Made by a program: the position numbers and the translations under genes. A model generated the notes under the pieces. The model searched no databases. It saw nothing but the letters and a program-made list of their open reading frames with translations, and was not told the DNA's origin. A stretch of 64,000 bases of DNA from Nocardioides deserti (GTDB lineage Bacteria; Actinomycetota; Actinomycetes; Propionibacteriales; Nocardioidaceae), in NCBI RefSeq assembly GCF_014266025.1, contig NZ_JACMYC010000015.1, forward strand, positions 1 through 64,000, in the 5' to 3' direction. The stretch's first letter is position 1. Every line of letters starts with the position of its first letter. This document shows positions 1 to 64,000 of this stretch, piece after piece.

Positions 1-807
1 ACCGCCGCGGCGTCGCTGGCCCAGCGCGCCGCCGGGCGGCGCGCGCCGCTGGTCACCACCGTGCATGGCCTGGCGGCCGAGGACTACCCGCGCGCCGCGC
101 GTCTGCTCCGCGGCTGCGCCGACGTCGTCGTCGCGGTCTCCGACGACGTGGCCGACCGGCTGCGCGACGGCGGGCTGCCCGCGGACCGGCTCCGCGTCGT
201 CGAGAACGCCGCGCCGGCGCTGCGCCTGCCCGGTCGGGCTGCGGCTCGCGCATCCCTCGGCCTGCCCGAGGACGCGCCGGTCGCGGTGAGCGTGGCCCGC
301 CTCGTGCCGCCCAAGCGCCACGACCTGCTCGTCGACGCCTGGACGCGGCTGCCGCACCCGGGGGCGGGTGCGGGTGCGCCCCTGCTCCTCGTCGCCGGCG
401 ACGGGGCCGGCCGCGCCGACCTCGAGCGACGGGTCGCCGCCGCGGGCGTCTCCGACCGGGTCCGCCTCCTCGGCGACCGTCGCGACGTCGACCGGCTGCT
501 CGCCGCCGCCGACCTGCTCGTGCTGGCCAGCGACCGTGAAGGGCTGCCGATGTCGGTGCTCGAGGCGATGACCGCCGGCGTGCCCGTGGCCGCGTCGGCC
601 GTCGGCGGGCTCACGTCGCTGGCCGGCGCGGTCGAGCTGGTGACCGAGCCGACCGCGGACGCGTGGGCCGGGGCCGTCCACCGCCTGCTCGAGGACCCCG
701 GACGCCGGGGCGACCTGGCCGCCGCGGCCGCCCTGCTCGTGGAGCAGCGGTTCTCCCCGGCGGCGATGACGGCGTCGTACGACGCGATCTACCGAGACGT
801 GACCTGA
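1..807 (+). CDS. GT4-family glycosyltransferase, 5' end outside window
   Basis: The reading frame is open from the first base and ends in TGA at 805-807, so the N-terminus lies before the window. The visible 268 residues are the C-terminal GT-B half of a glycosyltransferase group 1 enzyme. A second-domain start (SVARLVPPKRHDLLVDAW) is followed by an LLVAGDGAGR turn and the nucleotide-sugar-binding stretch LVLASDREGLPMSVLEAMTAG, which contains the family E-x7-E motif. Such enzymes move a sugar from a nucleotide donor to a lipid-linked or oligosaccharide acceptor at the cytoplasmic membrane. The neighbours are a Wzz-like protein and a second GT4 enzyme, so a role in exopolysaccharide or capsule repeat-unit assembly is likely. 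The donor and acceptor cannot be deduced. Confidence 0.88.
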   Translation, partial: TAAASLAQRAAGRRAPLVTTVHGLAAEDYPRAARLLRGCADVVVAVSDDVADRLRDGGLPADRLRVVENAAPALRLPGRAAARASLGLPEDAPVAVSVARLVPPKRHDLLVDAWTRLPHPGAGAGAPLLLVAGDGAGRADLERRVAAAGVSDRVRLLGDRRDVDRLLAAADLLVLASDREGLPMSVLEAMTAGVPVAASAVGGLTSLAGAVELVTEPTADAWAGAVHRLLEDPGRRGDLAAAAALLVEQRFSPAAMTASYDAIYRDVT

Positions 808-839
808 GAACGACCGGCACCACCATGGGGGGAAACACA

Positions 840-2108
840 ATGGAGCTGCACCAGATCGGCGGGGCGTTGTGGCGCCAACGCCTGCTCGTCCTGCTCGTGC
901 TGGCGGTGACGGCGGCCGCCGTGGCCGTCGGCGTGGCGCTGGCACCGAAGACCTACCGGGCCACGGCGGTGCTCGCGGCGGCCGCGGACCCGGCGACGCT
1001 GGAGTCGCCCGACGACCTCGACGCACTGCGCGGCACGCTCGCGGAGCTCGCGAGCAGCCGCGAGCTGCTCACCGAGGTCCAGGGCACGCTCGACGTCGAG
1101 CGCCAGGTCAGCGACCTGCGGTCGGCGGTCGACGCGGAGTGGGTCGGCGGCACGATCCTCATCCAGGTCGTCGCCGAGGACTCCGACCCGCAGGTCGCCG
1201 CGGACCTCGCCAACCGGGTCGCGGTCACGCTGCCGTACTACGACCCGAGCACCGACGCGTTCCGGTTCACCCAGACCAACGAGGCGCAGCCGCCGCGCAC
1301 CTACAGCAGCCCGAACCTGCTGCTCGCGATCGGCGGCGGTGCGGCGCTGGCGATCGTGCTGGCCGTCGTCGCCGCGGTCGCCCGCGACCGGCGCACCAGC
1401 ACCGTCGACGACGGGTCCGCGCTCGAGGAGGCGACCGGCGCACCGCTGCTCGCGCACGTCGGGGTCCCGCGGGACCCGACGACGCTGCCGGCGCTCTACC
1501 CCGGCACGGCCGCGGCCGACGTCTTCCGGCAGCTGCGCATCGCCCTCGAGGCCGAGGCGGCCGGTGCCCCGGTCAGCCGGGTGGTGGTCGCCGGCGTGAC
1601 ACCGGGCGAGGTCAACGTGTGGGTCGGGGCCAACCTGGCGATCTCGCTGGCCAACGTCGGCCGGACCGTGCTGCTCGTCGACGGCCGGATCGGTCCGCGC
1701 CACGGCCGGCCGATCGCCGCGGAGCCGGACACCCCGGGCCTCTTCGACGTGCTCGCCGGGACCGAGCTGTCCCGCGCGGTCAGTCCCGGCCCGGTCGAGC
1801 TGCTGAGCGTCCTGCCCGCCGGTGACGCGGGCTCCGAGCCGTACGAGTCGATGCTCGAGACGGTGTTCGCCGACAAGATGGCCGAGGCGGAGGCGACGTA
1901 CGACGTCGTCGTCGTGCTCGGGCCCGCCCTCGAGTCCTGCGACGACGCCCGGGTGATGGCCGCCCGCGGGGCGCTGCTCATGGTGGTGCCCGAGGGCCAG
2001 GTGTCCGCCGCCGCGCTCCGCGCCCACGCCGACCGGGTCCGCTCGGTCGGCGCCGGCCTGCTCGGCTCGGTGCTCGTGGGGCGCCGCGCCGAGCGGGTGC
2101 TCACCTAG
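840..2108 (+). CDS. Wzz/CpsD-like polysaccharide chain-length protein with degenerate kinase domain
   Basis: Residues 1-35 form an N-terminal membrane segment, followed by a Wzz-type periplasmic region. A second hydrophobic segment lies near residue 160 (LLLAIGGGAALAIVLAVVAA). The C-terminal half resembles the CpsD/BY-kinase ATPase fold (SRVVVAGVTPGEVNVWVGAN, then VLLVDGRI). In active members the Walker A loop reads roughly PGEGKST. Here it reads PGEVNVWV, so the lysine and the Ser/Thr are missing; the second Walker aspartate region is also altered and no C-terminal tyrosine cluster is present. This suggests a structural chain-length regulator without kinase activity. ATG 840 was chosen because a GGGGGGA sequence lies six bases upstream; ATG 825 is an in-frame alternative. 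It lies between two glycosyltransferases on the same strand. Confidence 0.75.
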   Translation: MELHQIGGALWRQRLLVLLVLAVTAAAVAVGVALAPKTYRATAVLAAAADPATLESPDDLDALRGTLAELASSRELLTEVQGTLDVERQVSDLRSAVDAEWVGGTILIQVVAEDSDPQVAADLANRVAVTLPYYDPSTDAFRFTQTNEAQPPRTYSSPNLLLAIGGGAALAIVLAVVAAVARDRRTSTVDDGSALEEATGAPLLAHVGVPRDPTTLPALYPGTAAADVFRQLRIALEAEAAGAPVSRVVVAGVTPGEVNVWVGANLAISLANVGRTVLLVDGRIGPRHGRPIAAEPDTPGLFDVLAGTELSRAVSPGPVELLSVLPAGDAGSEPYESMLETVFADKMAEAEATYDVVVVLGPALESCDDARVMAARGALLMVVPEGQVSAAALRAHADRVRSVGAGLLGSVLVGRRAERVLT

Positions 2109-2117
2109 GGGGCGGGC

Positions 2118-3341
2118 GTGCGCAGGCGACCGGGGCGCCCGGACGGCGGGATCCGCCGCCGGCTCCACGTGGCCCACGTGTCCGAGCCCGCGTCCGAGGG
2201 CGTGGCCGTGGTGCAGTACTCCTACATCCGCGAGCAGCTGCGGCGCGGCTGGCGGGTGACCGTCATCTGCCCGACCCACGGGTGGCTGGGCTACTCCGCG
2301 CGCGCCGCCGGCGCCGAGGTGCGCTGGTGGTCGGCGTCCCGCGGTCCGGGCCGCTCGGTGCTGGCCGAGACCGTCGAGCTGCGGCGCATCCTCGCCGAGG
2401 TCGACCCCGACGTCGTGCACCTGCACAGCGCCAAGGCCGGCCTGGCCGGCCGGCTCGCGGTGCGCGGCCGGCGGCCGACGATCTTCCAGCCGCACGCGTG
2501 GTCCTTCCTCGCCGTGGAGGGGTGGGTACGCCGTGCCTCGTTGCGGTGGGAGCAGCTCGCCGCGCGCTGGACGCACCGCCTCGTGTGCGTGGGCGAGGCC
2601 GAGCGGCTGGCCGGCGAGGAGGCCGGGATCGAGGTGCCGACGGTCGTGCTGCCCAACGGCGTGGACCTGCGAAGGCTGCAGCTGACGGAGCCGCACGAGC
2701 GGCTGGCCGCGCGGGCGGGGCTCGGGCTGCGCGACCTGCCGACTGCGGTCTGCGTGGGCCGGCTGGCGCGGCAGAAGGGGCAGGACGCGCTGCTCGACGC
2801 CTGGCCGTCGGTGCGGGAGCGGGTGCCGGACGCCCAGCTGGTGCTCGTCGGCGACGGGCCGGAGCGCTCGGCGCTCGAGCGGCGTGCCGCGGACCTCGAC
2901 GGCGTGCTGCTGGTCGGCGCGCGCACCGACGTGCCGCTGTGGCTGGCCGCGGCCGACGTCGTCGTCGCCCCGTCGCGCTGGGAGGGGATGGCGCTCGCGC
3001 CGCTCGAGGCGATGGCCTGCGGCCGCAGCGTGGTCGCCACCGCCGTCCCCGGGATCGCCGAGGCCGTGCCCGCCGAGGCGGGCCAGCTGGTGCCGTCCGG
3101 CGACGTCGCCGCGCTGGCCGACGCCGTGGTCTACCGGCTCGAGGCGCCGCAGGAGGCAGGCGAGGAGGGCTGGGCCGGGCGGTCCCACGTGGAGGACCAC
3201 CACGACGAGCTCAGCTCGGCGCGTCGGGTCCTCGACGTCTACCTGGCCGTGCTGCGGGAGCAGCGGGGCCGAGCCGCACGGCGCCGACCTCTCCCCGCGG
3301 TGCCCGGACGAGGACCGGGAGGGTCCGGCACAGGATCTTGA
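2118..3341 (+). CDS. GT4-family glycosyltransferase
   Basis: This 407-residue GT-B glycosyltransferase begins with GTG nine bases after the preceding stop. The N-terminal domain opens with LHVAHVSEPASEGVAVVQYS. The C-terminal domain has CVGRLARQKGQDALLDAW, LVLVGDGPERSALE and the donor-site stretch VVAPSRWEGMALAPLEAMAC with two conserved glutamates. It probably adds one sugar during assembly of the exopolysaccharide repeat. The last about 43 codons overlap the 3' end of the convergent sugar-transferase gene by 131 bases. The family usually ends near the helix LDVYLAVLREQ, so the Arg/Gly/Pro-rich tail after it looks like an extension read through into the neighbour. Confidence 0.9.
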   Translation: MRRRPGRPDGGIRRRLHVAHVSEPASEGVAVVQYSYIREQLRRGWRVTVICPTHGWLGYSARAAGAEVRWWSASRGPGRSVLAETVELRRILAEVDPDVVHLHSAKAGLAGRLAVRGRRPTIFQPHAWSFLAVEGWVRRASLRWEQLAARWTHRLVCVGEAERLAGEEAGIEVPTVVLPNGVDLRRLQLTEPHERLAARAGLGLRDLPTAVCVGRLARQKGQDALLDAWPSVRERVPDAQLVLVGDGPERSALERRAADLDGVLLVGARTDVPLWLAAADVVVAPSRWEGMALAPLEAMACGRSVVATAVPGIAEAVPAEAGQLVPSGDVAALADAVVYRLEAPQEAGEEGWAGRSHVEDHHDELSSARRVLDVYLAVLREQRGRAARRRPLPAVPGRGPGGSGTGS

Positions 3342-4668
3342 CGTCGCTCCACAGCGACCAGTTCTCGATGTAGAAGTTGTCGACGCGGGTGCGCTCGGAG
3401 ATCGAGGTGTCGCCCCGCAGGCGGTGCACCTGCGCCAGCCCGGTCAGCCCGGTCGGGACCCGGTGGCGGTCGGCGTACCGGCTCTCCGCCCGGCTGAACG
3501 TGTCGACGAAGTAGGGCCGCTCGGGCCGCGGACCGACCAGGCTCATGTCGCCCTTGAGCACGTTGACCAGCTGGGGCAGCTCGTCCAGGCTGGTGCGCCG
3601 CAGGAACCGGCCGACCGGGCCGACGCGCTCGTCGCCGTCGATGCTCCAGCGGGTGGCGCTCTCGGCCTCGTCGTCGGGCTTGAGCGAGCGCAGCTTGTAC
3701 AGCGTGAACGGCCGGCCGCCGACGCCCACGCGCGTCTGCTTGAAGACCACCCCCGGGCCGGTCTCGATCCGCGACGCCAGCGCGCAGGCCGCGATGACCG
3801 GTGCGGCGAGCACCAGGCCGACCGAGGCGAAGCCCACGTCCAGCGCCCGCTTACCCCAGCGGGCGAGCGGGCGGTGGCCCCAGCGCCGCAGCCGCATCAG
3901 CGTGACGCCCTGGACGACCTCGGCGCCGCGGGTGCCGGTGGCGCCCATCAGCTCGTGGAAGCGGGGCACGACGAAGACCTGGTGGTCGCGCTCCACGCAC
4001 CGGCGCACGACGGCGACGGTCTCGGCGTCGGGCGGCTCCGGGAACGCGAAGACCACGTCGTGCACGCCGAGGTCGGTCATCGCCCGCTCGAGCCGGTCGA
4101 TGCCGCCGAGCGGCGGCACCGGCAGCCGTCGGGCGCTGGCGCCGCGCTCGACGATGCCGACCGGACGCAGGCCCAGGTGCGGCTGGTCGAGCAGCGTCGC
4201 CGCCAGCGCGGACCCGACCGGCTCGCCGCCGACGATGATGACCGGGTGCCCGGCGCGGCCCCGGCGGCGCAGCGCGTGGGTCGTGGCGTACGCCGCCGCG
4301 CGCAGCGCGACGAGCAGCAGCGCCAGGCTCGCGGCGAACGCCGGCACGACCGGCCAGGTCGGGTCACCGGTCACGCCGACCCGGGGAGCCGCGGCCACCA
4401 GCGCGAGCGTGCCGAGCCCCGCGGCGAGCAGCAGCCGGGGCAGGTCCTCCAGCGCGGAGAGCACCAGCCGCGGGCGGTAGAGGTCGGCGCTGTGGCAGGT
4501 CAGGAACACCGCGGCCGCGGCCGCGCCGACCGGCACGGCGCTGACGTCCACCGTGCCGAGCACCGGTGCCGCGGCCACCACGACCGCCAGCACGTCGAGG
4601 AGCACGAGGAGGGGTCGCTGGCTGCGCACCCACGGCAGCCGGTCGACGAACCGGTCGGTCAAGCGCAT
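3211..4668 (-). CDS. polyprenyl-phosphate sugar-1-phosphate transferase (WcaJ/EpsE type)
   Basis: The protein has 485 residues. The N-terminal half has about four hydrophobic segments and a CoA-binding-like Rossmann stretch (VIIVGGEPVGSALAATLLDQ). The C-terminal half is a bacterial sugar transferase domain (PF02397) beginning at KRALDVGFASVGLVLAAP. It contains the diagnostic KLRSL, RRTSLDELPQLVNVLKGDMS, LVGPRPERPY and GLTGLAQV motifs. This enzyme family loads the first sugar phosphate onto undecaprenyl phosphate to start polysaccharide synthesis at the membrane. The start is ATG 4668 with a G-rich ribosome site upstream. The gene converges on the glycosyltransferase ending at 3341 and shares 131 bases with it. 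The sugar is not determinable. Confidence 0.93.
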   Translation of the reverse strand: MRLTDRFVDRLPWVRSQRPLLVLLDVLAVVVAAAPVLGTVDVSAVPVGAAAAAVFLTCHSADLYRPRLVLSALEDLPRLLLAAGLGTLALVAAAPRVGVTGDPTWPVVPAFAASLALLLVALRAAAYATTHALRRRGRAGHPVIIVGGEPVGSALAATLLDQPHLGLRPVGIVERGASARRLPVPPLGGIDRLERAMTDLGVHDVVFAFPEPPDAETVAVVRRCVERDHQVFVVPRFHELMGATGTRGAEVVQGVTLMRLRRWGHRPLARWGKRALDVGFASVGLVLAAPVIAACALASRIETGPGVVFKQTRVGVGGRPFTLYKLRSLKPDDEAESATRWSIDGDERVGPVGRFLRRTSLDELPQLVNVLKGDMSLVGPRPERPYFVDTFSRAESRYADRHRVPTGLTGLAQVHRLRGDTSISERTRVDNFYIENWSLWSDVKILCRTLPVLVRAPRGEVGAVRLGPAAPAARPGRRRGPDAPS

Positions 4669-4789
4669 GCGACGAACCCCCCGGGCGAGCGTCTACCCCG
4701 TCGGACGGCCGGTCAACCCTCCGGCGGTCACCCCCCGACCTCTGGGCAGGGCTCGACGAGGTCCGACCGTCCGGCACGCCGGCCGCGGG

Positions 4790-4825
4790 GTGCAGGAGTC
4801 ACCGGTTAACCGGTGACCCCTGCAC
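4790..4825. repeat. 36-base near-perfect palindrome (copy 1 of overlapping pair)
   Basis: The left arm GTGCAGGAGTCACCGGTT and the right arm AACCGGTGACCCCTGCAC are reverse complements with one mismatch and no loop. The central 18 bases are a perfect palindrome. It lies in the 335-base gene-free stretch 4669-5003, upstream of both the leftward sugar transferase and the rightward kinase-like gene. It shares the bases CCTGCAC at 4819-4825 with the next palindrome. No gene was found in 4669-5003; the rest of that stretch shows no recognisable feature. Confidence 0.85.
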
Positions 4826-4858
4826 ATATCGGGGCAGATCTGCCCCGAGATGTGCAGG
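4819..4858. repeat. 40-base near-perfect palindrome (copy 2 of overlapping pair)
   Basis: The left arm CCTGCACATATCGGGGCAGA and the right arm TCTGCCCCGAGATGTGCAGG match as reverse complements except for one base. The element overlaps the preceding palindrome by seven bases, so the shared arm could pair either way. No T-run follows, so it is not a classic terminator. It may be an interspersed palindromic repeat or a protein-binding site; function is unknown. Confidence 0.85.
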
Positions 4859-5003
4859 ACTTCCGTGGGATGTCCGGCTCAGCCGCGGGCCGGGTGCGGC
4901 CTGCCGTCGCCGGGGGAGGCGTCGACGAGGTCGTGCTGCACGCCGTGCCGCAACCGCAGGCGCACGTCCTGCCGCTCGACCCGGGGCCGGGCAGGATGGA
5001 GCC

Positions 5004-5825
5004 GTGGCCGGCCGCGTCGAGGAGCTCCTGGACGCCTGGGGGCTCACCCCGGACGGCCCGCCCCTGCCGGCCCGCCGGGCGACCGTGCTGCCGGTCGTCG
5101 GCGAGCGGGGCCCGGCGGTGCTCAAGGTCGGCGTGGTCGAGGAGCGCACCGAGCACGAGGCGCTGGCGCTCCAGCGGTGGAGCGGCCACGGTGCGGTCCG
5201 GCTCCTGCGGGCCGACCCGCACCGCCGCGCGCTGCTGCTCGAGCGGCTGGCCGGGCCGGACGCCGCCGACCCGCGCGCCGGCCTGTGGGACGCCGCGGCC
5301 GGCGAGCTCGTCGGTGCGCAGCTCGCCGGCCTCCACGTCGACCCGCCGCCGCAGGTGCCCCGCCTGGCGGCGTACGTCGCCGAGCGGAGCGCCGCGCTCG
5401 CCGCCCTCCCGCGGGACGCGCCGCTGCCGCGCCGGCTGGTCGAGCAGGCCGTCGCGCTCGGGCGGGACCTGGTCGCCGACCCGGGGGAGGAGCGGCTCCT
5501 GCACACCGACCTCCACCCCGCCCACCTGGTCGCCGCCGGGCCGGAGGCACCGGAGGAGTGGCGCGCCGTGTCGCCCAAGCCGCTCGCCGGCGACCCGCAC
5601 AGCGAGGTCGCGCCGCTGCTGTGGCACCAGTGGGACGACGTCGCCGGTGACGTGCGCGGGTCGCTGCGGCGCCGGTTCCACGCGGCGGTCGACGCAGCGC
5701 TGCTCGACGAGGACCGCGCCCGGGACTGGGTGGTCGTCCGCACCGTCCACCGCGCGCTCGCGACGCTCGGCGACCGGGAGCTCGTGACCCGCTGTGTCGC
5801 GGTGACCAAGGCGGTCCAGGACTGA
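5004..5825 (+). CDS. aminoglycoside/hydroxyurea phosphotransferase-like protein, possibly inactive
   Basis: The 273-residue protein resembles the APH(6)/hydroxyurea kinase family (PF04655). It has an N-lobe with a VLKVGV strand carrying the ATP lysine, and a C-lobe with LLHTDLHPAHLVAAG followed by SPKPLAGDPHSEVAPLLW. The catalytic aspartate of H-x-D is kept. The metal-binding Asn of the usual H-x-D-x4-N loop reads His, and the Asp of the usual IDPK motif reads Ser. Loss of both metal ligands suggests a pseudokinase, or a kinase with unusual chemistry. The start is GTG 5004 after a GGATGGA ribosome site; longer upstream frames would cross the palindrome region and are arginine-rich. It stands alone and is not evidence of resistance. 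Confidence 0.75.
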   Translation: MAGRVEELLDAWGLTPDGPPLPARRATVLPVVGERGPAVLKVGVVEERTEHEALALQRWSGHGAVRLLRADPHRRALLLERLAGPDAADPRAGLWDAAAGELVGAQLAGLHVDPPPQVPRLAAYVAERSAALAALPRDAPLPRRLVEQAVALGRDLVADPGEERLLHTDLHPAHLVAAGPEAPEEWRAVSPKPLAGDPHSEVAPLLWHQWDDVAGDVRGSLRRRFHAAVDAALLDEDRARDWVVVRTVHRALATLGDRELVTRCVAVTKAVQD

Positions 5826-5890
5826 CGCCCGGACGACCGGATCGAGGCGAAGATGCGGTGCGGACGCCCCTCGCGGGACAGAATCTCCGC

Positions 5891-6538
5891 GTGTCCCAGC
5901 TCGTCTCCGTCAACGTCGGCACGCCCCGTGAGGCGGCCTGGGCCGGCATCGGCCGCACCAGCATCGACAAGGCGCCCGTCACGGGCCCGGTCGAGGTGGG
6001 CCGGTTCGGCCTCGCCGGCGACGAGGTGTCCGACACCCGGCACCACGGCGGCCCCGACCAGGCGGTCTACGCCTACGCGCGCGAGGACCTCGACCGGTGG
6101 GCGGTCGACCTGGGCCAGGAGGTCCGCGACGGCCAGTTCGCGGAGAACCTCACCACCCGCGGCGTCGAGGTGACCGAGGCCGAGGTGGGGGAGCGCTGGG
6201 AGGTCGGCTCGGTGCTGCTCGAGGTCGCCTACGTCCGCACCCCCTGCAACGACTTCAAGACGTGGATGGGTCGCTGCGGCTTCGACAACCGGGCCTGGGT
6301 GAAGCGGTTCACCCTCGACGGCGCGCCGGGCGCCTACCTCCGCGTGCTCGCCCCGGGCACGCTCGAGGCCGGCGACGAGGTGCGTGTCGTCCACAGCCCG
6401 GGGCACGGGGTGACGATCGGGACGATGTTCCGCGCGCTGCACACCGAGCCGGCGCTGCTGCCGCGGCTGCTGGAGGTCGACGGGCTGGCGGCCAAGGCCC
6501 GCCGCAAGGTCGAGCAGCACCTCGCGTCCCGCGGCTGA
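5891..6538 (+). CDS. MOSC domain protein (YiiM-like)
   Basis: The protein has 215 residues. It has an N-terminal beta-barrel start (LVSVNVGTPREAAW), a central MOSC domain with the family cysteine (YVRTPCNDFKTW) and the RHHGGPDQAVYAYAREDL turn, and a C-terminal 3-alpha region. MOSC proteins handle sulfur or molybdenum cofactor; YiiM-type members reduce N-hydroxylated bases and related compounds. GTG 5891 was chosen because homologues start about here with M-x2-VSVNVG; GTG 5858 would add 11 residues. It is a single gene after the kinase-like gene, and its substrate is not known. Confidence 0.85.
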   Translation: MSQLVSVNVGTPREAAWAGIGRTSIDKAPVTGPVEVGRFGLAGDEVSDTRHHGGPDQAVYAYAREDLDRWAVDLGQEVRDGQFAENLTTRGVEVTEAEVGERWEVGSVLLEVAYVRTPCNDFKTWMGRCGFDNRAWVKRFTLDGAPGAYLRVLAPGTLEAGDEVRVVHSPGHGVTIGTMFRALHTEPALLPRLLEVDGLAAKARRKVEQHLASRG

Positions 6539-6604
6539 CCCTCGCTGGACCAAGCGGTTCGGCCGACTCTTTGCCCGGAAGGGTCCGAAAGCGGTCTGAA
6601 CCGG

Positions 6605-6633
6605 TTACCGACGAGTCGCAAGTGACGTAGGTT
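6605..6633 (+). promoter_or_regulatory. candidate promoter for the acyl-CoA synthetase gene
   Basis: TTACCG at 6605-6610 and TAGGTT at 6628-6633 are separated by 17 bases, a workable spacing for a housekeeping sigma promoter. They lie about 70 bases before the ATG at 6706. The 167-base intergenic region is otherwise unremarkable. This is a pattern match only. Confidence 0.3.
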
Positions 6634-6705
6634 ACGGACCATCAGTCCGCGACGGGAGGAGCGGGCCGTTTCGGCCTACCCTCCCTGCCGTCACCCAGGA
6701 GAGCC

Positions 6706-8529
6706 ATGCCTGTCAACCACGACACCAGCTTCGTCGACCGCCTGCCCGCGAACGTCGCCGTGCAGTTCCTCGACCGGGTCGCCCAGTCGTCCGGCGCCGA
6801 GGCGTACCGCTTCCCGCGCGGCGAGGCGTGGGAGTCCGTCACCTGGGCGCAGGCCGGGGACCGCGTACGTCGCCTGGCCGCCGGTCTCCTGGCGCTGGGC
6901 CTGGAGTCCGAGCAGCGCGTGGGCATCGCCGCCGGCACCCGCTACGAGTGGATCCTCGCCGACCTCGCCGTGATGTGCGCGGGCGGCGCGACGACCACCG
7001 TCTACCCGACCACCAACGCCCCCGACGTGGCGTACATCCTCGGCGACGCCGAGTGCCGGGTCGTCTTCGCCGAGGACGACGAGCAGCTGGCCAAGCTCAA
7101 GGCGCACAAGAACGAGCTGCCGCACCTGATGAAGGTCGTGACCTTCGACGGCACCGCCGACGGCGACTGGGTCATCACCATGGACCACCTCGCCGAGCTC
7201 GGCGAGAAGCTCCTGGCCGACAAGCCCGACATCGTCGAGCAGACCGCGCGGGCGATCCCGCCGGACCAGCTCGCGACCCTGATCTACACCTCCGGCACCA
7301 CCGGCAAGCCCAAGGGCGTGCGGCTCAAGCACAGCTCGTGGGTCTACGAGGGCGCGGCGATCCAGGCCCAGGACATCCTCCACGAGGACGACCTGCAGTT
7401 CCTGTGGCTGCCGATGGCCCACTCCTTCGGCAAGGTGCTGCTCTCCAGCCAGCTCGCGTGCGGCTTCGCCACCGCGATCGACGGCCGGATCGACAAGATC
7501 GTGGAGAACCTCGGCATCGTGAAGCCGACGTTCATGGGCGCCGCGCCCCGCATCTTCGAGAAGGCCCACGGCCGGATCGTCACGATGCAGGCCGCCGAGG
7601 GCGGCGCGAAGGAGAAGCTGTTCAAGAAGGCCTTCGAGGTCGGCATCCAGGTCGACCGGCTCAAGCGCGACGGCAAGAGCATCCCGCTGGGGCTCAAGCT
7701 GCAGCACGGCCTGTTCGACAAGCTGGTCTTCAGCAAGGTCCGCGACCGCTTCGGTGGTCGCGTCCGCTTCTTCATCTCCGGCTCGGCCGCGCTGAACCAG
7801 GAGATCGCCGAGTGGTTCAACGCCGCCGGCATCCTCATCCTCGAGGGCTACGGCATGACCGAGAACGCCGCCGGTGCCACGGTCAACCACCCCGAGGACT
7901 ACAAGATGGGCACCGTCGGCCCCGCGCTGCCGGGCGCCCAGGTGCGCATCGGCGAGGGCGACGAGGTCCAGATCAAGGGCCCGCACGTCATGGAGGGCTA
8001 CCACAACCTCCCCGAGGAGACCGCCAAGGCGTTCACCGAGGACGGCTGGCTGCGCACCGGCGACAAGGGCTCGCTCGACGCCGACGGGTTCCTCACCATC
8101 ACCGGCCGGATCAAGGACCTGTTCAAGACCTCCGGCGGCAAGTACATCGCGCCCTCGGCCATCGAGTCGAAGTTCAAGGCGCTGTGCCCCTACACCAGCC
8201 AGTTCATGGTCTTCGGCAACGAGCGCAACTACTGCGTCGCGCTGATCACCCTCGACCCGGACGCGATGGCGACCTGGGCCGAGGAGAACGGCATGAGCGG
8301 GAAGTCCTACACCGAGGTCGTCTCCTCCCCGCAGGTCAAGGAGATGATGGCCGGGTACGTCGAGGAGCTCAACGGCCGCCTGAACCGCTGGGAGACCATC
8401 AAGAAGTGGGAGATCCTCGACCACGACCTCACCATCGAGTCGGGCGAGCTGACCCCCTCGATGAAGGTCAAGCGCAACGTCGTCGAGGACAACAACAAGG
8501 CCCGGATCGACGCGCTCTACGCCTCCTGA
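6706..8529 (+). CDS. long-chain fatty-acid-CoA ligase (FadD15-like)
   Basis: This 607-residue AMP-forming acyl-CoA synthetase activates fatty acids with ATP and CoA. The ATP loop LIYTSGTTGKPKG lies near residues 190-203. The adenylation motif EGYGMTENAAG is near 380. The hinge and C-terminal motif TGDKGSLDADGFLTITGRIK is followed by the catalytic-lysine region DLFKTSGGKYIAPSAIE. The length and the ending (TPSMKVKRNVVEDNNKARID) fit the actinobacterial FadD15 and Acsl-like branch. ATG 6706 follows a good AGGAG site. The gene is monocistronic, with a hairpin just downstream. It likely serves fatty-acid degradation or lipid recycling; chain-length preference cannot be seen. Confidence 0.95.
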   Translation: MPVNHDTSFVDRLPANVAVQFLDRVAQSSGAEAYRFPRGEAWESVTWAQAGDRVRRLAAGLLALGLESEQRVGIAAGTRYEWILADLAVMCAGGATTTVYPTTNAPDVAYILGDAECRVVFAEDDEQLAKLKAHKNELPHLMKVVTFDGTADGDWVITMDHLAELGEKLLADKPDIVEQTARAIPPDQLATLIYTSGTTGKPKGVRLKHSSWVYEGAAIQAQDILHEDDLQFLWLPMAHSFGKVLLSSQLACGFATAIDGRIDKIVENLGIVKPTFMGAAPRIFEKAHGRIVTMQAAEGGAKEKLFKKAFEVGIQVDRLKRDGKSIPLGLKLQHGLFDKLVFSKVRDRFGGRVRFFISGSAALNQEIAEWFNAAGILILEGYGMTENAAGATVNHPEDYKMGTVGPALPGAQVRIGEGDEVQIKGPHVMEGYHNLPEETAKAFTEDGWLRTGDKGSLDADGFLTITGRIKDLFKTSGGKYIAPSAIESKFKALCPYTSQFMVFGNERNYCVALITLDPDAMATWAEENGMSGKSYTEVVSSPQVKEMMAGYVEELNGRLNRWETIKKWEILDHDLTIESGELTPSMKVKRNVVEDNNKARIDALYAS

Positions 8530-8538
8530 GGCACGCTG

Positions 8539-8556
8539 GGTCCTGAGCCCAGGACC
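8539..8556 (+). terminator. stem-loop after acyl-CoA synthetase gene
   Basis: GGTCCTG and CAGGACC form a perfect 7-base-pair stem with loop AGCC, ten bases after the stop codon. There is no T-run, as is common in high-GC actinobacteria. It would separate this gene from the SOS promoter that follows. Confidence 0.5.
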
Positions 8557-8577
8557 ACCAGAGGTGGCCACCCCCGG

Positions 8578-8606
8578 TTGACGCGTTCGAACGCGTGTTC
8601 GATACT
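8578..8606 (+). promoter_or_regulatory. imuA promoter giving a leaderless transcript
   Basis: TTGACG at 8578-8583 and GATACT at 8601-8606 are 17 bases apart. The predicted transcription start lies 6-7 bases after the -10 box, at or beside the GTG at 8612, and no ribosome site is visible. The transcript should therefore be leaderless. The LexA box overlaps the spacer and the -10 box. Confidence 0.65.
8587..8602 (+). promoter_or_regulatory. LexA (SOS) box
   Basis: TCGAACGCGTGTTCGA matches the actinobacterial SOS box TCGAAC-N4-GTTCGA in every conserved base. Its position over the promoter of the imuA-imuB-dnaE2 cassette fits repression by LexA and induction by DNA damage. Confidence 0.93.
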
Positions 8607-8611
8607 GGGGC

Positions 8612-9334
8612 GTGGCCACCTCTTCCTCTGCTGTGACATCGGCGGGGTCCGTGGCGGGGACCTCGGCAGCAGCCGAGATCGAGCGCCTGCGCGAGCGCAT
8701 GCAGCGGATGACCGACGGGGTCCCGCGGCGTCCGTTGCCGACGCACCCGGCGCTCGGCGGGGTGGTGCAGCTGCGCACCGGCGGCAGCTACGAGGTCGAC
8801 AGCACCTCCCTCGCGCTGGCCCTCATGGCCGGCCCGTCGCAGGCCGGTGAGTGGTGCGCGGTCGTCGGCGTGCCCGACTTCGGCGCCGAGGCGGCCGCGG
8901 CGGCCGGCGTCGACCTGACCCGCACCGTGCTGGTCCCCGATCCCGGCGAGCAGTGGCTCGAGGTCACCGCCGCGCTCGTCGACGTCACCCCGCTGGTCGT
9001 GCTGCGCCCGCCGCCGCGGGTGGGGGAGCACGTGGCGGAGAAGCTCGGAGCGCGGCTGCGCAAGCGCGGCGGCGTGCTGGTCGCGCTCGGGGCCTGGCCG
9101 CGCTGCGAGGTCCGGCTCACCACCGCCGAGCCGCGGTGGACCGGGGTCGGCCTCGGCCACGGCCACCTGCGCAGCCGCCAGGTGGTCGTCGAGGCGCGCC
9201 GCGGCTCGGCGCCTCCGCGGCGCGCGACGCTGTGGTTCCCCGGCGCGCCCGCCGAGGCCGACCGGCACGAGGTCCCGCTCGCCGTTCCCGCCCAGCTCCC
9301 TGCCCATCTCCCCGCCGTGGTCGCGGCGAGCTGA
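8612..9334 (+). CDS. imuA: ImuA-like protein of the mutasome cassette
   Basis: The protein has 240 residues, starts with GTG and ends one base into the imuB start codon. It is a divergent RecA-fold-like protein with no clear Walker A motif (TGGSYEVDSTSLALALMAGP sits where one would be expected). Position and length fit actinobacterial ImuA', which works with ImuB and DnaE2 in damage-induced mutagenesis. Residues about 150-190 carry a basic RLRKRGG patch. Function is inferred mainly from the cassette and the SOS box. Overlap with imuB implies translational coupling. Confidence 0.82.
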   Translation: MATSSSAVTSAGSVAGTSAAAEIERLRERMQRMTDGVPRRPLPTHPALGGVVQLRTGGSYEVDSTSLALALMAGPSQAGEWCAVVGVPDFGAEAAAAAGVDLTRTVLVPDPGEQWLEVTAALVDVTPLVVLRPPPRVGEHVAEKLGARLRKRGGVLVALGAWPRCEVRLTTAEPRWTGVGLGHGHLRSRQVVVEARRGSAPPRRATLWFPGAPAEADRHEVPLAVPAQLPAHLPAVVAAS

Positions 9335-10866
9335 TGCGCGCCCTCGTCGTGTGGTGCCCGGACTGGCCGGTGGTCGCCGCCCTGGCCGAGGAGACCCTCC
9401 CGCCGAAGCAGCCGGCCGCGGTGTTCTCGGCCAACGTCGTGCAGGCGGTCAACGGTCCCGCCCGCGACTTCGGCGTACGCCGTGGCATGCGGCGGCGCGA
9501 CGCCCAGGCGCGCTGCCCCGAGATCGCCGTCCTCGCCGCGAACCCCGACCGGGACGCCCGCGCCTTCGAGGACGTCCTGGCGGTGCTCGAGCAGCTGCGG
9601 CCCGGGATCGCGCCGCTGCGGCCGGGCCTGGTGGCGCTGCGCTCGCCCGGCCGGTTCTACGGCGGGGAGGCCGAGGCCGCGGCCGTCGTGGCCGAGCGGC
9701 TGGTGCAGCACGGCGTGTGGGACTGCCGGGTCGGGATCGCCGACGAGCTGTTCACCGCCGAGCAGGCCGCCCGCCGCGCGCAGCCGCAGGACAGCGTGGT
9801 GGTGCCGGCGGGGGGGTCGGTGCCGTTCCTGCGCGACCTGCCGGTCGAGGTGCTCGAGGACCCCGAGACGGTCGGGCTGCTCAAGCGGCTCGGCCTGCGG
9901 TCGCTGGGCCAGCTCGGCGACCTGCGTGCGGGCGACGTGCTCGCGCGGTTCGGCCGGCAGGTGGCCTGGGTGCACCGGGTGGTCTCGGGGCAGGGCGAGC
10001 GGCTGCTCGCCGAGCGCACGCCGCCGCCGGACCTGGAGGTCCACGTCGACTTCGAGCCGCCGCTGGACTCCGCGGAGACCATATGCTTCAGCGCCCGGCG
10101 CACCGCCGACGCCTTCGTCGAGCGGCTGGCCCGCCAGGGCCTGGTGTGCACCGAGCTGCTCGTGCAGGCCGAGGCCGACGGGGTCGTGGCCTCCTCGCGG
10201 CGGTGGCTGCACCCGCGCTGGTTCGCCGCGGCCGACGTCGTCGACCGGCTGCACTGGCAGCTGCAGGGCAGCCTCCGGGCCGGGGAGGTGCGGGCGCCGG
10301 TCGAGCGGGTGCGGTTCGTCCCGGAGACGGTCGTGCCGGACTCCGTGCACGCCGACGGGCTGTGGGGTGGCACCGACGAGCGGGTCCAGCGCGGGATCGC
10401 GCGGGTGCAGGGGATGCTCGGCCACGAGGCGGTCCTGGTGCCGGTGCTCCAGGGCGGACGGGCGCCGGCGGACCGGCAGGCGATGGTGCCGTGGGGCGAG
10501 CGGCCGACCGGGCTGCGGCCCACCGGGCTGCCGCGGCCGGGGAGCATCCCGCCGCCGGCGCCGGCGCGGGTGCTGGCCGACCCGTGGCCGGCGGCGCTGG
10601 TCGAGCCGGGCGGGCGGCCGGTCGTGGTCGACGAGCGCGGCGCCGTGCGCGGGGAGCCGGCGCGGTTCCGCCCCAGTGCCGACGAGCCGTGGCAGCCGGT
10701 CGCGGCGTGGACCGGCCCGTGGCCGGTCGAGGAGCTGTGGTGGGAGGGCACCCCGCGGCGGGTGGCCCGCTTCCAGGTGGTCGGGGTCGACGGACGGGCC
10801 TGGCTGATGACGTACGACCAGGCCGCCGCGGAGTCGGTGTGGTGGACCGAGGCCGGCTATGACTGA
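9334..10866 (+). CDS. imuB: ImuB, Y-family polymerase-like mutasome protein
   Basis: This 510-residue Y-family polymerase homologue lacks the catalytic centre. The N-terminus reads MRALVVWCPDWPVVAALAEE. The palm motif that normally carries the paired acidic residues (S-x-D-E) reads ALRSPGRFYGGE. A helix-hairpin-helix region (LKRLGLRSLGQLGDLRAGDV) and little-finger-like part follow. The long C-terminal region after about residue 400 is typical of ImuB, which acts as an adaptor linking DnaE2 to the sliding clamp. The ATG at 9334 overlaps the imuA stop as TGATG. The stop is 24 bases before dnaE2. Confidence 0.92.
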   Translation: MRALVVWCPDWPVVAALAEETLPPKQPAAVFSANVVQAVNGPARDFGVRRGMRRRDAQARCPEIAVLAANPDRDARAFEDVLAVLEQLRPGIAPLRPGLVALRSPGRFYGGEAEAAAVVAERLVQHGVWDCRVGIADELFTAEQAARRAQPQDSVVVPAGGSVPFLRDLPVEVLEDPETVGLLKRLGLRSLGQLGDLRAGDVLARFGRQVAWVHRVVSGQGERLLAERTPPPDLEVHVDFEPPLDSAETICFSARRTADAFVERLARQGLVCTELLVQAEADGVVASSRRWLHPRWFAAADVVDRLHWQLQGSLRAGEVRAPVERVRFVPETVVPDSVHADGLWGGTDERVQRGIARVQGMLGHEAVLVPVLQGGRAPADRQAMVPWGERPTGLRPTGLPRPGSIPPPAPARVLADPWPAALVEPGGRPVVVDERGAVRGEPARFRPSADEPWQPVAAWTGPWPVEELWWEGTPRRVARFQVVGVDGRAWLMTYDQAAAESVWWTEAGYD

Positions 10867-10890
10867 GCCGGCCATGGAACGGGGCGACTG

Positions 10891-13800
10891 ATGGGCTGGA
10901 ACAACCCCGCCATGCCGTGGGCCGAGCTTGAGCGTCGGCTCTCCGGTCGCCCCGACCTGTCCTCGGAGGCGCCGATCTCGCGGCGCAAGCGCCGGCCCAA
11001 GCAGACCGACGTGGCCGCGCCGGACGGCCCCGTGGTGCCCTACGCCGAGCTGCACTGCCACTCCAGCTACAGCTTCCTCGACGGCGCGAGCTCCCCGGAC
11101 CAGCTGGTGCTCGAGGCGATCCGGCTGGGGCTGGACAGCCTGGCGATCACCGACCACGACGGCTTCCACGGGGCGCCGCTGTTCGCGGAGACCGCCCAGG
11201 TCAACGCCGCGCCGTCGGGGCGCTCGGGGCTGCGCACGGCGTACGGCGCCGAGCTCTCCCTCGACCTCGGCCGCTCCCAGCAGGGCGTCGCCGACCCCGA
11301 GGGCACCCACCTGCTGGTGCTGGCACGCGGGGTGGAGGGCTACCACCGGCTGGCCGCGGCGATCACCGACGCGCACCTGCGCGGGCAGGAGAAGGGCCGA
11401 CCCGTCTACGACCTCGCCGAGCTGGCCGAGCGCGGGGAGGGCCACTGGCTGGTGCTGACCGGCTGCCGCAAGGGCGCGGTCCGCTCGGCGCTCCGGGCCG
11501 ACGGTCCCGCCGGAGCGGCGCGGGAGCTGGGCCGGCTGGTCGAGCTGTTCGGGCGCGACGCGGTGGCCGTGGAGCTGGTCGACCACGGCTACCCGACCGA
11601 CTCCGGCGACAACGACCTGCTCTTCGCGCTGGCCGCCGAGCAGGGGCTGCCGGCCGTCGCGACCAACAACGTCCACCACGCCCGGCCCGGCGACCACCGG
11701 CTGGCCGCGGCGATGGCGGCGATCCGGGCCCGGCGGAGCCTGGCGGAGATGGACGGCTGGCTGCCGGCGAGCGGCGCGGCCTGCCTGCGGTCGGGGGAGG
11801 AGATGGCGCGCCGGTTCGCCCGCTACCCCGGTGCGGTGGCCCGCTCGGTGGAGCTGGCCGACCAGGTCGTCTTCGACCTGCAGAAGGCGACCCCGCGGCT
11901 GCCCAAGGACGGCATCCCCGAGGGGCACACGCCGATCAGCTGGCTGAAGGTGCTGACCTGGCGCGGCTTCGAGCAGCGCTACTACGGCACCGACCTCGAG
12001 GCCGAGGCGCGGGCCAAGATCCTCCACGAGCTGGAGGTCATCGAGCGCAAGGACTTCGCCGGCTACTTCGTCATCGTCCACGACATCGTCGCCTTCGCCC
12101 GCTCCCGCGGGATCCTCTGCCAGGGCCGCGGCTCGGCGGCCAGCTCGGTGGTCTGCCACGCGCTGGGCATCACCGCGATCGACCCGGTCTTCTACCGGCT
12201 GCCCTTCGAGCGGTTCATCTCCGAGCACCGCGACGAGGAGCCCGACATCGACGTGGACTTCGACTCCGACCGCCGCGAGGAGGTCATCCAGTGGGTCTAC
12301 GAGCGCTACGGCCGCCACAACGCCGCGCAGGTCGCCAACGTCATCAGCTACCGGCCGAAGATGGCGGTCCGCGACGCGGCGAAGGCGCTCGGCTTCTCGC
12401 CGGGGCAGCAGGACGCGTGGTCGAAGTCGATCTCGAGCTGGACCAAGGTCGAGCCCGACGGGGACACCGGCGACGCCGAGGTGCCCGAGCAGGTCGTCGC
12501 GCTGGCCAACCAGCTGCTCTCCGCGCCGCGCCACCTCGGCATCCACTCCGGCGGGATGGTGCTCACCGAGCGGCCCATCGGCGAGGTCTGCCCGATCGAG
12601 CACGCCCGGATGGAGGGGCGCACGGTCCTGCAGTGGGACAAGGACGGCTGCGAGTTCATGGGCCTGGTCAAGTTCGACCTGCTCGGCCTCGGGATGCTCT
12701 CCGCGCTGGACCACATGATCCGCATCGTCGGGGAGCACCTCGGCGACCGCTGGGAGCTGGCGACGATCCCCAAGGAGGAGCCGGCGGTCTACGACATGCT
12801 CTGCCGGGCCGACTCGATCGGCGTCTTCCAGGTCGAGAGCCGCGCCCAGATCGGCACCCTCCCGCGGCTCCAGCCGCGGTGCTTCTACGACCTGGCCATC
12901 GAGATCGCGCTGATCCGCCCCGGCCCCATCCAGGGCGGCGCGGTCCACCCCTACGTCCGCCGCGCCACCGGTCGCGACCCGGTCGACTACCCCCACCCCG
13001 AGCTCGTCCCGGTGCTCGAGCGGACCCTGGGCGTGCCGCTGTTCCAGGAGCAGCTGATGGACATGGCCAAGACCATCGGCGACTGCACCCCCGACGAGGC
13101 CGACCTGCTGCGCCGGGCGATGGGCTCCAAGCGCGGCATCGAGCGGATCGAGAGCATCAAGCACAAGCTGTACGCCGGAATGGAGCGCCGCGGGATCCTC
13201 GGCGACGACGCGGACGCGATCTACGTCAAGATCCTGTCCTTCGCGAACTTCGGGTTCGCCGAGAGCCACGCGCTGTCCTTCGCCAAGCTCGTCTACGCCA
13301 GCTCGTGGTTCAAGCTGCACTATCCCGGCGCGTTCCTCGCCGGGCTGCTGCGCGCCCAGCCGATGGGCTTCTACTCCGCGCAGTCGCTGGTCGGCGACGC
13401 CCGCCGCCACGGCGTCTCGGTGCTCAAGCCGGACCTCCACCGCTCCGGCGCGCAGGCCGACCTCGAGCCGCTGACCCCCGACGCGCGGGTCTCCGGGATG
13501 GACTCCTGCCTGCTCGACCACCCGGGCAAGACGTTCTTCGTCCAGGGCACCCCCGACCCCACCCCGCAGCACCGCCGCGACACGGCGTACGCCGTCCGGC
13601 TGGGGCTGGACTCCGTCCGCGGCATCGGGCCGGAGGTGGCCGCGCGGATCGTCGCGGCGCGCGCCGAGCGGTCGTTCGCCGACCAGGTCGACCTGTCCCG
13701 GCGTGCCGGTCTCGACGCCCGCCAGCTCGAGGCGCTGGCGACCGCCGGGGTCTTCGACAGCAGCGGGTTGACCCGCCGCCAGGCGCTGTGGAACGCGGGC

Positions 13801-14307
13801 TGGACCGAGCGGGAGGACCAGCTCGAGGGCGTCCGGGTCTCCGGCGACGCGCCGATGCTGCCGGACATGGACGCCGTCGAGACGACGATGGCCGACCTGT
13901 GGGCCACCGGGGTGACGACCGACAGCCACCCCTTCGGGCACCTGCGCGAGCAGCTGCGCCGGGCCGGCGTCCGGTCGGTCGCGGACCTCGCCACGACCGA
14001 GGCGAACCGGCGGATCAGCGTCGCCGGCCTGGTCACCCACCGGCAGCGCCCCGGCACCGCCGGCGGGGTCACCTTCCTCAACCTCGAGGACGAGACCGGC
14101 ATGCTCAACGTCATCTGCACCGTCGGCGTCTGGCGCCGGCACCGCAAGGCCGCCGCCGGCTCCTCGGCGGTCGTCATCCGCGGCATGCTCGAGCGCGAGG
14201 ACGGCGTCACCAACCTGGTGGCCGACAAGATCTCCTCCCTCGAGGAGCTCCACCCCGAGGCCGGCCGGGCGCTGCGCGAGAAGCACCGCTCCCGCGACTT
14301 CCGGTGA
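10891..14307 (+). CDS. dnaE2: error-prone DNA polymerase III alpha subunit DnaE2
   Basis: This 1138-residue C-family polymerase carries out damage-induced translesion synthesis. An N-terminal PHP domain begins at residue 50 (PYAELHCHSSYSFLDGASSP, then LAITDHDGFHGAPLF). The polymerase palm carries ILCQGRGSAASSVVCHALGI and the catalytic EEPDIDVDFDSDRREEV aspartates. A helix-hairpin-helix region (GIGPEVAARIVAARAERSF) and a C-terminal OB fold (ISVAGLVTHRQRPGTAGGV) follow. Length and the missing tau-binding tail fit DnaE2 rather than replicative DnaE1. The ATG at 10891 lies 24 bases after imuB, so it should share the SOS transcript. Confidence 0.97.
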   Translation: MGWNNPAMPWAELERRLSGRPDLSSEAPISRRKRRPKQTDVAAPDGPVVPYAELHCHSSYSFLDGASSPDQLVLEAIRLGLDSLAITDHDGFHGAPLFAETAQVNAAPSGRSGLRTAYGAELSLDLGRSQQGVADPEGTHLLVLARGVEGYHRLAAAITDAHLRGQEKGRPVYDLAELAERGEGHWLVLTGCRKGAVRSALRADGPAGAARELGRLVELFGRDAVAVELVDHGYPTDSGDNDLLFALAAEQGLPAVATNNVHHARPGDHRLAAAMAAIRARRSLAEMDGWLPASGAACLRSGEEMARRFARYPGAVARSVELADQVVFDLQKATPRLPKDGIPEGHTPISWLKVLTWRGFEQRYYGTDLEAEARAKILHELEVIERKDFAGYFVIVHDIVAFARSRGILCQGRGSAASSVVCHALGITAIDPVFYRLPFERFISEHRDEEPDIDVDFDSDRREEVIQWVYERYGRHNAAQVANVISYRPKMAVRDAAKALGFSPGQQDAWSKSISSWTKVEPDGDTGDAEVPEQVVALANQLLSAPRHLGIHSGGMVLTERPIGEVCPIEHARMEGRTVLQWDKDGCEFMGLVKFDLLGLGMLSALDHMIRIVGEHLGDRWELATIPKEEPAVYDMLCRADSIGVFQVESRAQIGTLPRLQPRCFYDLAIEIALIRPGPIQGGAVHPYVRRATGRDPVDYPHPELVPVLERTLGVPLFQEQLMDMAKTIGDCTPDEADLLRRAMGSKRGIERIESIKHKLYAGMERRGILGDDADAIYVKILSFANFGFAESHALSFAKLVYASSWFKLHYPGAFLAGLLRAQPMGFYSAQSLVGDARRHGVSVLKPDLHRSGAQADLEPLTPDARVSGMDSCLLDHPGKTFFVQGTPDPTPQHRRDTAYAVRLGLDSVRGIGPEVAARIVAARAERSFADQVDLSRRAGLDARQLEALATAGVFDSSGLTRRQALWNAGWTEREDQLEGVRVSGDAPMLPDMDAVETTMADLWATGVTTDSHPFGHLREQLRRAGVRSVADLATTEANRRISVAGLVTHRQRPGTAGGVTFLNLEDETGMLNVICTVGVWRRHRKAAAGSSAVVIRGMLEREDGVTNLVADKISSLEELHPEAGRALREKHRSRDFR

Positions 14308-14365
14308 GCGGGGCCACGCCGCCGCCGAACGTGCCCGACCCGGTCCGCGGTGGGAGGATGAGGCA

Positions 14366-15586
14366 GTGCCTTCCGTCCTCCCCACCGGCGACCCGGTGCC
14401 CGAGGACGGCAGGCTCCCCGAGGAGTCGCTCGCGCGGCTGGGGGAGCGGCCGTTCGGCTTCTACGTCCACGTGCCGTTCTGCACGGTCCGCTGCGGCTAC
14501 TGTGACTTCAACACCTACACCGCCGAGGAGCTGACCCGCGACGGGCACACGGTGTCCCGCACCTCCTACGCCGCCTCCGCGGTCGCGGAGGTACGCCGCG
14601 CACGGCGCGTGCTCGGCGACCGGGACCTGCCGGTGGAGACCGTCTTCCTCGGCGGCGGCACCCCGACCCTGCTGGGCCCCGAGGACCTCGGGTCGGTGCT
14701 CGCCGCGATCGACGAGGAGTTCGGGCTGGTCCCGGGGGCCGAGGTGACCACCGAGGCCAACCCCGACAGCGTGGACCTGCGCTACCTCGACGGCCTGCGC
14801 GCCGCCGGCTTCACCCGCGTCTCGGTCGGCATGCAGTCCGCGGTGCCGCACGTGCTGCGCGTCCTCGACCGGACCCACGACCCGCTGCGCGTGCCGGCGG
14901 TCGTCGAGTGGGCCCGCGCCGCCGGCTTCGACCAGGTCAGCCTCGACCTCATCTACGGCACGCCGGGGGAGTCGCTCGCCGACTGGGCGACGTCGCTCGA
15001 CGCCGCGCTGGCGGCCGGCCCCGACCACGTGTCGGCGTACGCGCTCATCGTCGAGGAGGGCACCGCCCTGGCCCGGCAGGTCCGCCGCGGCGAGGTGCCG
15101 ATGCCCGACGACGACGACCTGGCCGACAAGTACCTCCTCGCCGACGAGCAGATGACCGCCGCCGGGCTGGGGTGGTACGAGGTGTCCAACTGGAGCCGCG
15201 ACCGCGCCGCCCGCTGCCGGCACAACGAGCTCTACTGGACCGGCGCGGACTGGTGGGGCGTCGGCCCCGGCGCGCACTCCCACGTCGGCGGCACCCGCTG
15301 GTGGAACGTCAAGCACCCCGCGGCGTACGCCGACCGGCTCGCCGCCGGGCGCAGCCCCGCCCACGCCCGCGAGGTCCTCACCGCCGAGGACCGGCGCGTC
15401 GAGCGGGTGCTGCTCGAGCTGCGGCTCGCCGACGGGCTCGACCGCGCCGTGCTCGACGAGGTCGGGAACGCAGCAGTCCCCGGCCTGGTCGACCGGGGAC
15501 TGCTGGAGGAGCGTGCGGGCCCGCTGGTGCTCACCCGCGACGGCCGGCTGCTCGCCGACGCCGTGGTGCGCGACCTGCTGGGCTGA
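14366..15586 (+). CDS. hemW: HemW, radical SAM heme-trafficking protein
   Basis: The protein has 406 residues. The radical SAM cluster motif is at about residues 38-45 (FCTVRCGYCDFNTY). Motif VFLGGGTPTLL and the HemW signature RCRHNELYWTGADWWGVGPGAHSHV, with HNxxYW, separate it from true oxygen-independent coproporphyrinogen oxidase. It binds heme and is thought to deliver it to apoproteins. GTG 14366 follows a GAGGATGAGG ribosome site. It is on the same strand as the imu cassette but unrelated to it, and it converges with the DUF4870 gene. In many actinobacteria it stands near hrcA and dnaJ, as here. Confidence 0.95.
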   Translation: MPSVLPTGDPVPEDGRLPEESLARLGERPFGFYVHVPFCTVRCGYCDFNTYTAEELTRDGHTVSRTSYAASAVAEVRRARRVLGDRDLPVETVFLGGGTPTLLGPEDLGSVLAAIDEEFGLVPGAEVTTEANPDSVDLRYLDGLRAAGFTRVSVGMQSAVPHVLRVLDRTHDPLRVPAVVEWARAAGFDQVSLDLIYGTPGESLADWATSLDAALAAGPDHVSAYALIVEEGTALARQVRRGEVPMPDDDDLADKYLLADEQMTAAGLGWYEVSNWSRDRAARCRHNELYWTGADWWGVGPGAHSHVGGTRWWNVKHPAAYADRLAAGRSPAHAREVLTAEDRRVERVLLELRLADGLDRAVLDEVGNAAVPGLVDRGLLEERAGPLVLTRDGRLLADAVVRDLLG

Positions 15587-15617
15587 ACGACTCGGCCCGA
15601 GCTGCTGGGGGTGAGCC

Positions 15618-16106
15618 TCAGCTGACCATCCGGATGGTCAGCGGGTAGCGGTAGAGCTCGCCGTTGCTGGCCTTGACCGAGCCGACGATCGTGAAGACGA
15701 GCCAGATCAGGCCCACGATCGGCAGCAGCAGGAAGCCGATGAGCACGAAAGCCAGCACGAACGCGACGATGCCGTAGATGAGGATCGAGAGCTGGAAGTT
15801 CAGCGACTCGACCGCCTGCGCCCGGACGTAGCCGGACTGGTTGCCCTTGATCAGCATCACCAGCAGAGGGCCGAGGAACGCCAGCGCGACGAACGCGCCG
15901 ATCAGCGCCGACCAGTGCGCGGCGCCGCCCCAGGTGCGCTCGTCGGGGTCGGCCGGACCGCCGCCGTGGTGGGGCTGGAACGGTGGCTGGCCGGGCGGCT
16001 GCTGGCCGTAGCCGTAGGGCTGCTGGCCCGACGGCTGCTGGCCGTACGGCTGCTGGCCGTACGGGTCCTGGGGTCCGGACGGCGGCGGACCGTAGGGGTC
16101 GCTCAC
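15618..16106 (-). CDS. DUF4870 membrane protein with Gln/Pro/Gly-rich N-terminus
   Basis: The protein has 162 residues. The first about 60 are low-complexity (repeats of GQQPYGQQPSG type), followed by three hydrophobic segments typical of DUF4870/Tic20-like proteins (WSALIGAFVALAFLGPLLVM, LIYGIVAFVLAFVLIGFLLL, IVGLIWLVFTIVGSV). The start is GTG 16106, which overlaps the stop of the upstream DUF3097 gene by four bases. The role is unknown. The last seven codons contain a 22-base perfect palindrome. Confidence 0.88.
   Translation of the reverse strand: MSDPYGPPPSGPQDPYGQQPYGQQPSGQQPYGYGQQPPGQPPFQPHHGGGPADPDERTWGGAAHWSALIGAFVALAFLGPLLVMLIKGNQSGYVRAQAVESLNFQLSILIYGIVAFVLAFVLIGFLLLPIVGLIWLVFTIVGSVKASNGELYRYPLTIRMVS
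15621..15642. terminator. 22-base perfect palindrome at 3' end of DUF4870 gene
   Basis: GCTGACCATCC and GGATGGTCAGC are exact reverse complements with no spacer. The palindrome lies inside the last codons (TIRMVS) of the leftward gene and 35 bases past the rightward hemW stop. Between convergent genes it could act as a bidirectional terminator or roadblock. The overlap with coding sequence is unusual. Confidence 0.4.
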
Positions 16107-16954
16107 GGCTGCTCCTCGGTGACGAAGTCGATCAGTTCCTCGACCCTACCGAGAAGTGCCGGTTCCAGGTCGCCGAAGGACTGGACCTTCCCAAGGATGT
16201 GCTTCCAGGCCCGGGCGATGTCGGCCTGGTCGCGGTGCGGCCAGCCCAGCTGCTGGCACACGCCCTTCTTCCACTCGAGGTGCCGCGGGACGTCCGGCCA
16301 CCGCTGGAGCCCGAGCCGGGCGGGCTTGACCGCGGCCCAGACGTCGATGAAGGGGTGGCCGACGATGAGCACGTGCTGCCCGACCGGCGAGCGGCGCACG
16401 GCGTCGGCGATCCGGCTCTCCTTCGAGCCCTTGACGAGGTGGTCGACGAGGACGCCGACGCGGCGGTGTGGGCCGGGGCGGAAGTCGCGCAGGTGCTCGG
16501 AGAGGTCGTCGATGCCGTCGAGGTACTCCACGACCACGCCCTCGATCCGCAGGTCGTCGCCCCAGACCTTCTCGACGAGCTCCGCGTCGTGCCGTCCCTC
16601 CACGAAGATCCGGCTCGCGCGCGCCACCCGCGCCTTCGCGTCGTGGACGGCGACCGAGCCGGACGCGGTGCGGGTGGGCTTGGCCGGCGCCGTCCGCCGG
16701 ACCGGCGCGGTGAGGAGCACCGGCTTGCCCTCCAGCAGGAAGCCGGCGCCGAGCGGGAACGTGCGCCGGCGGTTGCGGCGATCCTCGAGGGTGACGGTGT
16801 GCAGGTCGCGGTCGACGGCGACGATCTCGCCGACCCAGTCGGTCGTGACCTCCTCGACGACCGCGCCGAGCTCGGCGGGCGCCTCGACGGCCCGGCCGCG
16901 CTTGGGCGCACGCCAATCGGTGGAGAGGACGTCGGATCCGTAGCGGTCGGTCAC
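16103..16954 (-). CDS. DUF3097 protein
   Basis: The 283-residue protein fits the actinobacterial DUF3097 family. An N-terminal small beta domain (GEIVAVDRDLHTVTLEDRRN) is followed by a Toprim-like region with IFVEGRHDAELVEKVWGDDL, VVVEYLDGIDDL and GVLVDHLVKGSKESRIAD, which keep the acidic pattern of nucleotidyl-transfer and nuclease folds. The biochemical role is not established. The start is GTG 16954. Its stop overlaps the next gene by GTGA, so the two are coupled. Confidence 0.9.
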   Translation of the reverse strand: MTDRYGSDVLSTDWRAPKRGRAVEAPAELGAVVEEVTTDWVGEIVAVDRDLHTVTLEDRRNRRRTFPLGAGFLLEGKPVLLTAPVRRTAPAKPTRTASGSVAVHDAKARVARASRIFVEGRHDAELVEKVWGDDLRIEGVVVEYLDGIDDLSEHLRDFRPGPHRRVGVLVDHLVKGSKESRIADAVRRSPVGQHVLIVGHPFIDVWAAVKPARLGLQRWPDVPRHLEWKKGVCQQLGWPHRDQADIARAWKHILGKVQSFGDLEPALLGRVEELIDFVTEEQP

Positions 16955-17006
16955 GCCTCCGACGCTAGGCGCGGGCGCCGACGGTCCGGCGCACGGCGCG
17001 CCGGGG

Positions 17007-17243
17007 TCAGCCGCCCTGTGACGTGCTCGACCCGTCCGGTGGCTGCGCCGCGCCGTCCGTTGCCTCGGCGTCCTGCTCCTGGTCGGTGTGCTTGCCCTCC
17101 TCCAGCAGGTCGCCGGCGGTCTCGCCGGGCTCCAGGCCCTCGGCGAGCGGGTTGTCCTCGCCGGGTTGGAGGTCCTCGGGCAGTTGCTCGTCGCCGATGC
17201 CGGTCGCGTCCTGGCCGGCGTCCTCAGGGGTCGCTTCGCTCAT
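17007..17243 (-). CDS. small acidic protein, function unknown
   Basis: The product has 78 residues, is very rich in Glu, Asp, Gly and Pro, and has no hydrophobic segment or known motif (MSEATPEDAGQDATGIGDEQ at the start). It is probably intrinsically disordered. Its own ATG and its place in a compact leftward gene row support it as real. The composition could be a chance result of high GC, so confidence is moderate. Confidence 0.6.
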   Translation of the reverse strand: MSEATPEDAGQDATGIGDEQLPEDLQPGEDNPLAEGLEPGETAGDLLEEGKHTDQEQDAEATDGAAQPPDGSSTSQGG

Positions 17244-17261
17244 GGCAGGCCCGTACCCGGC

Positions 17262-18110
17262 TCAGATGAGTGGCAAGCGGCGCTGGCTGCGGGGCAGCTG
17301 GGCGTAGGCCCGCTCGACCGCGGTGCGCAGGTGCTCGCGCGGCCACGGCCACTCCGCGGCGTCCAGCGCGTCGGCCACGGGCACGCCGCGGGAGGCGAGG
17401 TCGCGGGCGGTCTCGGCGACCACGCCGATCTGGTTGCGCTGCTCCTCGACGAAGTCCCGGTCGACCACGGGGCCGTGCCCGGGGACGACGACCGAGGCGG
17501 AGGTGGTCAGCCCGAGCACGATGTCGAGGCTGAGCGGCCAGTCCATCGGCCACGAGTCGTCGCCGAACGACGGCGGCGCCGAGGACTCGACCAGGTCGCC
17601 GGCGACCAGGACGTCGGCGTCCGGCACACGAAGGACCAGGTCGCCCGCGGTGTGGGCGCGCCCGGGGTGGACCAGCTCGAGGGCGCGGTCGCCGAGGTCC
17701 AGCACGCGGGCCGAGGAGAAGGTCTGGTCGGGCACCACGACCGGGGTGGCGAGGACCTCGTCGTGGTGCGGGTCGGCCGGCTCCCCGGCGTACTCCTGGC
17801 GGGCGGCCTCGGCCCCGCGCTCCAGCTCGGCCGCCGTCTCCTCGTGCGCGTGGATGGCCACCCCGGGCCAGCCCTCGCGGAAGGCCCCGTTGCCGAGGGT
17901 GTGGTCGAGGTGCCAGTGGGTGTTGACGACGGCGACGACCTCGCCGGCGCCGAGGGCGCGTACGTCGTCCGCCAGCGCGCGTCCCGCGACGGTCGAGGCG
18001 TGGGTGTCGACCACCACGAGCCCCCGCTCCCCACCCACGACGGTGGTGGTCACGTCGTACCAGGGGCGGCGGGTCACCCAGACCCGGTCGGCGATCTCGG
18101 TGAACGTCAC
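17262..18110 (-). CDS. MBL-fold metallo-hydrolase
   Basis: The protein has 282 residues. Zinc-binding motifs are in order: NTHWHLDHTLGN (H-x-H-x-D-H), HTAGDLVL, LVAGDLVE and VVPGHGPVVD. This is the standard metallo-beta-lactamase hydrolase set; substrates in this branch range from thioesters to lactones and cannot be told here. The start is GTG 18110, giving VTFTEIADRVWV; the longer upstream frame overlaps the next gene and is arginine-rich. The gene is 26 bases downstream of the DUF2470 gene, so it may share the iron-controlled transcript. Confidence 0.9.
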   Translation of the reverse strand: MTFTEIADRVWVTRRPWYDVTTTVVGGERGLVVVDTHASTVAGRALADDVRALGAGEVVAVVNTHWHLDHTLGNGAFREGWPGVAIHAHEETAAELERGAEAARQEYAGEPADPHHDEVLATPVVVPDQTFSSARVLDLGDRALELVHPGRAHTAGDLVLRVPDADVLVAGDLVESSAPPSFGDDSWPMDWPLSLDIVLGLTTSASVVVPGHGPVVDRDFVEEQRNQIGVVAETARDLASRGVPVADALDAAEWPWPREHLRTAVERAYAQLPRSQRRLPLI

Positions 18111-18136
18111 CCGGCCGAGACTAGGCCGGGACCCCG

Positions 18137-18871
18137 TCAGCACATGCCGTGGTGCAGCTGGCGGCGCAGCATGTCGCCGAGCTCGGCGGGCGTGCGGGCC
18201 GCCCGTGGGAAGCGCAGGACGGTGCGGTCCGCCCCGTGCGTCCCGACCCACTGCACCTCGACGCCGTCGACGCGGAGGTCGGCCAGCGCGACGCCGAGGA
18301 CCTCGGCCAGCGGGGTGCCCGTCGTCGTCGCGACCGCGCGCCGCAGCTCTTTCTGGTGGTAGTCGTTGGCGTGCTCGACCGAGCGCTGGAGGTAGCCGCG
18401 GTTGAGCTGGTGCTGCGACGCCCGGAAGCGCGCCAGGTCGACCGGCACCTGCTCGGTCGCCGACGCGCCGACACGGCCCAGCGCCACGCGATCCGGCTCG
18501 AGCGCCACGACGTCGCGCGGGTCGCCGCAGCACGCGCAGCTCTCGCGGCCGCGCACGACGAGCCGCCCGGCGATGCTCACCGTGGCCTCGCGGTCCGCCG
18601 AGCCCGGCCGGCCGAGCCCGCTGGTGACGGTGAGCACGGCGGCGCGCCCCTCCGCCGCGGCGACCGCGAGCTCGGAGCCGAGCGGGGTGGAGAAGGTCGG
18701 CTCGCCGCCGCACTCCAGCATGACGGTGCCCTCGGCGTCCGGCCCGTCGAGGACGCCCGGCGCCCCGTCGACCGCCATCTGCACGTCGGCCGGGCAGGAG
18801 AGCACCGCGCGCGCCGCGGCCGCCGACCGGTGCGGGTCGTGGCGGGTGGTGCTGCTCGGGACGACGGTCAT
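18137..18871 (-). CDS. DUF2470 / HugZ-like protein, iron-controlled
   Basis: The protein has 244 residues. The C-terminal about 80 residues resemble DUF2470 (EHANDYHQKELRRAVA, then VEVQWVGTHGADRTVLRFPR). The N-terminal part resembles the split-barrel flavin-reductase-like fold (VTSGLGRPGSADREATVSIA). This arrangement is found in heme-degrading HugZ-type proteins. A near-consensus iron box lies 43 bases upstream of the ATG at 18871, which supports a role in heme or iron use. Heme oxygenase activity is inferred and not shown by any single catalytic residue. A CGDP-type CACCGD cysteine pair is seen near residue 115. Confidence 0.78.
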   Translation of the reverse strand: MTVVPSSTTRHDPHRSAAAARAVLSCPADVQMAVDGAPGVLDGPDAEGTVMLECGGEPTFSTPLGSELAVAAAEGRAAVLTVTSGLGRPGSADREATVSIAGRLVVRGRESCACCGDPRDVVALEPDRVALGRVGASATEQVPVDLARFRASQHQLNRGYLQRSVEHANDYHQKELRRAVATTTGTPLAEVLGVALADLRVDGVEVQWVGTHGADRTVLRFPRAARTPAELGDMLRRQLHHGMC

Positions 18872-18913
18872 GCGGGGCTCCTCGGTGCGCTCGTCAGGCA
18901 GTCGATCTCGCTA

Positions 18914-18932
18914 TTAGGTGAGCCTAACCTAC
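18914..18932 (-). promoter_or_regulatory. DtxR/IdeR iron box
   Basis: TTAGGTGAGCCTAACCTAC closely matches the 19-base actinobacterial iron-box consensus TTAGGTTAGSCTAACCTAA. It lies between the DUF2470 gene and hrcA, 43 bases from the DUF2470 start. Iron-loaded DtxR or IdeR should repress the leftward gene. Confidence 0.88.
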
Positions 18933-19005
18933 GTCCCACACTGGCCGCCGGCGCACGGCCGTCTCGGTCGCCGAGATCGGGCCGACGGCCCGGGTCGCGC
19001 TACAG

Positions 19006-19032
19006 TTGGCACTCAGTAGTGACGAGTGCCAG
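19006..19032 (+). promoter_or_regulatory. CIRCE operator
   Basis: TTGGCACTC and GAGTGCCAG are separated by nine bases, matching the CIRCE element TTAGCACTC-N9-GAGTGCTAA with compensating changes that keep the dyad. It ends 15 bases before the hrcA start, so HrcA should repress its own operon. Confidence 0.92.
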
Positions 19033-19047
19033 ATGGTGGGAGGCGAC

Positions 19048-20082
19048 GTGCAGGAGGACCGCAGGCTCGCCGTGCTGCGGGCCATCGTCGAGGACTACGT
19101 GGCGACCGAGGAGCCGGTCGGCTCCAAGGCGCTCGTCGAGCGGCACGGCCTCGGCGTCTCGCCGGCCACGGTCCGCAACGACATGGCCGTGCTGGAGGAC
19201 GAGGGCTACATCACCCAGCCGCACACCAGCGCCGGCCGGGTGCCCACCGACAAGGGCTACCGGCTCTTCGTCGACCGGCTCAGCACCGTCAAGCCGATGA
19301 CCGGCGCGGAGAAGCGCGCGATCTCCTCGTTCCTGGACGGCGCCGTCGACCTCGACGACGTCGTCACCCGCTCGGTCCGCCTGCTCTCGCAGCTGACCCG
19401 CCAGGTCGCGGTCGTGCAGTACCCCACGCTCTCGCGCTCCACGGTCCGCCACGTCGAGCTCGTCGCGCTCAGCCCGACCCGGCTGCTCGCCGTGCTGATC
19501 CTCAGCACCGGCCGGGTCGAGCAGCGCCTCGTCGAGCTGCCGGCGGAGCTGTCCGAGGACGCCCTCGCCGACCTGCGGTCCCAGGTCCTCCAGGCCGCGA
19601 CCGGCCAGGTCATCGCCGATGCCGTGCGCCGACTGCGCGAGGCCGTGCCGGAGTCCCCGGGCCCCGGGCCCGACCGCGACGATGGCGTGACCCGCGCCGT
19701 GGTCGAGACCCTCGCCGACGCGATGGAGGACCACCGCTCCGACGAGCGGATCGCGGTCGGCGGTGCGGCGAACCTCGCCCGCTACGGCGACTCCTTCGAC
19801 TCCGCCGTCCGCCCGCTGCTCGAGGCGCTCGAGGAGCACGTCGTGCTGCTCAAGCTGCTCGGCGAGGCGACCGTCGGCGGCACAGTCACGGTGCGGATCG
19901 GGGCCGAGGGGCCCTACGAGGAGCTCGCCTCCACCAGCGTTGTCGCCACCGGCTACGGCCCGCGCGACGAGGCGCTGGCCACGCTGGGCATCGTCGGGCC
20001 CACGCGCATGGACTACCCCGGGACGATGTCCGCGGTGCGCGCCGTCGCCCGCTACGTCTCCCGGATCCTCGACGAGGGCTGA
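19048..20082 (+). CDS. hrcA: heat-inducible transcription repressor HrcA
   Basis: The protein has 344 residues. The N-terminal winged helix covers about residues 1-75 ([57 protein letters not shown]). GAF-like and dimerisation regions follow to [19 protein letters not shown]. It represses chaperone operons by binding CIRCE. GTG 19048 was chosen because GGGAGG sits five bases upstream; in-frame ATG 19033 and GTG 19036 lie in or next to the operator. It is followed by dnaJ after 62 bases. Confidence 0.97.
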
Positions 20083-20144
20083 CCGGCCCTCGCCACGCCG
20101 TACCTCTCCACCCGAACCACCTCCCGATCTCGTAAGGAACACAG

Positions 20145-21317
20145 GTGAGCCAGGACCTCTACGACCTGCTCGGAGTCGACCGCGACGCGGACGACACCGC
20201 GATCAAGAAGGCCTACCGGCGGCTCGCGCGGCAGTACCACCCCGACGTCAACCCCGAGCCGGAGGCGCAGGACAAGTTCAAGGAGATCTCCCGCGCCTAC
20301 GAGGTGCTCTCGGACCCGCAGAAGCGCTCGGCGTACGACCGTGGCGGCGACCCGTTCGGCGGCGCCGGCGGCGGTTTCGGCCAGGGGCCCGGGTTCTCGT
20401 TCACCGACATCATGGACGCCTTCTTCGGCGGCCAGGCGGGCGGCGCCGGCGGTGGTCGCGGGCCGCGCCCGCGGGTGCGTCGCGGCCAGGACGCGCTGAT
20501 CCGGCTCGACGTCGACCTCGCGGAGGCCGCCTTCGGCGTCACCCGCGAGCTCAAGGTCGACACGGCCGTGCTGTGCACGACCTGCCACGGCGACGGTGCC
20601 GCGCCCGGCAGCCACCCGGTGCCGTGCGAGACCTGCCGCGGCCAGGGCGAGGTCGCCCACGTGCAGCGCTCGTTCCTCGGCGAGATCCGCACGCTGCGCC
20701 CCTGCGCGGCCTGCCGCGGCTTCGGCACGATCATCCCCGAGCCGTGCCGCGAGTGCTCCGGCGACGGCCGCGTCCGCTCTCGCCGCACGCTCACTGTCAA
20801 GATCCCGGCCGGCGTCGACACCGGCACCCGCGTCCAGCTCGCCGAGCAGGGCGAGGTCGGCCCGGGCGGCGGCCCCGCCGGTGACCTGTACGTCGAGATC
20901 CAGGTCGCCCCGCACCCCGTCTTCACCCGCCACGGCAATGACCTGCACTGCACGGTCACCGTGCCGATGACCGCCGCCGCGCTCGGCACGTCGCTGACGC
21001 TGCCGACCCTCGAGGCGGACGTCGAGCAGGGCGCGGACTCCGGCGTCGAGACCGAGTTCAGCCTGGAGATCCCCGCCGGCACCCAGTCCGGCACCGAGCA
21101 GGTGCTCCGCGGCCGCGGCGTGCCCGGCCTGCGCGGCGGTCGCGGCGACCTGGTCGTCAGCGTCGCCGTCGAGACCCCGCAGCGGCTCGACCCCCGCCAG
21201 GAGGAGCTGCTGCGCGAGCTGGCGGCGATCCGCGGCGAGGAGACGCCCTCGGGCCAGGTCAAGCCGGGCTCGAAGTCGTTCTTCGGCCGGCTGCGCGACG
21301 CGTTCGACGGCCACTGA
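20145..21317 (+). CDS. dnaJ: chaperone protein DnaJ
   Basis: The protein has 390 residues. It has a J domain with the HPD tripeptide (YHPDVNPEPEAQDKFKEISR), a Gly/Phe-rich linker (GGDPFGGAGGGFGQGPGFSF), and a zinc centre at about residues 143-208 with four CxxCxGxG motifs (CTTCHGDG, CETCRGQG, CAACRGFG, CRECSGDG). Two beta-sandwich client-binding domains follow. It stimulates DnaK and holds unfolded proteins. The start is GTG 20145 after a TAAGGAA site. It is co-directional with hrcA and probably heat-controlled through CIRCE. As it is next to hrcA and not dnaK, it is the DnaJ2-type copy. Confidence 0.97.
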   Translation: MSQDLYDLLGVDRDADDTAIKKAYRRLARQYHPDVNPEPEAQDKFKEISRAYEVLSDPQKRSAYDRGGDPFGGAGGGFGQGPGFSFTDIMDAFFGGQAGGAGGGRGPRPRVRRGQDALIRLDVDLAEAAFGVTRELKVDTAVLCTTCHGDGAAPGSHPVPCETCRGQGEVAHVQRSFLGEIRTLRPCAACRGFGTIIPEPCRECSGDGRVRSRRTLTVKIPAGVDTGTRVQLAEQGEVGPGGGPAGDLYVEIQVAPHPVFTRHGNDLHCTVTVPMTAAALGTSLTLPTLEADVEQGADSGVETEFSLEIPAGTQSGTEQVLRGRGVPGLRGGRGDLVVSVAVETPQRLDPRQEELLRELAAIRGEETPSGQVKPGSKSFFGRLRDAFDGH

Positions 21318-21331
21318 CAGGCGCTCCTGCG

Positions 21332-22072
21332 ATGTCGCTGCCGGTCCACCTCGTCCCCGCGCTCGACGGGGTCGCCGTCGGGTCCGCCGTGACCGTCGAG
21401 GGCGACGAGGCGCACCACGCCGTCGCCGTCCGCCGGCTGCGGGTGGGGGAGAGCGTCGTCCTCACCGACGGGGCCGGCACCTCGGTCACCGCCGAGGTCA
21501 CCTCGACCGGGAAGCGGGTCTTCACCGCGGTCGCCGCCGACGTACGCCGCGTGGCGGCGCCGTCGCCGGCGTTCGTCGTCGTCCAGGCGTTGCCCAAGGG
21601 CGACCGGGGCGAGCTGGCCGTCGAGGTGCTGACCGAGGTCGGGGTCGCGCGGGTCGTGCCGTGGGCCGCGTCGCGGTCGGTGGCGGTCTGGAAGGGCGAG
21701 CGGGCCGCGAAGTCGCTGGGCAAGTGGCGCGCGACCGCGCGCGAGGCGGCCAAGCAGGCGCGGCGCTCGTGGTTCCCCGAGGTCGACGAGCTCGCCTCGA
21801 CCGCCGACGTCGTGGCGCTGCTGTCGTCCGCCCCGCTGGGCGTGGTCCTGCACGAGGAGGCGTCGGTGCCGCTCGCGTCGCTGGACGTTCCCTCGGATGG
21901 TCCGGTCGTGGTCGTCGTCGGCCCCGAAGGCGGGCTGACCGGGGAGGAGGTCGCGGCGTTCACCGCGGCCGGTGCCTCCGCGGTGCGGCTGGGCGCCGAG
22001 GTGCTGCGCACCTCGACCGCCGGCGTCGCCGCCGTGTCCGCGCTCCTCGCGCGGACCCAGCGCTGGGGCTGA
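21332..22072 (+). CDS. rsmE: 16S rRNA (uracil-1498-N3)-methyltransferase RsmE
   Basis: The 246-residue SPOUT methyltransferase modifies U1498 of 16S rRNA. It has an N-terminal PUA-like region (VEGDEAHHAVAVRRLRVGES) and the trefoil-knot SAM site VVVVVGPEGGLTGEEVAAF near residue 192. The LGAEVLRTSTAGVAAVSAL helix ends the protein. ATG 21332 lies 14 bases after dnaJ. The hrcA-dnaJ-rsmE order is common in actinobacteria. It converges with the GerMN lipoprotein gene 12 bases downstream. Confidence 0.96.
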   Translation: MSLPVHLVPALDGVAVGSAVTVEGDEAHHAVAVRRLRVGESVVLTDGAGTSVTAEVTSTGKRVFTAVAADVRRVAAPSPAFVVVQALPKGDRGELAVEVLTEVGVARVVPWAASRSVAVWKGERAAKSLGKWRATAREAAKQARRSWFPEVDELASTADVVALLSSAPLGVVLHEEASVPLASLDVPSDGPVVVVVGPEGGLTGEEVAAFTAAGASAVRLGAEVLRTSTAGVAAVSALLARTQRWG

Positions 22073-22084
22073 GCCCGGCGCCCG

Positions 22085-22996
22085 CTACTCGACCGTGATG
22101 GTCTTGCTGTCCTCGGTCGGGCCGAAGCCCTCGCCGCCGGACGGGTCGTCGGTCATGGCCACGAACGTGTAGGTGCCGGGCTCCAGCCCGGACACGTCGA
22201 CCTCGCTCGCCCAGGGGTAGAGCTTGTCCATCCAGCCCTCGGCGGTCGCGAACCCGTCGACGACGACCTTCCCGCCGCTGTCACGCACCTCCCACGGCAC
22301 GGTCGCCTCGAACGACGACGCCACGCCCGCGGCCGTGAACGAGTCGGCCACGGTCGCACCCTCCTCGGGGCCGCTCACGCTGACCAGGGCGAGCACCTCG
22401 AGCGGTGCCGCCGCGGTGAGGTCTCCCTCGAGGCCGAACAGCGGCGCCGGCGTACCGCTGCTGTCGACCACGCGCACGGGCAGCCGCTCCTGCGCGACGC
22501 CCTGGAGGGTGTAGACGAGCTGCTGGGCGGCCAGCCGGGCGCCGTTGGCGGACAGGTCGCCGCGCTCGGTCCAGGCCTCGTCGGCCAGGGTGGCGACGAT
22601 CGCGTCGTCCTGCGCCTCGACGGAGGCGAAGGTGCCCCCGGGCCACAGTGACCGGTAGTCGGGGTCGAGCGCGTCGCCCGTGGTCAGCAGCTCGGCGGCG
22701 GCGGTGAAGGGGTCCCCGTCGACGCGACGGAACTCGCGGTAGAGCCGCACGCCCTGCGGCGTCTCGCCGGCGAAGTAGACCGGCACCGTCGTCTCGCCAC
22801 CCTCGTCCGGCGAGCCGGTAGCGGAGGGGTCGGCCGGGTCCGGCTCGTCGCTGGAGGTGCTGTCGGCGGTCGGTGAGCTCGTGCTGCCGGCCGGCGTCGG
22901 GTCCTCGGCCGAGGTGTCGTCCTCACCGCACCCGGCCAGGGTCAGCGCGAGGGTGGAGGCGGTCAGCAGGGCGGAGATCCGCAGGCGAGCGTCCAT
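22085..22996 (-). CDS. GerMN/Gmad2 lipoprotein
   Basis: The 303-residue protein begins with a signal peptide and lipobox (TLALTLAGCGEDD). A Ser/Thr/Asp/Pro-rich spacer of about 45 residues follows. Next is a GerMN domain (VPVYFAGETPQGVRLYREFR to about residue 195) and a Gmad2 immunoglobulin-like domain (LVSVSGPEEGATVADSFTAA to the end). Proteins of this make-up sit on the outside of the membrane, often linked to spore coat or envelope remodelling; the role here is unknown. ATG 22996 was preferred because GGAGG lies nine bases upstream, whereas ATG 23005 touches it. Confidence 0.87.
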   Translation of the reverse strand: MDARLRISALLTASTLALTLAGCGEDDTSAEDPTPAGSTSSPTADSTSSDEPDPADPSATGSPDEGGETTVPVYFAGETPQGVRLYREFRRVDGDPFTAAAELLTTGDALDPDYRSLWPGGTFASVEAQDDAIVATLADEAWTERGDLSANGARLAAQQLVYTLQGVAQERLPVRVVDSSGTPAPLFGLEGDLTAAAPLEVLALVSVSGPEEGATVADSFTAAGVASSFEATVPWEVRDSGGKVVVDGFATAEGWMDKLYPWASEVDVSGLEPGTYTFVAMTDDPSGGEGFGPTEDSKTITVE

Positions 22997-23066
22997 GGTG
23001 CCCATCCTCCCGGTTCGGGGTGCCGATGCCGGTGAGACGCGCGCGGGACGGCGCTAGGTTGCGTGC

Positions 23067-23411
23067 ATGAGCGATCCGGACTGCCTGTTCTGCAAGATCG
23101 TCGCCGAGGAGGTGCCGGCCGAGGTCGTGCACGTCACCGAGCGGACCGTCGCCTTCCGGGACATCAACCCGCAGGCGCCCACGCACGTGCTGGTCGTGCC
23201 GCGGGACCACTACGCGAACGCCGCCGCGCTCGCTGCAGGCGACCCCGTCGCGTCCGCGGAGCTGGTGACGGCCGCCGCGGCGATCGCCACGGCCGAGGGC
23301 CACGAGGACTACCGCCTGGTCTTCAACACCGGCGCCGGCGTCGGCCAGACGGTCTTCCACACGCACCTGCACGTGCTCGCCGGGCGGTCGATGACCTGGC
23401 CCCCGGGCTGA
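23067..23411 (+). CDS. HIT family nucleotide-binding protein (HinT-like)
   Basis: The protein has 114 residues. The N-terminal CLFCKIVAEEVPAEVVHV is followed by the catalytic histidine triad FHTHLHVLAGR at about residues 97-107. HinT-type enzymes cleave nucleoside phosphoramidates and acyl-adenylates such as aminoacyl-AMP. ATG 23067 is the first start in frame, and the length is normal. It is a single gene facing a convergent pair of leftward genes. In many actinobacteria the hit gene sits near rsmE and phoH, as here. Confidence 0.95.
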   Translation: MSDPDCLFCKIVAEEVPAEVVHVTERTVAFRDINPQAPTHVLVVPRDHYANAAALAAGDPVASAELVTAAAAIATAEGHEDYRLVFNTGAGVGQTVFHTHLHVLAGRSMTWPPG

Positions 23412-23423
23412 TCCCGAGCGCCG

Positions 23424-23495
23424 GACGTACCGACGCTGTCCCGGGCCCCCCCGTCCCCGCGGGGCCTCGCGTCCTCGTCCCCACTTCGGTACGTC
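23424..23495. terminator. inverted repeat between convergent genes
   Basis: GACGTACCGA at 23424-23433 is perfectly complementary to TCGGTACGTC at 23486-23495. The 52 bases between hold a smaller GC-rich dyad (CCCCGCGGGG). It lies just after the hit stop and before the end of the leftward gene at 23526, so it may terminate both. Confidence 0.45.
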
Positions 23496-23525
23496 GGCCG
23501 GTCGGCCTGTCGCTGGTGACCGACG

Positions 23526-24275
23526 TCAGCGGTGACCGACGAGGGTCGGGGTGGCGGTCAGGACGCGGAGGGCGGTGGGCGGCCCGGGAATGGTGACGGT
23601 GCCGCTGACGGGGCGCCAGGGTCCGCCGTCGACGCTGAACTCGGCGCTGTACGTGGTGTCGACGCTGGGTGCGACCCGTCCGGCCTTCCGGTAGTCGTGG
23701 GTGACGTCGAGAGCCGGGTACGGCGCACCGGGCTCGGTCGTCGTGGTCGTCGTGCCGTCGCCGAAGTGCCAGGTGTAGCCCGTGGCAGTGATGCGCAGGT
23801 CGACCCGGCGGCCGAGGAGGGTCACGCTGCGGGTGAGGTCGCCTCGCTCGGTGTAGAAGTTCGTGGCGAAGTTGACCAGCGTGCGCCCGTTGGGTGGCTG
23901 GACCTGGAGAGTGGCGCCTGGCAGCGGCAAGCGCCGGAAGGCGTTGGCGACCATTCCCGGCGTGAGCTGCGGTGCGCTGGGCTCCTCGACCTCCGGGACG
24001 CACTCGACGTTCCAATTCGTTCCCGCGCAGAACCCCTCGGCGAGAGCCGTGCCGACGTCGACCTGGGCGCCGAGGCTCACCGTCTGAGCTGCGTCCGAAT
24101 CAGAACCGCCAGTCTGCGCCGACGGAGTCGTCGTCTCGATGTTGGTCCACAAACCGCCGGTAGTGGTCCCGACCTCGACTGGGCCCGAAGGTTCGTCGGC
24201 CACGGCCGTGGCACTCGCTGATATCGATAGCAGGAGTGCGCCGGCTGAGACGAGCGCCGTGCGCCGCTTATTCAT
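23526..24275 (-). CDS. secreted protein with PKD-like domain
   Basis: The protein has 249 residues. A signal peptide (RRTALVSAGALLLSISASAT, cut after about ATAVADE) is followed by an uncharacterised region with two cysteines (FCAGTNWNVECVPE). A PKD-like beta domain follows, marked by ATGYTWHFGDGTTTT and the VTHDYRKAG strand. PKD modules mediate surface or carbohydrate contacts. ATG 24275 overlaps the stop of the upstream lipoprotein gene (ATGA), so the pair is coupled. The function is unknown. This coupled pair looks less GC-rich than its neighbours. Confidence 0.82.
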   Translation of the reverse strand: MNKRRTALVSAGALLLSISASATAVADEPSGPVEVGTTTGGLWTNIETTTPSAQTGGSDSDAAQTVSLGAQVDVGTALAEGFCAGTNWNVECVPEVEEPSAPQLTPGMVANAFRRLPLPGATLQVQPPNGRTLVNFATNFYTERGDLTRSVTLLGRRVDLRITATGYTWHFGDGTTTTTTEPGAPYPALDVTHDYRKAGRVAPSVDTTYSAEFSVDGGPWRPVSGTVTIPGPPTALRVLTATPTLVGHR

Positions 24276-24811
24276 CGCAACTTCAGTTCTCTGACTCGCC
24301 ACCCGGCAGCGTCCTGTTGAAGCGCCATGGCGACGGTCTGGATGCTCGGAGCGACGGTCTTGACCGTCTCACCTGATGCGTCCAGCCACCGCTCGCGGGC
24401 GGTGCGGACCCTTACCTCCCATACGTTGTCGTCATCGCCCAGGTCAGGCTCGGCGGACAGCACCGTCCAGTCTCCGTCGACGATGCGACCGCCGTTCTTG
24501 TAGGCGGCGCGAAGGTTCTTCGCCAGGGTCTTGCAATTCGTGCAGGACTCGTCGGCCAGGACCATGAATCCGGCCGGATCACCCGTGGAGATCGCCTCGG
24601 TGAAGGCTGCATAGAACAAGTCGATGAACGCGACCTCGTCGTCCGGCATGTCGTCGTTGGCCGCGCTAGCGGACGCCGACGGCGAGGCGACCGCGGACGG
24701 GGTCGAGGCCGTCGGCTCCGGAGCGACCTTCGGCTCGGGGTCGTCAGAGGAGCAGGCGGAGAGCGCGAGGGTCGCGACGAGAGCCAGCGCGCTGAGGTTC
24801 CGCAGGGGCAT
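24272..24811 (-). CDS. DUF6318-like lipoprotein
   Basis: The protein has 179 residues. A signal peptide and lipobox (ALVATLALSACSSDD) is followed by a Pro/Ser/Ala-rich linker and a small NTF2-like domain (FIDLFYAAFTEAISTGDPAG) with a close cysteine pair (SCTNCKTL). This fits DUF6318-type actinobacterial lipoproteins. ATG 24811 was chosen because the signal peptide starts there; the longer frame adds an atypical leader. It is the first gene of a two-gene leftward unit. The function is unknown. Confidence 0.82.
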   Translation of the reverse strand: MPLRNLSALALVATLALSACSSDDPEPKVAPEPTASTPSAVASPSASASAANDDMPDDEVAFIDLFYAAFTEAISTGDPAGFMVLADESCTNCKTLAKNLRAAYKNGGRIVDGDWTVLSAEPDLGDDDNVWEVRVRTARERWLDASGETVKTVAPSIQTVAMALQQDAAGWRVRELKLR

Positions 24812-24974
24812 GGTGTGGTCCTTCCCGAGACAGCAGCGCCCAGACCGAGGCGCCGTCACGGACGATAACCACGTCCCGCGCCCGGGGACACCGCTCGACG
24901 TCATCTTGTGGACAGCGGGCGGGCGCAGGAGACGACCTGCGTCACGGCGGCCTCAGCAGTCCCAGAGACCCCGT

Positions 24975-25053
24975 CGACAATCGAGCAATTGCGCGGCTGC
25001 AGCGGGTCGGACGGCCGGGCAGGCGCTGAAACCGCGCAATTGAACGATCGTTG
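24975..25053. repeat. imperfect inverted repeat around CAATTGCGCGG
   Basis: The core arms CAATTGCGCGG (24986-24996) and CCGCGCAATTG (25032-25042) are perfect. The similarity extends outward (7 of 11 bases) and inward (6 of 8), giving arms of about 30 bases with 24 matches. It lies in the 288-base intergenic stretch 24812-25099, which is less GC-rich than its surroundings and holds no gene. Confidence 0.6.
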
Positions 25054-25099
25054 CCGCCCCCGACCCGGGCCTCAGCCGGCGAACCAGCCGACGACAGCT

Positions 25100-25372
25100 T
25101 CAGAACAGCTGCAGCACCCGCATGCCGGCGAAGACGACGGGCAACCCGAAGACGACGAGCATCACCCAGGCGGTGATCCGGTGCCGCCGCTGGGTGGGGT
25201 CCAGCCGGGCGGCGAAGTCGAGGATCGCGCCGTCGGGGACGTGGGCGGTGAGGCCCATCCGCCGGGCGTCGGGCGGGAGGTGCATGCCGGCGTACCAGAT
25301 CGGCTCGGTGTCGTCGTCGTGGTCGTCGGGATCCTCGACGGGATCACACGGGTCGACGGGAACACTCGGCAC
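25100..25372 (-). CDS. small protein with C-terminal membrane segment
   Basis: The product has 90 residues. The N-terminal about 25 residues are Asp/Pro-rich, a middle part reads PIWYAGMHLPPDARRMG, and one hydrophobic segment ends the protein (ITAWVMLVVFGLPVVFAGMR). No family is recognised. GTG 25372 was chosen; the longer frame would overlap the phoH start region on the other strand. It is divergent from phoH, with about 110 bases between them. Confidence 0.65.
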   Translation of the reverse strand: MPSVPVDPCDPVEDPDDHDDDTEPIWYAGMHLPPDARRMGLTAHVPDGAILDFAARLDPTQRRHRITAWVMLVVFGLPVVFAGMRVLQLF

Positions 25373-25481
25373 GCCACAGACGCTACGCCGGTGCAGCACA
25401 ACTCGCTGGGGCGCGCGCGAGCGCTCCCGTAGCATGGCCAGGCACCCATCGTCGACGAAAGGCCGCCCGGACCGGGCATCC

Positions 25482-26498
25482 ATGACTGACAGCCAGACCT
25501 CTTCCACGCGGCACACCGTCGTGGTCCCGAACAGCATCAACATGGTGAGCCTGCTGGGACCGGGCGACGAGCACCTCGGGCTCATCGAGCAGGCCTTCGA
25601 CGCCGACGTGCACGTCCGCGGCAACCGGATCACGCTGTACGGCGAGCCGGGCGAGGTCGCCCTCGCCGAGCGGCTGCTCGACGAGCTGGTGACGATCCTC
25701 CGCACCGGCCAGGGCGTGACCGGCGAGACCGTCGAGCGCGTGCTCGCGATGCTGCGTGCGGAGACCACCGAGCGCCCCGCCGACGTGCTGAGCCTCAACA
25801 TCCTCAGCAACCGCGGCCGCTCGATCCGCCCGAAGACGCTGAACCAGAAGCGCTACGTCGACTCCATCGACAAGCACACGGTCACGTTCGGCATCGGCCC
25901 CGCGGGCACGGGCAAGACCTACCTCGCGATGGCGAAGGCCGTGCAGGCGCTCCAGAGCAAGAACGTCAACCGGATCATCCTGACCCGCCCGGCCGTCGAG
26001 GCCGGCGAGCACCTCGGCTTCCTGCCGGGCACGCTCAGCGAGAAGATCGACCCCTACCTGCGCCCGCTCTACGACGCGCTGCACGACATGATCGACCCCG
26101 AGTCGATCCCGAAGCTGATGGCCGCCGGCACGATCGAGGTGGCCCCGCTGGCGTACATGCGTGGCCGCACGCTCAACGACTCCTTCATCATCCTCGACGA
26201 GGCGCAGAACACCACGCCCGAGCAGATGAAGATGTTCCTGACCCGCCTCGGCTTCGGCTCGAAGATCGTCGTCACCGGCGACATCACCCAGACCGACCTG
26301 CCGGGTGGCGTGAAGTCCGGCCTGCGGATCGTCGAGGGGATCCTCGACGGCGTGGAGGACATCTCGTTCAACCGGCTCACCAGCCACGACGTGGTCCGGC
26401 ACCGCCTGGTCGGCAAGATCGTGGCGGCGTACGACGAGTTCGACGCCGAGCGCGAGCGCGTCAGCGAGCAGCGCGCGGCCAAGGACGCGAGCCGGTGA
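25482..26498 (+). CDS. phoH: PhoH-like ATPase (YbeZ type)
   Basis: The protein has 338 residues. An N-terminal KH-like segment (DADVHVRGNRITLYGEPGEV) is followed by a PhoH P-loop domain. Walker A is GIGPAGTGKTYLAMAKA near residue 137, and Walker B is SFIILDEAQNTTPEQMK near residue 232. It is thought to act as an RNA helicase partner of YbeY in rRNA processing. ATG 25482 was chosen; no strong ribosome site is visible. The stop overlaps ybeY by GTGA, the classic phoH-ybeY-corC-era order. Confidence 0.96.
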   Translation: MTDSQTSSTRHTVVVPNSINMVSLLGPGDEHLGLIEQAFDADVHVRGNRITLYGEPGEVALAERLLDELVTILRTGQGVTGETVERVLAMLRAETTERPADVLSLNILSNRGRSIRPKTLNQKRYVDSIDKHTVTFGIGPAGTGKTYLAMAKAVQALQSKNVNRIILTRPAVEAGEHLGFLPGTLSEKIDPYLRPLYDALHDMIDPESIPKLMAAGTIEVAPLAYMRGRTLNDSFIILDEAQNTTPEQMKMFLTRLGFGSKIVVTGDITQTDLPGGVKSGLRIVEGILDGVEDISFNRLTSHDVVRHRLVGKIVAAYDEFDAERERVSEQRAAKDASR

Positions 26499-26944
26499 GC
26501 ATCGAGGTCCTCGACGAGTCCGGCCACGCGCTGGACGTCCGGTGGCTGGCCGACCTGAGCCGGTTCGTGATGGACCGGATGCGGGTCCACCCGATGGCCG
26601 AGCTGTGCATCAAGGCCGTCGACGAGGCGACCATCGCCGAGCTCAACGAGCAGTGGATGGAGAAGGAGGGGCCGACCGACGTCCTCGCCTTCCCGATGGA
26701 CGAGCTGCGCCCCGGCCTGGTCGACGAGGAGCCCGAGGAGGGCGTGCTCGGCGACCTGGTGCTGTGCCCCGAGATCGCGGCGAAGCAGGGTGAGACCGCG
26801 GGGCACGGCAAGGACGCGGAGATCGAGCTGCTGACCGTGCACGGGATCCTCCACCTGCTCGGCTACGACCACGCCGAGCCGGAGGAGCACAAGGAGATGT
26901 TCGGCCTGCAGGACGAGATCCTGAAGGAGTGGCGCACCCGGTGA
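26495..26944 (+). CDS. ybeY: endoribonuclease YbeY
   Basis: The protein has 149 residues. The zinc motif HGILHLLGYDH at about residues 116-126 gives the three histidines of the H3-x5-H-x4-GYDH signature. LNEQWMEKEGPTDVLAFPMD is the second conserved block. YbeY is a single-strand endoribonuclease for 16S rRNA 3'-end maturation and ribosome quality control. GTG 26495 overlaps the phoH stop and its own stop overlaps corC, so all three are translationally coupled. Confidence 0.97.
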   Translation: MSIEVLDESGHALDVRWLADLSRFVMDRMRVHPMAELCIKAVDEATIAELNEQWMEKEGPTDVLAFPMDELRPGLVDEEPEEGVLGDLVLCPEIAAKQGETAGHGKDAEIELLTVHGILHLLGYDHAEPEEHKEMFGLQDEILKEWRTR

Positions 26945-28257
26945 CCGCCGGGGACGTGGGGCTGCTGGTCACGGCAGCCGCACTCGTCGTGCTCGCGGGC
27001 CTCTTCAGCGCCGTCGACGCGGGCATCAGCGCCTTCTCGCGCGCCCGCGCCGAGGAGCTCGTGGGGGAGGAGCGCGCCGGCGCCAAGAAGCTGGTCGCGC
27101 TGCTCGACGACCCCGTCCGCTTCCTCAACACCGCGCTGTTCCTGCGCCTGCTGTGTGAGGTCGCGGCGATCGTGCTGGTCACCCTGCACATCGACGAGGC
27201 CGTCGACGGCGCCTGGTGGGCCAGCGTGCTGCTGACCATCGGGATCATGCTGGTGGTCAGCTTCGTCGTCATCGGCGTCGCTCCGCGCACGCTCGGCCGC
27301 CAGCACTCCGAGACCGTCGCGCTCTACTCAGCCGGCCCGCTCATGGCGCTGAGCAAGGTGCTCGGCCCGCTGCCGCGGCTGCTCATCGTCGTCGGCAACG
27401 CGCTGACGCCGGGCAAGGGCTTCCGCGAGGGCCCGTTCTCCACCGAGACCGAGCTGCGCGAGCTCGTCGACCTCGCCGAGGCCTCCGCCGTCATCGAGTC
27501 CGGCGAGCGGCGGATGATCCACTCCGTCTTCGAGCTCGGCGACACCACCGCGCGCGAGGTGATGGTCCCGCGCAACGACGTGGTCTACGTCGAGCGGCAC
27601 AAGAACCTCCGGCAGACGATGTCCCTCTTCCTGCGCTCCGGCTTCTCCCGGGTGCCGGTGATCGAGGACAACCTCGACACGATCGTCGGCTTCGCCTACC
27701 TCAAGGACGTCGTCCGGCGGGACTTCGAGGCGCCCGAGGTCGAGCTGACCCAGCACATCGACGAGGTGATGCGCCCGGCGACGTACGTGCCGGAGTCCAA
27801 GCCCGTCGACGCGCTGCTCTCGGAGATGCAGGCCAACCGCCAGCACATCGCGGTCGTCGTCGACGAGTACGGCGGCACCGCCGGCATCATCACCATCGAG
27901 GACCTGCTCGAGGAGATCGTCGGCGAGATCACCGACGAGTACGACGAGGAGCAGGTCGAGACCGAGCGGCTCGAGGACGAGGACGGGCAGCCGGAGGGCT
28001 GGCGGGTCTCCTCCCGCTACCCGGTCGACGACCTCGAGGAGCTCTTCGGCTTCGACGTCGAGGAGGAGGACGTCGACAGTGTCGGCGGCCTGATGGCCAA
28101 GCACCTGGGCCGCGTGCCGATCCCCGGCTCGGTCGTGGTGGCGCACGGCCTGCGCTTCGAGGCCGAGGGCCCGGCCGGCCGCCGCAACAAGGTCGCCACC
28201 GTGCGGATCGTCCCGGTGGTCGCCGACGACCCCGACACCATCCAGGAGGACGAGTGA
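26941..28257 (+). CDS. CNNM/CorC-family transporter (hemolysin C-like)
   Basis: The 438-residue protein has an N-terminal CNNM transmembrane domain with about four hydrophobic segments ([18 protein letters not shown] at the start). A CBS pair covers about residues 205-330 ([36 protein letters not shown]). The C-terminal CorC_HlyC domain follows ([20 protein letters not shown]). Such proteins are linked to magnesium or cobalt efflux, and the old name hemolysin is misleading. The start is GTG 26941, overlapping ybeY. The stop overlaps the next gene by GTGA. Confidence 0.94.
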
Positions 28258-28613
28258 CCACCACCGAGAACGGCCCGGGGCTCAGCGCCGAGGACCGCAA
28301 GCTGGTCACCCTCGCCCGCGCCACGCGTGCCCGCACCCGGGCCGCGGAGGGCGCGGCGGTGCGCGACGCCGACGGCCGGACGTACGCCGCCGCGACGGTC
28401 GACCTGCCCTCCCTGCAGGTCTCCGCGCTCGGCGTGTGCGTCGCGATGGCGGTCGCGTCCGGGGCGACCGGCCTCGAGGCCGCGGCCGTCCTGACCGAGG
28501 CCGACGGGGTGGCCGACACCGATCTGGCCGCGCTCCGCGACGTCGCCGGCGCCGGCATCGTCGTCCATCGTGGCGACCCGCGCGGCACGCTTGTGGCGAC
28601 CGTCACCACCTGA
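28254..28613 (+). CDS. cytidine-deaminase-like protein lacking catalytic motifs
   Basis: The protein has 119 residues. The fold pattern (RTYAAATVDLPSLQVSALGV, AMAVASGATGLEAAAVLTE) resembles the cytidine deaminase domain found between corC and era in many actinobacteria. The zinc motifs H/C-A-E and P-C-x2-C are absent, so it should not be a deaminase. It may be structural or regulatory. GTG 28254 overlaps the corC stop. About 40 bases separate it from the tms genes. Confidence 0.8.
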   Translation: MTTTENGPGLSAEDRKLVTLARATRARTRAAEGAAVRDADGRTYAAATVDLPSLQVSALGVCVAMAVASGATGLEAAAVLTEADGVADTDLAALRDVAGAGIVVHRGDPRGTLVATVTT

Positions 28614-28658
28614 GGAACCCCCTCCGCACCGCCCACGCGCAGGAGTAACTTGTTGCCC

Positions 28659-30029
28659 GTGACAACTTCCGGGGCGTGGGAGCGGCACGAGCAGGCGGTG
28701 GCTCGGCTGCGGGCGTCGTACGCCGCGATCCCGTCCGGCGCGCCGGTCCGGCTGGCGAAGCAGACCTCGAACCTGTTCCGCCCGCGCACCGCGACGACCG
28801 GTCCGGGGCTGGACGTCAGCGGCCTGACCGGCGTCATCGAGGTCGACCCGGTCGGGCGGACCGCGCAGGTGCAGGGCATGTGCACCTACGAGGACCTCGT
28901 CGACGCGACGCTGCCGCACGGCCTGATGCCCTACGTCGTCCCGCAGCTGCGGACGATCACGCTCGGTGGCGCGGTTACGGGCCTGGGCATCGAGTCGACC
29001 AGCTTCCGCAACGGCCTGCCGCACGAGTCGGTGCTGGAGATGGACGTCTTCACCGGCGCCGGCGAGGTCGTGACGACCCGGCCCGGCCCCGATGGTCAGC
29101 ACAGCACGCTCTTCGACGCGTTCCCGAACTCCTACGGCTCGCTCGGCTACGCCACGCGGCTCGAGATCAGCCTCGAGCAGGTGCCGTCGTACGTCGCGCT
29201 GCGCCACGTCCGTGTCGAGCCGGAGCTGCTGGCGAGGACGATCGAGGGGATCGTCGCGACCGGTGAGCTCGACGGCGTCCGGGTCGACGGGCTCGACGGC
29301 ACGGCGTTCGCGCTGGACGAGGTCTACCTGACCCTGGCGACCTGGCAGGACGAGCCGGGCCCGACCAGCGACTACACCGGTCAGGACATCTACTACCGGA
29401 GCATCCGGCAGCGGGCGACCGACCTGCTGACCACCTACGACTACCTGTGGCGCTGGGACACCGACTGGTTCTGGTGCTCGGGTGCGTTCGGCGCGCAGCA
29501 CCCGGTCGCGCGCCGCGTGTGGCCGCGCAGGTGGCGGCGCTCCGACGTCTACCACCGGATGGTCGCCTTCGAGCGCCGCCACGGCATCGTCGACCGGCTG
29601 GACCGGCGGGCGGGCCGCCCGCAGCGCGAGCGGGTGATCCAGGACGTCGAGGTGCCGGTCGAGCGGCTGACCGAGTTCCTCGCCTGGTTCGACGAGGCCG
29701 TCGGGATGCGGCCGGTGTGGCTGTGCCCGCTGGTCGCGCAGCACGACTGGCCGACGTACCCGCTCGAGCGCGGCGCGACGTACGTCAACGTCGGCTTCTG
29801 GGGGACCGTCCCGGTCGGCGACGACGCGCCCGAGGCCCCGCTCAACCGGGCCATCGAGGCGAAGGTCCACGAGCTCGGCGGCCACAAGTCGCTCTACTCC
29901 GAGGCCTTCTACGACCGCGGGACCTTCGACCGGCTCTACGCCGGCGAGCACCTCGCGGCCGTCAAGAGCACCTACGACCCCGACGACAGGCTGACGAGCC
30001 TCTACGACAAGGTGGTGAGGAGACGGTGA
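28659..30029 (+). CDS. tmsA: FAD-dependent oxidoreductase, TmsA/BfaA-like (10-methylene fatty acid reductase)
   Basis: The 456-residue flavoprotein has a PCMH-type FAD-binding domain (IEVDPVGRTAQVQGMCTYED, ITLGGAVTGLGIESTSFRNG) and a C-terminal cap with LYSEAFYDRGTFDRLY. It resembles FAD-linked oxidases of the DHCR24 type. It is coupled by GTGA to a cyclopropane-synthase-like methyltransferase. That pairing is the known actinobacterial system for 10-methyl branched fatty acids such as tuberculostearate, in which this enzyme reduces the 10-methylene intermediate. The start is uncertain. GTG 28659 is used, but TTG 28653 has better spacing to AGGAG, and TTG 28650 is also possible. Confidence 0.83.
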   Translation: MTTSGAWERHEQAVARLRASYAAIPSGAPVRLAKQTSNLFRPRTATTGPGLDVSGLTGVIEVDPVGRTAQVQGMCTYEDLVDATLPHGLMPYVVPQLRTITLGGAVTGLGIESTSFRNGLPHESVLEMDVFTGAGEVVTTRPGPDGQHSTLFDAFPNSYGSLGYATRLEISLEQVPSYVALRHVRVEPELLARTIEGIVATGELDGVRVDGLDGTAFALDEVYLTLATWQDEPGPTSDYTGQDIYYRSIRQRATDLLTTYDYLWRWDTDWFWCSGAFGAQHPVARRVWPRRWRRSDVYHRMVAFERRHGIVDRLDRRAGRPQRERVIQDVEVPVERLTEFLAWFDEAVGMRPVWLCPLVAQHDWPTYPLERGATYVNVGFWGTVPVGDDAPEAPLNRAIEAKVHELGGHKSLYSEAFYDRGTFDRLYAGEHLAAVKSTYDPDDRLTSLYDKVVRRR

Positions 30030-31294
30030 GCTCGATCTCGATCGGCGACGCGGTGGCGTCGCTGCTCCGTGACGGGATGCCGGTGCGGTTCGAGGCGTAC
30101 GACGGCTCGGCCGCCGGGCCGAGGGACGCCGGCATCCGCCTGGTGCTGACCAACCCGCGCGGGCTGGCCTACATCATGACCGCGCCGGGCGACCTCGGCA
30201 TGGCGCGCGCCTACGTCTCGGGCGACCTCGAGGTGCACGGCGTGCACCCCGGCGACCCGTACGACGCGATGTCGCTGCTGATGAACCACCTGCGCTTCCG
30301 CAAGCCGACCCCCGCCGAGGCGGTCAGGCTGGTGCGCGGGCTGGGTCTCAACCACCTCAAGCCGCCGCCGCCCCCACCGCAGGAGCACCTGCCGCGCTGG
30401 CGCCGCGTGGTCGAGGGCGTGCGGCACTCGCTGACCCGCGACGCCGAGGTGATCAGCCACCACTACGACGTCTCCAACACCTTCTACCGCCACGTGCTCG
30501 GCCCGTCGATGGCCTACACCTGCGCGGTCTTCCCGAAGGAGTCGGCGTCGCTGGAGGAGGCCCAGGCCGAGAAGTTCGACCTGGTCGCGCGCAAGCTCGA
30601 CCTCCAGCCGGGGCAGCGCCTGCTCGACGTCGGCTGCGGCTGGGGCGGGATGGTCATCCACGCCGCCAAGGAGTACGGCGTGCGCGCGCTCGGCGTGACG
30701 CTCTCCCGCGAGCAGGCGTCGTGGGCCAAGCAGGCCATCGACGAGGCCGGCGTCGGCGACCTGGTCGAGGTGCGGCACTCCGACTACCGCGACGTCCCCG
30801 AGACCGGGTTCGACGCGATCAGCTCCATCGGGCTGACCGAGCACATCGGGGTGCGCAACTACCCTGCGTACTTCGGCTTCCTGCGCGACCACCTGAAGCC
30901 CGAGGGACGCCTGCTCAACCACTGCATCACCCGGCCGCACAACCGCCCGGAGTCGACGGGCGCGTTCATCGACCGCTACGTCTTCCCCGACGGCGAGCTG
31001 ACCGGCTCCGGCACGATCATCACCGCGGCGCAGGACGTCGGCCTCGAGGTCATGCACGAGGAGAACCTGCGCCTCCACTACGCCATGACGCTGCGCGAGT
31101 GGTGCGCCAACCTGGTGGAGAACTGGGACGCCTGCGTCGCCGAGGTCGGCGAGGGCACCGCGCGGGTGTGGGGCCTCTACATGGCCGGGTCGCGGCTGGC
31201 GTTCGAGCGCAACGAGATCCAGCTGCACCAGGTGCTGGCGGTCAACACCACCGAGGACGGCCGCGACGGATTCCCGCTGCGTCCGACGTGGTGA
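30026..31294 (+). CDS. tmsB: cyclopropane-synthase-like methyltransferase, TmsB/BfaB-like
   Basis: The 422-residue S-adenosylmethionine-dependent lipid methyltransferase has a long N-terminal region (PVRFEAYDGSAAGPRDAGIR, then a proline run near residue 112). The catalytic core follows with HHYDVSNTFYRHVLGPSMAY, SAM loop LDVGCGWGGM near residue 200, and SIGLTEHIGVRNYPAYF. It should add a methyl group from SAM to the double bond of an oleoyl phospholipid to give the 10-methylene product. GTG 30026 overlaps the tmsA stop and is preceded by GAGGAG. The gene is 13 bases ahead of a flavoreductase gene. Confidence 0.87.
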   Translation: MSSISIGDAVASLLRDGMPVRFEAYDGSAAGPRDAGIRLVLTNPRGLAYIMTAPGDLGMARAYVSGDLEVHGVHPGDPYDAMSLLMNHLRFRKPTPAEAVRLVRGLGLNHLKPPPPPPQEHLPRWRRVVEGVRHSLTRDAEVISHHYDVSNTFYRHVLGPSMAYTCAVFPKESASLEEAQAEKFDLVARKLDLQPGQRLLDVGCGWGGMVIHAAKEYGVRALGVTLSREQASWAKQAIDEAGVGDLVEVRHSDYRDVPETGFDAISSIGLTEHIGVRNYPAYFGFLRDHLKPEGRLLNHCITRPHNRPESTGAFIDRYVFPDGELTGSGTIITAAQDVGLEVMHEENLRLHYAMTLREWCANLVENWDACVAEVGEGTARVWGLYMAGSRLAFERNEIQLHQVLAVNTTEDGRDGFPLRPTW

Positions 31295-31307
31295 CTAGCC
31301 TGACCCG

Positions 31308-32120
31308 GTGAGCACCCGGGCCCAGCAGCACACCGCCGAGGTCGTCGGCCGGACCCAGGTCTCCGACCACCTCGTGCGGCTCGTGCTCGGCGGCCCGGGC
31401 CTCGCGGACTTCACCTCGACCGGCGTGCCGGACGAGTGGGTGGGCCTGGTCGTGCCCGGCCAGTTCCAGAGTCGGTACTACACGGTGCGCTCCTGGGACC
31501 CGGCTTCCGGTGCGGGTGGCGAGCTCGTCCTCGACGTCGTGGTCCACGACGTCGGCCTGGTCACCGAGTGGGCCCGCCGCGACGTGGTGGGGAAGACCGT
31601 CATCGTGACCGAGCCGAAGGGCTCCTTCGCGATGCCCGACGACGCGGCCTGGCTGCTGCTCGTCGGCGACCTCACCGCGCTGCCGGCGATGGCCCGGATC
31701 CGCGAGACCGTCGACGTCCCGACCCGCGTCTGGGCGGAGGTGCCGGCCGACGACGAGCTCGCCGGCTACCTGCCCGCCGGCGCGGACGTCACCTGGCTCG
31801 ACCAGCCCGGCGACGGCGAGAGCCGGCTCGCCGAGGCCGTCGAGGCGATCGACTGGCCCGAGGGCGAGGGCTACTTCTGGATGGCCGGCGAGTCCGCGCA
31901 GATGCGCGCGGTCCGCAAGCACCTCATGCGGGTCCGGCAGCTGCCGAGCACGGCGTACGACGTCATGGGCTACTGGCGAGCCAACGCGAAGCGGCAGCCC
32001 CGGTCTGTCGACCCCGGGCCGGTGTGGCGCGCCGGCAAGGCGGCCGGCAAGAGCGACGACCAGATCTGGGCCGACTACGACTCAGCAGCATCCGACCCAG
32101 CATCCGACGGACAGGCCTGA
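31308..32120 (+). CDS. siderophore-interacting-protein-type FAD reductase
   Basis: The protein has 270 residues. The FAD-binding motif SRYYTVRSWD lies near residues 54-63. An NAD(P)-binding half (LLLVGDLTALPAMARI, YFWMAGESAQMRAVRKHL) follows, with the SIP family ending DVMGYWRANAKRQ. Typical members reduce ferric siderophores with NAD(P)H. Here no iron box or siderophore gene is nearby and it follows tmsB by 13 bases, so a role as electron donor in the tms pathway is a possible alternative. GTG 31308 starts it; era follows after one base. Confidence 0.88.
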   Translation: MSTRAQQHTAEVVGRTQVSDHLVRLVLGGPGLADFTSTGVPDEWVGLVVPGQFQSRYYTVRSWDPASGAGGELVLDVVVHDVGLVTEWARRDVVGKTVIVTEPKGSFAMPDDAAWLLLVGDLTALPAMARIRETVDVPTRVWAEVPADDELAGYLPAGADVTWLDQPGDGESRLAEAVEAIDWPEGEGYFWMAGESAQMRAVRKHLMRVRQLPSTAYDVMGYWRANAKRQPRSVDPGPVWRAGKAAGKSDDQIWADYDSAASDPASDGQA

Positions 32121-32121
32121 C

Positions 32122-33069
32122 ATGAGCGACACCACCCCCAGCACTTCCGGATCGACCGAGCACCGCAGCGGCTTCGCCTCGTTCGTCGGCCGGCCGAACG
32201 CCGGCAAGTCGACGCTGACCAACGCGCTGGTGGGCCAGAAGGTCGTCATCACCAGCTCCAAGCCGCAGACCACCCGCACCGTCGTGCGCGGCATCGTGCA
32301 CCGCCCCGACGCGCAGCTGGTGCTCGTCGACACCCCCGGCCTGCACCGCCCGCGCACGCTGCTCGGCGAGCGGCTCAACGACCTCGTCAAGACCACGCTC
32401 GCCGAGGTCGACGTGGTCGCAGCGTGCTTCCCGGCGAACGAGAAGATCGGCCCCGGCGACCGGTTCATCGTCAACGAGATGGCGAAGGTCAAGCGCACCA
32501 CGAAGGTCGCCATCGCCACCAAGACCGATCTCGCGACGCCCGAGCAGGTCGGCCAGCACCTGCTCGACATCCAGGCGTTGGGCGCCGAGACCGGCACCGA
32601 CTGGGCCGAGATCGTGCCGGTCTCCGCGCAGGCCGGCGACCAGGTCGAGCTCCTCGCCGACCTCCTCATCGGCCTGCTGCCGGCCGGACCGCAGCTGTAC
32701 CCCGACGGCGACCTCAGCGACGCCCCCGAGGAGATCCTGGTCGCAGAGCTGATCCGCGAGGCCGCGCTCGAGGACGTCCGCGACGAGCTCCCGCACTCCA
32801 TCGCGGTCGTCGTCGAGGAGATGAACCTCCGCGAGGACCGCCCCGAGGACAAGCCGCTGCTCGACATCCACGCCAACGTGTACGTCGAGCGCGACTCCCA
32901 GAAGGGCATCATCATCGGCCACAAGGGCTCGCGGCTGCGCAAGATCGGCACCGACGCCCGCAAGCAGATCGAGGCCCTCCTGGGCACCCCGGTCTATCTC
33001 GACCTCCACGTCAAGATCGCCAAGGACTGGCAGCGCGACCCGCGTCAGCTGCGCAAGCTCGGCTTCTAG
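32122..33069 (+). CDS. era: GTPase Era
   Basis: The protein has 315 residues. GTPase motifs are G1 GRPNAGKST (about residues 23-31), the TTRT switch, G3 DTPGLH and a G4 that reads TKTD where NKxD is usual, as in other actinobacterial Era proteins. The C-terminal KH domain includes GIIIGHKGSRLRKIGTDARK. Era binds the 16S rRNA 3' end and guides 30S assembly. ATG 32122 starts one base after the reductase stop. Its stop TAG shares bases with the TAG of the convergent gene within CTAG. Confidence 0.97.
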   Translation: MSDTTPSTSGSTEHRSGFASFVGRPNAGKSTLTNALVGQKVVITSSKPQTTRTVVRGIVHRPDAQLVLVDTPGLHRPRTLLGERLNDLVKTTLAEVDVVAACFPANEKIGPGDRFIVNEMAKVKRTTKVAIATKTDLATPEQVGQHLLDIQALGAETGTDWAEIVPVSAQAGDQVELLADLLIGLLPAGPQLYPDGDLSDAPEEILVAELIREAALEDVRDELPHSIAVVVEEMNLREDRPEDKPLLDIHANVYVERDSQKGIIIGHKGSRLRKIGTDARKQIEALLGTPVYLDLHVKIAKDWQRDPRQLRKLGF

Positions 33070-33893
33070 TCAGGAGCCCAGCAGCGGCCGAAGGTCGTGC
33101 CGGAGCGCCACTGGTCGGCGCTGGGCCACTCGTAGCCCCACTCGAAGCTGAGCGGGTCGTCGGCGGCGTCGCGGCCGGCGTCCTCGCACGGGTCCTGGCC
33201 GGCGTCGCGCACGGCCGCCTCGCCGGGGTAGCGGCCCGAGCCGAGGTCGACGACGGCGACCGCGCGCCAGGTGTGGTCCGCGGAGCACGGGACCCGGCGG
33301 AAGCCCGGGGCGTCGGGGCCGGCGGTGCCGCACATCGCCCAGCGGCGGGCGGCTTCGGGGCGGTCGAGGACGCCGGCCAGTCGCCCGGTGAGCGGCGCGA
33401 GCTCCTCGGGTCCGGCCAGCGAGACGACGTCGCAGCGGAACCAGTCGGCCCCGGCGTCGGACTCCTCGACGGTCGGGGTGAACCACACCGATCGCAGCAT
33501 GCTCAGCCGCTGCGCCTCGCGATCCCCGCCGAGGAACGGCCCGAGCCGCCGCGGGCACTCGTCGGCGACCTGCTGCTGGACCCGGTCGGAGTCGACGGCC
33601 AGCAGGTGACCGCCGACGACGGCGTCGAGAGTGCCGACGGCGTACGTCCTCGAGGTATGCCGACCCGAGCACGGCACCGGGTCGGTCGCGGTCGTCGGGG
33701 CGACCGCCTCGGCGTAGGTCATCCGGTAGCAGGCGCGGTCCTCCGGCTCGCGCAGCGGCGCGGCCGAGGGGGCGGTAGCGGTGGGGCTGCCCGAGGGGGT
33801 GGGCCGGGACGTGGAGGAGGGCTCCGGCTCGGAGACCGAGGAGCAGCCGGCCGCGAGGGCCAGCAGCAGGAGGGCGGCGGCGCGACCGCGCAT
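33066..33893 (-). CDS. septum-formation-family lipoprotein (copy 2)
   Basis: The 275-residue protein has a signal peptide with lipobox (LLLLALAAGCSSVSEPE), a Ser/Thr/Pro linker, and two septum-formation-type repeats marked by spaced cysteines (ACYRMTYAEA, VPCSGRHTSRTYAVG, FRCDVVSLAG, VPCSADHTWRAVAVVD, FGRCWAPD). The family was named from a septum link in actinobacteria, but its biochemistry is unclear. It overlaps the upstream paralogue by one base (TGATG). The two share cysteine spacing and the E/A-D-H-x-W-R-A-V motif, so they arose by tandem duplication. Its stop codon is embedded in the CTAG shared with era. Confidence 0.82.
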   Translation of the reverse strand: MRGRAAALLLLALAAGCSSVSEPEPSSTSRPTPSGSPTATAPSAAPLREPEDRACYRMTYAEAVAPTTATDPVPCSGRHTSRTYAVGTLDAVVGGHLLAVDSDRVQQQVADECPRRLGPFLGGDREAQRLSMLRSVWFTPTVEESDAGADWFRCDVVSLAGPEELAPLTGRLAGVLDRPEAARRWAMCGTAGPDAPGFRRVPCSADHTWRAVAVVDLGSGRYPGEAAVRDAGQDPCEDAGRDAADDPLSFEWGYEWPSADQWRSGTTFGRCWAPD

Positions 33894-34684
33894 CAGTCCG
33901 GGGTCCGCGCCCAGCACACCGAGCGCCGGTTGCCGGCCTGCCACTCGGCCTCGTGGAACCACGTGAAGCCGAAGTCGTACTCCACCGGGTAGCCCAGCCA
34001 CGCACCCACCGACTCCGAGCAGAAGTCGCGGGTGGTGACCTCGACGACCCGGTCGCCGGGGTACTCGTCGTCCTGGTCGCCGACCTTGATCGTGGTCACG
34101 GCACGCCAGTCGTGCTCCCGCGAGCACGGCACCTTGGTGCCGGCGTCGACCGACGGGCCGACCGCGCAGACCATCCACCGGTCCTGGGGACGCCCGAGCA
34201 GCAGCCCCTCGGCGGTCTCGGGGAGCGCGACGTACTCCTCGCTCTCCTCGCCGCCGCCGACGATGTCGCAGCGGTACCACCGTGCGCCGTCCTCCCACGC
34301 CTCCTGCGAGGGGCGGAACCACGCCCAGCTCACGACCGTGCGCATGACCAGGCTCTCGTCGGCGCCGAGCAGCTCCTGGAACCGCTTCGAGCAGGTCTGG
34401 TAGGCGAACGCGCCGAGCTCCTCGTCGTCGTACGCCGCGTCCCGCAGCTCCTCGGGAAGCTCACCGACCGCGTAGGTCTGCGCGGTGTGCCGCTCGGAGC
34501 AGGGGACCGTGCGGGTGGCGTTGGAGGCGCGCGCGACGTCGTCGGGGGTGAGCACCCGGCAGGCGCCCAGCTCGGGGACCTCGACGGCGTCGACCTGGTC
34601 GGGATCGGTGTCGCCGCCCTGGGGGTCCGTGCCGCAGCCGACGAGCAGGGCCGTCGCCAGGAGCAACGCGGGCAGGAGACGCAC
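33893..34684 (-). CDS. septum-formation-family lipoprotein (copy 1)
   Basis: The 263-residue protein has a signal peptide and lipobox (LLLATALLVGCGTDPQG), and cysteine-bounded repeats like those in its downstream paralogue (ACRVLTPDDVARAS, VPCSERHTAQTYAVG, YRCDIVGGGE, VPCSREHDWRAVTTIK, SVCWARTPD). It is very acidic. The start is GTG 34684. It is translated together with the second copy through a TGATG overlap. It is probably anchored outside the membrane. The sigma factor gene lies 50 bases upstream on the same strand, so the three genes could form one unit. Confidence 0.82.
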   Translation of the reverse strand: MRLLPALLLATALLVGCGTDPQGGDTDPDQVDAVEVPELGACRVLTPDDVARASNATRTVPCSERHTAQTYAVGELPEELRDAAYDDEELGAFAYQTCSKRFQELLGADESLVMRTVVSWAWFRPSQEAWEDGARWYRCDIVGGGEESEEYVALPETAEGLLLGRPQDRWMVCAVGPSVDAGTKVPCSREHDWRAVTTIKVGDQDDEYPGDRVVEVTTRDFCSESVGAWLGYPVEYDFGFTWFHEAEWQAGNRRSVCWARTPD

Positions 34685-34734
34685 GCGCCGGATGCTACCT
34701 GCGGGTCGGCTCGGGCAGCTCGGGTCGGCCCGGG

Positions 34735-35532
34735 TCAGCTCAGCTCGGCCCGCATCCGGTCGAGGATCCGGCCGATGAGCCGGGAGACCTGCACCTGGCT
34801 GACCCCGATGTCCTCGCCGATCTCCGCCTGGCTGCGGTCCTCGAAGAAGCGTAGGTAGACGATGCGCTGGTCGCGCTCGCCCAGGGAGCGGACGATCGGC
34901 GCCAGCGCGACTCGGGCGTCGCTCGCGGCGAGTGGGTCCTCCCCGGCCTCGTCCGGCAGCAGGTCGCCCAGGGCGCTGGTGCCCTCGTCGCCGACGGGCT
35001 GGTCCAAGGAGCTGGGCGTGAAGGAGCCCCAGGCGCGGCTGGCCTCGTCGTACTCCTCGCGGGTGGTGCCGAGAGCCGCGACCAGCTCGTCCTCGGTGGG
35101 CTCACGCCCCAGACTCTGGCCGAGCTCCTCGAGGGTGCGCCCGAGCCGGCCCTGGAGCTCCTGGATCCGGCGGGGCGGCCGGACCATCCACCCGTGGTCG
35201 CGGAAGTGCCGGGTGAGCTCGCCGCGGATGGTCGGGACGGCGAAGGTGAGCAGGTCGTGGCCGCGGTCGAGGTCGAAGCGGGCGACCGCCTTGACCAGCC
35301 CGACGTACGCCACCTGCACGAGGTCGTCGTCGGCGAGACCACGACCGCGGTAGCGGCGGGCAACGGCCTCGGCGACGCCCCGGTTGACGAGCACGAGCTC
35401 GCGGTGCAGATCCTCGCGGAGCGCGTCGCCGTCGGCGGCGCGGAGCCGCTCGAGCAGGTCCTCGGTGCGGGCGGCACGCTCGGCGCGGGGCAGTCGGGTG
35501 GCCGGCTGGGTGGCGGTGTGGGCAGACGTCAT
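34735..35532 (-). CDS. SigB/SigF-type RNA polymerase sigma factor
   Basis: The 265-residue group 3 sigma-70 factor has region 2 (DDDLVQVAYVGLVKAVARFD, DLLTFAVPTIRGELTRHFRD, WMVRPPRRIQELQGRL), region 3 (LGREPTEDELVAALGTTREE) and a region 4 helix-turn-helix (DRSQAEIGEDIGVSQVQVSR). ATG 35532 was chosen because MTSAH begins where homologues begin; a longer frame is possible. General stress and sporulation sigma factors of this class are held by anti-sigma kinases and freed by partner switching. No stand-alone anti-sigma gene is adjacent, but a fused phosphatase/kinase/STAS regulator is divergent from it. Confidence 0.93.
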   Translation of the reverse strand: MTSAHTATQPATRLPRAERAARTEDLLERLRAADGDALREDLHRELVLVNRGVAEAVARRYRGRGLADDDLVQVAYVGLVKAVARFDLDRGHDLLTFAVPTIRGELTRHFRDHGWMVRPPRRIQELQGRLGRTLEELGQSLGREPTEDELVAALGTTREEYDEASRAWGSFTPSSLDQPVGDEGTSALGDLLPDEAGEDPLAASDARVALAPIVRSLGERDQRIVYLRFFEDRSQAEIGEDIGVSQVQVSRLIGRILDRMRAELS

Positions 35533-35590
35533 GGGAACCGTCCCGAGTGGAGGGGTACGCCGCCGAGTGCTCAGCGGGTACGTCCTCCAC

Positions 35591-35617
35591 ATAACCCTGT
35601 CGGCGACGCTGTGAACC
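35591..35617 (-). promoter_or_regulatory. candidate SigF-type promoter for the sigma gene
   Basis: On the minus strand GGTTC and GGGTTAT are separated by 15 bases, close to the SigB/SigF pattern GGTTT-N15/16-GGGTAT. The site is about 60 bases before the sigma start, so self-activation is plausible. This is a pattern match only. Confidence 0.4.
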
Positions 35618-35766
35618 TCACCCTTGCGGGTGGTGGGGGTGCCGACCGGACGGGGACCGCGTGTGTCGGACGCGTTGCCGGGAACCGGCGGCACGGGTCA
35701 GGAAGACCTGTGAGGATTGGCCTCTGCTGCGGGTGACCGACGCAGGTAAGTGGGCACAGGAGGGCC

Positions 35767-37677
35767 ATGAACGAGCAGCACCAGCGAAGGGACGCCATGG
35801 ACGGGTCGTACGACGACACCGACCGGTCGGCTGCCTTCTCCCAGGCGCCGGGCCTCCTCGCGCTGTTCCGGGGTCCGGACCTGCGCCTGGCCGACGTCAA
35901 CGAGGCCGGCCGGGCGGTGCTCGGTGACCGCACCGTCGACTGCCTCGTTGCCGGCGACGACGGCGGACCCGGTGGTGAGCTGCTCGACCTGGTCCGCTCG
36001 GTCCACGAGACCGGAGATGCCCGCTCCGGCGAGCTCGCGCTCGACGACGCCGGGACGTTGACGCTGAGCCTCGCGCCCTGGCGGGACGACGCAGGCGACC
36101 TGCTGGGTGTCGTGGTCCAGGCGCTGGCCGGCCCGGCCCGGCGCTCCGCCGCGCCGGCCGCCCCCGCCGCCCCTGCCGCCCCCGCTGCCCCTGCTGCTGA
36201 GCCGGCCCGCGACCAGACGCTCGTCGCGCTCCAGGACGCACTCCTGCCGGGCGGCGTCCCCATCCCGCGCGGCATCCGCCTGGCCGCCCGCTACCTGCTC
36301 GCCGACGAGGGCGTGGTCGCCGGAGGCGACTGGTTCGACGCGGTCGCGCTCGAGGACGGCCGTCTGGTCCTGGCGGTCGGCGACGTCGTGGGGCACGGCG
36401 TCCGGGCGTCGGTCGCGATGGGCGAGCTGCGTGCGCTCTTCGAGGAGCGGGCGCGGCTCGACGGCGACATCGAGGCGGCCCTGGAGCTGCTCGACTCACG
36501 CGCCCGTCGGGTGCCGCCCGCGCGCGCTGCCACTGTCTGCGCCGCGGTGCTCGACCCGGAGACCGGCGACCTCGTCTACTGCACCGCCGGGCACCCACCG
36601 CCGATGGTGGTCGGCCCGGACGGGGAGACGACGTTCCTGCCGGCGTCCGGCGCGGGGCCGCTGGCCTCCGGCCTGCCGTTCGAACTGGCCGAGCACCGCC
36701 TCCAGGAGGGCGACGTGCTCGTCATGTACAGCGACGGCATCGTCGAGCGCCCCGGGCGCACCGTCGCTCAGTGCACCCTGGACCTGGCCGAGGTCGTGCG
36801 GGAGGCCGTGCTGGCCGGCCCGGACCTCGAGCGCATCGACGAGCGCGTGCCGGACCGCATCTGCCGCGAGTCCATCGAGCGGCTGGCGGGTGCTACGGGC
36901 GTCGCCGACGACGTCACCGTCCTGGCCGCCGAGCTCGTGCAGCCGATGCCGGACCTCGAGCTGACCTACCCGGCCATGCCGGACACCCCGCGCGTGGTCC
37001 GCGCGGAGCTGGCCGAGTGGCTCGACGAGCTCCAGGTCGGTCCGCTGGACGAGGTCGCCCTCCAGCACGCGGTCGGCGAGGTCGTCACCAACGCCTGCGA
37101 GCACGCCTACCCCGAGTCCACCCGCCGCGCCGACGCGGTCGTCCGGCTGACGGCCCACCTCGATGACGAGGGCGTCGTCGACGTCGTGGTCGCTGACAGC
37201 GGCACGTGGCGGACCCCCGGCCGGCCGAGCACGCGCGGCCGCGGACTTGCGATGGCGCGCGGGTTCACCGACGAGTTCGAGCTGCACCACGACGAGCACG
37301 GCACGACCGCGCGGCTCCGGCTGCGGCCGACCCGATCGGTCGGCATGCTCACCGCCTCCGGTGCGGCCGCGGCCGGTCGGGAGCCGCTGGTCATCGAGGA
37401 GCGTCCGGGCACCCTCGTGCTGACCGGGACCGTCGACCACCGCGCCACCGACGAGCTGCGCCGCCGCCTGGCCCACGCGTCGTACGGCGGGACCGCTGAC
37501 CTGGTCGTCGACATGACCGGCGTGACGCTGCTGGCCAGCGCCGGTGTGCAGGTGCTCTACGAGGCGATGGCGCCGGCGAACGGGGTCCCGCTCGGGGGTC
37601 TGTCCCTGGTGGCTCCGCTCGGCTCGCCGGCGCAGCACGTCCTCGAGATGGTGCGGCTGCCGTACACCACCACCTGA
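35767..37677 (+). CDS. PAS-like / PP2C phosphatase / anti-sigma kinase / STAS fusion protein
   Basis: The 636-residue protein combines several partner-switching modules. Residues about 1-120 are PAS-like (FSQAPGLLALFRGPDLRLAD). Residues about 127-143 are an Ala-Pro repeat. Residues about 165-395 form a SpoIIE/RsbU PP2C phosphatase (VAGGDWFDAVALEDGRLVLA, GDVVGHG, YSDGIVERPG, ADDVTVL). Residues about 400-530 form an HATPase_c_2 kinase (AVGEVVTNACEHAYPE N-box, VADSG, GRGLAMARGF). Residues about 545-636 form a STAS domain. In STAS the usual D-S-S-G reads A-S-A-G, so the phosphorylatable serine is kept while Asp is lost. ATG 35767 follows CAGGAGGG. It is divergent from the sigma factor, which is its likely target. 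Confidence 0.9.
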   Translation: MNEQHQRRDAMDGSYDDTDRSAAFSQAPGLLALFRGPDLRLADVNEAGRAVLGDRTVDCLVAGDDGGPGGELLDLVRSVHETGDARSGELALDDAGTLTLSLAPWRDDAGDLLGVVVQALAGPARRSAAPAAPAAPAAPAAPAAEPARDQTLVALQDALLPGGVPIPRGIRLAARYLLADEGVVAGGDWFDAVALEDGRLVLAVGDVVGHGVRASVAMGELRALFEERARLDGDIEAALELLDSRARRVPPARAATVCAAVLDPETGDLVYCTAGHPPPMVVGPDGETTFLPASGAGPLASGLPFELAEHRLQEGDVLVMYSDGIVERPGRTVAQCTLDLAEVVREAVLAGPDLERIDERVPDRICRESIERLAGATGVADDVTVLAAELVQPMPDLELTYPAMPDTPRVVRAELAEWLDELQVGPLDEVALQHAVGEVVTNACEHAYPESTRRADAVVRLTAHLDDEGVVDVVVADSGTWRTPGRPSTRGRGLAMARGFTDEFELHHDEHGTTARLRLRPTRSVGMLTASGAAAAGREPLVIEERPGTLVLTGTVDHRATDELRRRLAHASYGGTADLVVDMTGVTLLASAGVQVLYEAMAPANGVPLGGLSLVAPLGSPAQHVLEMVRLPYTTT

Positions 37678-37778
37678 GGCTCCGCTGGAAGGACCCACGC
37701 GGCAGTGCATGGGCTACGGTCGAGGGACATCGCGCGACTGCCCTGCGTCACGACCAGCGCTGGCCCCGGTACGTCCCG

Positions 37779-38144
37779 GTGGCGGTCGGGCGGGGGCTCA
37801 AGTCCCAGCTCGGGCTGCCTCTGCACGTCGGTGAGGACGGAGCGTTCGGCAGCCTCAACTTCTACTCGACCAGCTCCGAGGACATCTCGGAGGAGGCGAA
37901 GGCCTCGGCCGAGCTGTTCGCCGCCCATGCCGCGATCGCGCTCGGCCATGCGCAGGAGCGGGAGACCCTGAACCAGGCGCTGCGCTCGCGCAAGGTCATC
38001 GGGCAGGCGCTCGGCATCCTCATGGAGCGCTACCAGATCGACGAGGACCGTGCTTTCGACTACCTCGTCCGCGCGTCCTCGCACGGCCATCTCAAGCTGC
38101 GCGACATCGCCCAGCAGCTGGTCGACGAGCGCAACGGCGGCTGA
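37779..38144 (+). CDS. N-terminally truncated GAF-ANTAR regulator
   Basis: The product has 121 residues. The first about 55 are the C-terminal end of a GAF domain (LKSQLGLPLHVGEDGAFGSL, NFYSTSSEDISEEAKASAEL). The rest is a complete ANTAR RNA-binding domain (LNQALRSRKVIGQALGILME, RAFDYLVRASSHGHLKLRDI). Normal family members are about 230-250 residues. The frame stays open upstream and reads GAF-like (HDQRWPRYVP) without a start codon, back into the preceding gene, so the N-terminus has been lost. GTG 37779 has no clear ribosome site. It may be a remnant or still make a bare ANTAR protein. Confidence 0.65.
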   Translation: MAVGRGLKSQLGLPLHVGEDGAFGSLNFYSTSSEDISEEAKASAELFAAHAAIALGHAQERETLNQALRSRKVIGQALGILMERYQIDEDRAFDYLVRASSHGHLKLRDIAQQLVDERNGG

Positions 38145-38172
38145 TCGCCGGGCCGACCGGCCCTCGAGCACA

Positions 38173-38210
38173 GACGACCGCCCCCGCGCAGCAGCGCGGG
38201 GGCGGTCGTC
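38173..38210 (+). terminator. strong hairpin terminator
   Basis: A perfect 17-base-pair stem (GACGACCGCCCCCGCGC with GCGCGGGGGCGGTCGTC) has a four-base loop AGCA. It begins 29 bases after the ANTAR stop codon and lies before the end of the leftward gene at 38244, so it can serve both strands. Confidence 0.85.
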
Positions 38211-38243
38211 GTACGTCGTGGGGGCCGGCGAGCAGCCCGACGC

Positions 38244-38528
38244 TCAGTGCTGGTGCGGGGCCGCGCTGCGGTCGTCGTCGTCGTAGAAGTCCCGGCTGCC
38301 GGACTTCGCCAGACCGCGGCTGACCATGTAGCCGATGGTCAGCAGCGTCACGTAGAACCAGGCCTCCTGGGCGCCGAAGTCGGAGGCGTCCACGACGGCC
38401 GACGCGATCAGCACGCCGATCACCGCGGCGACATAGGCGATGAGCTCGGTCGTCTTGACCGACGCCTTCGTCTCGGTGCTGATGCGGCGGGGTGCGGTGC
38501 GGTGCTGGTCAGGGGTGTGCGTGGACAT
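38244..38528 (-). CDS. small membrane protein
   Basis: The protein has 94 residues. Two hydrophobic segments (LIAYVAAVIGVLIASAVV and FYVTLLTIGYMVSRGLA) lie between a basic, Thr-rich N-terminus and an acidic, His-ending tail (DFYDDDDRSAAPHQH). ATG 38528 follows a good AAGGAG site. No family name can be given. It resembles small stress-linked membrane proteins, but that is inference. The 199 bases upstream (38529-38727) hold no gene and no clear promoter. Confidence 0.75.
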   Translation of the reverse strand: MSTHTPDQHRTAPRRISTETKASVKTTELIAYVAAVIGVLIASAVVDASDFGAQEAWFYVTLLTIGYMVSRGLAKSGSRDFYDDDDRSAAPHQH

Positions 38529-38689
38529 GCAGATGCTCCTTCTGGTTGCGTCCGGCCCTCGAGGTCGACGTGCCGGACGGCGTGCGGGGAAAACGCCCGT
38601 CGACGAGCGCGACCGTCAGGTGCCCGGGCGCATGGCGTGCTTCCTCCCCCGAAAGGGTGAACATCCGTGCACTGGCCTGAGCAGGGTCT

Positions 38690-38733
38690 GGTCAGGGGCC
38701 CGGTCAGGGGCCCGGTCAGGGGCCCGGTCAGGG
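38690..38733. repeat. 12-base tandem repeat GGTCAGGGGCCC
   Basis: There are three perfect copies (38690-38701, 38702-38713, 38714-38725) and one partial copy. The last runs into the stop codon of the leftward flavodoxin-like gene. On the minus strand each unit contains TGA in the same frame, so several stop codons follow in series. Confidence 0.9.
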
Positions 38734-39213
38734 CGCGAGCAGCGCCGCGACCGTGGCGCCGAGCTCGTACGCCGCCGCCTGCTCCGGCTCGCCGACGTCG
38801 CCCATCACCTCGAGCACGTCCGCGGCTTGACGCCAGGGGAGCGCGCCGACGATGGAGAGCACTGAGCGGACCGCGCCGGTCGTGTCGTACCGGCCGTGCA
38901 CCCACAGCCCGAACGGTCGCTTGTCGCCGCCCGTCGCGCCGGCGGACCCGTCGGCGGCCAGCGCCCCGCCGGCCTGGAGGAAGATCGTGTCGAAGAAGTG
39001 CTTCAACGCGCCGCTCATGTAGCCGAAGTTCGCGGGCGTGCCGAGCACGTAGCCGTCCGCGGCCAGCACGTCCTCGGCCGTCGCCTCGAGCGCGGCGCGG
39101 ACGACGACGTCCACGCCCTCGATCGCGTCGTCGGAGGCGCCGGCGACAACCGCGTCGGCGAGCGAGCGGACGGTCGTGGTGGGGACGTGGTGGACGACGA
39201 GCAGGCGGGCCAT
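38728..39213 (-). CDS. flavodoxin-family FMN reductase
   Basis: The protein has 161 residues. The N-terminal strand and phosphate loop (MARLLVVHHVPTTTVRSLAD) are followed by the family motif YVLGTPANFGYMSGALKHFFDT, which binds FMN, and FGLWVHGRYDTTGAVRSVL. It belongs to the NADPH-dependent FMN reductase or flavodoxin-like group; its partner is unknown. The start is ATG 39213. It is divergent from the leuA leader, with about 60 bases between them. Confidence 0.88.
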   Translation of the reverse strand: MARLLVVHHVPTTTVRSLADAVVAGASDDAIEGVDVVVRAALEATAEDVLAADGYVLGTPANFGYMSGALKHFFDTIFLQAGGALAADGSAGATGGDKRPFGLWVHGRYDTTGAVRSVLSIVGALPWRQAADVLEVMGDVGEPEQAAAYELGATVAALLAP

Positions 39214-39226
39214 GTCCTGAGCCTAG

Positions 39227-41158
<1,932 letters not shown>

Positions 41159-41195
41159 GCCCCCGCGCCTCCGGCCCGTCGTCGCGCCGTCCGTC

Positions 41196-41219
41196 GGTCC
41201 GGTCCGGTCCGGTCCGGTC
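41196..41219. repeat. GGTCC short tandem repeat
   Basis: The pentamer GGTCC is repeated 4.8 times in the gap between leuA and the hydrolase gene. Such runs can vary in copy number by slippage. It is outside coding sequence, 33 bases before the hydrolase ATG. Confidence 0.85.
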
Positions 41220-41252
41220 GCGGCCCGGCCGCCCTGGACTACTGTGCCTCGC

Positions 41253-42122
41253 ATGCTGGTTTCCGAGCGGATCGGGCAGTTCTTCGTCGAGGGCGACACC
41301 GGGCGCGACCGGCTGGAGTACACCGAGTACGGCGCCGGGGACTCCTGGGTGGTGCTCGTCCACGGACAGCTCATGCCGCGCCGGATGCACGCGCCGCTGG
41401 CCCGCCGGCTGGCCGCCGAGGGGCTCCACGTCGTCACCATCGACCTGCTCGGGCACGGCCGCTCCGACCGCCCGGCCGACCCGCTCGTCTACTCCGTCAC
41501 CGCGTTCGCCGAGCAGGTGGTCGCGCTGCTCGACCACCTCGGCGCCGCCCAGGCCGTCGTCGGCGGCACGTCGATCGGCGCCAACATCGCCCTCGAGACC
41601 GCGGTCCTCGCGCCCGAGCGGGTGCGGGGACTGATCTGCGAGATGCCGGTCCTCGACAACGCGGTCGAGGCGGGCATCCTCACCTTCGCCCCGCTGCTGA
41701 TGGCCGCACGGTTCCTGCCCGTCACCGTCACCGCCGTCCGGCGGCTGACCCGGCCGGTGCCGCGGGGGATCGTGCCGTTCTGGGCCGGGATCGTCCTCGA
41801 CACCCTCGACCAGCGCGCGGACTCGCTCGCCGCGGTCGTGCACGGCCTGTTCTTCGGACGGATGGCGCCGCCGTCGAAGGACCGCCGGCGGATCCAGGTG
41901 CCGGCGCTGGTCGTCGGCCACCCCGCGGACCCGGTGCACCCGGCCGCCGACGCGGCGATGCTGGCGGGGGAGCTGCCTCAGGCGACCTTCGTCAAGGCCC
42001 GGTCGATCCTCGAGTGGCGGGTCGCCCCCGAGCGGCTCGACCGCGCGGCGGTCGGCTTCGCGCTCGGCTGCTGGCGCTCGACGGGGCGCACGACGGGGCG
42101 GCGGCGTCGTACCGGTTCCTGA
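41253..42122 (+). CDS. alpha/beta-fold hydrolase
   Basis: The protein has 289 residues. The oxyanion motif [14 protein letters not shown] is followed by [20 protein letters not shown], then nucleophile elbow [20 protein letters not shown] with Ser in G-x-S-x-G, and the likely acid residue in [15 protein letters not shown]. The C-terminal position where the catalytic histidine normally sits reads SILEWRV and has no histidine. It may use another residue or be inactive. ATG 41253 is used. It is between leuA and recO on the same strand, 18 bases before recO; substrate unknown. Confidence 0.88.
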
Positions 42123-42140
42123 GTCGCGCACAATGGAGAG

Positions 42141-42869
42141 GTGCCTCTCTACCGCGACGAGGCGATCGTGCTGCGCACCCACAAGCTGGGGGAGGCCGAC
42201 CGCATCATCACCCTGCTGACCCGACACCACGGGCGGGTCCGCGCGGTGGCCAAGGGCGTACGCCGCACGACCTCGCGCTTCGGGTCGCGGCTCGAGCCGT
42301 TCACGCACGTCGACCTGCAGCTCGCCGAGGGGCGCAACCTCGACACGATCACCCAGGCCGAGACGCTGACGCCGTTCCACTCCGGCATCGGGCTCGACTA
42401 CGACCGCTACACCGCCGGCACCGTGATGCTCGAGACCGCCGAGCGGCTGGCCGCCGAGGAGCGCGAGCCCTCGCTCCAGCAGTTCCTGCTGCTCGTCGGC
42501 GGGCTGCGGGCGATGTCGACCGGCCAGCGGCGACCCGGCCAGGTGCTCGACTCCTACCTGCTCCGGTCGCTGTCGGTGGCCGGCTACGCGCCGTCGTTCG
42601 AGCACTGCGCGCGCTGCGGTCTGGAAGGCCCGCACCGCTGGTTCAACCCGTCGATGGGCGGGGTGCTGTGCTCGACCTGCCGGGTGCCGGGGTCGGCGTC
42701 GCCGGCGGCCGAGACGCTCTCGCTGCTCGGCGCGCTCCTCGCGGGCGACTGGGAGACCGTCGAGGCGGCCGAGCCCCGGCAGCTGAAGGAGGCGAGCGGC
42801 CTGGTCGCGGCGTACCTCCACTGGCACCTCGAGCGCGCCCTGCGCTCGATGGAGCACGTCGAGCGGTGA
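42141..42869 (+). CDS. recO: DNA repair protein RecO
   Basis: The protein has 242 residues. The N-terminal OB fold ([40 protein letters not shown]) is followed by a helical domain and a zinc finger with CARCG and CSTCR cysteine pairs. RecO works with RecR to load RecA onto SSB-covered DNA. The start is GTG 42141. uppS follows 35 bases downstream. Length is normal. Confidence 0.96.
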
Positions 42870-42904
42870 CCTGTCCCCCCGGCGCGCCCTCTAGGCTCGC
42901 CGCC

Positions 42905-43672
42905 GTGAAGCGCGCCGTCCGCCAGCCCACGCCGCACCCCTCGGGTGCCCGGCCCCCGGAGCTCCCGAAGGAGCTCGTCCCGCGCCACGTCGCCGTCGTC
43001 ATGGACGGCAACGGCCGGTGGGCCAAGGAGCGCGGCCTGCCGCGGACGAAGGGGCACGAGGAGGGCGAGTCCTCGCTGTTCGACGTCGTCGAGGGCGCGA
43101 TCGAGATCGGAGTCAAGGCGGTCTCGGCCTACGCCTTCTCCACCGAGAACTGGTCGCGCAGCCCCGACGAGGTCCGTTTCCTCATGGGCTTCAACCGCGA
43201 CGTCATCCGCCGGCGCCGCGACGAGATGCACGAGCTCGGCGTCCGCGTGCGCTGGGCCGGGCGGGCGCCGCGGCTGTGGAAGTCGGTCATCAAGGAGCTC
43301 CAGGTCGCCGAGGAGCTCACCCGCGACAACGACGTGCTGACGCTGACCATGTGCGTCAACTACGGCGGCCGCGCCGAGCTCGCCGACACCGCCCGCCGGA
43401 TCGCCGAGGAGGTCGCCGCCGGCCGGCTCGACCCCCGCAAGGTCGACGAGCGCACCTTCGCGAAGCACCTCTACGTCCCCGAGCAGTCCGACGCCGACCT
43501 GGTGTGGCGGACCTCGGGGGAGCAGCGGCTCTCGAACTTCATGCTCTGGCAGGCCGCGTACGCCGAGCTCGTCTACTCCGACGTGCTGTGGCCCGACGTC
43601 GACCGGCGGCACCTGTGGGCCGCGATCGAGGAGTACGCCCGGCGCGACCGGCGGTACGGCGGAGCGCGCTGA
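42905..43672 (+). CDS. uppS: isoprenyl (di-trans,poly-cis-undecaprenyl) diphosphate synthase
   Basis: The 255-residue cis-prenyltransferase has the catalytic Asp motif [19 protein letters not shown], the [13 protein letters not shown] block, [19 protein letters not shown], and the C-terminal [20 protein letters not shown] with [15 protein letters not shown]. It elongates isoprenoid diphosphate to the lipid carrier for cell-wall and exopolysaccharide synthesis. The GTG at 42905 was chosen because MKRAV fits family starts. It is followed directly, in the same frame, by remains of a histidine kinase. Confidence 0.96.
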
Positions 43673-45036
43673 CGCGCCGCACCTGACGATTCGCCTGACC
43701 CCGACGGGGGCTCCGGCCTCCTCGTCGTCCTCCCCGCCCTGTGGCTCGGACGACTGCTGGGCCGGCGCGGGGCCGCCGTCGCCGGGGTGGCCACGGTCGC
43801 GCTGGTCACCGTCCCGGGACTCGTCTACACCGGCGCCGACGGCATCTTCCTCTCCCGCTCGGTGATCATCCCGGTCGTCGCCACCATCGCCGCGCTCGCC
43901 ATCGCCGGCGGCATGGAGCAGGTCGGGCGAGCCATGGAGACCGTCGAGCACCAGCGGCGGGTCTCCGAGGCCACGCTCGACACGGTCGACGTCGGGCTGG
44001 TGCTGCTCGGCCGGGACGGGGAGTACGTCGCGATCAACCGCCGGCACGAGGACTTCATGGCCCTCGCCTACCCGGACGGCCACGCGGGGCGGCCCGTCAG
44101 GTGGGGCACGTCCTGGACGCGGACCGGTCGACCCTCCTGCCGCGCGAGTCGATGCCGACGTACCGCGCGGCGCAGGGGGAGGAGTTCGACGACTGCCGCA
44201 TCTGGGCCGGCGACGACCCGCTGACCCAGCGCGCGTTGTCGGTCTCGGCGCGGTCGGTGCGGGACGAGGCCGGGCGCTTCGCCGGCGCGGCGCTCGCCTA
44301 CAAGGACGTCACCGACTTCATGCGCGCGATGGAGGTCAAGGACGAGTTCGTCGCCTCGGTCTCCCACGAGCTGCGCACCCCGCTGACCTCGATCGTCGGC
44401 TACGTGCAGATGCTGCTCGAGGACGACGGGCTCGCACCGCAGGCCACGCGGCAGCTCGAGGTCGTCGACCGCAACGCCCAGCGGCTGCTCCGGCTCATCA
44501 GCGACCTGCTCGACACCGCCCAGATCGACGCCGGCCCGGTCGGGATGGCGCGTACGCCGTGCGACCTGGCCGGCCTGCTCCGCGACTGCGTCGACGCCGC
44601 CCGCCCGGCGTACCGCGCCGCGGGCATCCGCCTCGACCTCGCCGCCCCGCCCGCGCTGTCGATGCTGCTGGACCGGCAGCGCATCGAGCAGGTCGTCGAC
44701 AACCTGCTCACCAACGCGATGAAGTACAGCCCCAGCGGCACCGAGGTCTGTGTCTCCCTGGCCGTCGAGGACGGCCGGGCCGAGCTCACCGTCGCCGACC
44801 AGGGCATCGGCATCTCCGCCGCCGACCGCGACCGGCTCTTCACCCGCTTCTTCCGCTCCCGCGACGCCGAGGACCGCTCGATCCAGGGCGTGGGCCTCGA
44901 TCTCAGCATCACCCGCGGCATCGTCGAGGCCCACGGCGGCCGGATCGAGGTCGACAGCGAGCTCGGCATCGGCAGCACCTTCCGCGTGCGCCTCCCTCTC
45001 GGCTCCACCGCCCGCGCCCCCGCCCCCGCTGGTTGA
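43673..45036 (+). pseudogene. PAS/histidine kinase pseudogene (5'-truncated and frameshifted)
   Basis: The remains read in two frames. Frame A, from the uppS stop to about 44095, codes a membrane region (LLVVLPALWLGRLLGRRGAA, SVIIPVVATIAALAIAGGM) and the start of a PAS domain (DTVDVGLVLLGRDGEYVAIN). Frame B, from about 44095 to 45036, continues the PAS (RALSVSARSVRDEAGRFAGA) and a complete kinase: H-box ASVSHELRTPLTSIVGY, N-box VVDNLLTNAMKYSPSG, G1 VADQGIGIS and G2 GVGLDLSITRGIVEAHGG. The shift of one missing base lies in the G-rich stretch around 44086-44105. The real N-terminus is absent because uppS ends just before it, and no start codon precedes GTG 43787 in frame A. The stop codon lies inside a REP-like sequence. 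Confidence 0.8.
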
Positions 45037-45069
45037 GGAGGGCCGTCAGGCCGACCGTTGACGAGACCC
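45026..45069. repeat. REP-like sequence, left copy
   Basis: The element starts with CCGCTGGTTGAGGAG and ends with CGTTGACGAGACCC. It resembles interspersed sequences of the form GGTTGAGGAG...CGAGACC that I recall from Nocardioides-type genomes. It overlaps the stop codon of the histidine kinase remnant. Its reverse complement matches the ends of the copy at 46581-46644, so the two flank the DUF222-HNH gene in opposite orientation. Confidence 0.55.
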
Positions 45070-45271
45070 CTGCCAGCCGACCTTCGGCCTGCAGGCCGTG
45101 GGTGGTTGCGGGTGAGGAGCAGCAAGGACGAGGTACGCCGTGGGTCGCGGCCGCTTCCCGGCTCACGGCCGGCGAACTCAACGCGAAGGTTGTTGAAGTT
45201 TCTGTCCGAATAGTGGTCTGACCTCGTGAAACAGTGCCGTCACTGTCGGTGGTCGCTGCTTGAGTAGACCC

Positions 45272-46528
45272 ATGGCCAGGGACTCCCGACACAGTGCGCA
45301 CCCGGTGTGTCGCGCGGTCGCGAAGTCCCGCAAGAAGACCTGTTCCGCGGCAGGCGCGCAGTTGTGGACGATGTCCGACGACGAGGTCTCCAAGACCCTG
45401 CTCGAGGCCACTCGGCTGCGCGCGCAGGTCGAGGCGCTCGAGCTGAAGCTGGCAGCCGAGGCCGACCGGAGGGCGGTGGGCGACAAGGTCGGCGCGACCG
45501 GCACCGCGTCCTGGTGGGGCCACGAGACCCGCCAGGACCGGCCCGCCGCGAAGCGGCGTATGAGGCTCGCGGAGTCCCTTGACCGCCACGCGCCCACGGC
45601 CGCGGCTCTGGCTGAAGGCGCGATCAGCATCGACCACGCGAAGGTGATCACCGAGTGCGTCGACCGGCTCCCGAAAGACCTCGACGACGACTCGATCCCC
45701 GAGCGAGCCGAGAAGCACCTGCTGCACGAGGCGCTCGACCTGGACCCGCGATCGCTGGCGATCCTGGCCAAGCACGTCCTGACGGTGGTTGCTCCTGAGA
45801 TCGGTGAGGAACGCGACGCCCGCGCCTTGGAGCGGGAGGAGCGAGAGGCCCGGGCGAACGCGTGGCTGACGATGTGCCCGGACGGGAAGGGCAGCTACCG
45901 CGGGAAGTTCTCCATCCCCACGATGCAGGGCGCGATGCTGAAGAAGATGCTCGTCGCGTTCGCCGCGCCGAAGCACCAGGCGGCGGTGAAGTCCGGCGAG
46001 GAGCAGGTGGAGCGGCGGCCGTCACCCGAACGCCTGGGCGACGCGTTCTGCGAGCTCATCGAGCGCCTCCCCGCTCACAAGCTGCCGAAGCTGGGCGGGC
46101 TCAACGCCTCGATCATCGTCTTGCTCGACTTCACCGGCCTGAAGAGCGACATCGGCCGCGCGGTCCTCGAGACCGGCGAACCCATCTCCGCCTCCCTGGC
46201 CCGACGCATGGCGTGCGAGGCGGGGTTGATCCCTGCTGTCCTGGGCAGCCGCTCCGAGCTGCTCGACCTCGGCCGCGCCGCCCGGCTGTTCACCGGAGCA
46301 CAACGTCTCGGGATGGTCATCACCCAGCGGGTCTGCACCGCGGTCGGGTGTGACTGGCCGGCTCACCTGTGCCACGCGCACCACGACGACAGCTGGTTCT
46401 CCGGCGGACGGACGGACTTCGACAGGGCCCGGCTGCTGTGCCCTCGCCACCACGCGCGGATCCACGACCCCAGGTTCGAGACCACGATCCACCCGGACAA
46501 CCAGGTCACCTTCCACATGCGGACCTAG
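45272..46528 (+). CDS. DUF222/HNH endonuclease-like protein
   Basis: The 418-residue protein has an N-terminal DUF222 region (HPVCRAVAKSRKKTCSAAGA, RLRAQVEALELKLAAEADRR, ISIDHAKVITECVDRLPKDL). The C-terminal HNH nuclease has Cys pairs and LCHAHHDDSWFSGGRTDF followed by LLCPRHHARIHDP. The family's central Asn (TDLDN in typical members) reads Arg here (TDFDRA), so cutting activity may be reduced. These proteins occur in many copies per genome in Nocardioides relatives and may be mobile. ATG 45272 was chosen; TTG 45260 is an alternative. It is flanked by inverted REP-like sequences and is less GC-rich at its start than its neighbours. Confidence 0.88.
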   Translation: MARDSRHSAHPVCRAVAKSRKKTCSAAGAQLWTMSDDEVSKTLLEATRLRAQVEALELKLAAEADRRAVGDKVGATGTASWWGHETRQDRPAAKRRMRLAESLDRHAPTAAALAEGAISIDHAKVITECVDRLPKDLDDDSIPERAEKHLLHEALDLDPRSLAILAKHVLTVVAPEIGEERDARALEREEREARANAWLTMCPDGKGSYRGKFSIPTMQGAMLKKMLVAFAAPKHQAAVKSGEEQVERRPSPERLGDAFCELIERLPAHKLPKLGGLNASIIVLLDFTGLKSDIGRAVLETGEPISASLARRMACEAGLIPAVLGSRSELLDLGRAARLFTGAQRLGMVITQRVCTAVGCDWPAHLCHAHHDDSWFSGGRTDFDRARLLCPRHHARIHDPRFETTIHPDNQVTFHMRT

Positions 46529-46580
46529 ACCCCGACCCGCCCGCCTGACGAGCGGCCCCACGCGCACTGTCTTCCTCGCC

Positions 46581-46644
46581 GGGTCTCGGCGACGCTCGCC
46601 AGGGCTCGCTGCTCGCCCCGCGATCTCGCCTGCTCGACCAGCGG
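46581..46644. repeat. REP-like sequence, right copy (inverted)
   Basis: The element begins GGGTCTCG and ends CTCGACCAGCGG. The first eight bases and 11 of the last 12 bases match the reverse complement of the copy at 45026-45069; the middle differs. It lies between the HNH stop and the zur gene. Confidence 0.5.
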
Positions 46645-46653
46645 TCGGAGAGC

Positions 46654-47052
46654 TCAGCCGGCGGAGCAGGTGCGGCAGGTGCCGAAGATCTCGAGGGTGT
46701 GGCTGACGTCGGTGAAGCCGTGCTCGCCGGCGATGCTGCGGGTCCAGCGCTCGACGGCGGGGCCCTCGACCTCGACGGTGGCGCCGCAGGTGCGGCACAC
46801 CAGGTGGTGGTGGTGGGTGCCGGAACAGCGGCGGTAGACGGCCTCGCCGTCCTCGGTGCGCAGCAGGTCGACCTCGCCGGCGTCGGCGAGGCGCTGGAGG
46901 GTGCGGTAGACGGTGGCGAGGCCGACGGGCTCGCCGCGGCGGCCGAGCAGGTCGTGGATCTCCTGCGCGGAGCGGAAGTCGTCGACGGAGGCGAGGGCCT
47001 CGGCCACGGCCAGGCGCTGCCGGGTCGGGCGGAGAGGGGTCTGCTCGGTCAT
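46654..47052 (-). CDS. zur: Fur-family regulator, probably Zur
   Basis: The 132-residue protein has a winged helix (PTRQRLAVAEALASVDDFRS, GLATVYRTLQRLADAGEVDL) and a metal-binding domain with HHHHLVCRTCG and the C-terminal GTCRTCSAG cysteine pair for structural zinc. Its position beside znuBCA, all on one strand, and the Zur-type boxes at znuA point to zinc sensing rather than iron. ATG 47052 starts the gene; 56 bases separate it from znuB. Confidence 0.92.
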   Translation of the reverse strand: MTEQTPLRPTRQRLAVAEALASVDDFRSAQEIHDLLGRRGEPVGLATVYRTLQRLADAGEVDLLRTEDGEAVYRRCSGTHHHHLVCRTCGATVEVEGPAVERWTRSIAGEHGFTDVSHTLEIFGTCRTCSAG

Positions 47053-47081
47053 GCGCTGCTCCCGTCAGGGTCCGTCGGTGC

Positions 47082-47130
47082 GTCAGTGCCCGTCGTCAGT
47101 GCTCGTCGTCAGTGCTCGTCGTAGTGCTCG
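47082..47130. repeat. 13-base tandem repeat GTCAGTGCTCGTC
   Basis: Copies lie at 47082-47094 (one change), 47095-47107, 47108-47120 and a partial copy from 47121. The repeat spans the end of znuB, including its stop codon, and the gap to zur. Copy-number change could extend or shorten the His-rich tail of ZnuB. Confidence 0.8.
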
Positions 47131-48113
47131 CCGTGCCGGGCATGCCGGTGCCCGTCGTGCACGTAGTCGACGTGGTCGTCGTGCGGCACCGCGAGGTGGC
47201 CGCAGGCCGGTCCGTGGTCGTGGTCGTCGTGGTCGGTCGCCTCGAGCGGCGCGACCGCGCCGGCGGGGAAGGGCTGGCGCAGCCGGTCCCGGTGCCGCAG
47301 CCACGCGCCCACCGGCCACGTCGCGACGAAGCAGGCGAGCGCCAGCAGCACGATGGTCGGCCCGGGCGCGACCGAGGCGTCGTGGCGCACCGAGATCCAG
47401 CCGGCCAGCAGCAGGCCGCCGACCCCGGCGCCGGCGCCGACGACGACGGCCCCGCCGAGCGTGGCGCGGAACGACCGCGCCAGCTGCTGCGAGGCCGCGA
47501 CCGGCACGATCATCAGCGCCGAGACGAGCAGCAGCCCGACGGTGCGCATCGCGATCGTCACGGTCACGGCGGCGAGCACCGCCACCAGCAGGTTGTAGGC
47601 GCGGACGTCGAGCCCCGCGACCTTCGCGAAGTCCTGGTCCTGGGCGACGGTGAACAGCTGGGGCAGCAGCCCGACACCGAGCAACAGGATCAGCGCGGCC
47701 AGCCCGATCGTGAACCACACGTCGGTGACCGAGATGGCGGTGATCGACCCGAAGAGGTACTGCTGCAGCTTCGCCGCGCTCTGCCCGGCCAGGCCGGTGA
47801 TCATCACGCCGCCCGCGAGACCGCCGTAGAACAGCAGTGCCAGCGCCAGGTCGCCGCTGGTGCTGCCGCGCTCTCGGATCACCTCGATGGCGATGGCGCC
47901 GAGCACCGCCACGACGACGGCGGTCCAGGTCGGCGCGAAGCCGGTGAGCAGGCCGAGCGCCACCCCGGTGACCGCGACGTGGCCGAGCCCGTCGCCGAGC
48001 AGGGCCAGCCGGCGCTGGACGAGGTAGGTGCCGATCACCGGCGCCGCGAGACCGGTCACGAACGCCGCGATCAGTGCGCGCTGCATGAAGGGGTAGCCGA
48101 GGAGGTCGATCAC
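47109..48113 (-). CDS. znuB: zinc ABC transporter permease ZnuB
   Basis: The 334-residue membrane protein of the ABC-3 family has about eight hydrophobic segments (LLGYPFMQRALIAAFVTGLA, LLGDGLGHVAVTGVALGLL, VGLLLVSALMIVPVAASQQL). It has a cytoplasmic His/Asp-rich tail of about 45 residues (DHDDHDHGPACGH, DGHRHARHGEHYDEH), which may bind zinc. It forms the channel for the substrate delivered by ZnuA. GTG 48113 overlaps the znuC stop by GTGA, so the genes are coupled. Confidence 0.94.
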   Translation of the reverse strand: MIDLLGYPFMQRALIAAFVTGLAAPVIGTYLVQRRLALLGDGLGHVAVTGVALGLLTGFAPTWTAVVVAVLGAIAIEVIRERGSTSGDLALALLFYGGLAGGVMITGLAGQSAAKLQQYLFGSITAISVTDVWFTIGLAALILLLGVGLLPQLFTVAQDQDFAKVAGLDVRAYNLLVAVLAAVTVTIAMRTVGLLLVSALMIVPVAASQQLARSFRATLGGAVVVGAGAGVGGLLLAGWISVRHDASVAPGPTIVLLALACFVATWPVGAWLRHRDRLRQPFPAGAVAPLEATDHDDHDHGPACGHLAVPHDDHVDYVHDGHRHARHGEHYDEH

Positions 48114-48898
48114 CAGTCCGCGTCCTCTCCGGTCCGGTCGAGCGGCGCGACGACGCCGGGGTGGTGGTCGGTACGCCGTGGGTCGGGGTGGTGGTGGCCG
48201 TGCGCGTCGTCGAGCTGGAGCGGGGCGCCGTCGTACACGATCCGCCCGTCGCGGAGGACCACGGTGCGGTCGACGAGCGGTGCGAGCGGGCCGAGCTCGT
48301 GGGTGACGAGCACGATCGTGCTGCCGGTGCTCGACAGGGTGCCGAGCGCCTCGGCCAGCGCGCGCTGGTTGGGCAGGTCGACGCCGGCGGTCGGTTCGTC
48401 GAGGAAGAACAGCTCCGGCTCGCCGGCGAGCGCGCGGGCGATGAGCACCCGCTGCTGCTGGCCGCCGGAGAGCGTGGCGACGCTGTCCCGGGCCCGGTCG
48501 GCCAGGCCGACCAGCTCGAGCGCGGAGGTGACCGCGGCCCGGTCGGCCCTGCCGGCGGGCCGGAGCAGGCGACGCCGGGTGAGCCGCCCGGAGGCGACGA
48601 CCTCGGCGACCGAGGCGGGCACGCCGCTCGCGGCGCTGGCCCGCTGCGGGACGAAGCCCAGCCGGTGGTGGTCGCGGAACTCCGCGATCGGCGTGCCGAA
48701 GAGCGACAGCGAGCCGAGCGTCAGCGGTCGCAGGCCGGTCAGCGCGCGCACGAGCGTCGACTTGCCCGACCCGTTGGGCCCGAGCAGCGTCAGGAACTCA
48801 CCGGGCCGGACGGTGAGGTCGACGTGCCGCAGGATCGGTCGCCCGGCGATCGCGACGGCGCCGTCCCGCAGCTCGACGACGGGGGAGGTGGTGCTCAA
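48110..48898 (-). CDS. znuC: zinc ABC transporter ATPase ZnuC
   Basis: The protein has 262 residues. Walker A is LLGPNGSGKSTLVRAL, the signature is ATLSGGQQQRVLIARALAG, Walker B is LFFLDEPTAGVD and the switch histidine is in VLVTHELG. A His-rich end (DDAHGHHHPDPRRTDHH) is present. TTG 48898 was chosen because it overlaps the znuA stop by four bases (TTGA) and no better start is in frame. It powers zinc import together with ZnuB and ZnuA. Confidence 0.93.
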   Translation of the reverse strand: MSTTSPVVELRDGAVAIAGRPILRHVDLTVRPGEFLTLLGPNGSGKSTLVRALTGLRPLTLGSLSLFGTPIAEFRDHHRLGFVPQRASAASGVPASVAEVVASGRLTRRRLLRPAGRADRAAVTSALELVGLADRARDSVATLSGGQQQRVLIARALAGEPELFFLDEPTAGVDLPNQRALAEALGTLSSTGSTIVLVTHELGPLAPLVDRTVVLRDGRIVYDGAPLQLDDAHGHHHPDPRRTDHHPGVVAPLDRTGEDADW

Positions 48899-49887
48899 CA
48901 GCCGTTCGCCTCCTGCAGGGCGGCCAGGTTGCGACGCATGAGCGAACCGTAGTCCTCGTCCTCGGTGTCGTCGGTCAGGCCTTCGACGGTGTCGAGGACG
49001 GCGGTGCCCACGCCGGCGTCGTCGGCGAGCACCTCGGCGGTCTTCGGGCTGACCAGCGACTCGGAGAAGACGGTGGTCACGCCCTCCTCCCGGATCAGCT
49101 CCTGCAGGTCCGCCAGCGCGGCCGGGCTCGGCTCGGCGTCGGGGGAGAGGCCGGTGATGGAGACCAGGTGGAGGCCGTACTTCTCCAGGTAGCCGAACGC
49201 GTCGTGGTTGGTGACCACCGTGTCCCGCGCGCACCCGGCCAGCCCGGCGGCGTACTCCGCGTCGAGCTCCTCGAGGTCGGCCCGCAGGTCGGCCGCGTTC
49301 GCCCGGAACGTCTCCGCGCCGCCGGGGTCGAGGTCGGCGAGCCGGTCGGCCAAGGCGTCGCCGAGCTCGGCCATCCGGAGCGGGTCGAGCCAGAAGTGCG
49401 GGTCGTGGTCGCCGTGGTCATGGCCCTCGTGGCCCTCGTGACCCTCCTCGTCCGCGTGCTCCTCGTCCGCGTGCTCCTCGTCCCCGTGCTCCTCCCCGTG
49501 CTCGTGCGCGTGCTCGTCGTCCTCGACGGGTAGCAGGTCGACGACGTCGGCGGCGTCGAGCACGTCGCCGGAGGCGTTCTCGGCGACCGCGGCGTCGACG
49601 GCAGGCTGCAGGCCGCTGACGTGGACCACGAGCGCCGCGTCGGTGACGAGGGCGGTCTCGCGGACGCCGAGCTCGAGGTCGTGCGGCTCGCCGCCGGGGG
49701 AGGTGAGGTTCTCGACGTCGACCGCGTCGCCGGCGACCCGCTCGGCGACGTACGCCAACGGGTAGAGCGCGGCGGCGACCGTCCCCGAGCCGTCGCTGCT
49801 CGCGGGCTCGTCCTCGCCGGTGAGGGCTGCGCACCCGGTGAGCGAGACGGCGACCAAGGTGGCAAGAGCGGGACGGAAAAAGTTCAT
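48895..49887 (-). CDS. znuA: zinc ABC transporter substrate-binding lipoprotein ZnuA
   Basis: The 330-residue lipoprotein has lipobox LTGCAALTG. The two lobes are joined by a long helix. The metal site is built from PHDLELGVRE, the histidine in PHFWLDPLRM and TNHDAFGYL. A His/Glu/Asp-rich loop near residues 123-160 (EHAHEHGEEHGDEEHAD and so on) is typical of high-affinity zinc carriers. ATG 49887 is used. It is first in a znuA-znuC-znuB unit under Zur-type boxes. Confidence 0.95.
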   Translation of the reverse strand: MNFFRPALATLVAVSLTGCAALTGEDEPASSDGSGTVAAALYPLAYVAERVAGDAVDVENLTSPGGEPHDLELGVRETALVTDAALVVHVSGLQPAVDAAVAENASGDVLDAADVVDLLPVEDDEHAHEHGEEHGDEEHADEEHADEEGHEGHEGHDHGDHDPHFWLDPLRMAELGDALADRLADLDPGGAETFRANAADLRADLEELDAEYAAGLAGCARDTVVTNHDAFGYLEKYGLHLVSITGLSPDAEPSPAALADLQELIREEGVTTVFSESLVSPKTAEVLADDAGVGTAVLDTVEGLTDDTEDEDYGSLMRRNLAALQEANGC

Positions 49888-49901
49888 GAGAACGATTCTC
49901 A
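49887..49901 (-). promoter_or_regulatory. Zur box 1
   Basis: TGAGAACGATTCTCA is an almost perfect palindrome of the Fur-family type used by actinobacterial Zur. It overlaps the znuA start codon region. It lies seven bases from the second box. Confidence 0.8.
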
Positions 49902-49908
49902 GACTGGC

Positions 49909-49923
49909 TGAGAACGGTTGTCA
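49909..49923 (-). promoter_or_regulatory. Zur box 2
   Basis: TGAGAACGGTTGTCA repeats the first box with two changes. The two sites are 22 bases apart centre to centre. The second lies 27 bases before the rightward gene at 49951, so it might also control that gene. Confidence 0.75.
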
Positions 49924-49950
49924 ACTCGGGGGGGCACTAGGCTCGGCCGC

Positions 49951-50268
49951 GTGCTGGTCGTCAACAGGTTCCGCGTGCCCGAGGGCGACGAGCGGTTCCG
50001 CGCGGACCTCCAGCGGGCGCACGAGACGCTCGCCGCACGCGCCGGCTACGTCGCCGGCCGCATCGGCCGCAACGTCGACGACCCGACCCTGTGGGTGCTG
50101 ACGACCACCTGGGAGAACGTCGGTGCCTACCGCCGCGCGCTGTCGTCGTACGACGTGAAGCTGGACGCCGTGCCCGTGCTCAGCAGGGCCCTCGACGAGC
50201 CGAGCGCCTACGAGCCGGTCGACCCGGGGACCGTCCTCAACACGGGCGTTCCTCGCTCGCTAGGCTGA
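49951..50268 (+). CDS. antibiotic-biosynthesis-monooxygenase-domain protein
   Basis: The product has 105 residues of a ferredoxin-like ABM fold (VVNRFRVPEGDERFRADLQR, LWVLTTTWENVGAYRRALSS). Members often act as small oxygenases or heme-degrading or quinone-using enzymes. The activity here is not known, and the family name does not imply antibiotic synthesis. GTG 49951 is used, with no good ribosome site. It is divergent from znuA and adjoins its Zur boxes. Confidence 0.82.
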   Translation: MLVVNRFRVPEGDERFRADLQRAHETLAARAGYVAGRIGRNVDDPTLWVLTTTWENVGAYRRALSSYDVKLDAVPVLSRALDEPSAYEPVDPGTVLNTGVPRSLG

Positions 50269-50342
50269 CCGCTCGCTCGATCCGAGAGCCCCCTGCAGCA
50301 CCCTGCAGCCCCGCCTGAGAAGTTCCGCTTGAGAGGTTCCCC

Positions 50343-51758
50343 GTGGCCAAGCCGCCAGCAACCACCGTCGACCACGTCGTCTCCCTCGCCAAGCGGCGAG
50401 GCTTCGTCTACCCGTGCGGCGAGATCTACGGCGGCACCCGCTCCGCGTGGGACTACGGCCCGCTCGGCGTGGAGCTGAAGGAGAACATCAAGCGCCAGTG
50501 GTGGAAGTCCATGGTCACCATGCGCGAGGACGTCGTGGGCCTGGACTCCAGCATCATCCTGCCGCGCCAGGTGTGGGAGGCCAGCGGCCACGTCGACACC
50601 TTCAACGACCCGCTGACCGAGTGCCAGTCGTGCCACAAGCGCTTCCGCTACGACCACCTCCAGGAGGAGTACGCGGAGAAGATGGCCAAGAAGACCGGGC
50701 AGAGCGCCGACCCCGACTCCGTCGACCTCGCCGAGGTCGCCTGCACCAACTGCGGCACCCGCGGGGCGTGGACCGAGCCGCGGCAGTTCTCCGGGATGCT
50801 CAAGACCCACCTCGGCGTCACCGAGGACGAGACCGGCCTGCACTACCTGCGCCCGGAGACCGCGCAGGGCATCTTCGTGAACTTCGCCAACGTCGTGACC
50901 TCGAGCCGCCAGAAGCCGCCGTTCGGCATTGCCCAGATCGGCAAGAGCTTCCGCAACGAGATCACGCCGGGCAACTTCATCTTCCGCACCCGCGAGTTCG
51001 AGCAGATGGAGATGGAGTTCTTCGTCAAGCCGGGCGAGGACGAGGAGTGGCACCAGTACTGGATCGACCAGCGCACGCAGTGGTACACCGACCTCGGCAT
51101 CGACCCCGACAACCTGCGCCACTACGAGCACGCGCAGGAGAAGCTCAGCCACTACTCCAAGCGCACCGTCGACATCGAGTACCGCTTCGGGTTCACCGGC
51201 TCGGAGTGGGGGGAGCTCGAGGGCATCGCGAACCGCACCGACTTCGACCTCTCCACGCACGCCCAGCACTCCGGGCAGGACCTGTCGTACTTCGACCAGG
51301 CCAACAACGAGCGCTACACGCCCTACGTCATCGAGCCGGCCGCCGGCCTCTCGCGCAGCCTGATGACGTTCCTCGTCGACGCCTACACCGAGGACGAGGC
51401 GCCCAACACCAAGGGCGGCGTCGACAAGCGCACGGTGCTGCGGCTCGACCCGCGCCTGGCGCCGGTCAAGGTCGCCGTGCTGCCGCTGAGCCGCAACGCC
51501 GACCTCTCGCCCAAGGCCAAGGACCTCGCGACGGAGCTGCGCAGCGCCGGCTGGAACATCGACTTCGACGACTCCGGCGCGATCGGCCGCCGCTACCGCC
51601 GCCAGGACGAGATCGGTACGCCGTACTGCGTCACCGTGGACTTCGACACCCTCGAGGACCACGCCGTGACCGTCCGCTCCCGCGACACCATGGAGCAGGA
51701 GCGCGTCGGCCTGGACCAGGTGACCGGATGGTTCGCGCAGCGATTCGTCGGTTGCTGA
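50343..51758 (+). CDS. glyS: glycyl-tRNA synthetase
   Basis: This 471-residue class II synthetase is the homodimeric archaeal/eukaryotic-type enzyme found in actinobacteria. Motif 1 is in the early [20 protein letters not shown] region. A zinc-binding insert has CQSCHKRF and CTNCGTRG. Motif 2 is [12 protein letters not shown] with [17 protein letters not shown], and motif 3 is [17 protein letters not shown]. The C-terminal anticodon-binding domain begins at [16 protein letters not shown] 50343 is used. Upstream, 75 bases hold only a short CCCTGCAG repeat. Confidence 0.97.
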
Positions 51759-51784
51759 CCAGGGGCTCCGTGCACAATCGGGGC

Positions 51785-52480
51785 ATGCGTCCCCTCCGCA
51801 CCCGCGCCGCGTTCGCCGGCCTGCTCGCCGGCAGCCTGCTGCTGACCGCCTGCTCCGACGACTCCGGGAACGAGCCGGACGCGGAGGGCAGCAGCTCGCC
51901 GTCCAGCAGCGCCGGCACGGCGTCGGCGAGCGCGACGCCGTACCTCCCGGTGCCGGACGACGTCGAGCTGACCCCGCCGGGCAGCGAGCTGGAGGTCGGC
52001 GAGGAGGCCGTCGTGGCCTACGAGCCGAAGCAGGACCAGGTCGGCGTGCTGTCGATCCGCGTCGACCGGCTGGAGCGGACGTCGTTCAAGGAGTCCTTCA
52101 GCGGGTGGCAGCTCGACAAGGCGACGAGGAACTCGAGCCCGTACTTCGTCCGGGCCACCGTCACCAACGCCGGCGAGACGAACCTCGGCGGCCGGCGGCT
52201 CCAGCCTCTCTACATCGTCGACGGCAACAACACCCTGATCGAGCACTCGTCGTTCGCGAGCCGCTTCGACCCGTGCCCGAGCGCGCCGCTGCCGAAGAAG
52301 TTCGGCCCCGGCAAGAAGGCCGAGGTCTGCCTGGTCTACCTCGCGCCGGACAAGGGCGACCTGACGGCGGTGAGCTTCCGCCCCACGCAGGAGTTCAACC
52401 CGGTCACCTGGACCGGTGAGCTGCAGAAGGTCAAGAAGGCGGGCGGCAAGGGCAAGGGCAAGAACAACCAGCGGGGCTGA
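51785..52480 (+). CDS. lipoprotein, DUF4352-like
   Basis: The 231-residue protein has a signal peptide with lipobox (AGLLAGSLLLTACSDDSGN), a Ser-rich linker, and a beta-sandwich domain like those in DUF4352 lipoproteins (YFVRATVTNAGETNLGGRRL, CLVYLAPDKGDLTAVSFR). It ends in a Lys/Gly tail (KKAGGKGKGKNNQRG). ATG 51785 lies 26 bases after glyS. The function is unknown; it probably sits on the outer face of the membrane. Confidence 0.82.
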   Translation: MRPLRTRAAFAGLLAGSLLLTACSDDSGNEPDAEGSSSPSSSAGTASASATPYLPVPDDVELTPPGSELEVGEEAVVAYEPKQDQVGVLSIRVDRLERTSFKESFSGWQLDKATRNSSPYFVRATVTNAGETNLGGRRLQPLYIVDGNNTLIEHSSFASRFDPCPSAPLPKKFGPGKKAEVCLVYLAPDKGDLTAVSFRPTQEFNPVTWTGELQKVKKAGGKGKGKNNQRG

Positions 52481-52512
52481 ACCGACCGGCCCCGCCGAGC
52501 GTCGGACCAGGC

Positions 52513-53553
52513 ATGAGGCCGTTCCTGCTCGCACTGCTCTCCCTGTCCCTGGTCGGTGGGGCGGCGCCTGCGGTCGCCGCCCCTGTCGCCGCGCCCGACG
52601 CCGACCTGCCGCGCGGGCCGGATGCCCGGCTCGCGTGGGTCGAGCGGCTGGAGCGGCCGCGCGGGTCCGCGCTGCTCCACCTGCGCGACGGCACCGAGCG
52701 CCGGATCGAGGTGCCCCGCGACCCGGCGCACGAGCTGCGGCTGGTGGGCCCGTCGAACAGCGGCTGGCTGGTGGCCCAGCACCGCCAGACGTCCGTGCGG
52801 TTGTACGCCGTCGGCGGCCGCGGCGGCGCCTCGGGGGTCGCGACGGCGTGGGACCGCGCGGGCGGCACGTCGTACCTGTCCTCGTACCGCGGCACCCGGG
52901 TGCTGCGGTGGACCCGTGACCGCGACGGCGGGGCGCTCGGCGTGGTGCACGCCCTGGACGGTCGGGTGGTCGCCCGTCGGACGTTCCCGGGCGAGGTCGG
53001 CAGGGCGCTGCGGTGGGACGGCGGCGGTGTGCGGATCGCGCTGGCCGACCGCACCTGCGCGTGGGTCCCGCCCGACCCGGGACGGGACGAGCAGGAGCGG
53101 CTGACCTGCGTCGACGGGCGCAGCGCGGTCGTCGCGCCGAAGCACGACCTGGCGCTGGTCGAGACGGCCGTCGGGCGTCACGGTCCGACGTCCTTGACCG
53201 AGCCGGGGGTGCCCGCGTGGGACGCGGCGTTCCTGCCGAGCGCGGTGTCGGCCGACGGCACCCTCGTCGCCGGCGTCGCGCACACGCCGACCACCCGCCA
53301 CGAGGACCTGCAGGTACGCCGCGTGGCCGACGGACGCCTGCTCGCAACGCGCCGGCTCACCCACCAGACGGGCGACCGGGTGTGGTTCGAGAAGGACGGT
53401 GGCGCGCTGGTCCACCTCTCCGGGGTGCCCGGCAAGGGATACGTGCTGGTCCGCTGTGTCGTGGACGCCGTGGCGGGCGGCGCCGCCTGCGCCCGGGCCA
53501 GTCGCTACCGCCGCGAGTGGGGGTTCGCGGTGCAGGGCGCCGTGCCCCGCTGA
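52513..53553 (+). CDS. secreted protein, possible beta-propeller
   Basis: The protein has 346 residues. A signal peptide (LLALLSLSLVGGAAPAVAAP) is followed by repeated strand-rich blocks with GxxxxW and D-G-R turns (LRWTRDRDGGALGVVHALDG, ALRWDGGGVRIALADRTC), suggesting a beta-propeller-like fold. Two cysteine pairs (TCAW...LTCVDG; RCVVD...ACARA) may form disulfides. No family is recognised. ATG 52513 is used, 32 bases after the lipoprotein gene. Confidence 0.75.
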   Translation: MRPFLLALLSLSLVGGAAPAVAAPVAAPDADLPRGPDARLAWVERLERPRGSALLHLRDGTERRIEVPRDPAHELRLVGPSNSGWLVAQHRQTSVRLYAVGGRGGASGVATAWDRAGGTSYLSSYRGTRVLRWTRDRDGGALGVVHALDGRVVARRTFPGEVGRALRWDGGGVRIALADRTCAWVPPDPGRDEQERLTCVDGRSAVVAPKHDLALVETAVGRHGPTSLTEPGVPAWDAAFLPSAVSADGTLVAGVAHTPTTRHEDLQVRRVADGRLLATRRLTHQTGDRVWFEKDGGALVHLSGVPGKGYVLVRCVVDAVAGGAACARASRYRREWGFAVQGAVPR

Positions 53554-53606
53554 GGCCGGCCAGGACGATTTGGGCCGCCCGGCGGGCCCGCCGGAGAATG
53601 GACCCC

Positions 53607-54743
53607 ATGCCGCTGCCCTCCTCGCTGACCCTCGGGTCGCTGCGCGTCGACACCCCCGTGGTGCTCGCGCCGATGGCCGGCATCACCAACGCGGCGTACC
53701 GCCGCCTGTGCGCCGAGCAGGGCGCCGGCCTCTACGTCTGCGAGATGATCACCAGCCGCGGCCTGGTCGAGGGTGACCAGCACACTCGCGACATGCTGGT
53801 CTTCGACGAGCTGGAGACCACCCGCTCGGTGCAGCTCTACGGCACCGACCCGGTCTACGTCGGCAAGGCCGCCGAGATCCTTTGCGCGGAGTACGGCGTC
53901 GCGCACATCGACCTCAACTTCGGCTGCCCGGTCCCGAAGGTCACCCGCAAGGGCGGCGGCGGTGCGCTGCCCTGGAAGCGCGGGCTGCTCGGCCGGATCC
54001 TCGAGCACGCGGTCGCGGCAGCCACGCCCTACGACGTGCCGGTCACGATGAAGACCCGCAAGGGCATCGACGACGACCACCTCACCTACCTCGACGCCGG
54101 TCGCATCGCCCAGGAGGCCGGCGCCGCGGCGATCGCGCTGCACGGCCGCACCGTCGCGCAGGCCTACTCCGGTGAGGCCGATTGGGACGCGATCGGCGAG
54201 CTGGCCGCGTCCGTCGACATCCCGGTGCTCGGCAACGGCGACATCTGGGAGGCCGCCGACGCGGTGCGGATGGTCGAGCAGACCGGCGCCGCCGGCGTCG
54301 TCGTCGGCCGCGGCTGCCTGGGCCGCCCCTGGCTCTTCCGCGACCTGGCCGCAGCGTTCGGCGGCGAGCAGGTCGCGACCCTGCCGACCCTGGGCGAGGT
54401 GGCCGCGATGATGCGCCGCCACGCCGAGCTGCTGTGCCAGCACATGGGGGAGGAGCGCGGCTGCAAGGAGTTCCGCAAGCACGTCTCGTGGTACCTCAAG
54501 GGCTTCGCCGCCGGCGGCGAGATGCGCCGCTCGCTGGGCCTGGTCGACAGCCTCGCCGCGCTCGACCGGCTGCTCGCCGAGCTCGACCCCGACGAGCCGT
54601 TCCCCGCCTCCGAGCTGGGTGCGCCGCGCGGCCGGCAGGGCTCGCCGCGGTCGAAGGTCGTGCTCCCCGAGGGGTGGCTCGACGAGACCGACGGGCTGGG
54701 CTGCGTGCTTGCGGAGGACGCCGACAGCGGCTCCGGCGGGTGA
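53607..54743 (+). CDS. dusB: tRNA-dihydrouridine synthase DusB
   Basis: The 378-residue flavin enzyme reduces uridine in tRNA. The N-terminal LAPMAGITNAAYRRLCAEQG is followed by DLNFGCPVPKVTRKGGGGAL, which contains the catalytic cysteine, and PVTMKTRKGIDDDHLTYLD. IALHGRTVAQAYSGEADW and GVVVGRGCLGRPWLF bind FMN. ATG 53607 was preferred because GGAGA lies nine bases upstream; ATG 53598 touches the site. It stands beside the dgt and primase region, a common actinobacterial order. Confidence 0.95.
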   Translation: MPLPSSLTLGSLRVDTPVVLAPMAGITNAAYRRLCAEQGAGLYVCEMITSRGLVEGDQHTRDMLVFDELETTRSVQLYGTDPVYVGKAAEILCAEYGVAHIDLNFGCPVPKVTRKGGGGALPWKRGLLGRILEHAVAAATPYDVPVTMKTRKGIDDDHLTYLDAGRIAQEAGAAAIALHGRTVAQAYSGEADWDAIGELAASVDIPVLGNGDIWEAADAVRMVEQTGAAGVVVGRGCLGRPWLFRDLAAAFGGEQVATLPTLGEVAAMMRRHAELLCQHMGEERGCKEFRKHVSWYLKGFAAGGEMRRSLGLVDSLAALDRLLAELDPDEPFPASELGAPRGRQGSPRSKVVLPEGWLDETDGLGCVLAEDADSGSGG

Positions 54744-54874
54744 CTGGACACACAGCAACTTTTGCCGTTCAACTTTCACGCAGTGGCGCCGAGGTGTGTC
54801 ACGGTGGAGGCCGTGCCGGTCCAGCGACGAGCTGACCGGCCGTCCCATGTACGCAACTGCAAAGGATCAGCGCT

Positions 54875-55771
54875 GTGGCAGACCACCGCCACAAGCGGGA
54901 CACCAATGCCCGCCGCAAGCCCCGGGCCGCCTTCGTGGCGGCGCCGATCGCCCTCCTCGCCACCGCCGGCGCCGTCACCCTCGGTGTCGTCGGGGCACCC
55001 TCGCCGACCGAGCTGGTGACCGCCAACGCTCGTGAGGCCGCCGTCCCCGGTCCCTCGATGGAGTTCGAGCGCCAGCCGGTCGTCTCCCGTACCTCCGACC
55101 GCATCGAACGCGAGCCGACGAAGGCGGAGCGGATGATGGCCGCTGCGGCCACCCGCCGCGCCGTGCGCGAGGCGGACCAGAAGCGGTGGACCACCGAGGC
55201 GCTGAACCTGTGGAGCGAGCCCGGGGAGAAGGCCCGCAAGGTCGGCCTCCTCGACGAGCTGACCAAGGTGCTCGTCACCGGCCGCACCCTGTGGGGCCGC
55301 GAGGAGGTCGTCGTCGAGGGCCGCTCCCGGTGGGTGAGCGCCGGCTACCTGGTCGCGGACAAGCCCGAGGTCGAGGCCGTCGAGTCGGTGGAGGAAGCCG
55401 GCTCCGCGAAGCCCGCGGTCGGTGGCACCTGCACCAACGGCACGTCGGTCTCCGCCGGTGTCAGCCCGAACGTCGCAGCGGTCCACCAGGCGGTCTGCTC
55501 GGCGTTCCCGCAGATCACCTCGTACGGCGACTTCCGCAGCGACGGGGAGCACTCGCAGGGCATCGCGCTGGACATCATGGTCAGCGGCGACCTTGGCTGG
55601 GAGATCGCGGAGTTCCTCCGCGCGAACTACGGCGAGCTGGGCATCTCCTACCTCATCTACGCCCAGAAGATCTGGTCGGTCGAGCGCTCCGGCGAGGGCT
55701 GGCGTGCGATGGAGGACCGCGGCTCGGCCACGGCGAACCACTACGACCACGTCCACGTCACGACGTACTGA
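54875..55771 (+). CDS. secreted protein with SH3-like and ARB_07466-like domains
   Basis: The protein has 298 residues. A basic start and one hydrophobic segment (PRAAFVAAPIALLATAGAVT) are followed by a Glu/Arg-rich region, an SH3-like part (ALNLWSEPGEKARKVGLLDE, SRWVSAGYLVADKP) and a C-terminal domain with two cysteines and ALDIMVSGDLGWEIAEFLRA plus HYDHVHVTTY. That last domain resembles the ARB_07466 type seen in actinobacterial cell-wall-associated proteins. The start is GTG 54875 after AAAGGA. The 131-base upstream gap shows no riboswitch fold that I could recognise. Confidence 0.82.
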   Translation: MADHRHKRDTNARRKPRAAFVAAPIALLATAGAVTLGVVGAPSPTELVTANAREAAVPGPSMEFERQPVVSRTSDRIEREPTKAERMMAAAATRRAVREADQKRWTTEALNLWSEPGEKARKVGLLDELTKVLVTGRTLWGREEVVVEGRSRWVSAGYLVADKPEVEAVESVEEAGSAKPAVGGTCTNGTSVSAGVSPNVAAVHQAVCSAFPQITSYGDFRSDGEHSQGIALDIMVSGDLGWEIAEFLRANYGELGISYLIYAQKIWSVERSGEGWRAMEDRGSATANHYDHVHVTTY

Positions 55772-55846
55772 TCCCGGCGCTCGCTCCGCCGTCGGCACTC
55801 CGCCGTCGTCACTCCGTCGGTGGCGGGCCCTAGGCTCGCCCCCGAC

Positions 55847-57124
55847 ATGACGACCGAGGAGTTGTACGACGACGCCGACCGCGAGCGGCTCGTCCCGGAG
55901 CCGCCGAAGCGCGTCGACGCCCCGGAGCGCACCGCGTTCGAGCGGGACCGGGCCCGGGTGGTCCACGCGGCCGCGTCGCGGCGGCTGGCGGCGAAGACGC
56001 AGGTCGTCGACCCCCGGTCCGACGACTTCGTGCGCAACCGGCTCACCCACAGCCTCGAGGTCGCCCAGGTCGCCCGCGACCTGTCCCGGGCGCTGGGCAG
56101 CCAGCCGGACATCGCCGAGACCGCGGCGCTGGCGCACGACCTCGGGCACCCGCCGTTCGGGCACAACGGCGAGCGGGTGCTGGCGGAGCTGGCCGGGCCG
56201 TGCGGCGGGTTCGAGGGCAACGCCCAGACGCTGCGGTTGCTGACCCGGCTCGAGGCGAAGACCTTCGACGCCGCCGGCCGGTCGGTCGGGCTGAACCTGA
56301 CCCGCGCCACGCTCGACGCCTGCACGAAGTACCCGTGGCCGCGCGAGCGCGCCGAGGCACCCCAGGGGCACCACGCGGACGGGTCGCCGCGCGAGGTCAG
56401 CAAGTTCGGGGTGTACGCCGACGACCGGCCGGTCTTCGACTGGATGCGGGCCGGCTCCGCCGGGGAGCGGAAGTGCCTCGAGGCGCAGGTGATGGACCTC
56501 GCCGACGACGTCGCCTACTCCGTGCACGACATCGAGGACGGCATCGTCGCCGGCCGCGTCGACCTCACCCGGCTCGACACCGCCGCGGTCTGGGAGACGG
56601 TCCGCGACTGGTACGTCCCCGACGTCGACGACGCGCGCCTCGACGAGGTCCTCGCCGGGCTGCGGACGCAGGGGTCCTGGCCGGTCGCGCCCTACGACGG
56701 CAGCCGGCGCGGGCTGGCCGCGCTGAAGAACCTCACCAGCGACCTGATCGGCCGGTTCTGCGGCGCGGTGCAGCACGCGACGTACGCCGCGGGGGAGGGG
56801 CCGTTCGTCCGCTACCGCGCCGACCTGGTCGTCCCCGAGGCGACCCGGCTGGAGATGGCGGTGCTCAAGGGGATCGCCGCGCGCTACGTGATGCAGGCCG
56901 AGGACCGCGTGGCCCTGATGGACCGGCAGCGCGCGCTGCTGGCCGGGCTGGTCGCGGCGTTGGTCGAGCGGGGGCCGGACGGCCTGCAGCGGCCGTTCGC
57001 GGACGACTGGCGGGAGGCGGCCGACGACGCCGCACGGCTGCGGGTCGTCGTCGACCAGGTGGCGTCGCTGACCGACGCGAGCGCGGTCGCCTGGCACACG
57101 AGGCTGGTCGGCGCCGGGGACTGA
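55847..57124 (+). CDS. dgt: deoxyguanosinetriphosphate triphosphohydrolase-like protein
   Basis: The 425-residue HD-domain enzyme has the first metal motif RLTHSLEVAQVARDLSRALG near residue 65, the second AHDLGHPPFGHNGERVLAE near residue 95, and the Asp in QVMDLADDVAYSVHDIEDGI. Such enzymes cut dNTPs to nucleoside and triphosphate. ATG 55847 is used; GTG 55820 is in frame. Its usual neighbour is dnaG, and here one gene lies between. Confidence 0.95.
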   Translation: MTTEELYDDADRERLVPEPPKRVDAPERTAFERDRARVVHAAASRRLAAKTQVVDPRSDDFVRNRLTHSLEVAQVARDLSRALGSQPDIAETAALAHDLGHPPFGHNGERVLAELAGPCGGFEGNAQTLRLLTRLEAKTFDAAGRSVGLNLTRATLDACTKYPWPRERAEAPQGHHADGSPREVSKFGVYADDRPVFDWMRAGSAGERKCLEAQVMDLADDVAYSVHDIEDGIVAGRVDLTRLDTAAVWETVRDWYVPDVDDARLDEVLAGLRTQGSWPVAPYDGSRRGLAALKNLTSDLIGRFCGAVQHATYAAGEGPFVRYRADLVVPEATRLEMAVLKGIAARYVMQAEDRVALMDRQRALLAGLVAALVERGPDGLQRPFADDWREAADDAARLRVVVDQVASLTDASAVAWHTRLVGAGD

Positions 57125-57161
57125 CCGGCCGGTTGAAGGGCCAGCGGTAGCGTCGGCGACC

Positions 57162-58076
57162 ATGACCGACCGACTCGTCTGGCTGCCGTTCGACCCCGCC
57201 GAGCTGGGCGACCCGCCGGCGGGTCTGCGCTACGAGGTGGTCGACCCGACGCAGGAGGTCCCGGACTCGGTCGAGGACGTGCGGTTCTACGTGCCGCCGT
57301 ACCAGATGGGGCCGGCGATCGGAGACGTGCTGCCGCGCATGCGCGGCCTCGAGGTGGTGCAGCTGCTCTCGGCCGGCGTCGACAACGTGCGCTCGCGGGT
57401 GCCGGAGGGCGTCGCGCTGTGCAACGGCCGCGGCATCCACGACACCTCGACCGCCGAGCTCACGCTCGCGCTGGTGCTGGCGTCCCTGCGGGGCATCCCG
57501 GACTTCGTCCGCGCCCAGGACCGTCGCGAGTGGACGCCCGGCTGGCGGCCGGCGCTCGCGGACCGGAAGGTCCTGCTGGTCGGCCACGGCGCGATCGGCG
57601 AGGCGATCGAGACCCGGCTGCTGCCGTTCGAGGTCGAGGTCGTCCGCGTCGCGCGCACGGCCCGCGACGGCGTGCACCCGGTCGAGGATCTGCCGGCGCT
57701 GCTGCCCGACGCCGACGTCGTCATCCTCGTCGTGCCGCTCACCGACGCCACGCGCGGTCTGGTGGACGCCGACTTCCTCGCCCGGATGAAGGAGGGCGCG
57801 CTGCTCGTCAACGTCGCCCGCGGAGCCGTCGTGGTGACCGACGACCTGGTCGCCGCGCTGCACTCCGGTCGCGTCCGCGCGGCGATCGACGTGGCCGAGA
57901 CCGAGCCGCTGCCGGCCGACAGCCCGCTCTGGGACGCGCCGGGGCTGCTCGTCAGCCCGCACGTCGGCGGGGCGAGCAGCGCGATGTGGCCGCGGGCCCA
58001 CCGGCTGGTGCGCGACCAGCTGCACCGGTACGCCGCGGGCGAGCCTCTCCACAACCTGATGACCGGCGAGTACTGA
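57162..58076 (+). CDS. D-2-hydroxyacid dehydrogenase
   Basis: The protein has 304 residues. The NAD-binding loop is KVLLVGHGAIGEAIETRL. The catalytic residues are Arg in LLVNVARGAVVVTDDLVAAL, Glu in IDVAETEPLPADSPLW and His in LLVSPHVGGASSAMWPRAHR. The substrate is unknown; family members reduce pyruvate, glyoxylate or similar 2-oxoacids. ATG 57162 is used. It lies between dgt and dnaG, on the same strand, 28 bases before dnaG. Confidence 0.93.
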   Translation: MTDRLVWLPFDPAELGDPPAGLRYEVVDPTQEVPDSVEDVRFYVPPYQMGPAIGDVLPRMRGLEVVQLLSAGVDNVRSRVPEGVALCNGRGIHDTSTAELTLALVLASLRGIPDFVRAQDRREWTPGWRPALADRKVLLVGHGAIGEAIETRLLPFEVEVVRVARTARDGVHPVEDLPALLPDADVVILVVPLTDATRGLVDADFLARMKEGALLVNVARGAVVVTDDLVAALHSGRVRAAIDVAETEPLPADSPLWDAPGLLVSPHVGGASSAMWPRAHRLVRDQLHRYAAGEPLHNLMTGEY

Positions 58077-58104
58077 TCGCGCCGCGGCACCTAGGATCGG
58101 CTTC

Positions 58105-60942
58105 GTGGCAGGCCTGATCCGCGAGGAGAGCATCGCCGAGGTGCGCGAGAAGGCGCGCATCGATGACGTGGTCGCCGAGCACGTCACGCTCCGCAACGCC
58201 GGTGGCGGCTCCATGAAGGGGTTGTGCCCCTTCCACGACGAGAAGTCCCCGTCGTTCCACGTCACGCCGAGCCGGGGGTTCTTCCACTGCCTGGCCGGCG
58301 AGACCCGGGTCCTCACATACGACGGGCCGCGTCCGATCGCGGACCTGGCCGGGGGCACCCACCGCATCCTCGGCGTTCGCGGCAACTGGATCGAGGCGCC
58401 GTTCAAGTCGTACGGCGTCCAACCGCTGATGCGTATCACCGTCGGCCGCAATCGCCAGGTGAAGGACCTTCATGCGACCGACGAGCACCGCTGGTTCGTT
58501 CGCACTGACAACGGCAGTGGGCACCGGGAGGTGCTCACCAAGGACTTGAAGCCGGGTGACCGGCTGGTCCCGAAGTTCCCTCGCTCGCGCATACAACGCA
58601 CGACGCCGTCGCCCTTCGGCATCGCCCACGGCTTCACCTACGGTGACGGGACGCGCAGCGGCACCGGCAGCATGGCGCTGCTCTGTCCGCCCAAGGACCT
58701 CGCGATGCTCAAGTGGTTCCCCAACAGCCACACCAGTGCGTCGGGCGACAACCTCCTGGTCCACCACTTGCCGGCGTTCTTCAAGGACCGTCCTCCGCTG
58801 GGCGAGTCGGTGTCGTACCTGTACGGGTGGCTTGCTGGCTACTTCGCTGCAGACGGGTGCGTGGCCAGCGACGGCACCGTGATGCTGAACTCGGCCGACC
58901 GCGAGGACCTCGAGTTCGTGCGGACGGTCTGCACGCGGCTCGGCATCGCGACGTACGGAATCACCACCCAGCTGCGAGAGGGGTTCCCGGGCCGGGAGCC
59001 GTCCGAGCTGCACCGGGTGCATCTCGTGAATGAGGACCTCACTGAGTCGTTCTTCCTTCTTGACCAGCACCGACAGCGCTTCGTCGATGCGGACAAGAAG
59101 TTCGCGCGTCGCGGATGGGTGGTCCGGGCCGTCGAGACGACCGACCGGGTGGAGGAGGTGTTCTGCGCCGAGGTCGAGGACGGGCACGCCTTCACCCTCG
59201 AGGACAACATCCTCACCGGCAACTGCTTCGGCTGCCAGGCCGGCGGCGACGTCATCAAGTTCGTGATGGACATCGACGCGCTGTCCTTCGCCGAGGCCGT
59301 CGAGCGGCTGGCCGACAAGTACGGCGTGCAGCTGCGGCGTGAGGAGGGCGACGTCCGCGACGACCGCCCGAAGGGGCCCCAGCGCGGCCGCCTCGTCGAG
59401 GCGCACAAGGTCGCCCAGCAGTTCTACGCCGAGCAGCTCGCGACGCCCGACGCCCTGGTCGCCCGGCAGTTCCTCGCCGAGCGCGGCTTCGACCAGTCCG
59501 CGGCCGAGACGTTCGGCATCGGCTTCGCCCCGCGCGACGGCGACGCGCTTTTCAAGCACCTGCGCCAGCTGGCGTTCTCCCAGGAGGAGCTGGTCGTCGG
59601 CGGCCTCGTCGCGGTCGGCCGGTCGGCGTACGACCGCTTCCGCGGGCGCCTGCTCTGGCCGATCCGCGACGCCAGCGGCGACACCATCGGCTTCGGCGCG
59701 CGACGGATCTTCGACGACGACCGCATCGACGCGAAGTACCTCAACACCTCCGAGACCCCGATCTACAAGAAGAGCCAGGTGCTCTACGGCATCGACCTGG
59801 CGCGCAAGGACATGGCGCGGTCGAGCCAGGCGGTCGTGGTCGAGGGCTACACCGACGTGATGGCCTGCCACCTGGCCGGCGTGACGAGCGCGGTGGCCAC
59901 CTGCGGCACCGCCTTCGGCGACGAGCACGCGCGGGTGCTGCGACGGTTCATGAACGACCACGAGGAGTTCCGCGGCGAGGTGATCTTCGCCTTCGACGGC
60001 GACGCCGCCGGGCAGAAGGCCGCGCTGCGCACCTTCAGCGGCGACCAGAACTTCGTGTCCCAGACCTACGTCGCGGTCGAGCCCGACGGCCTGGACCCGT
60101 GCGACCTGCGGATCAAGCAGGGCGACGCGGCCGTCCGCGAGCTGGTGGCCCGCCGGGTCCCGCTCTACCGCTTCGTGCTGTCCAACGTCGTCGGGAAGTA
60201 CGACCTCGACCGCGCCGACAGCCGGGTCGACGCGCTTCGCGAGGGCGCCCGGCTCGTCTCCAGCATCCGCGACAAGTCCAAGGTCGACGCCTTCGCGCGC
60301 GAGCTGGCCGGCATGGTCGGCATCGACGTCGACCAGGCGCGTGCGGAGGTACGCCGTGCGGCCGCGCGCGGCCCCGTCAGGGCCGACCAGCGGGGGAGCC
60401 GCCGCGGAGAGCCCCAGCAGCCGGACACCTCGGCGCCGCCGGCCCCGCGCAACCCGGTCCCGGACCTGCGCGACCCCCGCTTCGCCCTCGAGCGCGAGAC
60501 GCTCAAGCTGGTCATCCAGCACCCGATGGCGATCGGGCGCACCACCTCCGACATCGGCGTCGAGGACTTCACCCACCCGGTCTACCGCGCGGTCTGGGAG
60601 CTGGTCGCCGCGGCGGGTGGGCCCGTCGCCGGGTCGGGCGACGCGACGTGGGCCGGCCGCCTGCGCGACGCCGCCACCGACCCCGCGGTCTCGTCGGCGA
60701 TCAGCGCGCTGGGCGTCGAGCCGATCCGCACCGCAAAGGAGCCGGACGCGGCGTACGTCTCGGTCCACGTCTTCCGCCTGCTCGAGCTCACCGCCATGCG
60801 CCGCATCGCCGACCTGAAGTCGAAGCTCCAGCGCACCAACCCGGTCGAGAACGCCGCCGAGTACAACCGGATGTTCGGCGAGCTCGCCGCCCTCGAGCAG
60901 CACCGCCGCACCCTGCGCGAGCGCACGGTCGGTGCGTCGTGA
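58105..60942 (+). CDS. dnaG: DNA primase DnaG with in-frame intein
   Basis: The precursor has 945 residues; removing the 312-residue intein gives a 633-residue primase of normal length. The N-terminal zinc domain (GLCPFHDEKSPSFHVTPSRG) is interrupted after FFH61, and its second ligand pair (CFGCQAGGDVIKF) resumes at residue 374. A Toprim domain follows (VVVEGYTDVMACHLAGVTSA, IFAFDGDAAGQKAA) near residues 579-635. The C-terminal helicase-binding part covers about residues 790-945. Primase lays RNA primers for replication. GTG 58105 starts the gene. The zinc ligands lie on both sides of the intein. Confidence 0.97.
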   Translation: MAGLIREESIAEVREKARIDDVVAEHVTLRNAGGGSMKGLCPFHDEKSPSFHVTPSRGFFHCLAGETRVLTYDGPRPIADLAGGTHRILGVRGNWIEAPFKSYGVQPLMRITVGRNRQVKDLHATDEHRWFVRTDNGSGHREVLTKDLKPGDRLVPKFPRSRIQRTTPSPFGIAHGFTYGDGTRSGTGSMALLCPPKDLAMLKWFPNSHTSASGDNLLVHHLPAFFKDRPPLGESVSYLYGWLAGYFAADGCVASDGTVMLNSADREDLEFVRTVCTRLGIATYGITTQLREGFPGREPSELHRVHLVNEDLTESFFLLDQHRQRFVDADKKFARRGWVVRAVETTDRVEEVFCAEVEDGHAFTLEDNILTGNCFGCQAGGDVIKFVMDIDALSFAEAVERLADKYGVQLRREEGDVRDDRPKGPQRGRLVEAHKVAQQFYAEQLATPDALVARQFLAERGFDQSAAETFGIGFAPRDGDALFKHLRQLAFSQEELVVGGLVAVGRSAYDRFRGRLLWPIRDASGDTIGFGARRIFDDDRIDAKYLNTSETPIYKKSQVLYGIDLARKDMARSSQAVVVEGYTDVMACHLAGVTSAVATCGTAFGDEHARVLRRFMNDHEEFRGEVIFAFDGDAAGQKAALRTFSGDQNFVSQTYVAVEPDGLDPCDLRIKQGDAAVRELVARRVPLYRFVLSNVVGKYDLDRADSRVDALREGARLVSSIRDKSKVDAFARELAGMVGIDVDQARAEVRRAAARGPVRADQRGSRRGEPQQPDTSAPPAPRNPVPDLRDPRFALERETLKLVIQHPMAIGRTTSDIGVEDFTHPVYRAVWELVAAAGGPVAGSGDATWAGRLRDAATDPAVSSAISALGVEPIRTAKEPDAAYVSVHVFRLLELTAMRRIADLKSKLQRTNPVENAAEYNRMFGELAALEQHRRTLRERTVGAS
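58288..59223 (+). mobile_element. DnaG intein with degenerate homing endonuclease region
   Basis: The 312-residue intein covers precursor residues 62-373. Block A starts CLAGETRVLTYDG. Block B reads HATDEHRWFVR, with Thr125, His128 and Trp130. A LAGLIDADG-type motif LAGYFAADG is at 243-251; a second one is not evident. Block F reads VFCAEVEDGHAF with Cys354, where class 1 inteins usually have Asp. Block G ends LTGN-C with Thr371, Gly372 where His is usual, Asn373 and +1 Cys374. Trp, Cys and Thr at these places are the class 3 triplet, yet Cys1 is also present. Base use is less GC-rich than in the exteins. Confidence 0.93.
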
Positions 60943-60952
60943 GGCGGCTCGC

Positions 60953-61441
60953 GTGAGGGTGCCGCGCCGCCGGGAGCGGCCCGACCTCGACGTGCCCCGC
61001 GGCGAGCGCCTGCTCGCCTGGACCGACACCTCCCTCGGCCCCGTCGGAGGCTCGCGGGACGCGCTCTACCTGCCCACTGCCCGCCTGCCCTGGGAGCAGG
61101 TCGAGACCGCGAGCTGGGACCGGGACACCGGCGAGCTCGTCGTCCGCGAGGTCGGCTCCTGGGGCGCGCCCGGCGCGGTGCACCGGATGTCGGTGGAGGA
61201 GCCGGGGCGGCTGCTGCAGCTGGTGCGGGAGCGGGTCACGGCGAGCGTCGTGCTGACCCGGTTCGTCGAGGTCGGGGCCGGCCGCGGGCTGCGCGTCGTC
61301 GCCCGGCGGGCCGCCTCGGGCGACCGGTCGCCGACCTGGTCGTGCGACCTCGACGAGGGTCTCGACCCCGCCGACCCGGCCGTCCAGGAGGCCGCCGAGC
61401 GGTGCCTGGCGGCCGCGCGCGCGGAGGTCGAGCCGGGCTGA
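60953..61441 (+). CDS. hypothetical protein downstream of dnaG
   Basis: The product has 162 residues, is soluble and has no recognised motif. It has a beta-rich N-terminal half (RLLAWTDTSLGPVGGSRDAL, WEQVETASWDRDTGELVVRE) and an Arg/Val-rich second half (RVTASVVLTRFVEVGAGRGL). Small genes at this position after dnaG occur in Nocardioides relatives. GTG 60953 is used; GTG 60959 is also possible. It begins ten bases after dnaG. Confidence 0.72.
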   Translation: MRVPRRRERPDLDVPRGERLLAWTDTSLGPVGGSRDALYLPTARLPWEQVETASWDRDTGELVVREVGSWGAPGAVHRMSVEEPGRLLQLVRERVTASVVLTRFVEVGAGRGLRVVARRAASGDRSPTWSCDLDEGLDPADPAVQEAAERCLAAARAEVEPG

Positions 61442-61498
61442 GCCCCCGATTTTCTCCGTGCTCCCCGGCCTTGCTAATGTGTGCGCGCTGCACCGCGA

Positions 61499-61571
61499 TC
61501 CCCTGTAGCTCAACTGGCAGAGCATTCGGCTGTTAACCGGAGGGTTGTTGGTTCGAGTCCAACCGGGGGAG
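61499..61571 (+). tRNA. tRNA-Asn(GTT)
   Basis: A cloverleaf of 73 bases can be drawn. The acceptor stem TCCCCTG pairs with CGGGGGA. The anticodon loop CTGTTAA carries GTT. The T-arm has GGTTCGAGTCC and the discriminator is G. CCA is not encoded. A hairpin terminator follows. Confidence 0.93.
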
Positions 61572-61577
61572 CAGAGC

Positions 61578-61606
61578 GAGGGCCTGGCACATCGTGCCGG
61601 GCCCTC
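61578..61606 (+). terminator. hairpin after tRNA-Asn
   Basis: GAGGGCCTGGCAC pairs with GTGCCGGGCCCTC through 13 positions (one G-U) around loop ATC, seven bases after the tRNA. It is a likely terminator. Confidence 0.7.
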
Positions 61607-61686
61607 GGTGCATTTCCGGCGGGCCCGCGCGCTGCCCGGACGGCGCTCGCGTAGGGTCCGTCTGCGCGCCCCGGGACCGGGGCCGC

Positions 61687-61760
61687 GGGGCGTTAGCTCA
61701 GTCGGTCAGAGCAAGGGACTCATAATCCCTGGGTCGTGGGTTCGAGCCCCACACGCCCTA
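61687..61760 (+). tRNA. tRNA with CAT anticodon (Met, or Ile2)
   Basis: A cloverleaf of 74 bases has acceptor stem GGGGCGT with ACGCCCT (first pair G-U), D-arm GCTCAGTCGGTCAGAGC, anticodon loop CTCATAA with CAT, and T-arm GTGGGTTCGAGCCCCAC. The discriminator is A and CCA is not encoded. Elongator Met and lysidine-modified Ile2 tRNAs share this anticodon, so the identity is not settled. It is not an initiator type, because the three G-C pairs at the anticodon stem base are missing. Confidence 0.9.
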
Positions 61761-61782
61761 CCCGGTTCGGCAGTCGCTCGGC

Positions 61783-62100
61783 TCAGGGCTCGTCGTCATC
61801 GGCGTGCGTCTCGACGTAGTCCCGACGGACCTGCTCGAGCCAGCGGGAGGCAGGCTGGCCGGTGACCACGACCAGGTAGTCGACGAGGTGCATCGCGATG
61901 TTGGCCAGGTCGAGGATGGCCATCTCGCTGGCGGTGCTCGCGCCGAACGCCGCCTCGAGCTCGCCCCAGCCCTGGCGGTAGACCTGCTCGAAGTCCGCGG
62001 GCAGCCACTCGCCCGACGGTGTGTTGACCCGCATCGTCAGCAGCGACATCGCCCAGTCGGTGATCGCGTCGAAGTCCGGCTCGCTGCTGCTCGGGTCCAT
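61783..62100 (-). CDS. small hypothetical protein
   Basis: The 105-residue acidic, helical protein starts with ATG 62100 (PSSSEPDFDAITDWAMSLLT) and has a middle helix IAMHLVDYLVVVTGQPASRW. No family is recognised. It is divergent from the tRNA genes and follows the gap after the larger secreted protein. It could be a small regulatory or structural protein; nothing more can be said. Confidence 0.6.
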   Translation of the reverse strand: MDPSSSEPDFDAITDWAMSLLTMRVNTPSGEWLPADFEQVYRQGWGELEAAFGASTASEMAILDLANIAMHLVDYLVVVTGQPASRWLEQVRRDYVETHADDDEP

Positions 62101-62186
62101 GTCACCAGCCTGTCACCAGCCTGCCGCGGCGCCGGTGGGCCAGCCGAGCTGGCCCGCCGGCACCGCAGCCGGGATCTGGTGGACGG

Positions 62187-63848
62187 TCAGGGCTGCAGCG
62201 CGACCGTGTACATCACCGTCCGGCTGCTGGCCGCCGTGCCGGTGGCGACGGATGTCCCGGTCGGGGTGCCCGCGGTGCCGACCGCCCGGTCCGCGACGCT
62301 GGCGGTGATGTACCCGCTGCCGCTGCCCCGGGTGGTGGCCGCGAGCTCGACGAGCGGCGAGGCCACGGTGTGGTCGGTGTTCAGGTTGGACTTGTCGGCC
62401 CAGTAGACGAGCACCCGTCCACCGTCACGAGGCGGCGTGACCGAGGCGGCGGTGTGCTGGGTCCGGTTCACCGTGTCGACCGTGACGGCATGGGTGTCGA
62501 CGGCACCGACGCCGCGGTACGCGACGAGCCGCAGGTCCGCCTTCGTGATGTCCGAGCTCGTGACGGTGATGCTGCGGCCGGCGTCCGTCGCGGTCGCCTG
62601 TCGCGTCCACAGCCGGCTGCGCACGCCGGAGAGGTCGGCACCCCGCAGCTGCGTCCAGCCGCTCGGCGGCGTCGTGCTGGCGGCGTTGACGTTGGCGGTG
62701 TACGTCAGCAGCAGGGTGTCCCCGGCCCGGACCGCGGCTGGCACCTGCACGGTGTGCGTCGTGCGGTTGGCGTTGACCACCGTCGTGCCGACCAGCGCGA
62801 CCTCGGCCGGAGGCGGCGGGGGCGGGGGAGGCGGCGGCGGAGGAGGTTCGACCGCCGAGCCGCCGTAGAAGGGATCCCGCGCCAGCGCCGTGAACGCGTC
62901 CAGCGAGCTGGTGCTGCTGTCGAGGTACCACTGGCAGTTGTCCGGCCCGCGGAAGTCGAAGTAGAGGACGCCGTGGAACTGGGCGTAGTCGGGCCGCTTG
63001 AAGAGTGCCTGGGCCTCGGTCAGCCACTGCGCCTTCCGGCCCGGCCGAGCCGGGTCCTCGGTGCTCGCGAACTCCGTCAGCCACAGCTCCTTGTCCGGGT
63101 GCGCGGCGCCGAAGTCGCGGAACGGCTTGATGATGCGCTCCAGGGTCCACCACGCGGTGTCGATGCCGGTCCGGCAGGTGAACCAGTTGTAGGCGTCGGC
63201 CCCCATGGCGTCGACGTAGTCGTCGCCGGGGTACCACTTGCCGGCGTCGTTGGGCGCCTGGGAGCCGACGAAGAAGGCGTAGTCGGTCATGATCCACATG
63301 AACTTCACGTTCGTCGCGCCGCGCTCGACGAAGACGTCGTGGACCTTGCGCCAGGCGGCGATGAACTCACCGGCCACGCCCATCGTGGAGCTGGCCTTCG
63401 ACTCCGGCTCGTGGTTGTAGGTGAAGTAGACAGGGACGCCGTAGTCGCGCAGCCGGTCGGCCCACCGCACGATCTCGTTGTGCAGCGTGCTGCCCGGCTG
63501 GGCCGCGGCGACGTCGGCCCAGCGGACCGTCTGGCCGTTGCTGCGGCGGGACTTGACCGACAGGACCATCGTCCGGCCGGTGGTCCTGAGCCAGGTGTGG
63601 AAGGAGTCGGGGAAGGGGTCGTTCCAGACGAGGAACTCGCGGACGACGTCGAAGCTGCGGTCGATGCTGCCCTCGCGGCGCTCGACGGCTCCGCGCAGGC
63701 TCTCGCTGCCGCGCGGCTCGACACGGGCACCGATCTGCATGCCGTCGGGGGTGCTGCCGGCCGGCCCGGGCGCGAGCAGTGGGAGCAGCGCCAGGCCGGC
63801 GACCGCGGCCAGTGCGCGGCGGGCTCGGAAGCGGGTGTGGGGTGACAT
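62187..63848 (-). CDS. secreted GH26-like glycoside hydrolase with C-terminal beta domain
   Basis: The protein has 553 residues. A signal peptide (ALAAVAGLALLPLLAPGPAG) is followed by an (alpha/beta)8-type catalytic region. PVYFTYNHEPESKASSTMGV has the acid/base Glu, and ELWLTEFASTEDPARPG has the likely nucleophile Glu, as in GH26-type beta-mannanase relatives. A 13-proline linker near residue 340 leads to a beta-sandwich domain (ALVGTTVVNANRTTHTVQVP to the end). It may cut or bind polysaccharide outside the cell, perhaps its own exopolysaccharide, but the substrate is not known. ATG 63848 is used. Confidence 0.85.
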   Translation of the reverse strand: MSPHTRFRARRALAAVAGLALLPLLAPGPAGSTPDGMQIGARVEPRGSESLRGAVERREGSIDRSFDVVREFLVWNDPFPDSFHTWLRTTGRTMVLSVKSRRSNGQTVRWADVAAAQPGSTLHNEIVRWADRLRDYGVPVYFTYNHEPESKASSTMGVAGEFIAAWRKVHDVFVERGATNVKFMWIMTDYAFFVGSQAPNDAGKWYPGDDYVDAMGADAYNWFTCRTGIDTAWWTLERIIKPFRDFGAAHPDKELWLTEFASTEDPARPGRKAQWLTEAQALFKRPDYAQFHGVLYFDFRGPDNCQWYLDSSTSSLDAFTALARDPFYGGSAVEPPPPPPPPPPPPPAEVALVGTTVVNANRTTHTVQVPAAVRAGDTLLLTYTANVNAASTTPPSGWTQLRGADLSGVRSRLWTRQATATDAGRSITVTSSDITKADLRLVAYRGVGAVDTHAVTVDTVNRTQHTAASVTPPRDGGRVLVYWADKSNLNTDHTVASPLVELAATTRGSGSGYITASVADRAVGTAGTPTGTSVATGTAASSRTVMYTVALQP

Positions 63849-63917
63849 GACAACACCGTCGCCGTCGCCGTTCGCGGCGGCATCGCCAAGATCGGCGATG
63901 TCGACGCGGGCACGACG

Positions 63918-63964
63918 GGACCGGCCCCGGAGCGCCCCGTGAAGGGGCGCGCCGGGGCCGGTCC
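63918..63964. terminator. long GC-rich hairpin at right edge
   Basis: The arms GGACCGGCCCCGG and GCGCCCC pair with GGGGCGC and CCGGGGCCGGTCC around loop GTGAA, with one A/G mismatch. The stem has more than 20 pairs. It lies 23 bases beyond the likely end of a leftward gene that enters from the right, so it may be that gene's terminator. Confidence 0.7.
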
Positions 63965-63987
63965 GTGGATCGGGAAGGAGCCGGGTC

Positions 63988-64000
63988 TCACTCCAGCTTC
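63988..64000 (-). CDS. possible end of a leftward gene, mostly outside window
   Basis: The last 13 bases read on the minus strand as G AAG CTG GAG TGA, giving Lys-Leu-Glu and a stop. The strong hairpin just downstream supports a real gene end here. The product cannot be told. Confidence 0.3.

Follow-up and report, generated by a model that had tools for sequence, protein, structure and literature searches.

The window, a 64,000-nucleotide stretch of Nocardioides deserti DNA, contains a dnaG primase gene whose intein combines an N-terminal cysteine (Cys1) with a Trp-Cys-Thr (W-C-T) triplet at block positions B:12, F:4 and G:5. This locus raises the question of whether the triplet identifies a class 3 intein even where Cys1 has been kept. 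We consider it probable (roughly 0.7), from sequence comparisons, that the window intein is a Cys1-initiated (class 1) homing intein and that Trp-Cys-Thr does not mean class 3 here.

The interrupted dnaG gene

The gene and its intein are laid out as follows.

58105..60942, + strand: dnaG primase gene with intein, an open frame (precursor 945 aa, spliced product 633 aa)
58105..58287, + strand: N-extein, with the first half of the CHC2 zinc ribbon (Cys41, His44; Pfam Zn_ribbon_DnaG)
58288..59223, + strand: intein, 312 aa (precursor residues 62-373), splicing domain plus inserted LAGLIDADG endonuclease
58288..58290, + strand: Cys1 (= Cys62), from residue alignment
58477..58479, + strand: Thr B:7 (residue 125) of a class 1 type TxxH, from residue alignment
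58486..58488, + strand: His B:10 (residue 128), from residue alignment
58492..58494, + strand: Trp B:12 (residue 130), from residue alignment
58618..58650, + strand: first LAGLIDADG-like motif, GIAHGFTYGDG, assigned by eye
58825..58857, + strand: second LAGLIDADG motif, GWLAGYFAADG, from sequence and Pfam
59164..59166, + strand: Cys F:4 (residue 354), from residue alignment
59215..59223, + strand: Thr G:5 (371), Gly G:6 (372) and Asn G:7 (373), from residue alignment
59224..59226, + strand: Cys+1, doubling as the third primase zinc ligand (empty-site comparison; ligand role from general knowledge)
59224..60942, + strand: C-extein, with the remaining zinc ribbon, RNA polymerase core, Toprim and DnaB-binding domains (Pfam)

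Cysteine and histidine are the established zinc ligands of DnaG CHC2 zinc ribbons. In the exteins Pfam recognizes the DnaG zinc ribbon in two parts, along with DNAG_N, Toprim and DnaB-binding domains, and the sequence-only reading had correctly placed a 312-residue intein in the primase zinc domain. The intein-free site reads as an uninterrupted H-CFGC or K-CFGC in the five same-genus primases examined; because these run uninterrupted across the insertion site, the intein borders are exact. Alignment likewise confirmed that reading's Trp, Cys and Thr at B:12, F:4 and G:5, its numbering of Cys354 and Thr371, and the presence of both Cys1 and a penultimate Gly.

Within the intein, Pfam detects LAGLIDADG_3 (2.9e-8) and Intein_splicing (7.7e-7), the latter at 29.5 bits, under the Pfam cut-off of 35.8. 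The predicted intein structure (pLDDT 95.7, pTM 0.91) aligns with PI-PfuI at Z 22.6 over 297 residues (3.0 Å), and the model and Pfam together describe a HINT splicing fold with an inserted LAGLIDADG endonuclease, as in LAGLIDADG homing inteins. A model of the precursor including the exteins, built from one sequence, reached a mean pLDDT of only 36.1.

Residue conservation in the Cys1 lineage

The intein was matched in 26 of 215 same-genus genomes, a sporadic presence consistent with homing into the dnaG site, and a further 68 loci were found. Two truncated DnaG loci (L082, L097) were left out. Cys1, Trp B:12, Cys F:4, Thr G:5, Gly G:6, the terminal Asn and Cys+1 are kept in 70 of the 70 complete DnaG copies compared, which were gathered with a word from either block B or block F, a selection that favors W and C. 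Because all these residues are kept together in every copy, the W-C-T motif is not a chance occurrence. Thr B:7 is also found in 70/70.

Across 183 rows of the wider lineage, with a mean pairwise identity of 41%, the sole invariant aligned splicing-domain positions are Cys1, His B:10 and Cys F:4. Some of the phage rows were gathered with a block F word, which biases the set in the same way; Cys1, absent from that word and from the DnaG words, is part of one NrdA search word and is also favored when local alignments begin at the first residue. The phage material comprises 43 of 57 NrdA loci, to which two rows were added (45, near-identical rows remaining), and 64 of 80 A4 viral loci, from which row L335, containing stops, was dropped; the 65 rows designated 'vir' are 63 viral and two genome loci. 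Rows left out by hand were mostly near-copies, truncated, or ragged-ended matches. The 31 left-out rows of the lineage (16 A4, 14 NrdA, and L335) were inspected after counting, and 29 have Cys1, so that position 1 is constrained as in class 1 inteins. The two exceptions to invariance are L342, which by eye has Ser1, Gln B:12 and Ser+1, and L252, which is decayed, with stops upstream and neither His B:10 nor Cys F:4. L342 is the one readable row of the lineage with a residue other than Cys at position 1, and its Ser is also a class 1 nucleophile. Three further left-out rows (L267, L318, L326) contain Cys1 and Trp, yet have Ser+1; another, L315, is cut.

We considered whether Cys1 might be fixed by the homing site and rejected this: since the complete DnaG mini-inteins of 145-209 aa retain Cys1 (11/11), as do other hosts of the lineage, such as RNRs, neither homing nor a single site accounts for it. 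Judged by these alignments, the window intein is no oddity: it is one of a large and stable lineage in which Cys1 hardly varies, and the transitional case suggested by the sequence-only reading is not supported. In the same alignments Cys F:4 varies no more than Cys1 does, which seems more than an auxiliary role needs.

Class 3 inteins and closer relatives

Class 3 inteins (in DnaB, TerL, RecB-like and similar hosts) share Trp B:12, Cys F:4, Thr G:5 and the C-terminal Asn with the window intein. Our class 3-type set consists of 72 of 80 viral loci plus ten added rows (eight phage, JS614 DnaB and G083 DnaB), 82 in total. Position 1, read in 20 of these rows (18 late-starting matches, L120 and L124) as the residue preceding the match, is unconserved (A59, P9, G7, L3, C2, R1, S1), unlike the constrained Cys1 of the window lineage. 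The set also differs by Asp B:7 (74/82), His G:6 (81/82) and Ser or Thr at +1 (82/82), where the DnaG rows have Thr, Gly and Cys. The block B contrast, TxxH in class 1 versus mostly Asp in class 3, is made in the relevant passage of PMC12245125. With TxxH, a C-terminal Asn and a nucleophile at +1, the window intein has the class 1 pattern; its Cys1 sets it apart from class 2 (KlbA type), which has no nucleophile at position 1.

Two trees, of 102 and of 97 rows, were built from rows chosen in part at random; the second omits four long branches and a duplicate. When 11 marker columns are left out, class 3 forms one clade (100/99) that does not include DnaG, and a branch (98/94.7) places the Cys1 plus Cys F:4 rows on one side. 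The bootstrap of the careful tree has not yet settled. By the AU test, a tree joining all W-C-T inteins, class 3 included, on one side is still acceptable (p 0.457), so that a sister relation of the window lineage to class 3 is not rejected. Profiles with the marker columns removed score best with class 3 in none of the 70 DnaG and none of the 65 'vir' rows. Among three test profiles, NrdA is best for 53 of the 70 DnaG rows and class 1 for the other 17 when markers are masked, and NrdA for all 70 when every column is used; in profile comparison, phage NrdA inteins match at E 1.9e-18 and class 3 at E 8.7e-6. Class 3 membership by descent was rejected on clade, profile and residue table. By descent, as these comparisons indicate, the window intein is not class 3, and with Asp B:7, His G:6 and Ser/Thr+1 absent, class 3 kinship is not supported.

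Structure does not discriminate here: folds cannot tell the classes apart because class 1 and class 3 chains tie at Z about 17-18. A PDB sequence-profile search (29 sequences, E up to 10) recognized no chain as class 3, an absence that shows little, and returned class 1 inteins, homing endonucleases, unrelated proteins and a gp41-1 graft.

A close relative is the DnaG intein of Nocardioides sp. JS614, the allele of another species, inserted at the same site, 82% identical and with the same Cys1, W, C, T, G, N and Cys+1. A JS614 TOPRIM intein, which the sequence-only reading rightly named as a lead, was reportedly among the mixed-motif inteins listed by Tori and Perler in 2011. It is almost certainly the JS614 DnaG intein, since JS614 intein matches are limited to DnaG and one protein read as DnaB. 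A search of open-access papers found no literature on inteins of Nocardioides, with or without TOPRIM. According to PMC5222942, class 3 inteins have Ser or Thr at +1, Bvi IcmO with its Cys+1 being the sole exception known at the time; the authors of that paper therefore seem not to count the Cys+1 intein of JS614 as class 3.

Phage NrdA inteins (ICP1, SP3, PG07 and relatives) resemble the window intein in Cys1, TxxH, Cys F:4 and, mostly, Gly G:6 and Cys+1, but differ in a predominant Phe B:12 (37/45) and a common C-terminal Gln (31/45). When an endonuclease-free DnaG mini-intein was compared with phages, 18 of the matches listed (25 of 161 records) were annotated RNRs, two were terminases at E 4 and 6, and five had uninformative annotation. 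The Cys1-W-C-T inteins of phage primases, phage RNRs, Thermobifida phage P318 and Skermanella MobF belong to the same lineage and have the same residues, several of them at a zinc-ribbon-like Cys as in DnaG. Their hosts differ, the 'vir' rows have Thr G:5 in 52/65 and Gly G:6 in 46/65, and some left-out rows have Ser+1. A scan of viral contigs with a single protein found nothing, whereas alignment queries did find matches.

More distant is the mycobacteriophage RDF intein (Bethlehem gp51 type), a precedent for the class 1 reading, identified via Arg157 and the penultimate Gly316 in phage Zeeculate gp49. By eye it shares Cys1, Cys F:4 and the Thr-Gly-Asn end and differs in Val B:12 and Ser+1; it matches every profile weakly (best 13.0 bits).

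The splicing route and its alternatives

We infer that the intein is mobile and bifunctional. It lies at a conserved bacterial primase site, directly before the third zinc-ligand Cys, and its endonuclease would spread it into intein-free dnaG copies. Splicing would take the class 1 route: Thr B:7 and His B:10 would activate the N-terminal junction, Cys1 would form the linear thioester, the N-extein would be transferred to Cys+1, and Asn would cyclize with Gly replacing the penultimate His, the mature zinc ribbon forming only after splicing. Cys F:4, at a position mostly filled by Asp in class 1, probably helps the N-extein on to Cys+1; as for Trp B:12 and Thr G:5, they may be read as traits also present in the Cys1 lineage and no proof of class 3 chemistry.

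The invariance of Cys F:4 alongside Cys1 in the 183 rows, unlike 20 actinobacterial rows that we labeled class 1 (19/20 Asp F:4; 20 of 30 loci passed the C-terminal pattern), could instead point to a three-cysteine relay or dual entry, in which the Cys1 thioester passes to Cys F:4, as a block F branched intermediate, and on to Cys+1, both intein cysteines being required. All 70 DnaG copies also keep W and T, which in class 3 accompany Cys F:4, a further point for the relay. However, we know of no block F branched intermediate in any Cys1 intein. PMC4031507 ranks Cys as the second commonest F:4 residue in inteins at large, so Cys F:4 needs no special role, and we regard the relay as unlikely. 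That this is a true class 3 intein with Cys1 as a dispensable leftover is quite unlikely. The complete triplet, the single W-C-T clade that the AU test left standing and the Cys1 or Ser1 of 3/82 class 3-type rows (L188, LW81 TerL, Morizzled23 gp211) speak for it; against it, a leftover without function would be expected to vary, like position 1 of class 3, but here it is Cys in 183/183 compared rows and 29/31 left-out ones. The window intein also lies outside the class 3 clade, with an un-class-3-like Cys+1, Thr B:7 and Gly G:6. Moreover, in the experiment described in PMC7664689, when W and C were grafted onto class 1 gp41-1 and its Cys1 was replaced by Ala, C-cleavage predominated and N-cleavage was absent; the triplet alone thus does not make a class 3 intein.

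A degenerate, non-splicing intein is highly improbable, although the penultimate His is absent and the Intein_splicing match falls under its cut-off. dnaG has just one match in its own genome (E <= 1e-10) and, as the primase gene, should be essential; with the zinc ribbon interrupted, the intein has to splice. The catalytic residues persist in every complete DnaG copy, and the RDF intein, for which PMC5050341 gives complete splicing and a class 1 placement, works with a penultimate Gly.

The lineage retains all three possible nucleophiles, and therefore single mutants in one natural protein can reveal the role of Cys F:4 beside Cys1, which bears on the origin of class 3. Classing by the triplet alone, as in the scheme given in PMC5050341, would misfile the whole lineage; the screen outlined in PMC7891396 defines class 3 by the absence of an N-terminal Cys plus Cys at F:4 and therefore leaves the Cys1-W-C-T group out. 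Because the intein splits an essential zinc site, one may speculate that its splicing also responds to zinc or oxidation.

The intein and its insertion site in dnaG

The intein lies near the 5' end of the primase gene:

58105-60942, + strand: dnaG primase gene
58288-59223, + strand: DnaG intein, 312 residues, inserted after protein residue 61

The exteins comprise a split zinc ribbon, the primase core, a Toprim domain and a DnaB-binding domain (Pfam), and the intein matches LAGLIDADG_3 and, below threshold, Intein_splicing. Its predicted structure is confident (pLDDT 95.7, pTM 0.91) and resembles intein-endonucleases along its full length, with PI-PfuI as the top structural match (Z 22.6, 297 residues, 3.0 A). 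Cys1 (the first intein residue), His B:10, Trp B:12, Cys F:4 (precursor residue 354), Thr G:5 (371), Gly G:6, Asn G:7 and Cys+1 (the first C-extein residue) all fall where the sequence-only reading had put them. Alignment of the primase to intein-free genomes is interrupted at approximately residues 62 and 373, and the CFGC at the insertion site is unbroken in all five intein-free primases of the genus that we examined. The cysteine directly C-terminal to the intein supplies the third zinc ligand of the CHC2 ribbon; therefore, the DnaG zinc site is present only once the protein has spliced. The primase has one match in its own genome (E ≤ 1e-10); provided that dnaG is essential, as expected, splicing therefore has to be functional. 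Upstream of dnaG are genes for an HD-domain protein (55820-57124) and a 2-hydroxyacid dehydrogenase (57162-58076), and downstream are tRNA-Asn (61499-61572) and tRNA-Met (61687-61762).

Distribution and conservation

This is a real, well-conserved and widespread intein of the LAGLIDADG homing type. It is matched in 26 of 215 same-genus genomes, its own included, 22 times at full length, once at a contig end and three times without most of the endonuclease. Scanning named genomes with DnaG-intein patterns (short words from block B or block F, none containing Cys1) yielded 68 loci, including some in Nocardioides, Jiangella, Actinocatenispora, Geodermatophilaceae, further actinobacterial MAGs, Azospirillum, Novosphingobium and Sphingomonas. 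All 66 complete loci keep Cys1 together with Trp B:12, Cys F:4 and Thr G:5 (WCT, the marker triplet of class 3 inteins), conservation of W and C being somewhat favored by such short words, and the flanks of all 66 read as the dnaG zinc ribbon. With the window, Nocardioides sp. JS614 and two genomes (G048 and G083) added, the set comprises 70 DnaG rows, each with Cys1, Thr B:7, His B:10, Trp B:12, Cys F:4, Thr G:5, Gly G:6, Asn and Cys+1. TGC and TGT codons are mixed at all three cysteines (57/9, 61/5 and 55/11; n = 66); therefore, it is the amino acid, not the codon, that is conserved.

Eleven of the 70 rows are natural mini-inteins of 145-209 residues with little or no endonuclease, found in Nocardioides and Geodermatophilaceae (L024, L025 and L088-L096). 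In two same-genus alleles (L017 and L019), a LAGLIDADG motif carries a substitution at an acidic position (GNG; AAGG), which suggests endonuclease decay. The dnaG intein of L056, a record titled Bacillus sp. AZ43 (UNVERIFIED_ORG), resembles those of Geodermatophilaceae, and its organism label is doubtful.

Relatives are also found in phages and on a plasmid. In a phage collection, 143 records match the window intein at E up to 0.1; among the best 60, all those with a functional annotation are ribonucleotide reductases, and Thermobifida phage P318 is the top match. An eight-row profile found 120 relatives in viral contigs, of which 80 loci were retained. Cys1, Thr B:7, Trp B:12 and Cys F:4 are present in all of 65 rows (63 viral and two genome loci), Cys+1 in 64, Thr G:5 in 52 and Gly G:6 in 46, part of the phage loci having been gathered with a block F word that excludes Cys1. 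Flanks and Pfam identify ten hosts (nine viral, one from a genome) as five primase/Toprim proteins, two ribonucleotide reductases and three proteins without a host-domain hit; the +1 residue is Cys in all ten. A MobF relaxase of a Skermanella rosea plasmid carries a Cys1-WCT intein (L115, 3001-3927), 45% identical to that of the window and inserted at a CHC2-like zinc Cys.

Phage NrdA inteins (n = 45), gathered in part with a word containing Cys1 and therefore somewhat favoring that residue too, share with the DnaG type Cys1 (45), Thr B:7 (44), Cys F:4 (45) and Cys+1 (43), but mostly differ from it at B:12, which is Phe in 37 and Trp in 8. Among 41 of them, seven with Trp, a quick tree shows at least six switches between Trp and Phe, four forced by starred branches; therefore, Trp at B:12 comes and goes. 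One viral ribonucleotide reductase (L289, 1249-3921) has an apparent second intein (Pfam Intein_splicing, residues 607-884) beside its Cys1-WCT one.

Relation to class 3 inteins

Descent does not support a class 3 label for the window intein. In 82 class 3-type rows, position 1 is free (A59, P9, G7, L3, C2, R1, S1), B:7 is Asp in 74, G:6 is His in 81 and +1 is Ser or Thr in all, whereas the 70 DnaG rows uniformly have Thr, Gly and Cys at the last three positions. The contrast between TxxH in class 1 DnaE and DxxH in class 3 inteins is also drawn in a published study (PMC12245125). In a careful tree (97 rows, 103 columns, 11 marker columns omitted), a single branch sets the 28 class 3 rows apart (100/99, the bootstrap not being fully settled), and the 52 rows with Cys1 and Cys F:4 are grouped (98/94.7). 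Profiles agree: with marker columns omitted, the best profile is NrdA for 53 DnaG rows, class 1 for 17 and class 3 for none (mean 26.2, 21.4 and 2.7 bits, respectively), and for the 65 mainly viral rows the counts are 35, 30 and 0. The whole DnaG profile likewise matches NrdA (E 1.9e-18) better than class 3 (E 8.7e-6), and a search with an endonuclease-free DnaG mini-intein is concordant. Against this separation, an AU test failed to reject a tree that unites every WCT intein in a single clade (p 0.457). Three class 3-type inteins (L188, L121 and L124; THN end, Thr+1) have Cys1 or Ser1; position 1 therefore does sporadically hold a nucleophile in this type.

JS614 dnaG has an orthologous intein at the same site, 82% identical to the window's. 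In the JS614 genome, intein_Cterm detects nothing beyond DnaG and a protein read as DnaB, and intein_Nterm and an A5 profile find DnaG alone. The intein of this putative DnaB is class 3-type, with Ala1, W, C, T, His and Ser+1; therefore, the JS614 TOPRIM intein mentioned in the sequence-only reading is almost surely this DnaG allele. Its mixed signature has reportedly been noted before: Tori and Perler in 2011 are said to have listed JS614 TOPRIM among three mixed-motif inteins. A later paper by these authors gives Ser or Thr as the +1 residue of class 3 inteins and calls Bvi IcmO the only one then known with Cys+1 (PMC5222942), which is hard to square with the Cys+1 intein of JS614 having been counted as class 3. 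The same-genus DnaB of genome G162 (L099, L108) apparently has two inteins, each with a disrupted reading frame; because estimated completeness of this genome is 61%, sequencing errors are possible.

Splicing mechanism

Across the aligned splicing-domain parts of 183 lineage rows (41% mean pairwise identity), only Cys1, His B:10 and Cys F:4 are invariant, local alignments that begin at residue 1 being slightly biased toward Cys1. We infer from this pattern, with a probability of about 0.7, that splicing would start at Cys1 as the nucleophile, since a dispensable Cys1 would be expected to vary in the way that position 1 varies among class 3 rows. A relay through Cys F:4 would be consistent with that residue being as strict as Cys1 in the lineage, and we consider it unlikely. 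For class 3 itself the triplet is not sufficient: in a published study, W and C were grafted onto gp41-1, a class 1 intein in which the Thr is already present, and Cys1 was replaced by Ala, which gave no class 3 intein (PMC7664689).

The combination of Cys1 with Cys F:4 and Thr-Gly-Asn has a functional precedent in the mycobacteriophage RDF intein. We identified it through Arg157 and the penultimate Gly316 in phage Zeeculate (317 residues), and by profile it is no more than a distant relative. Published work describes complete splicing, slowed when the penultimate Gly is changed to His (PMC5050341). The DnaG intein makes the role of Cys F:4 in the presence of Cys1 testable.

The tables omit 31 lineage rows that we removed manually and inspected later. 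Cys1 is present in 29; given the exceptions, Cys1 and Cys F:4 are near-invariant rather than absolute. Three excluded rows (L267, L318 and L326) have Cys1 and Trp yet Ser+1, so Cys+1 is less strict in phages than the tabulated rows alone suggest. Ser1 is also a class 1 nucleophile. The excluded rows do not change our probability estimates. One of them, a divergent viral relative (L342, ~1486-2490), read by eye, has Ser1, Gln B:12, Cys F:4, Thr-His-Asn and Ser+1 and is neither of the DnaG type nor class 3. Another excluded row, a viral NrdA-type intein (L252, 1501-2418), with stops upstream and His B:10 and Cys F:4 gone, looks decayed.
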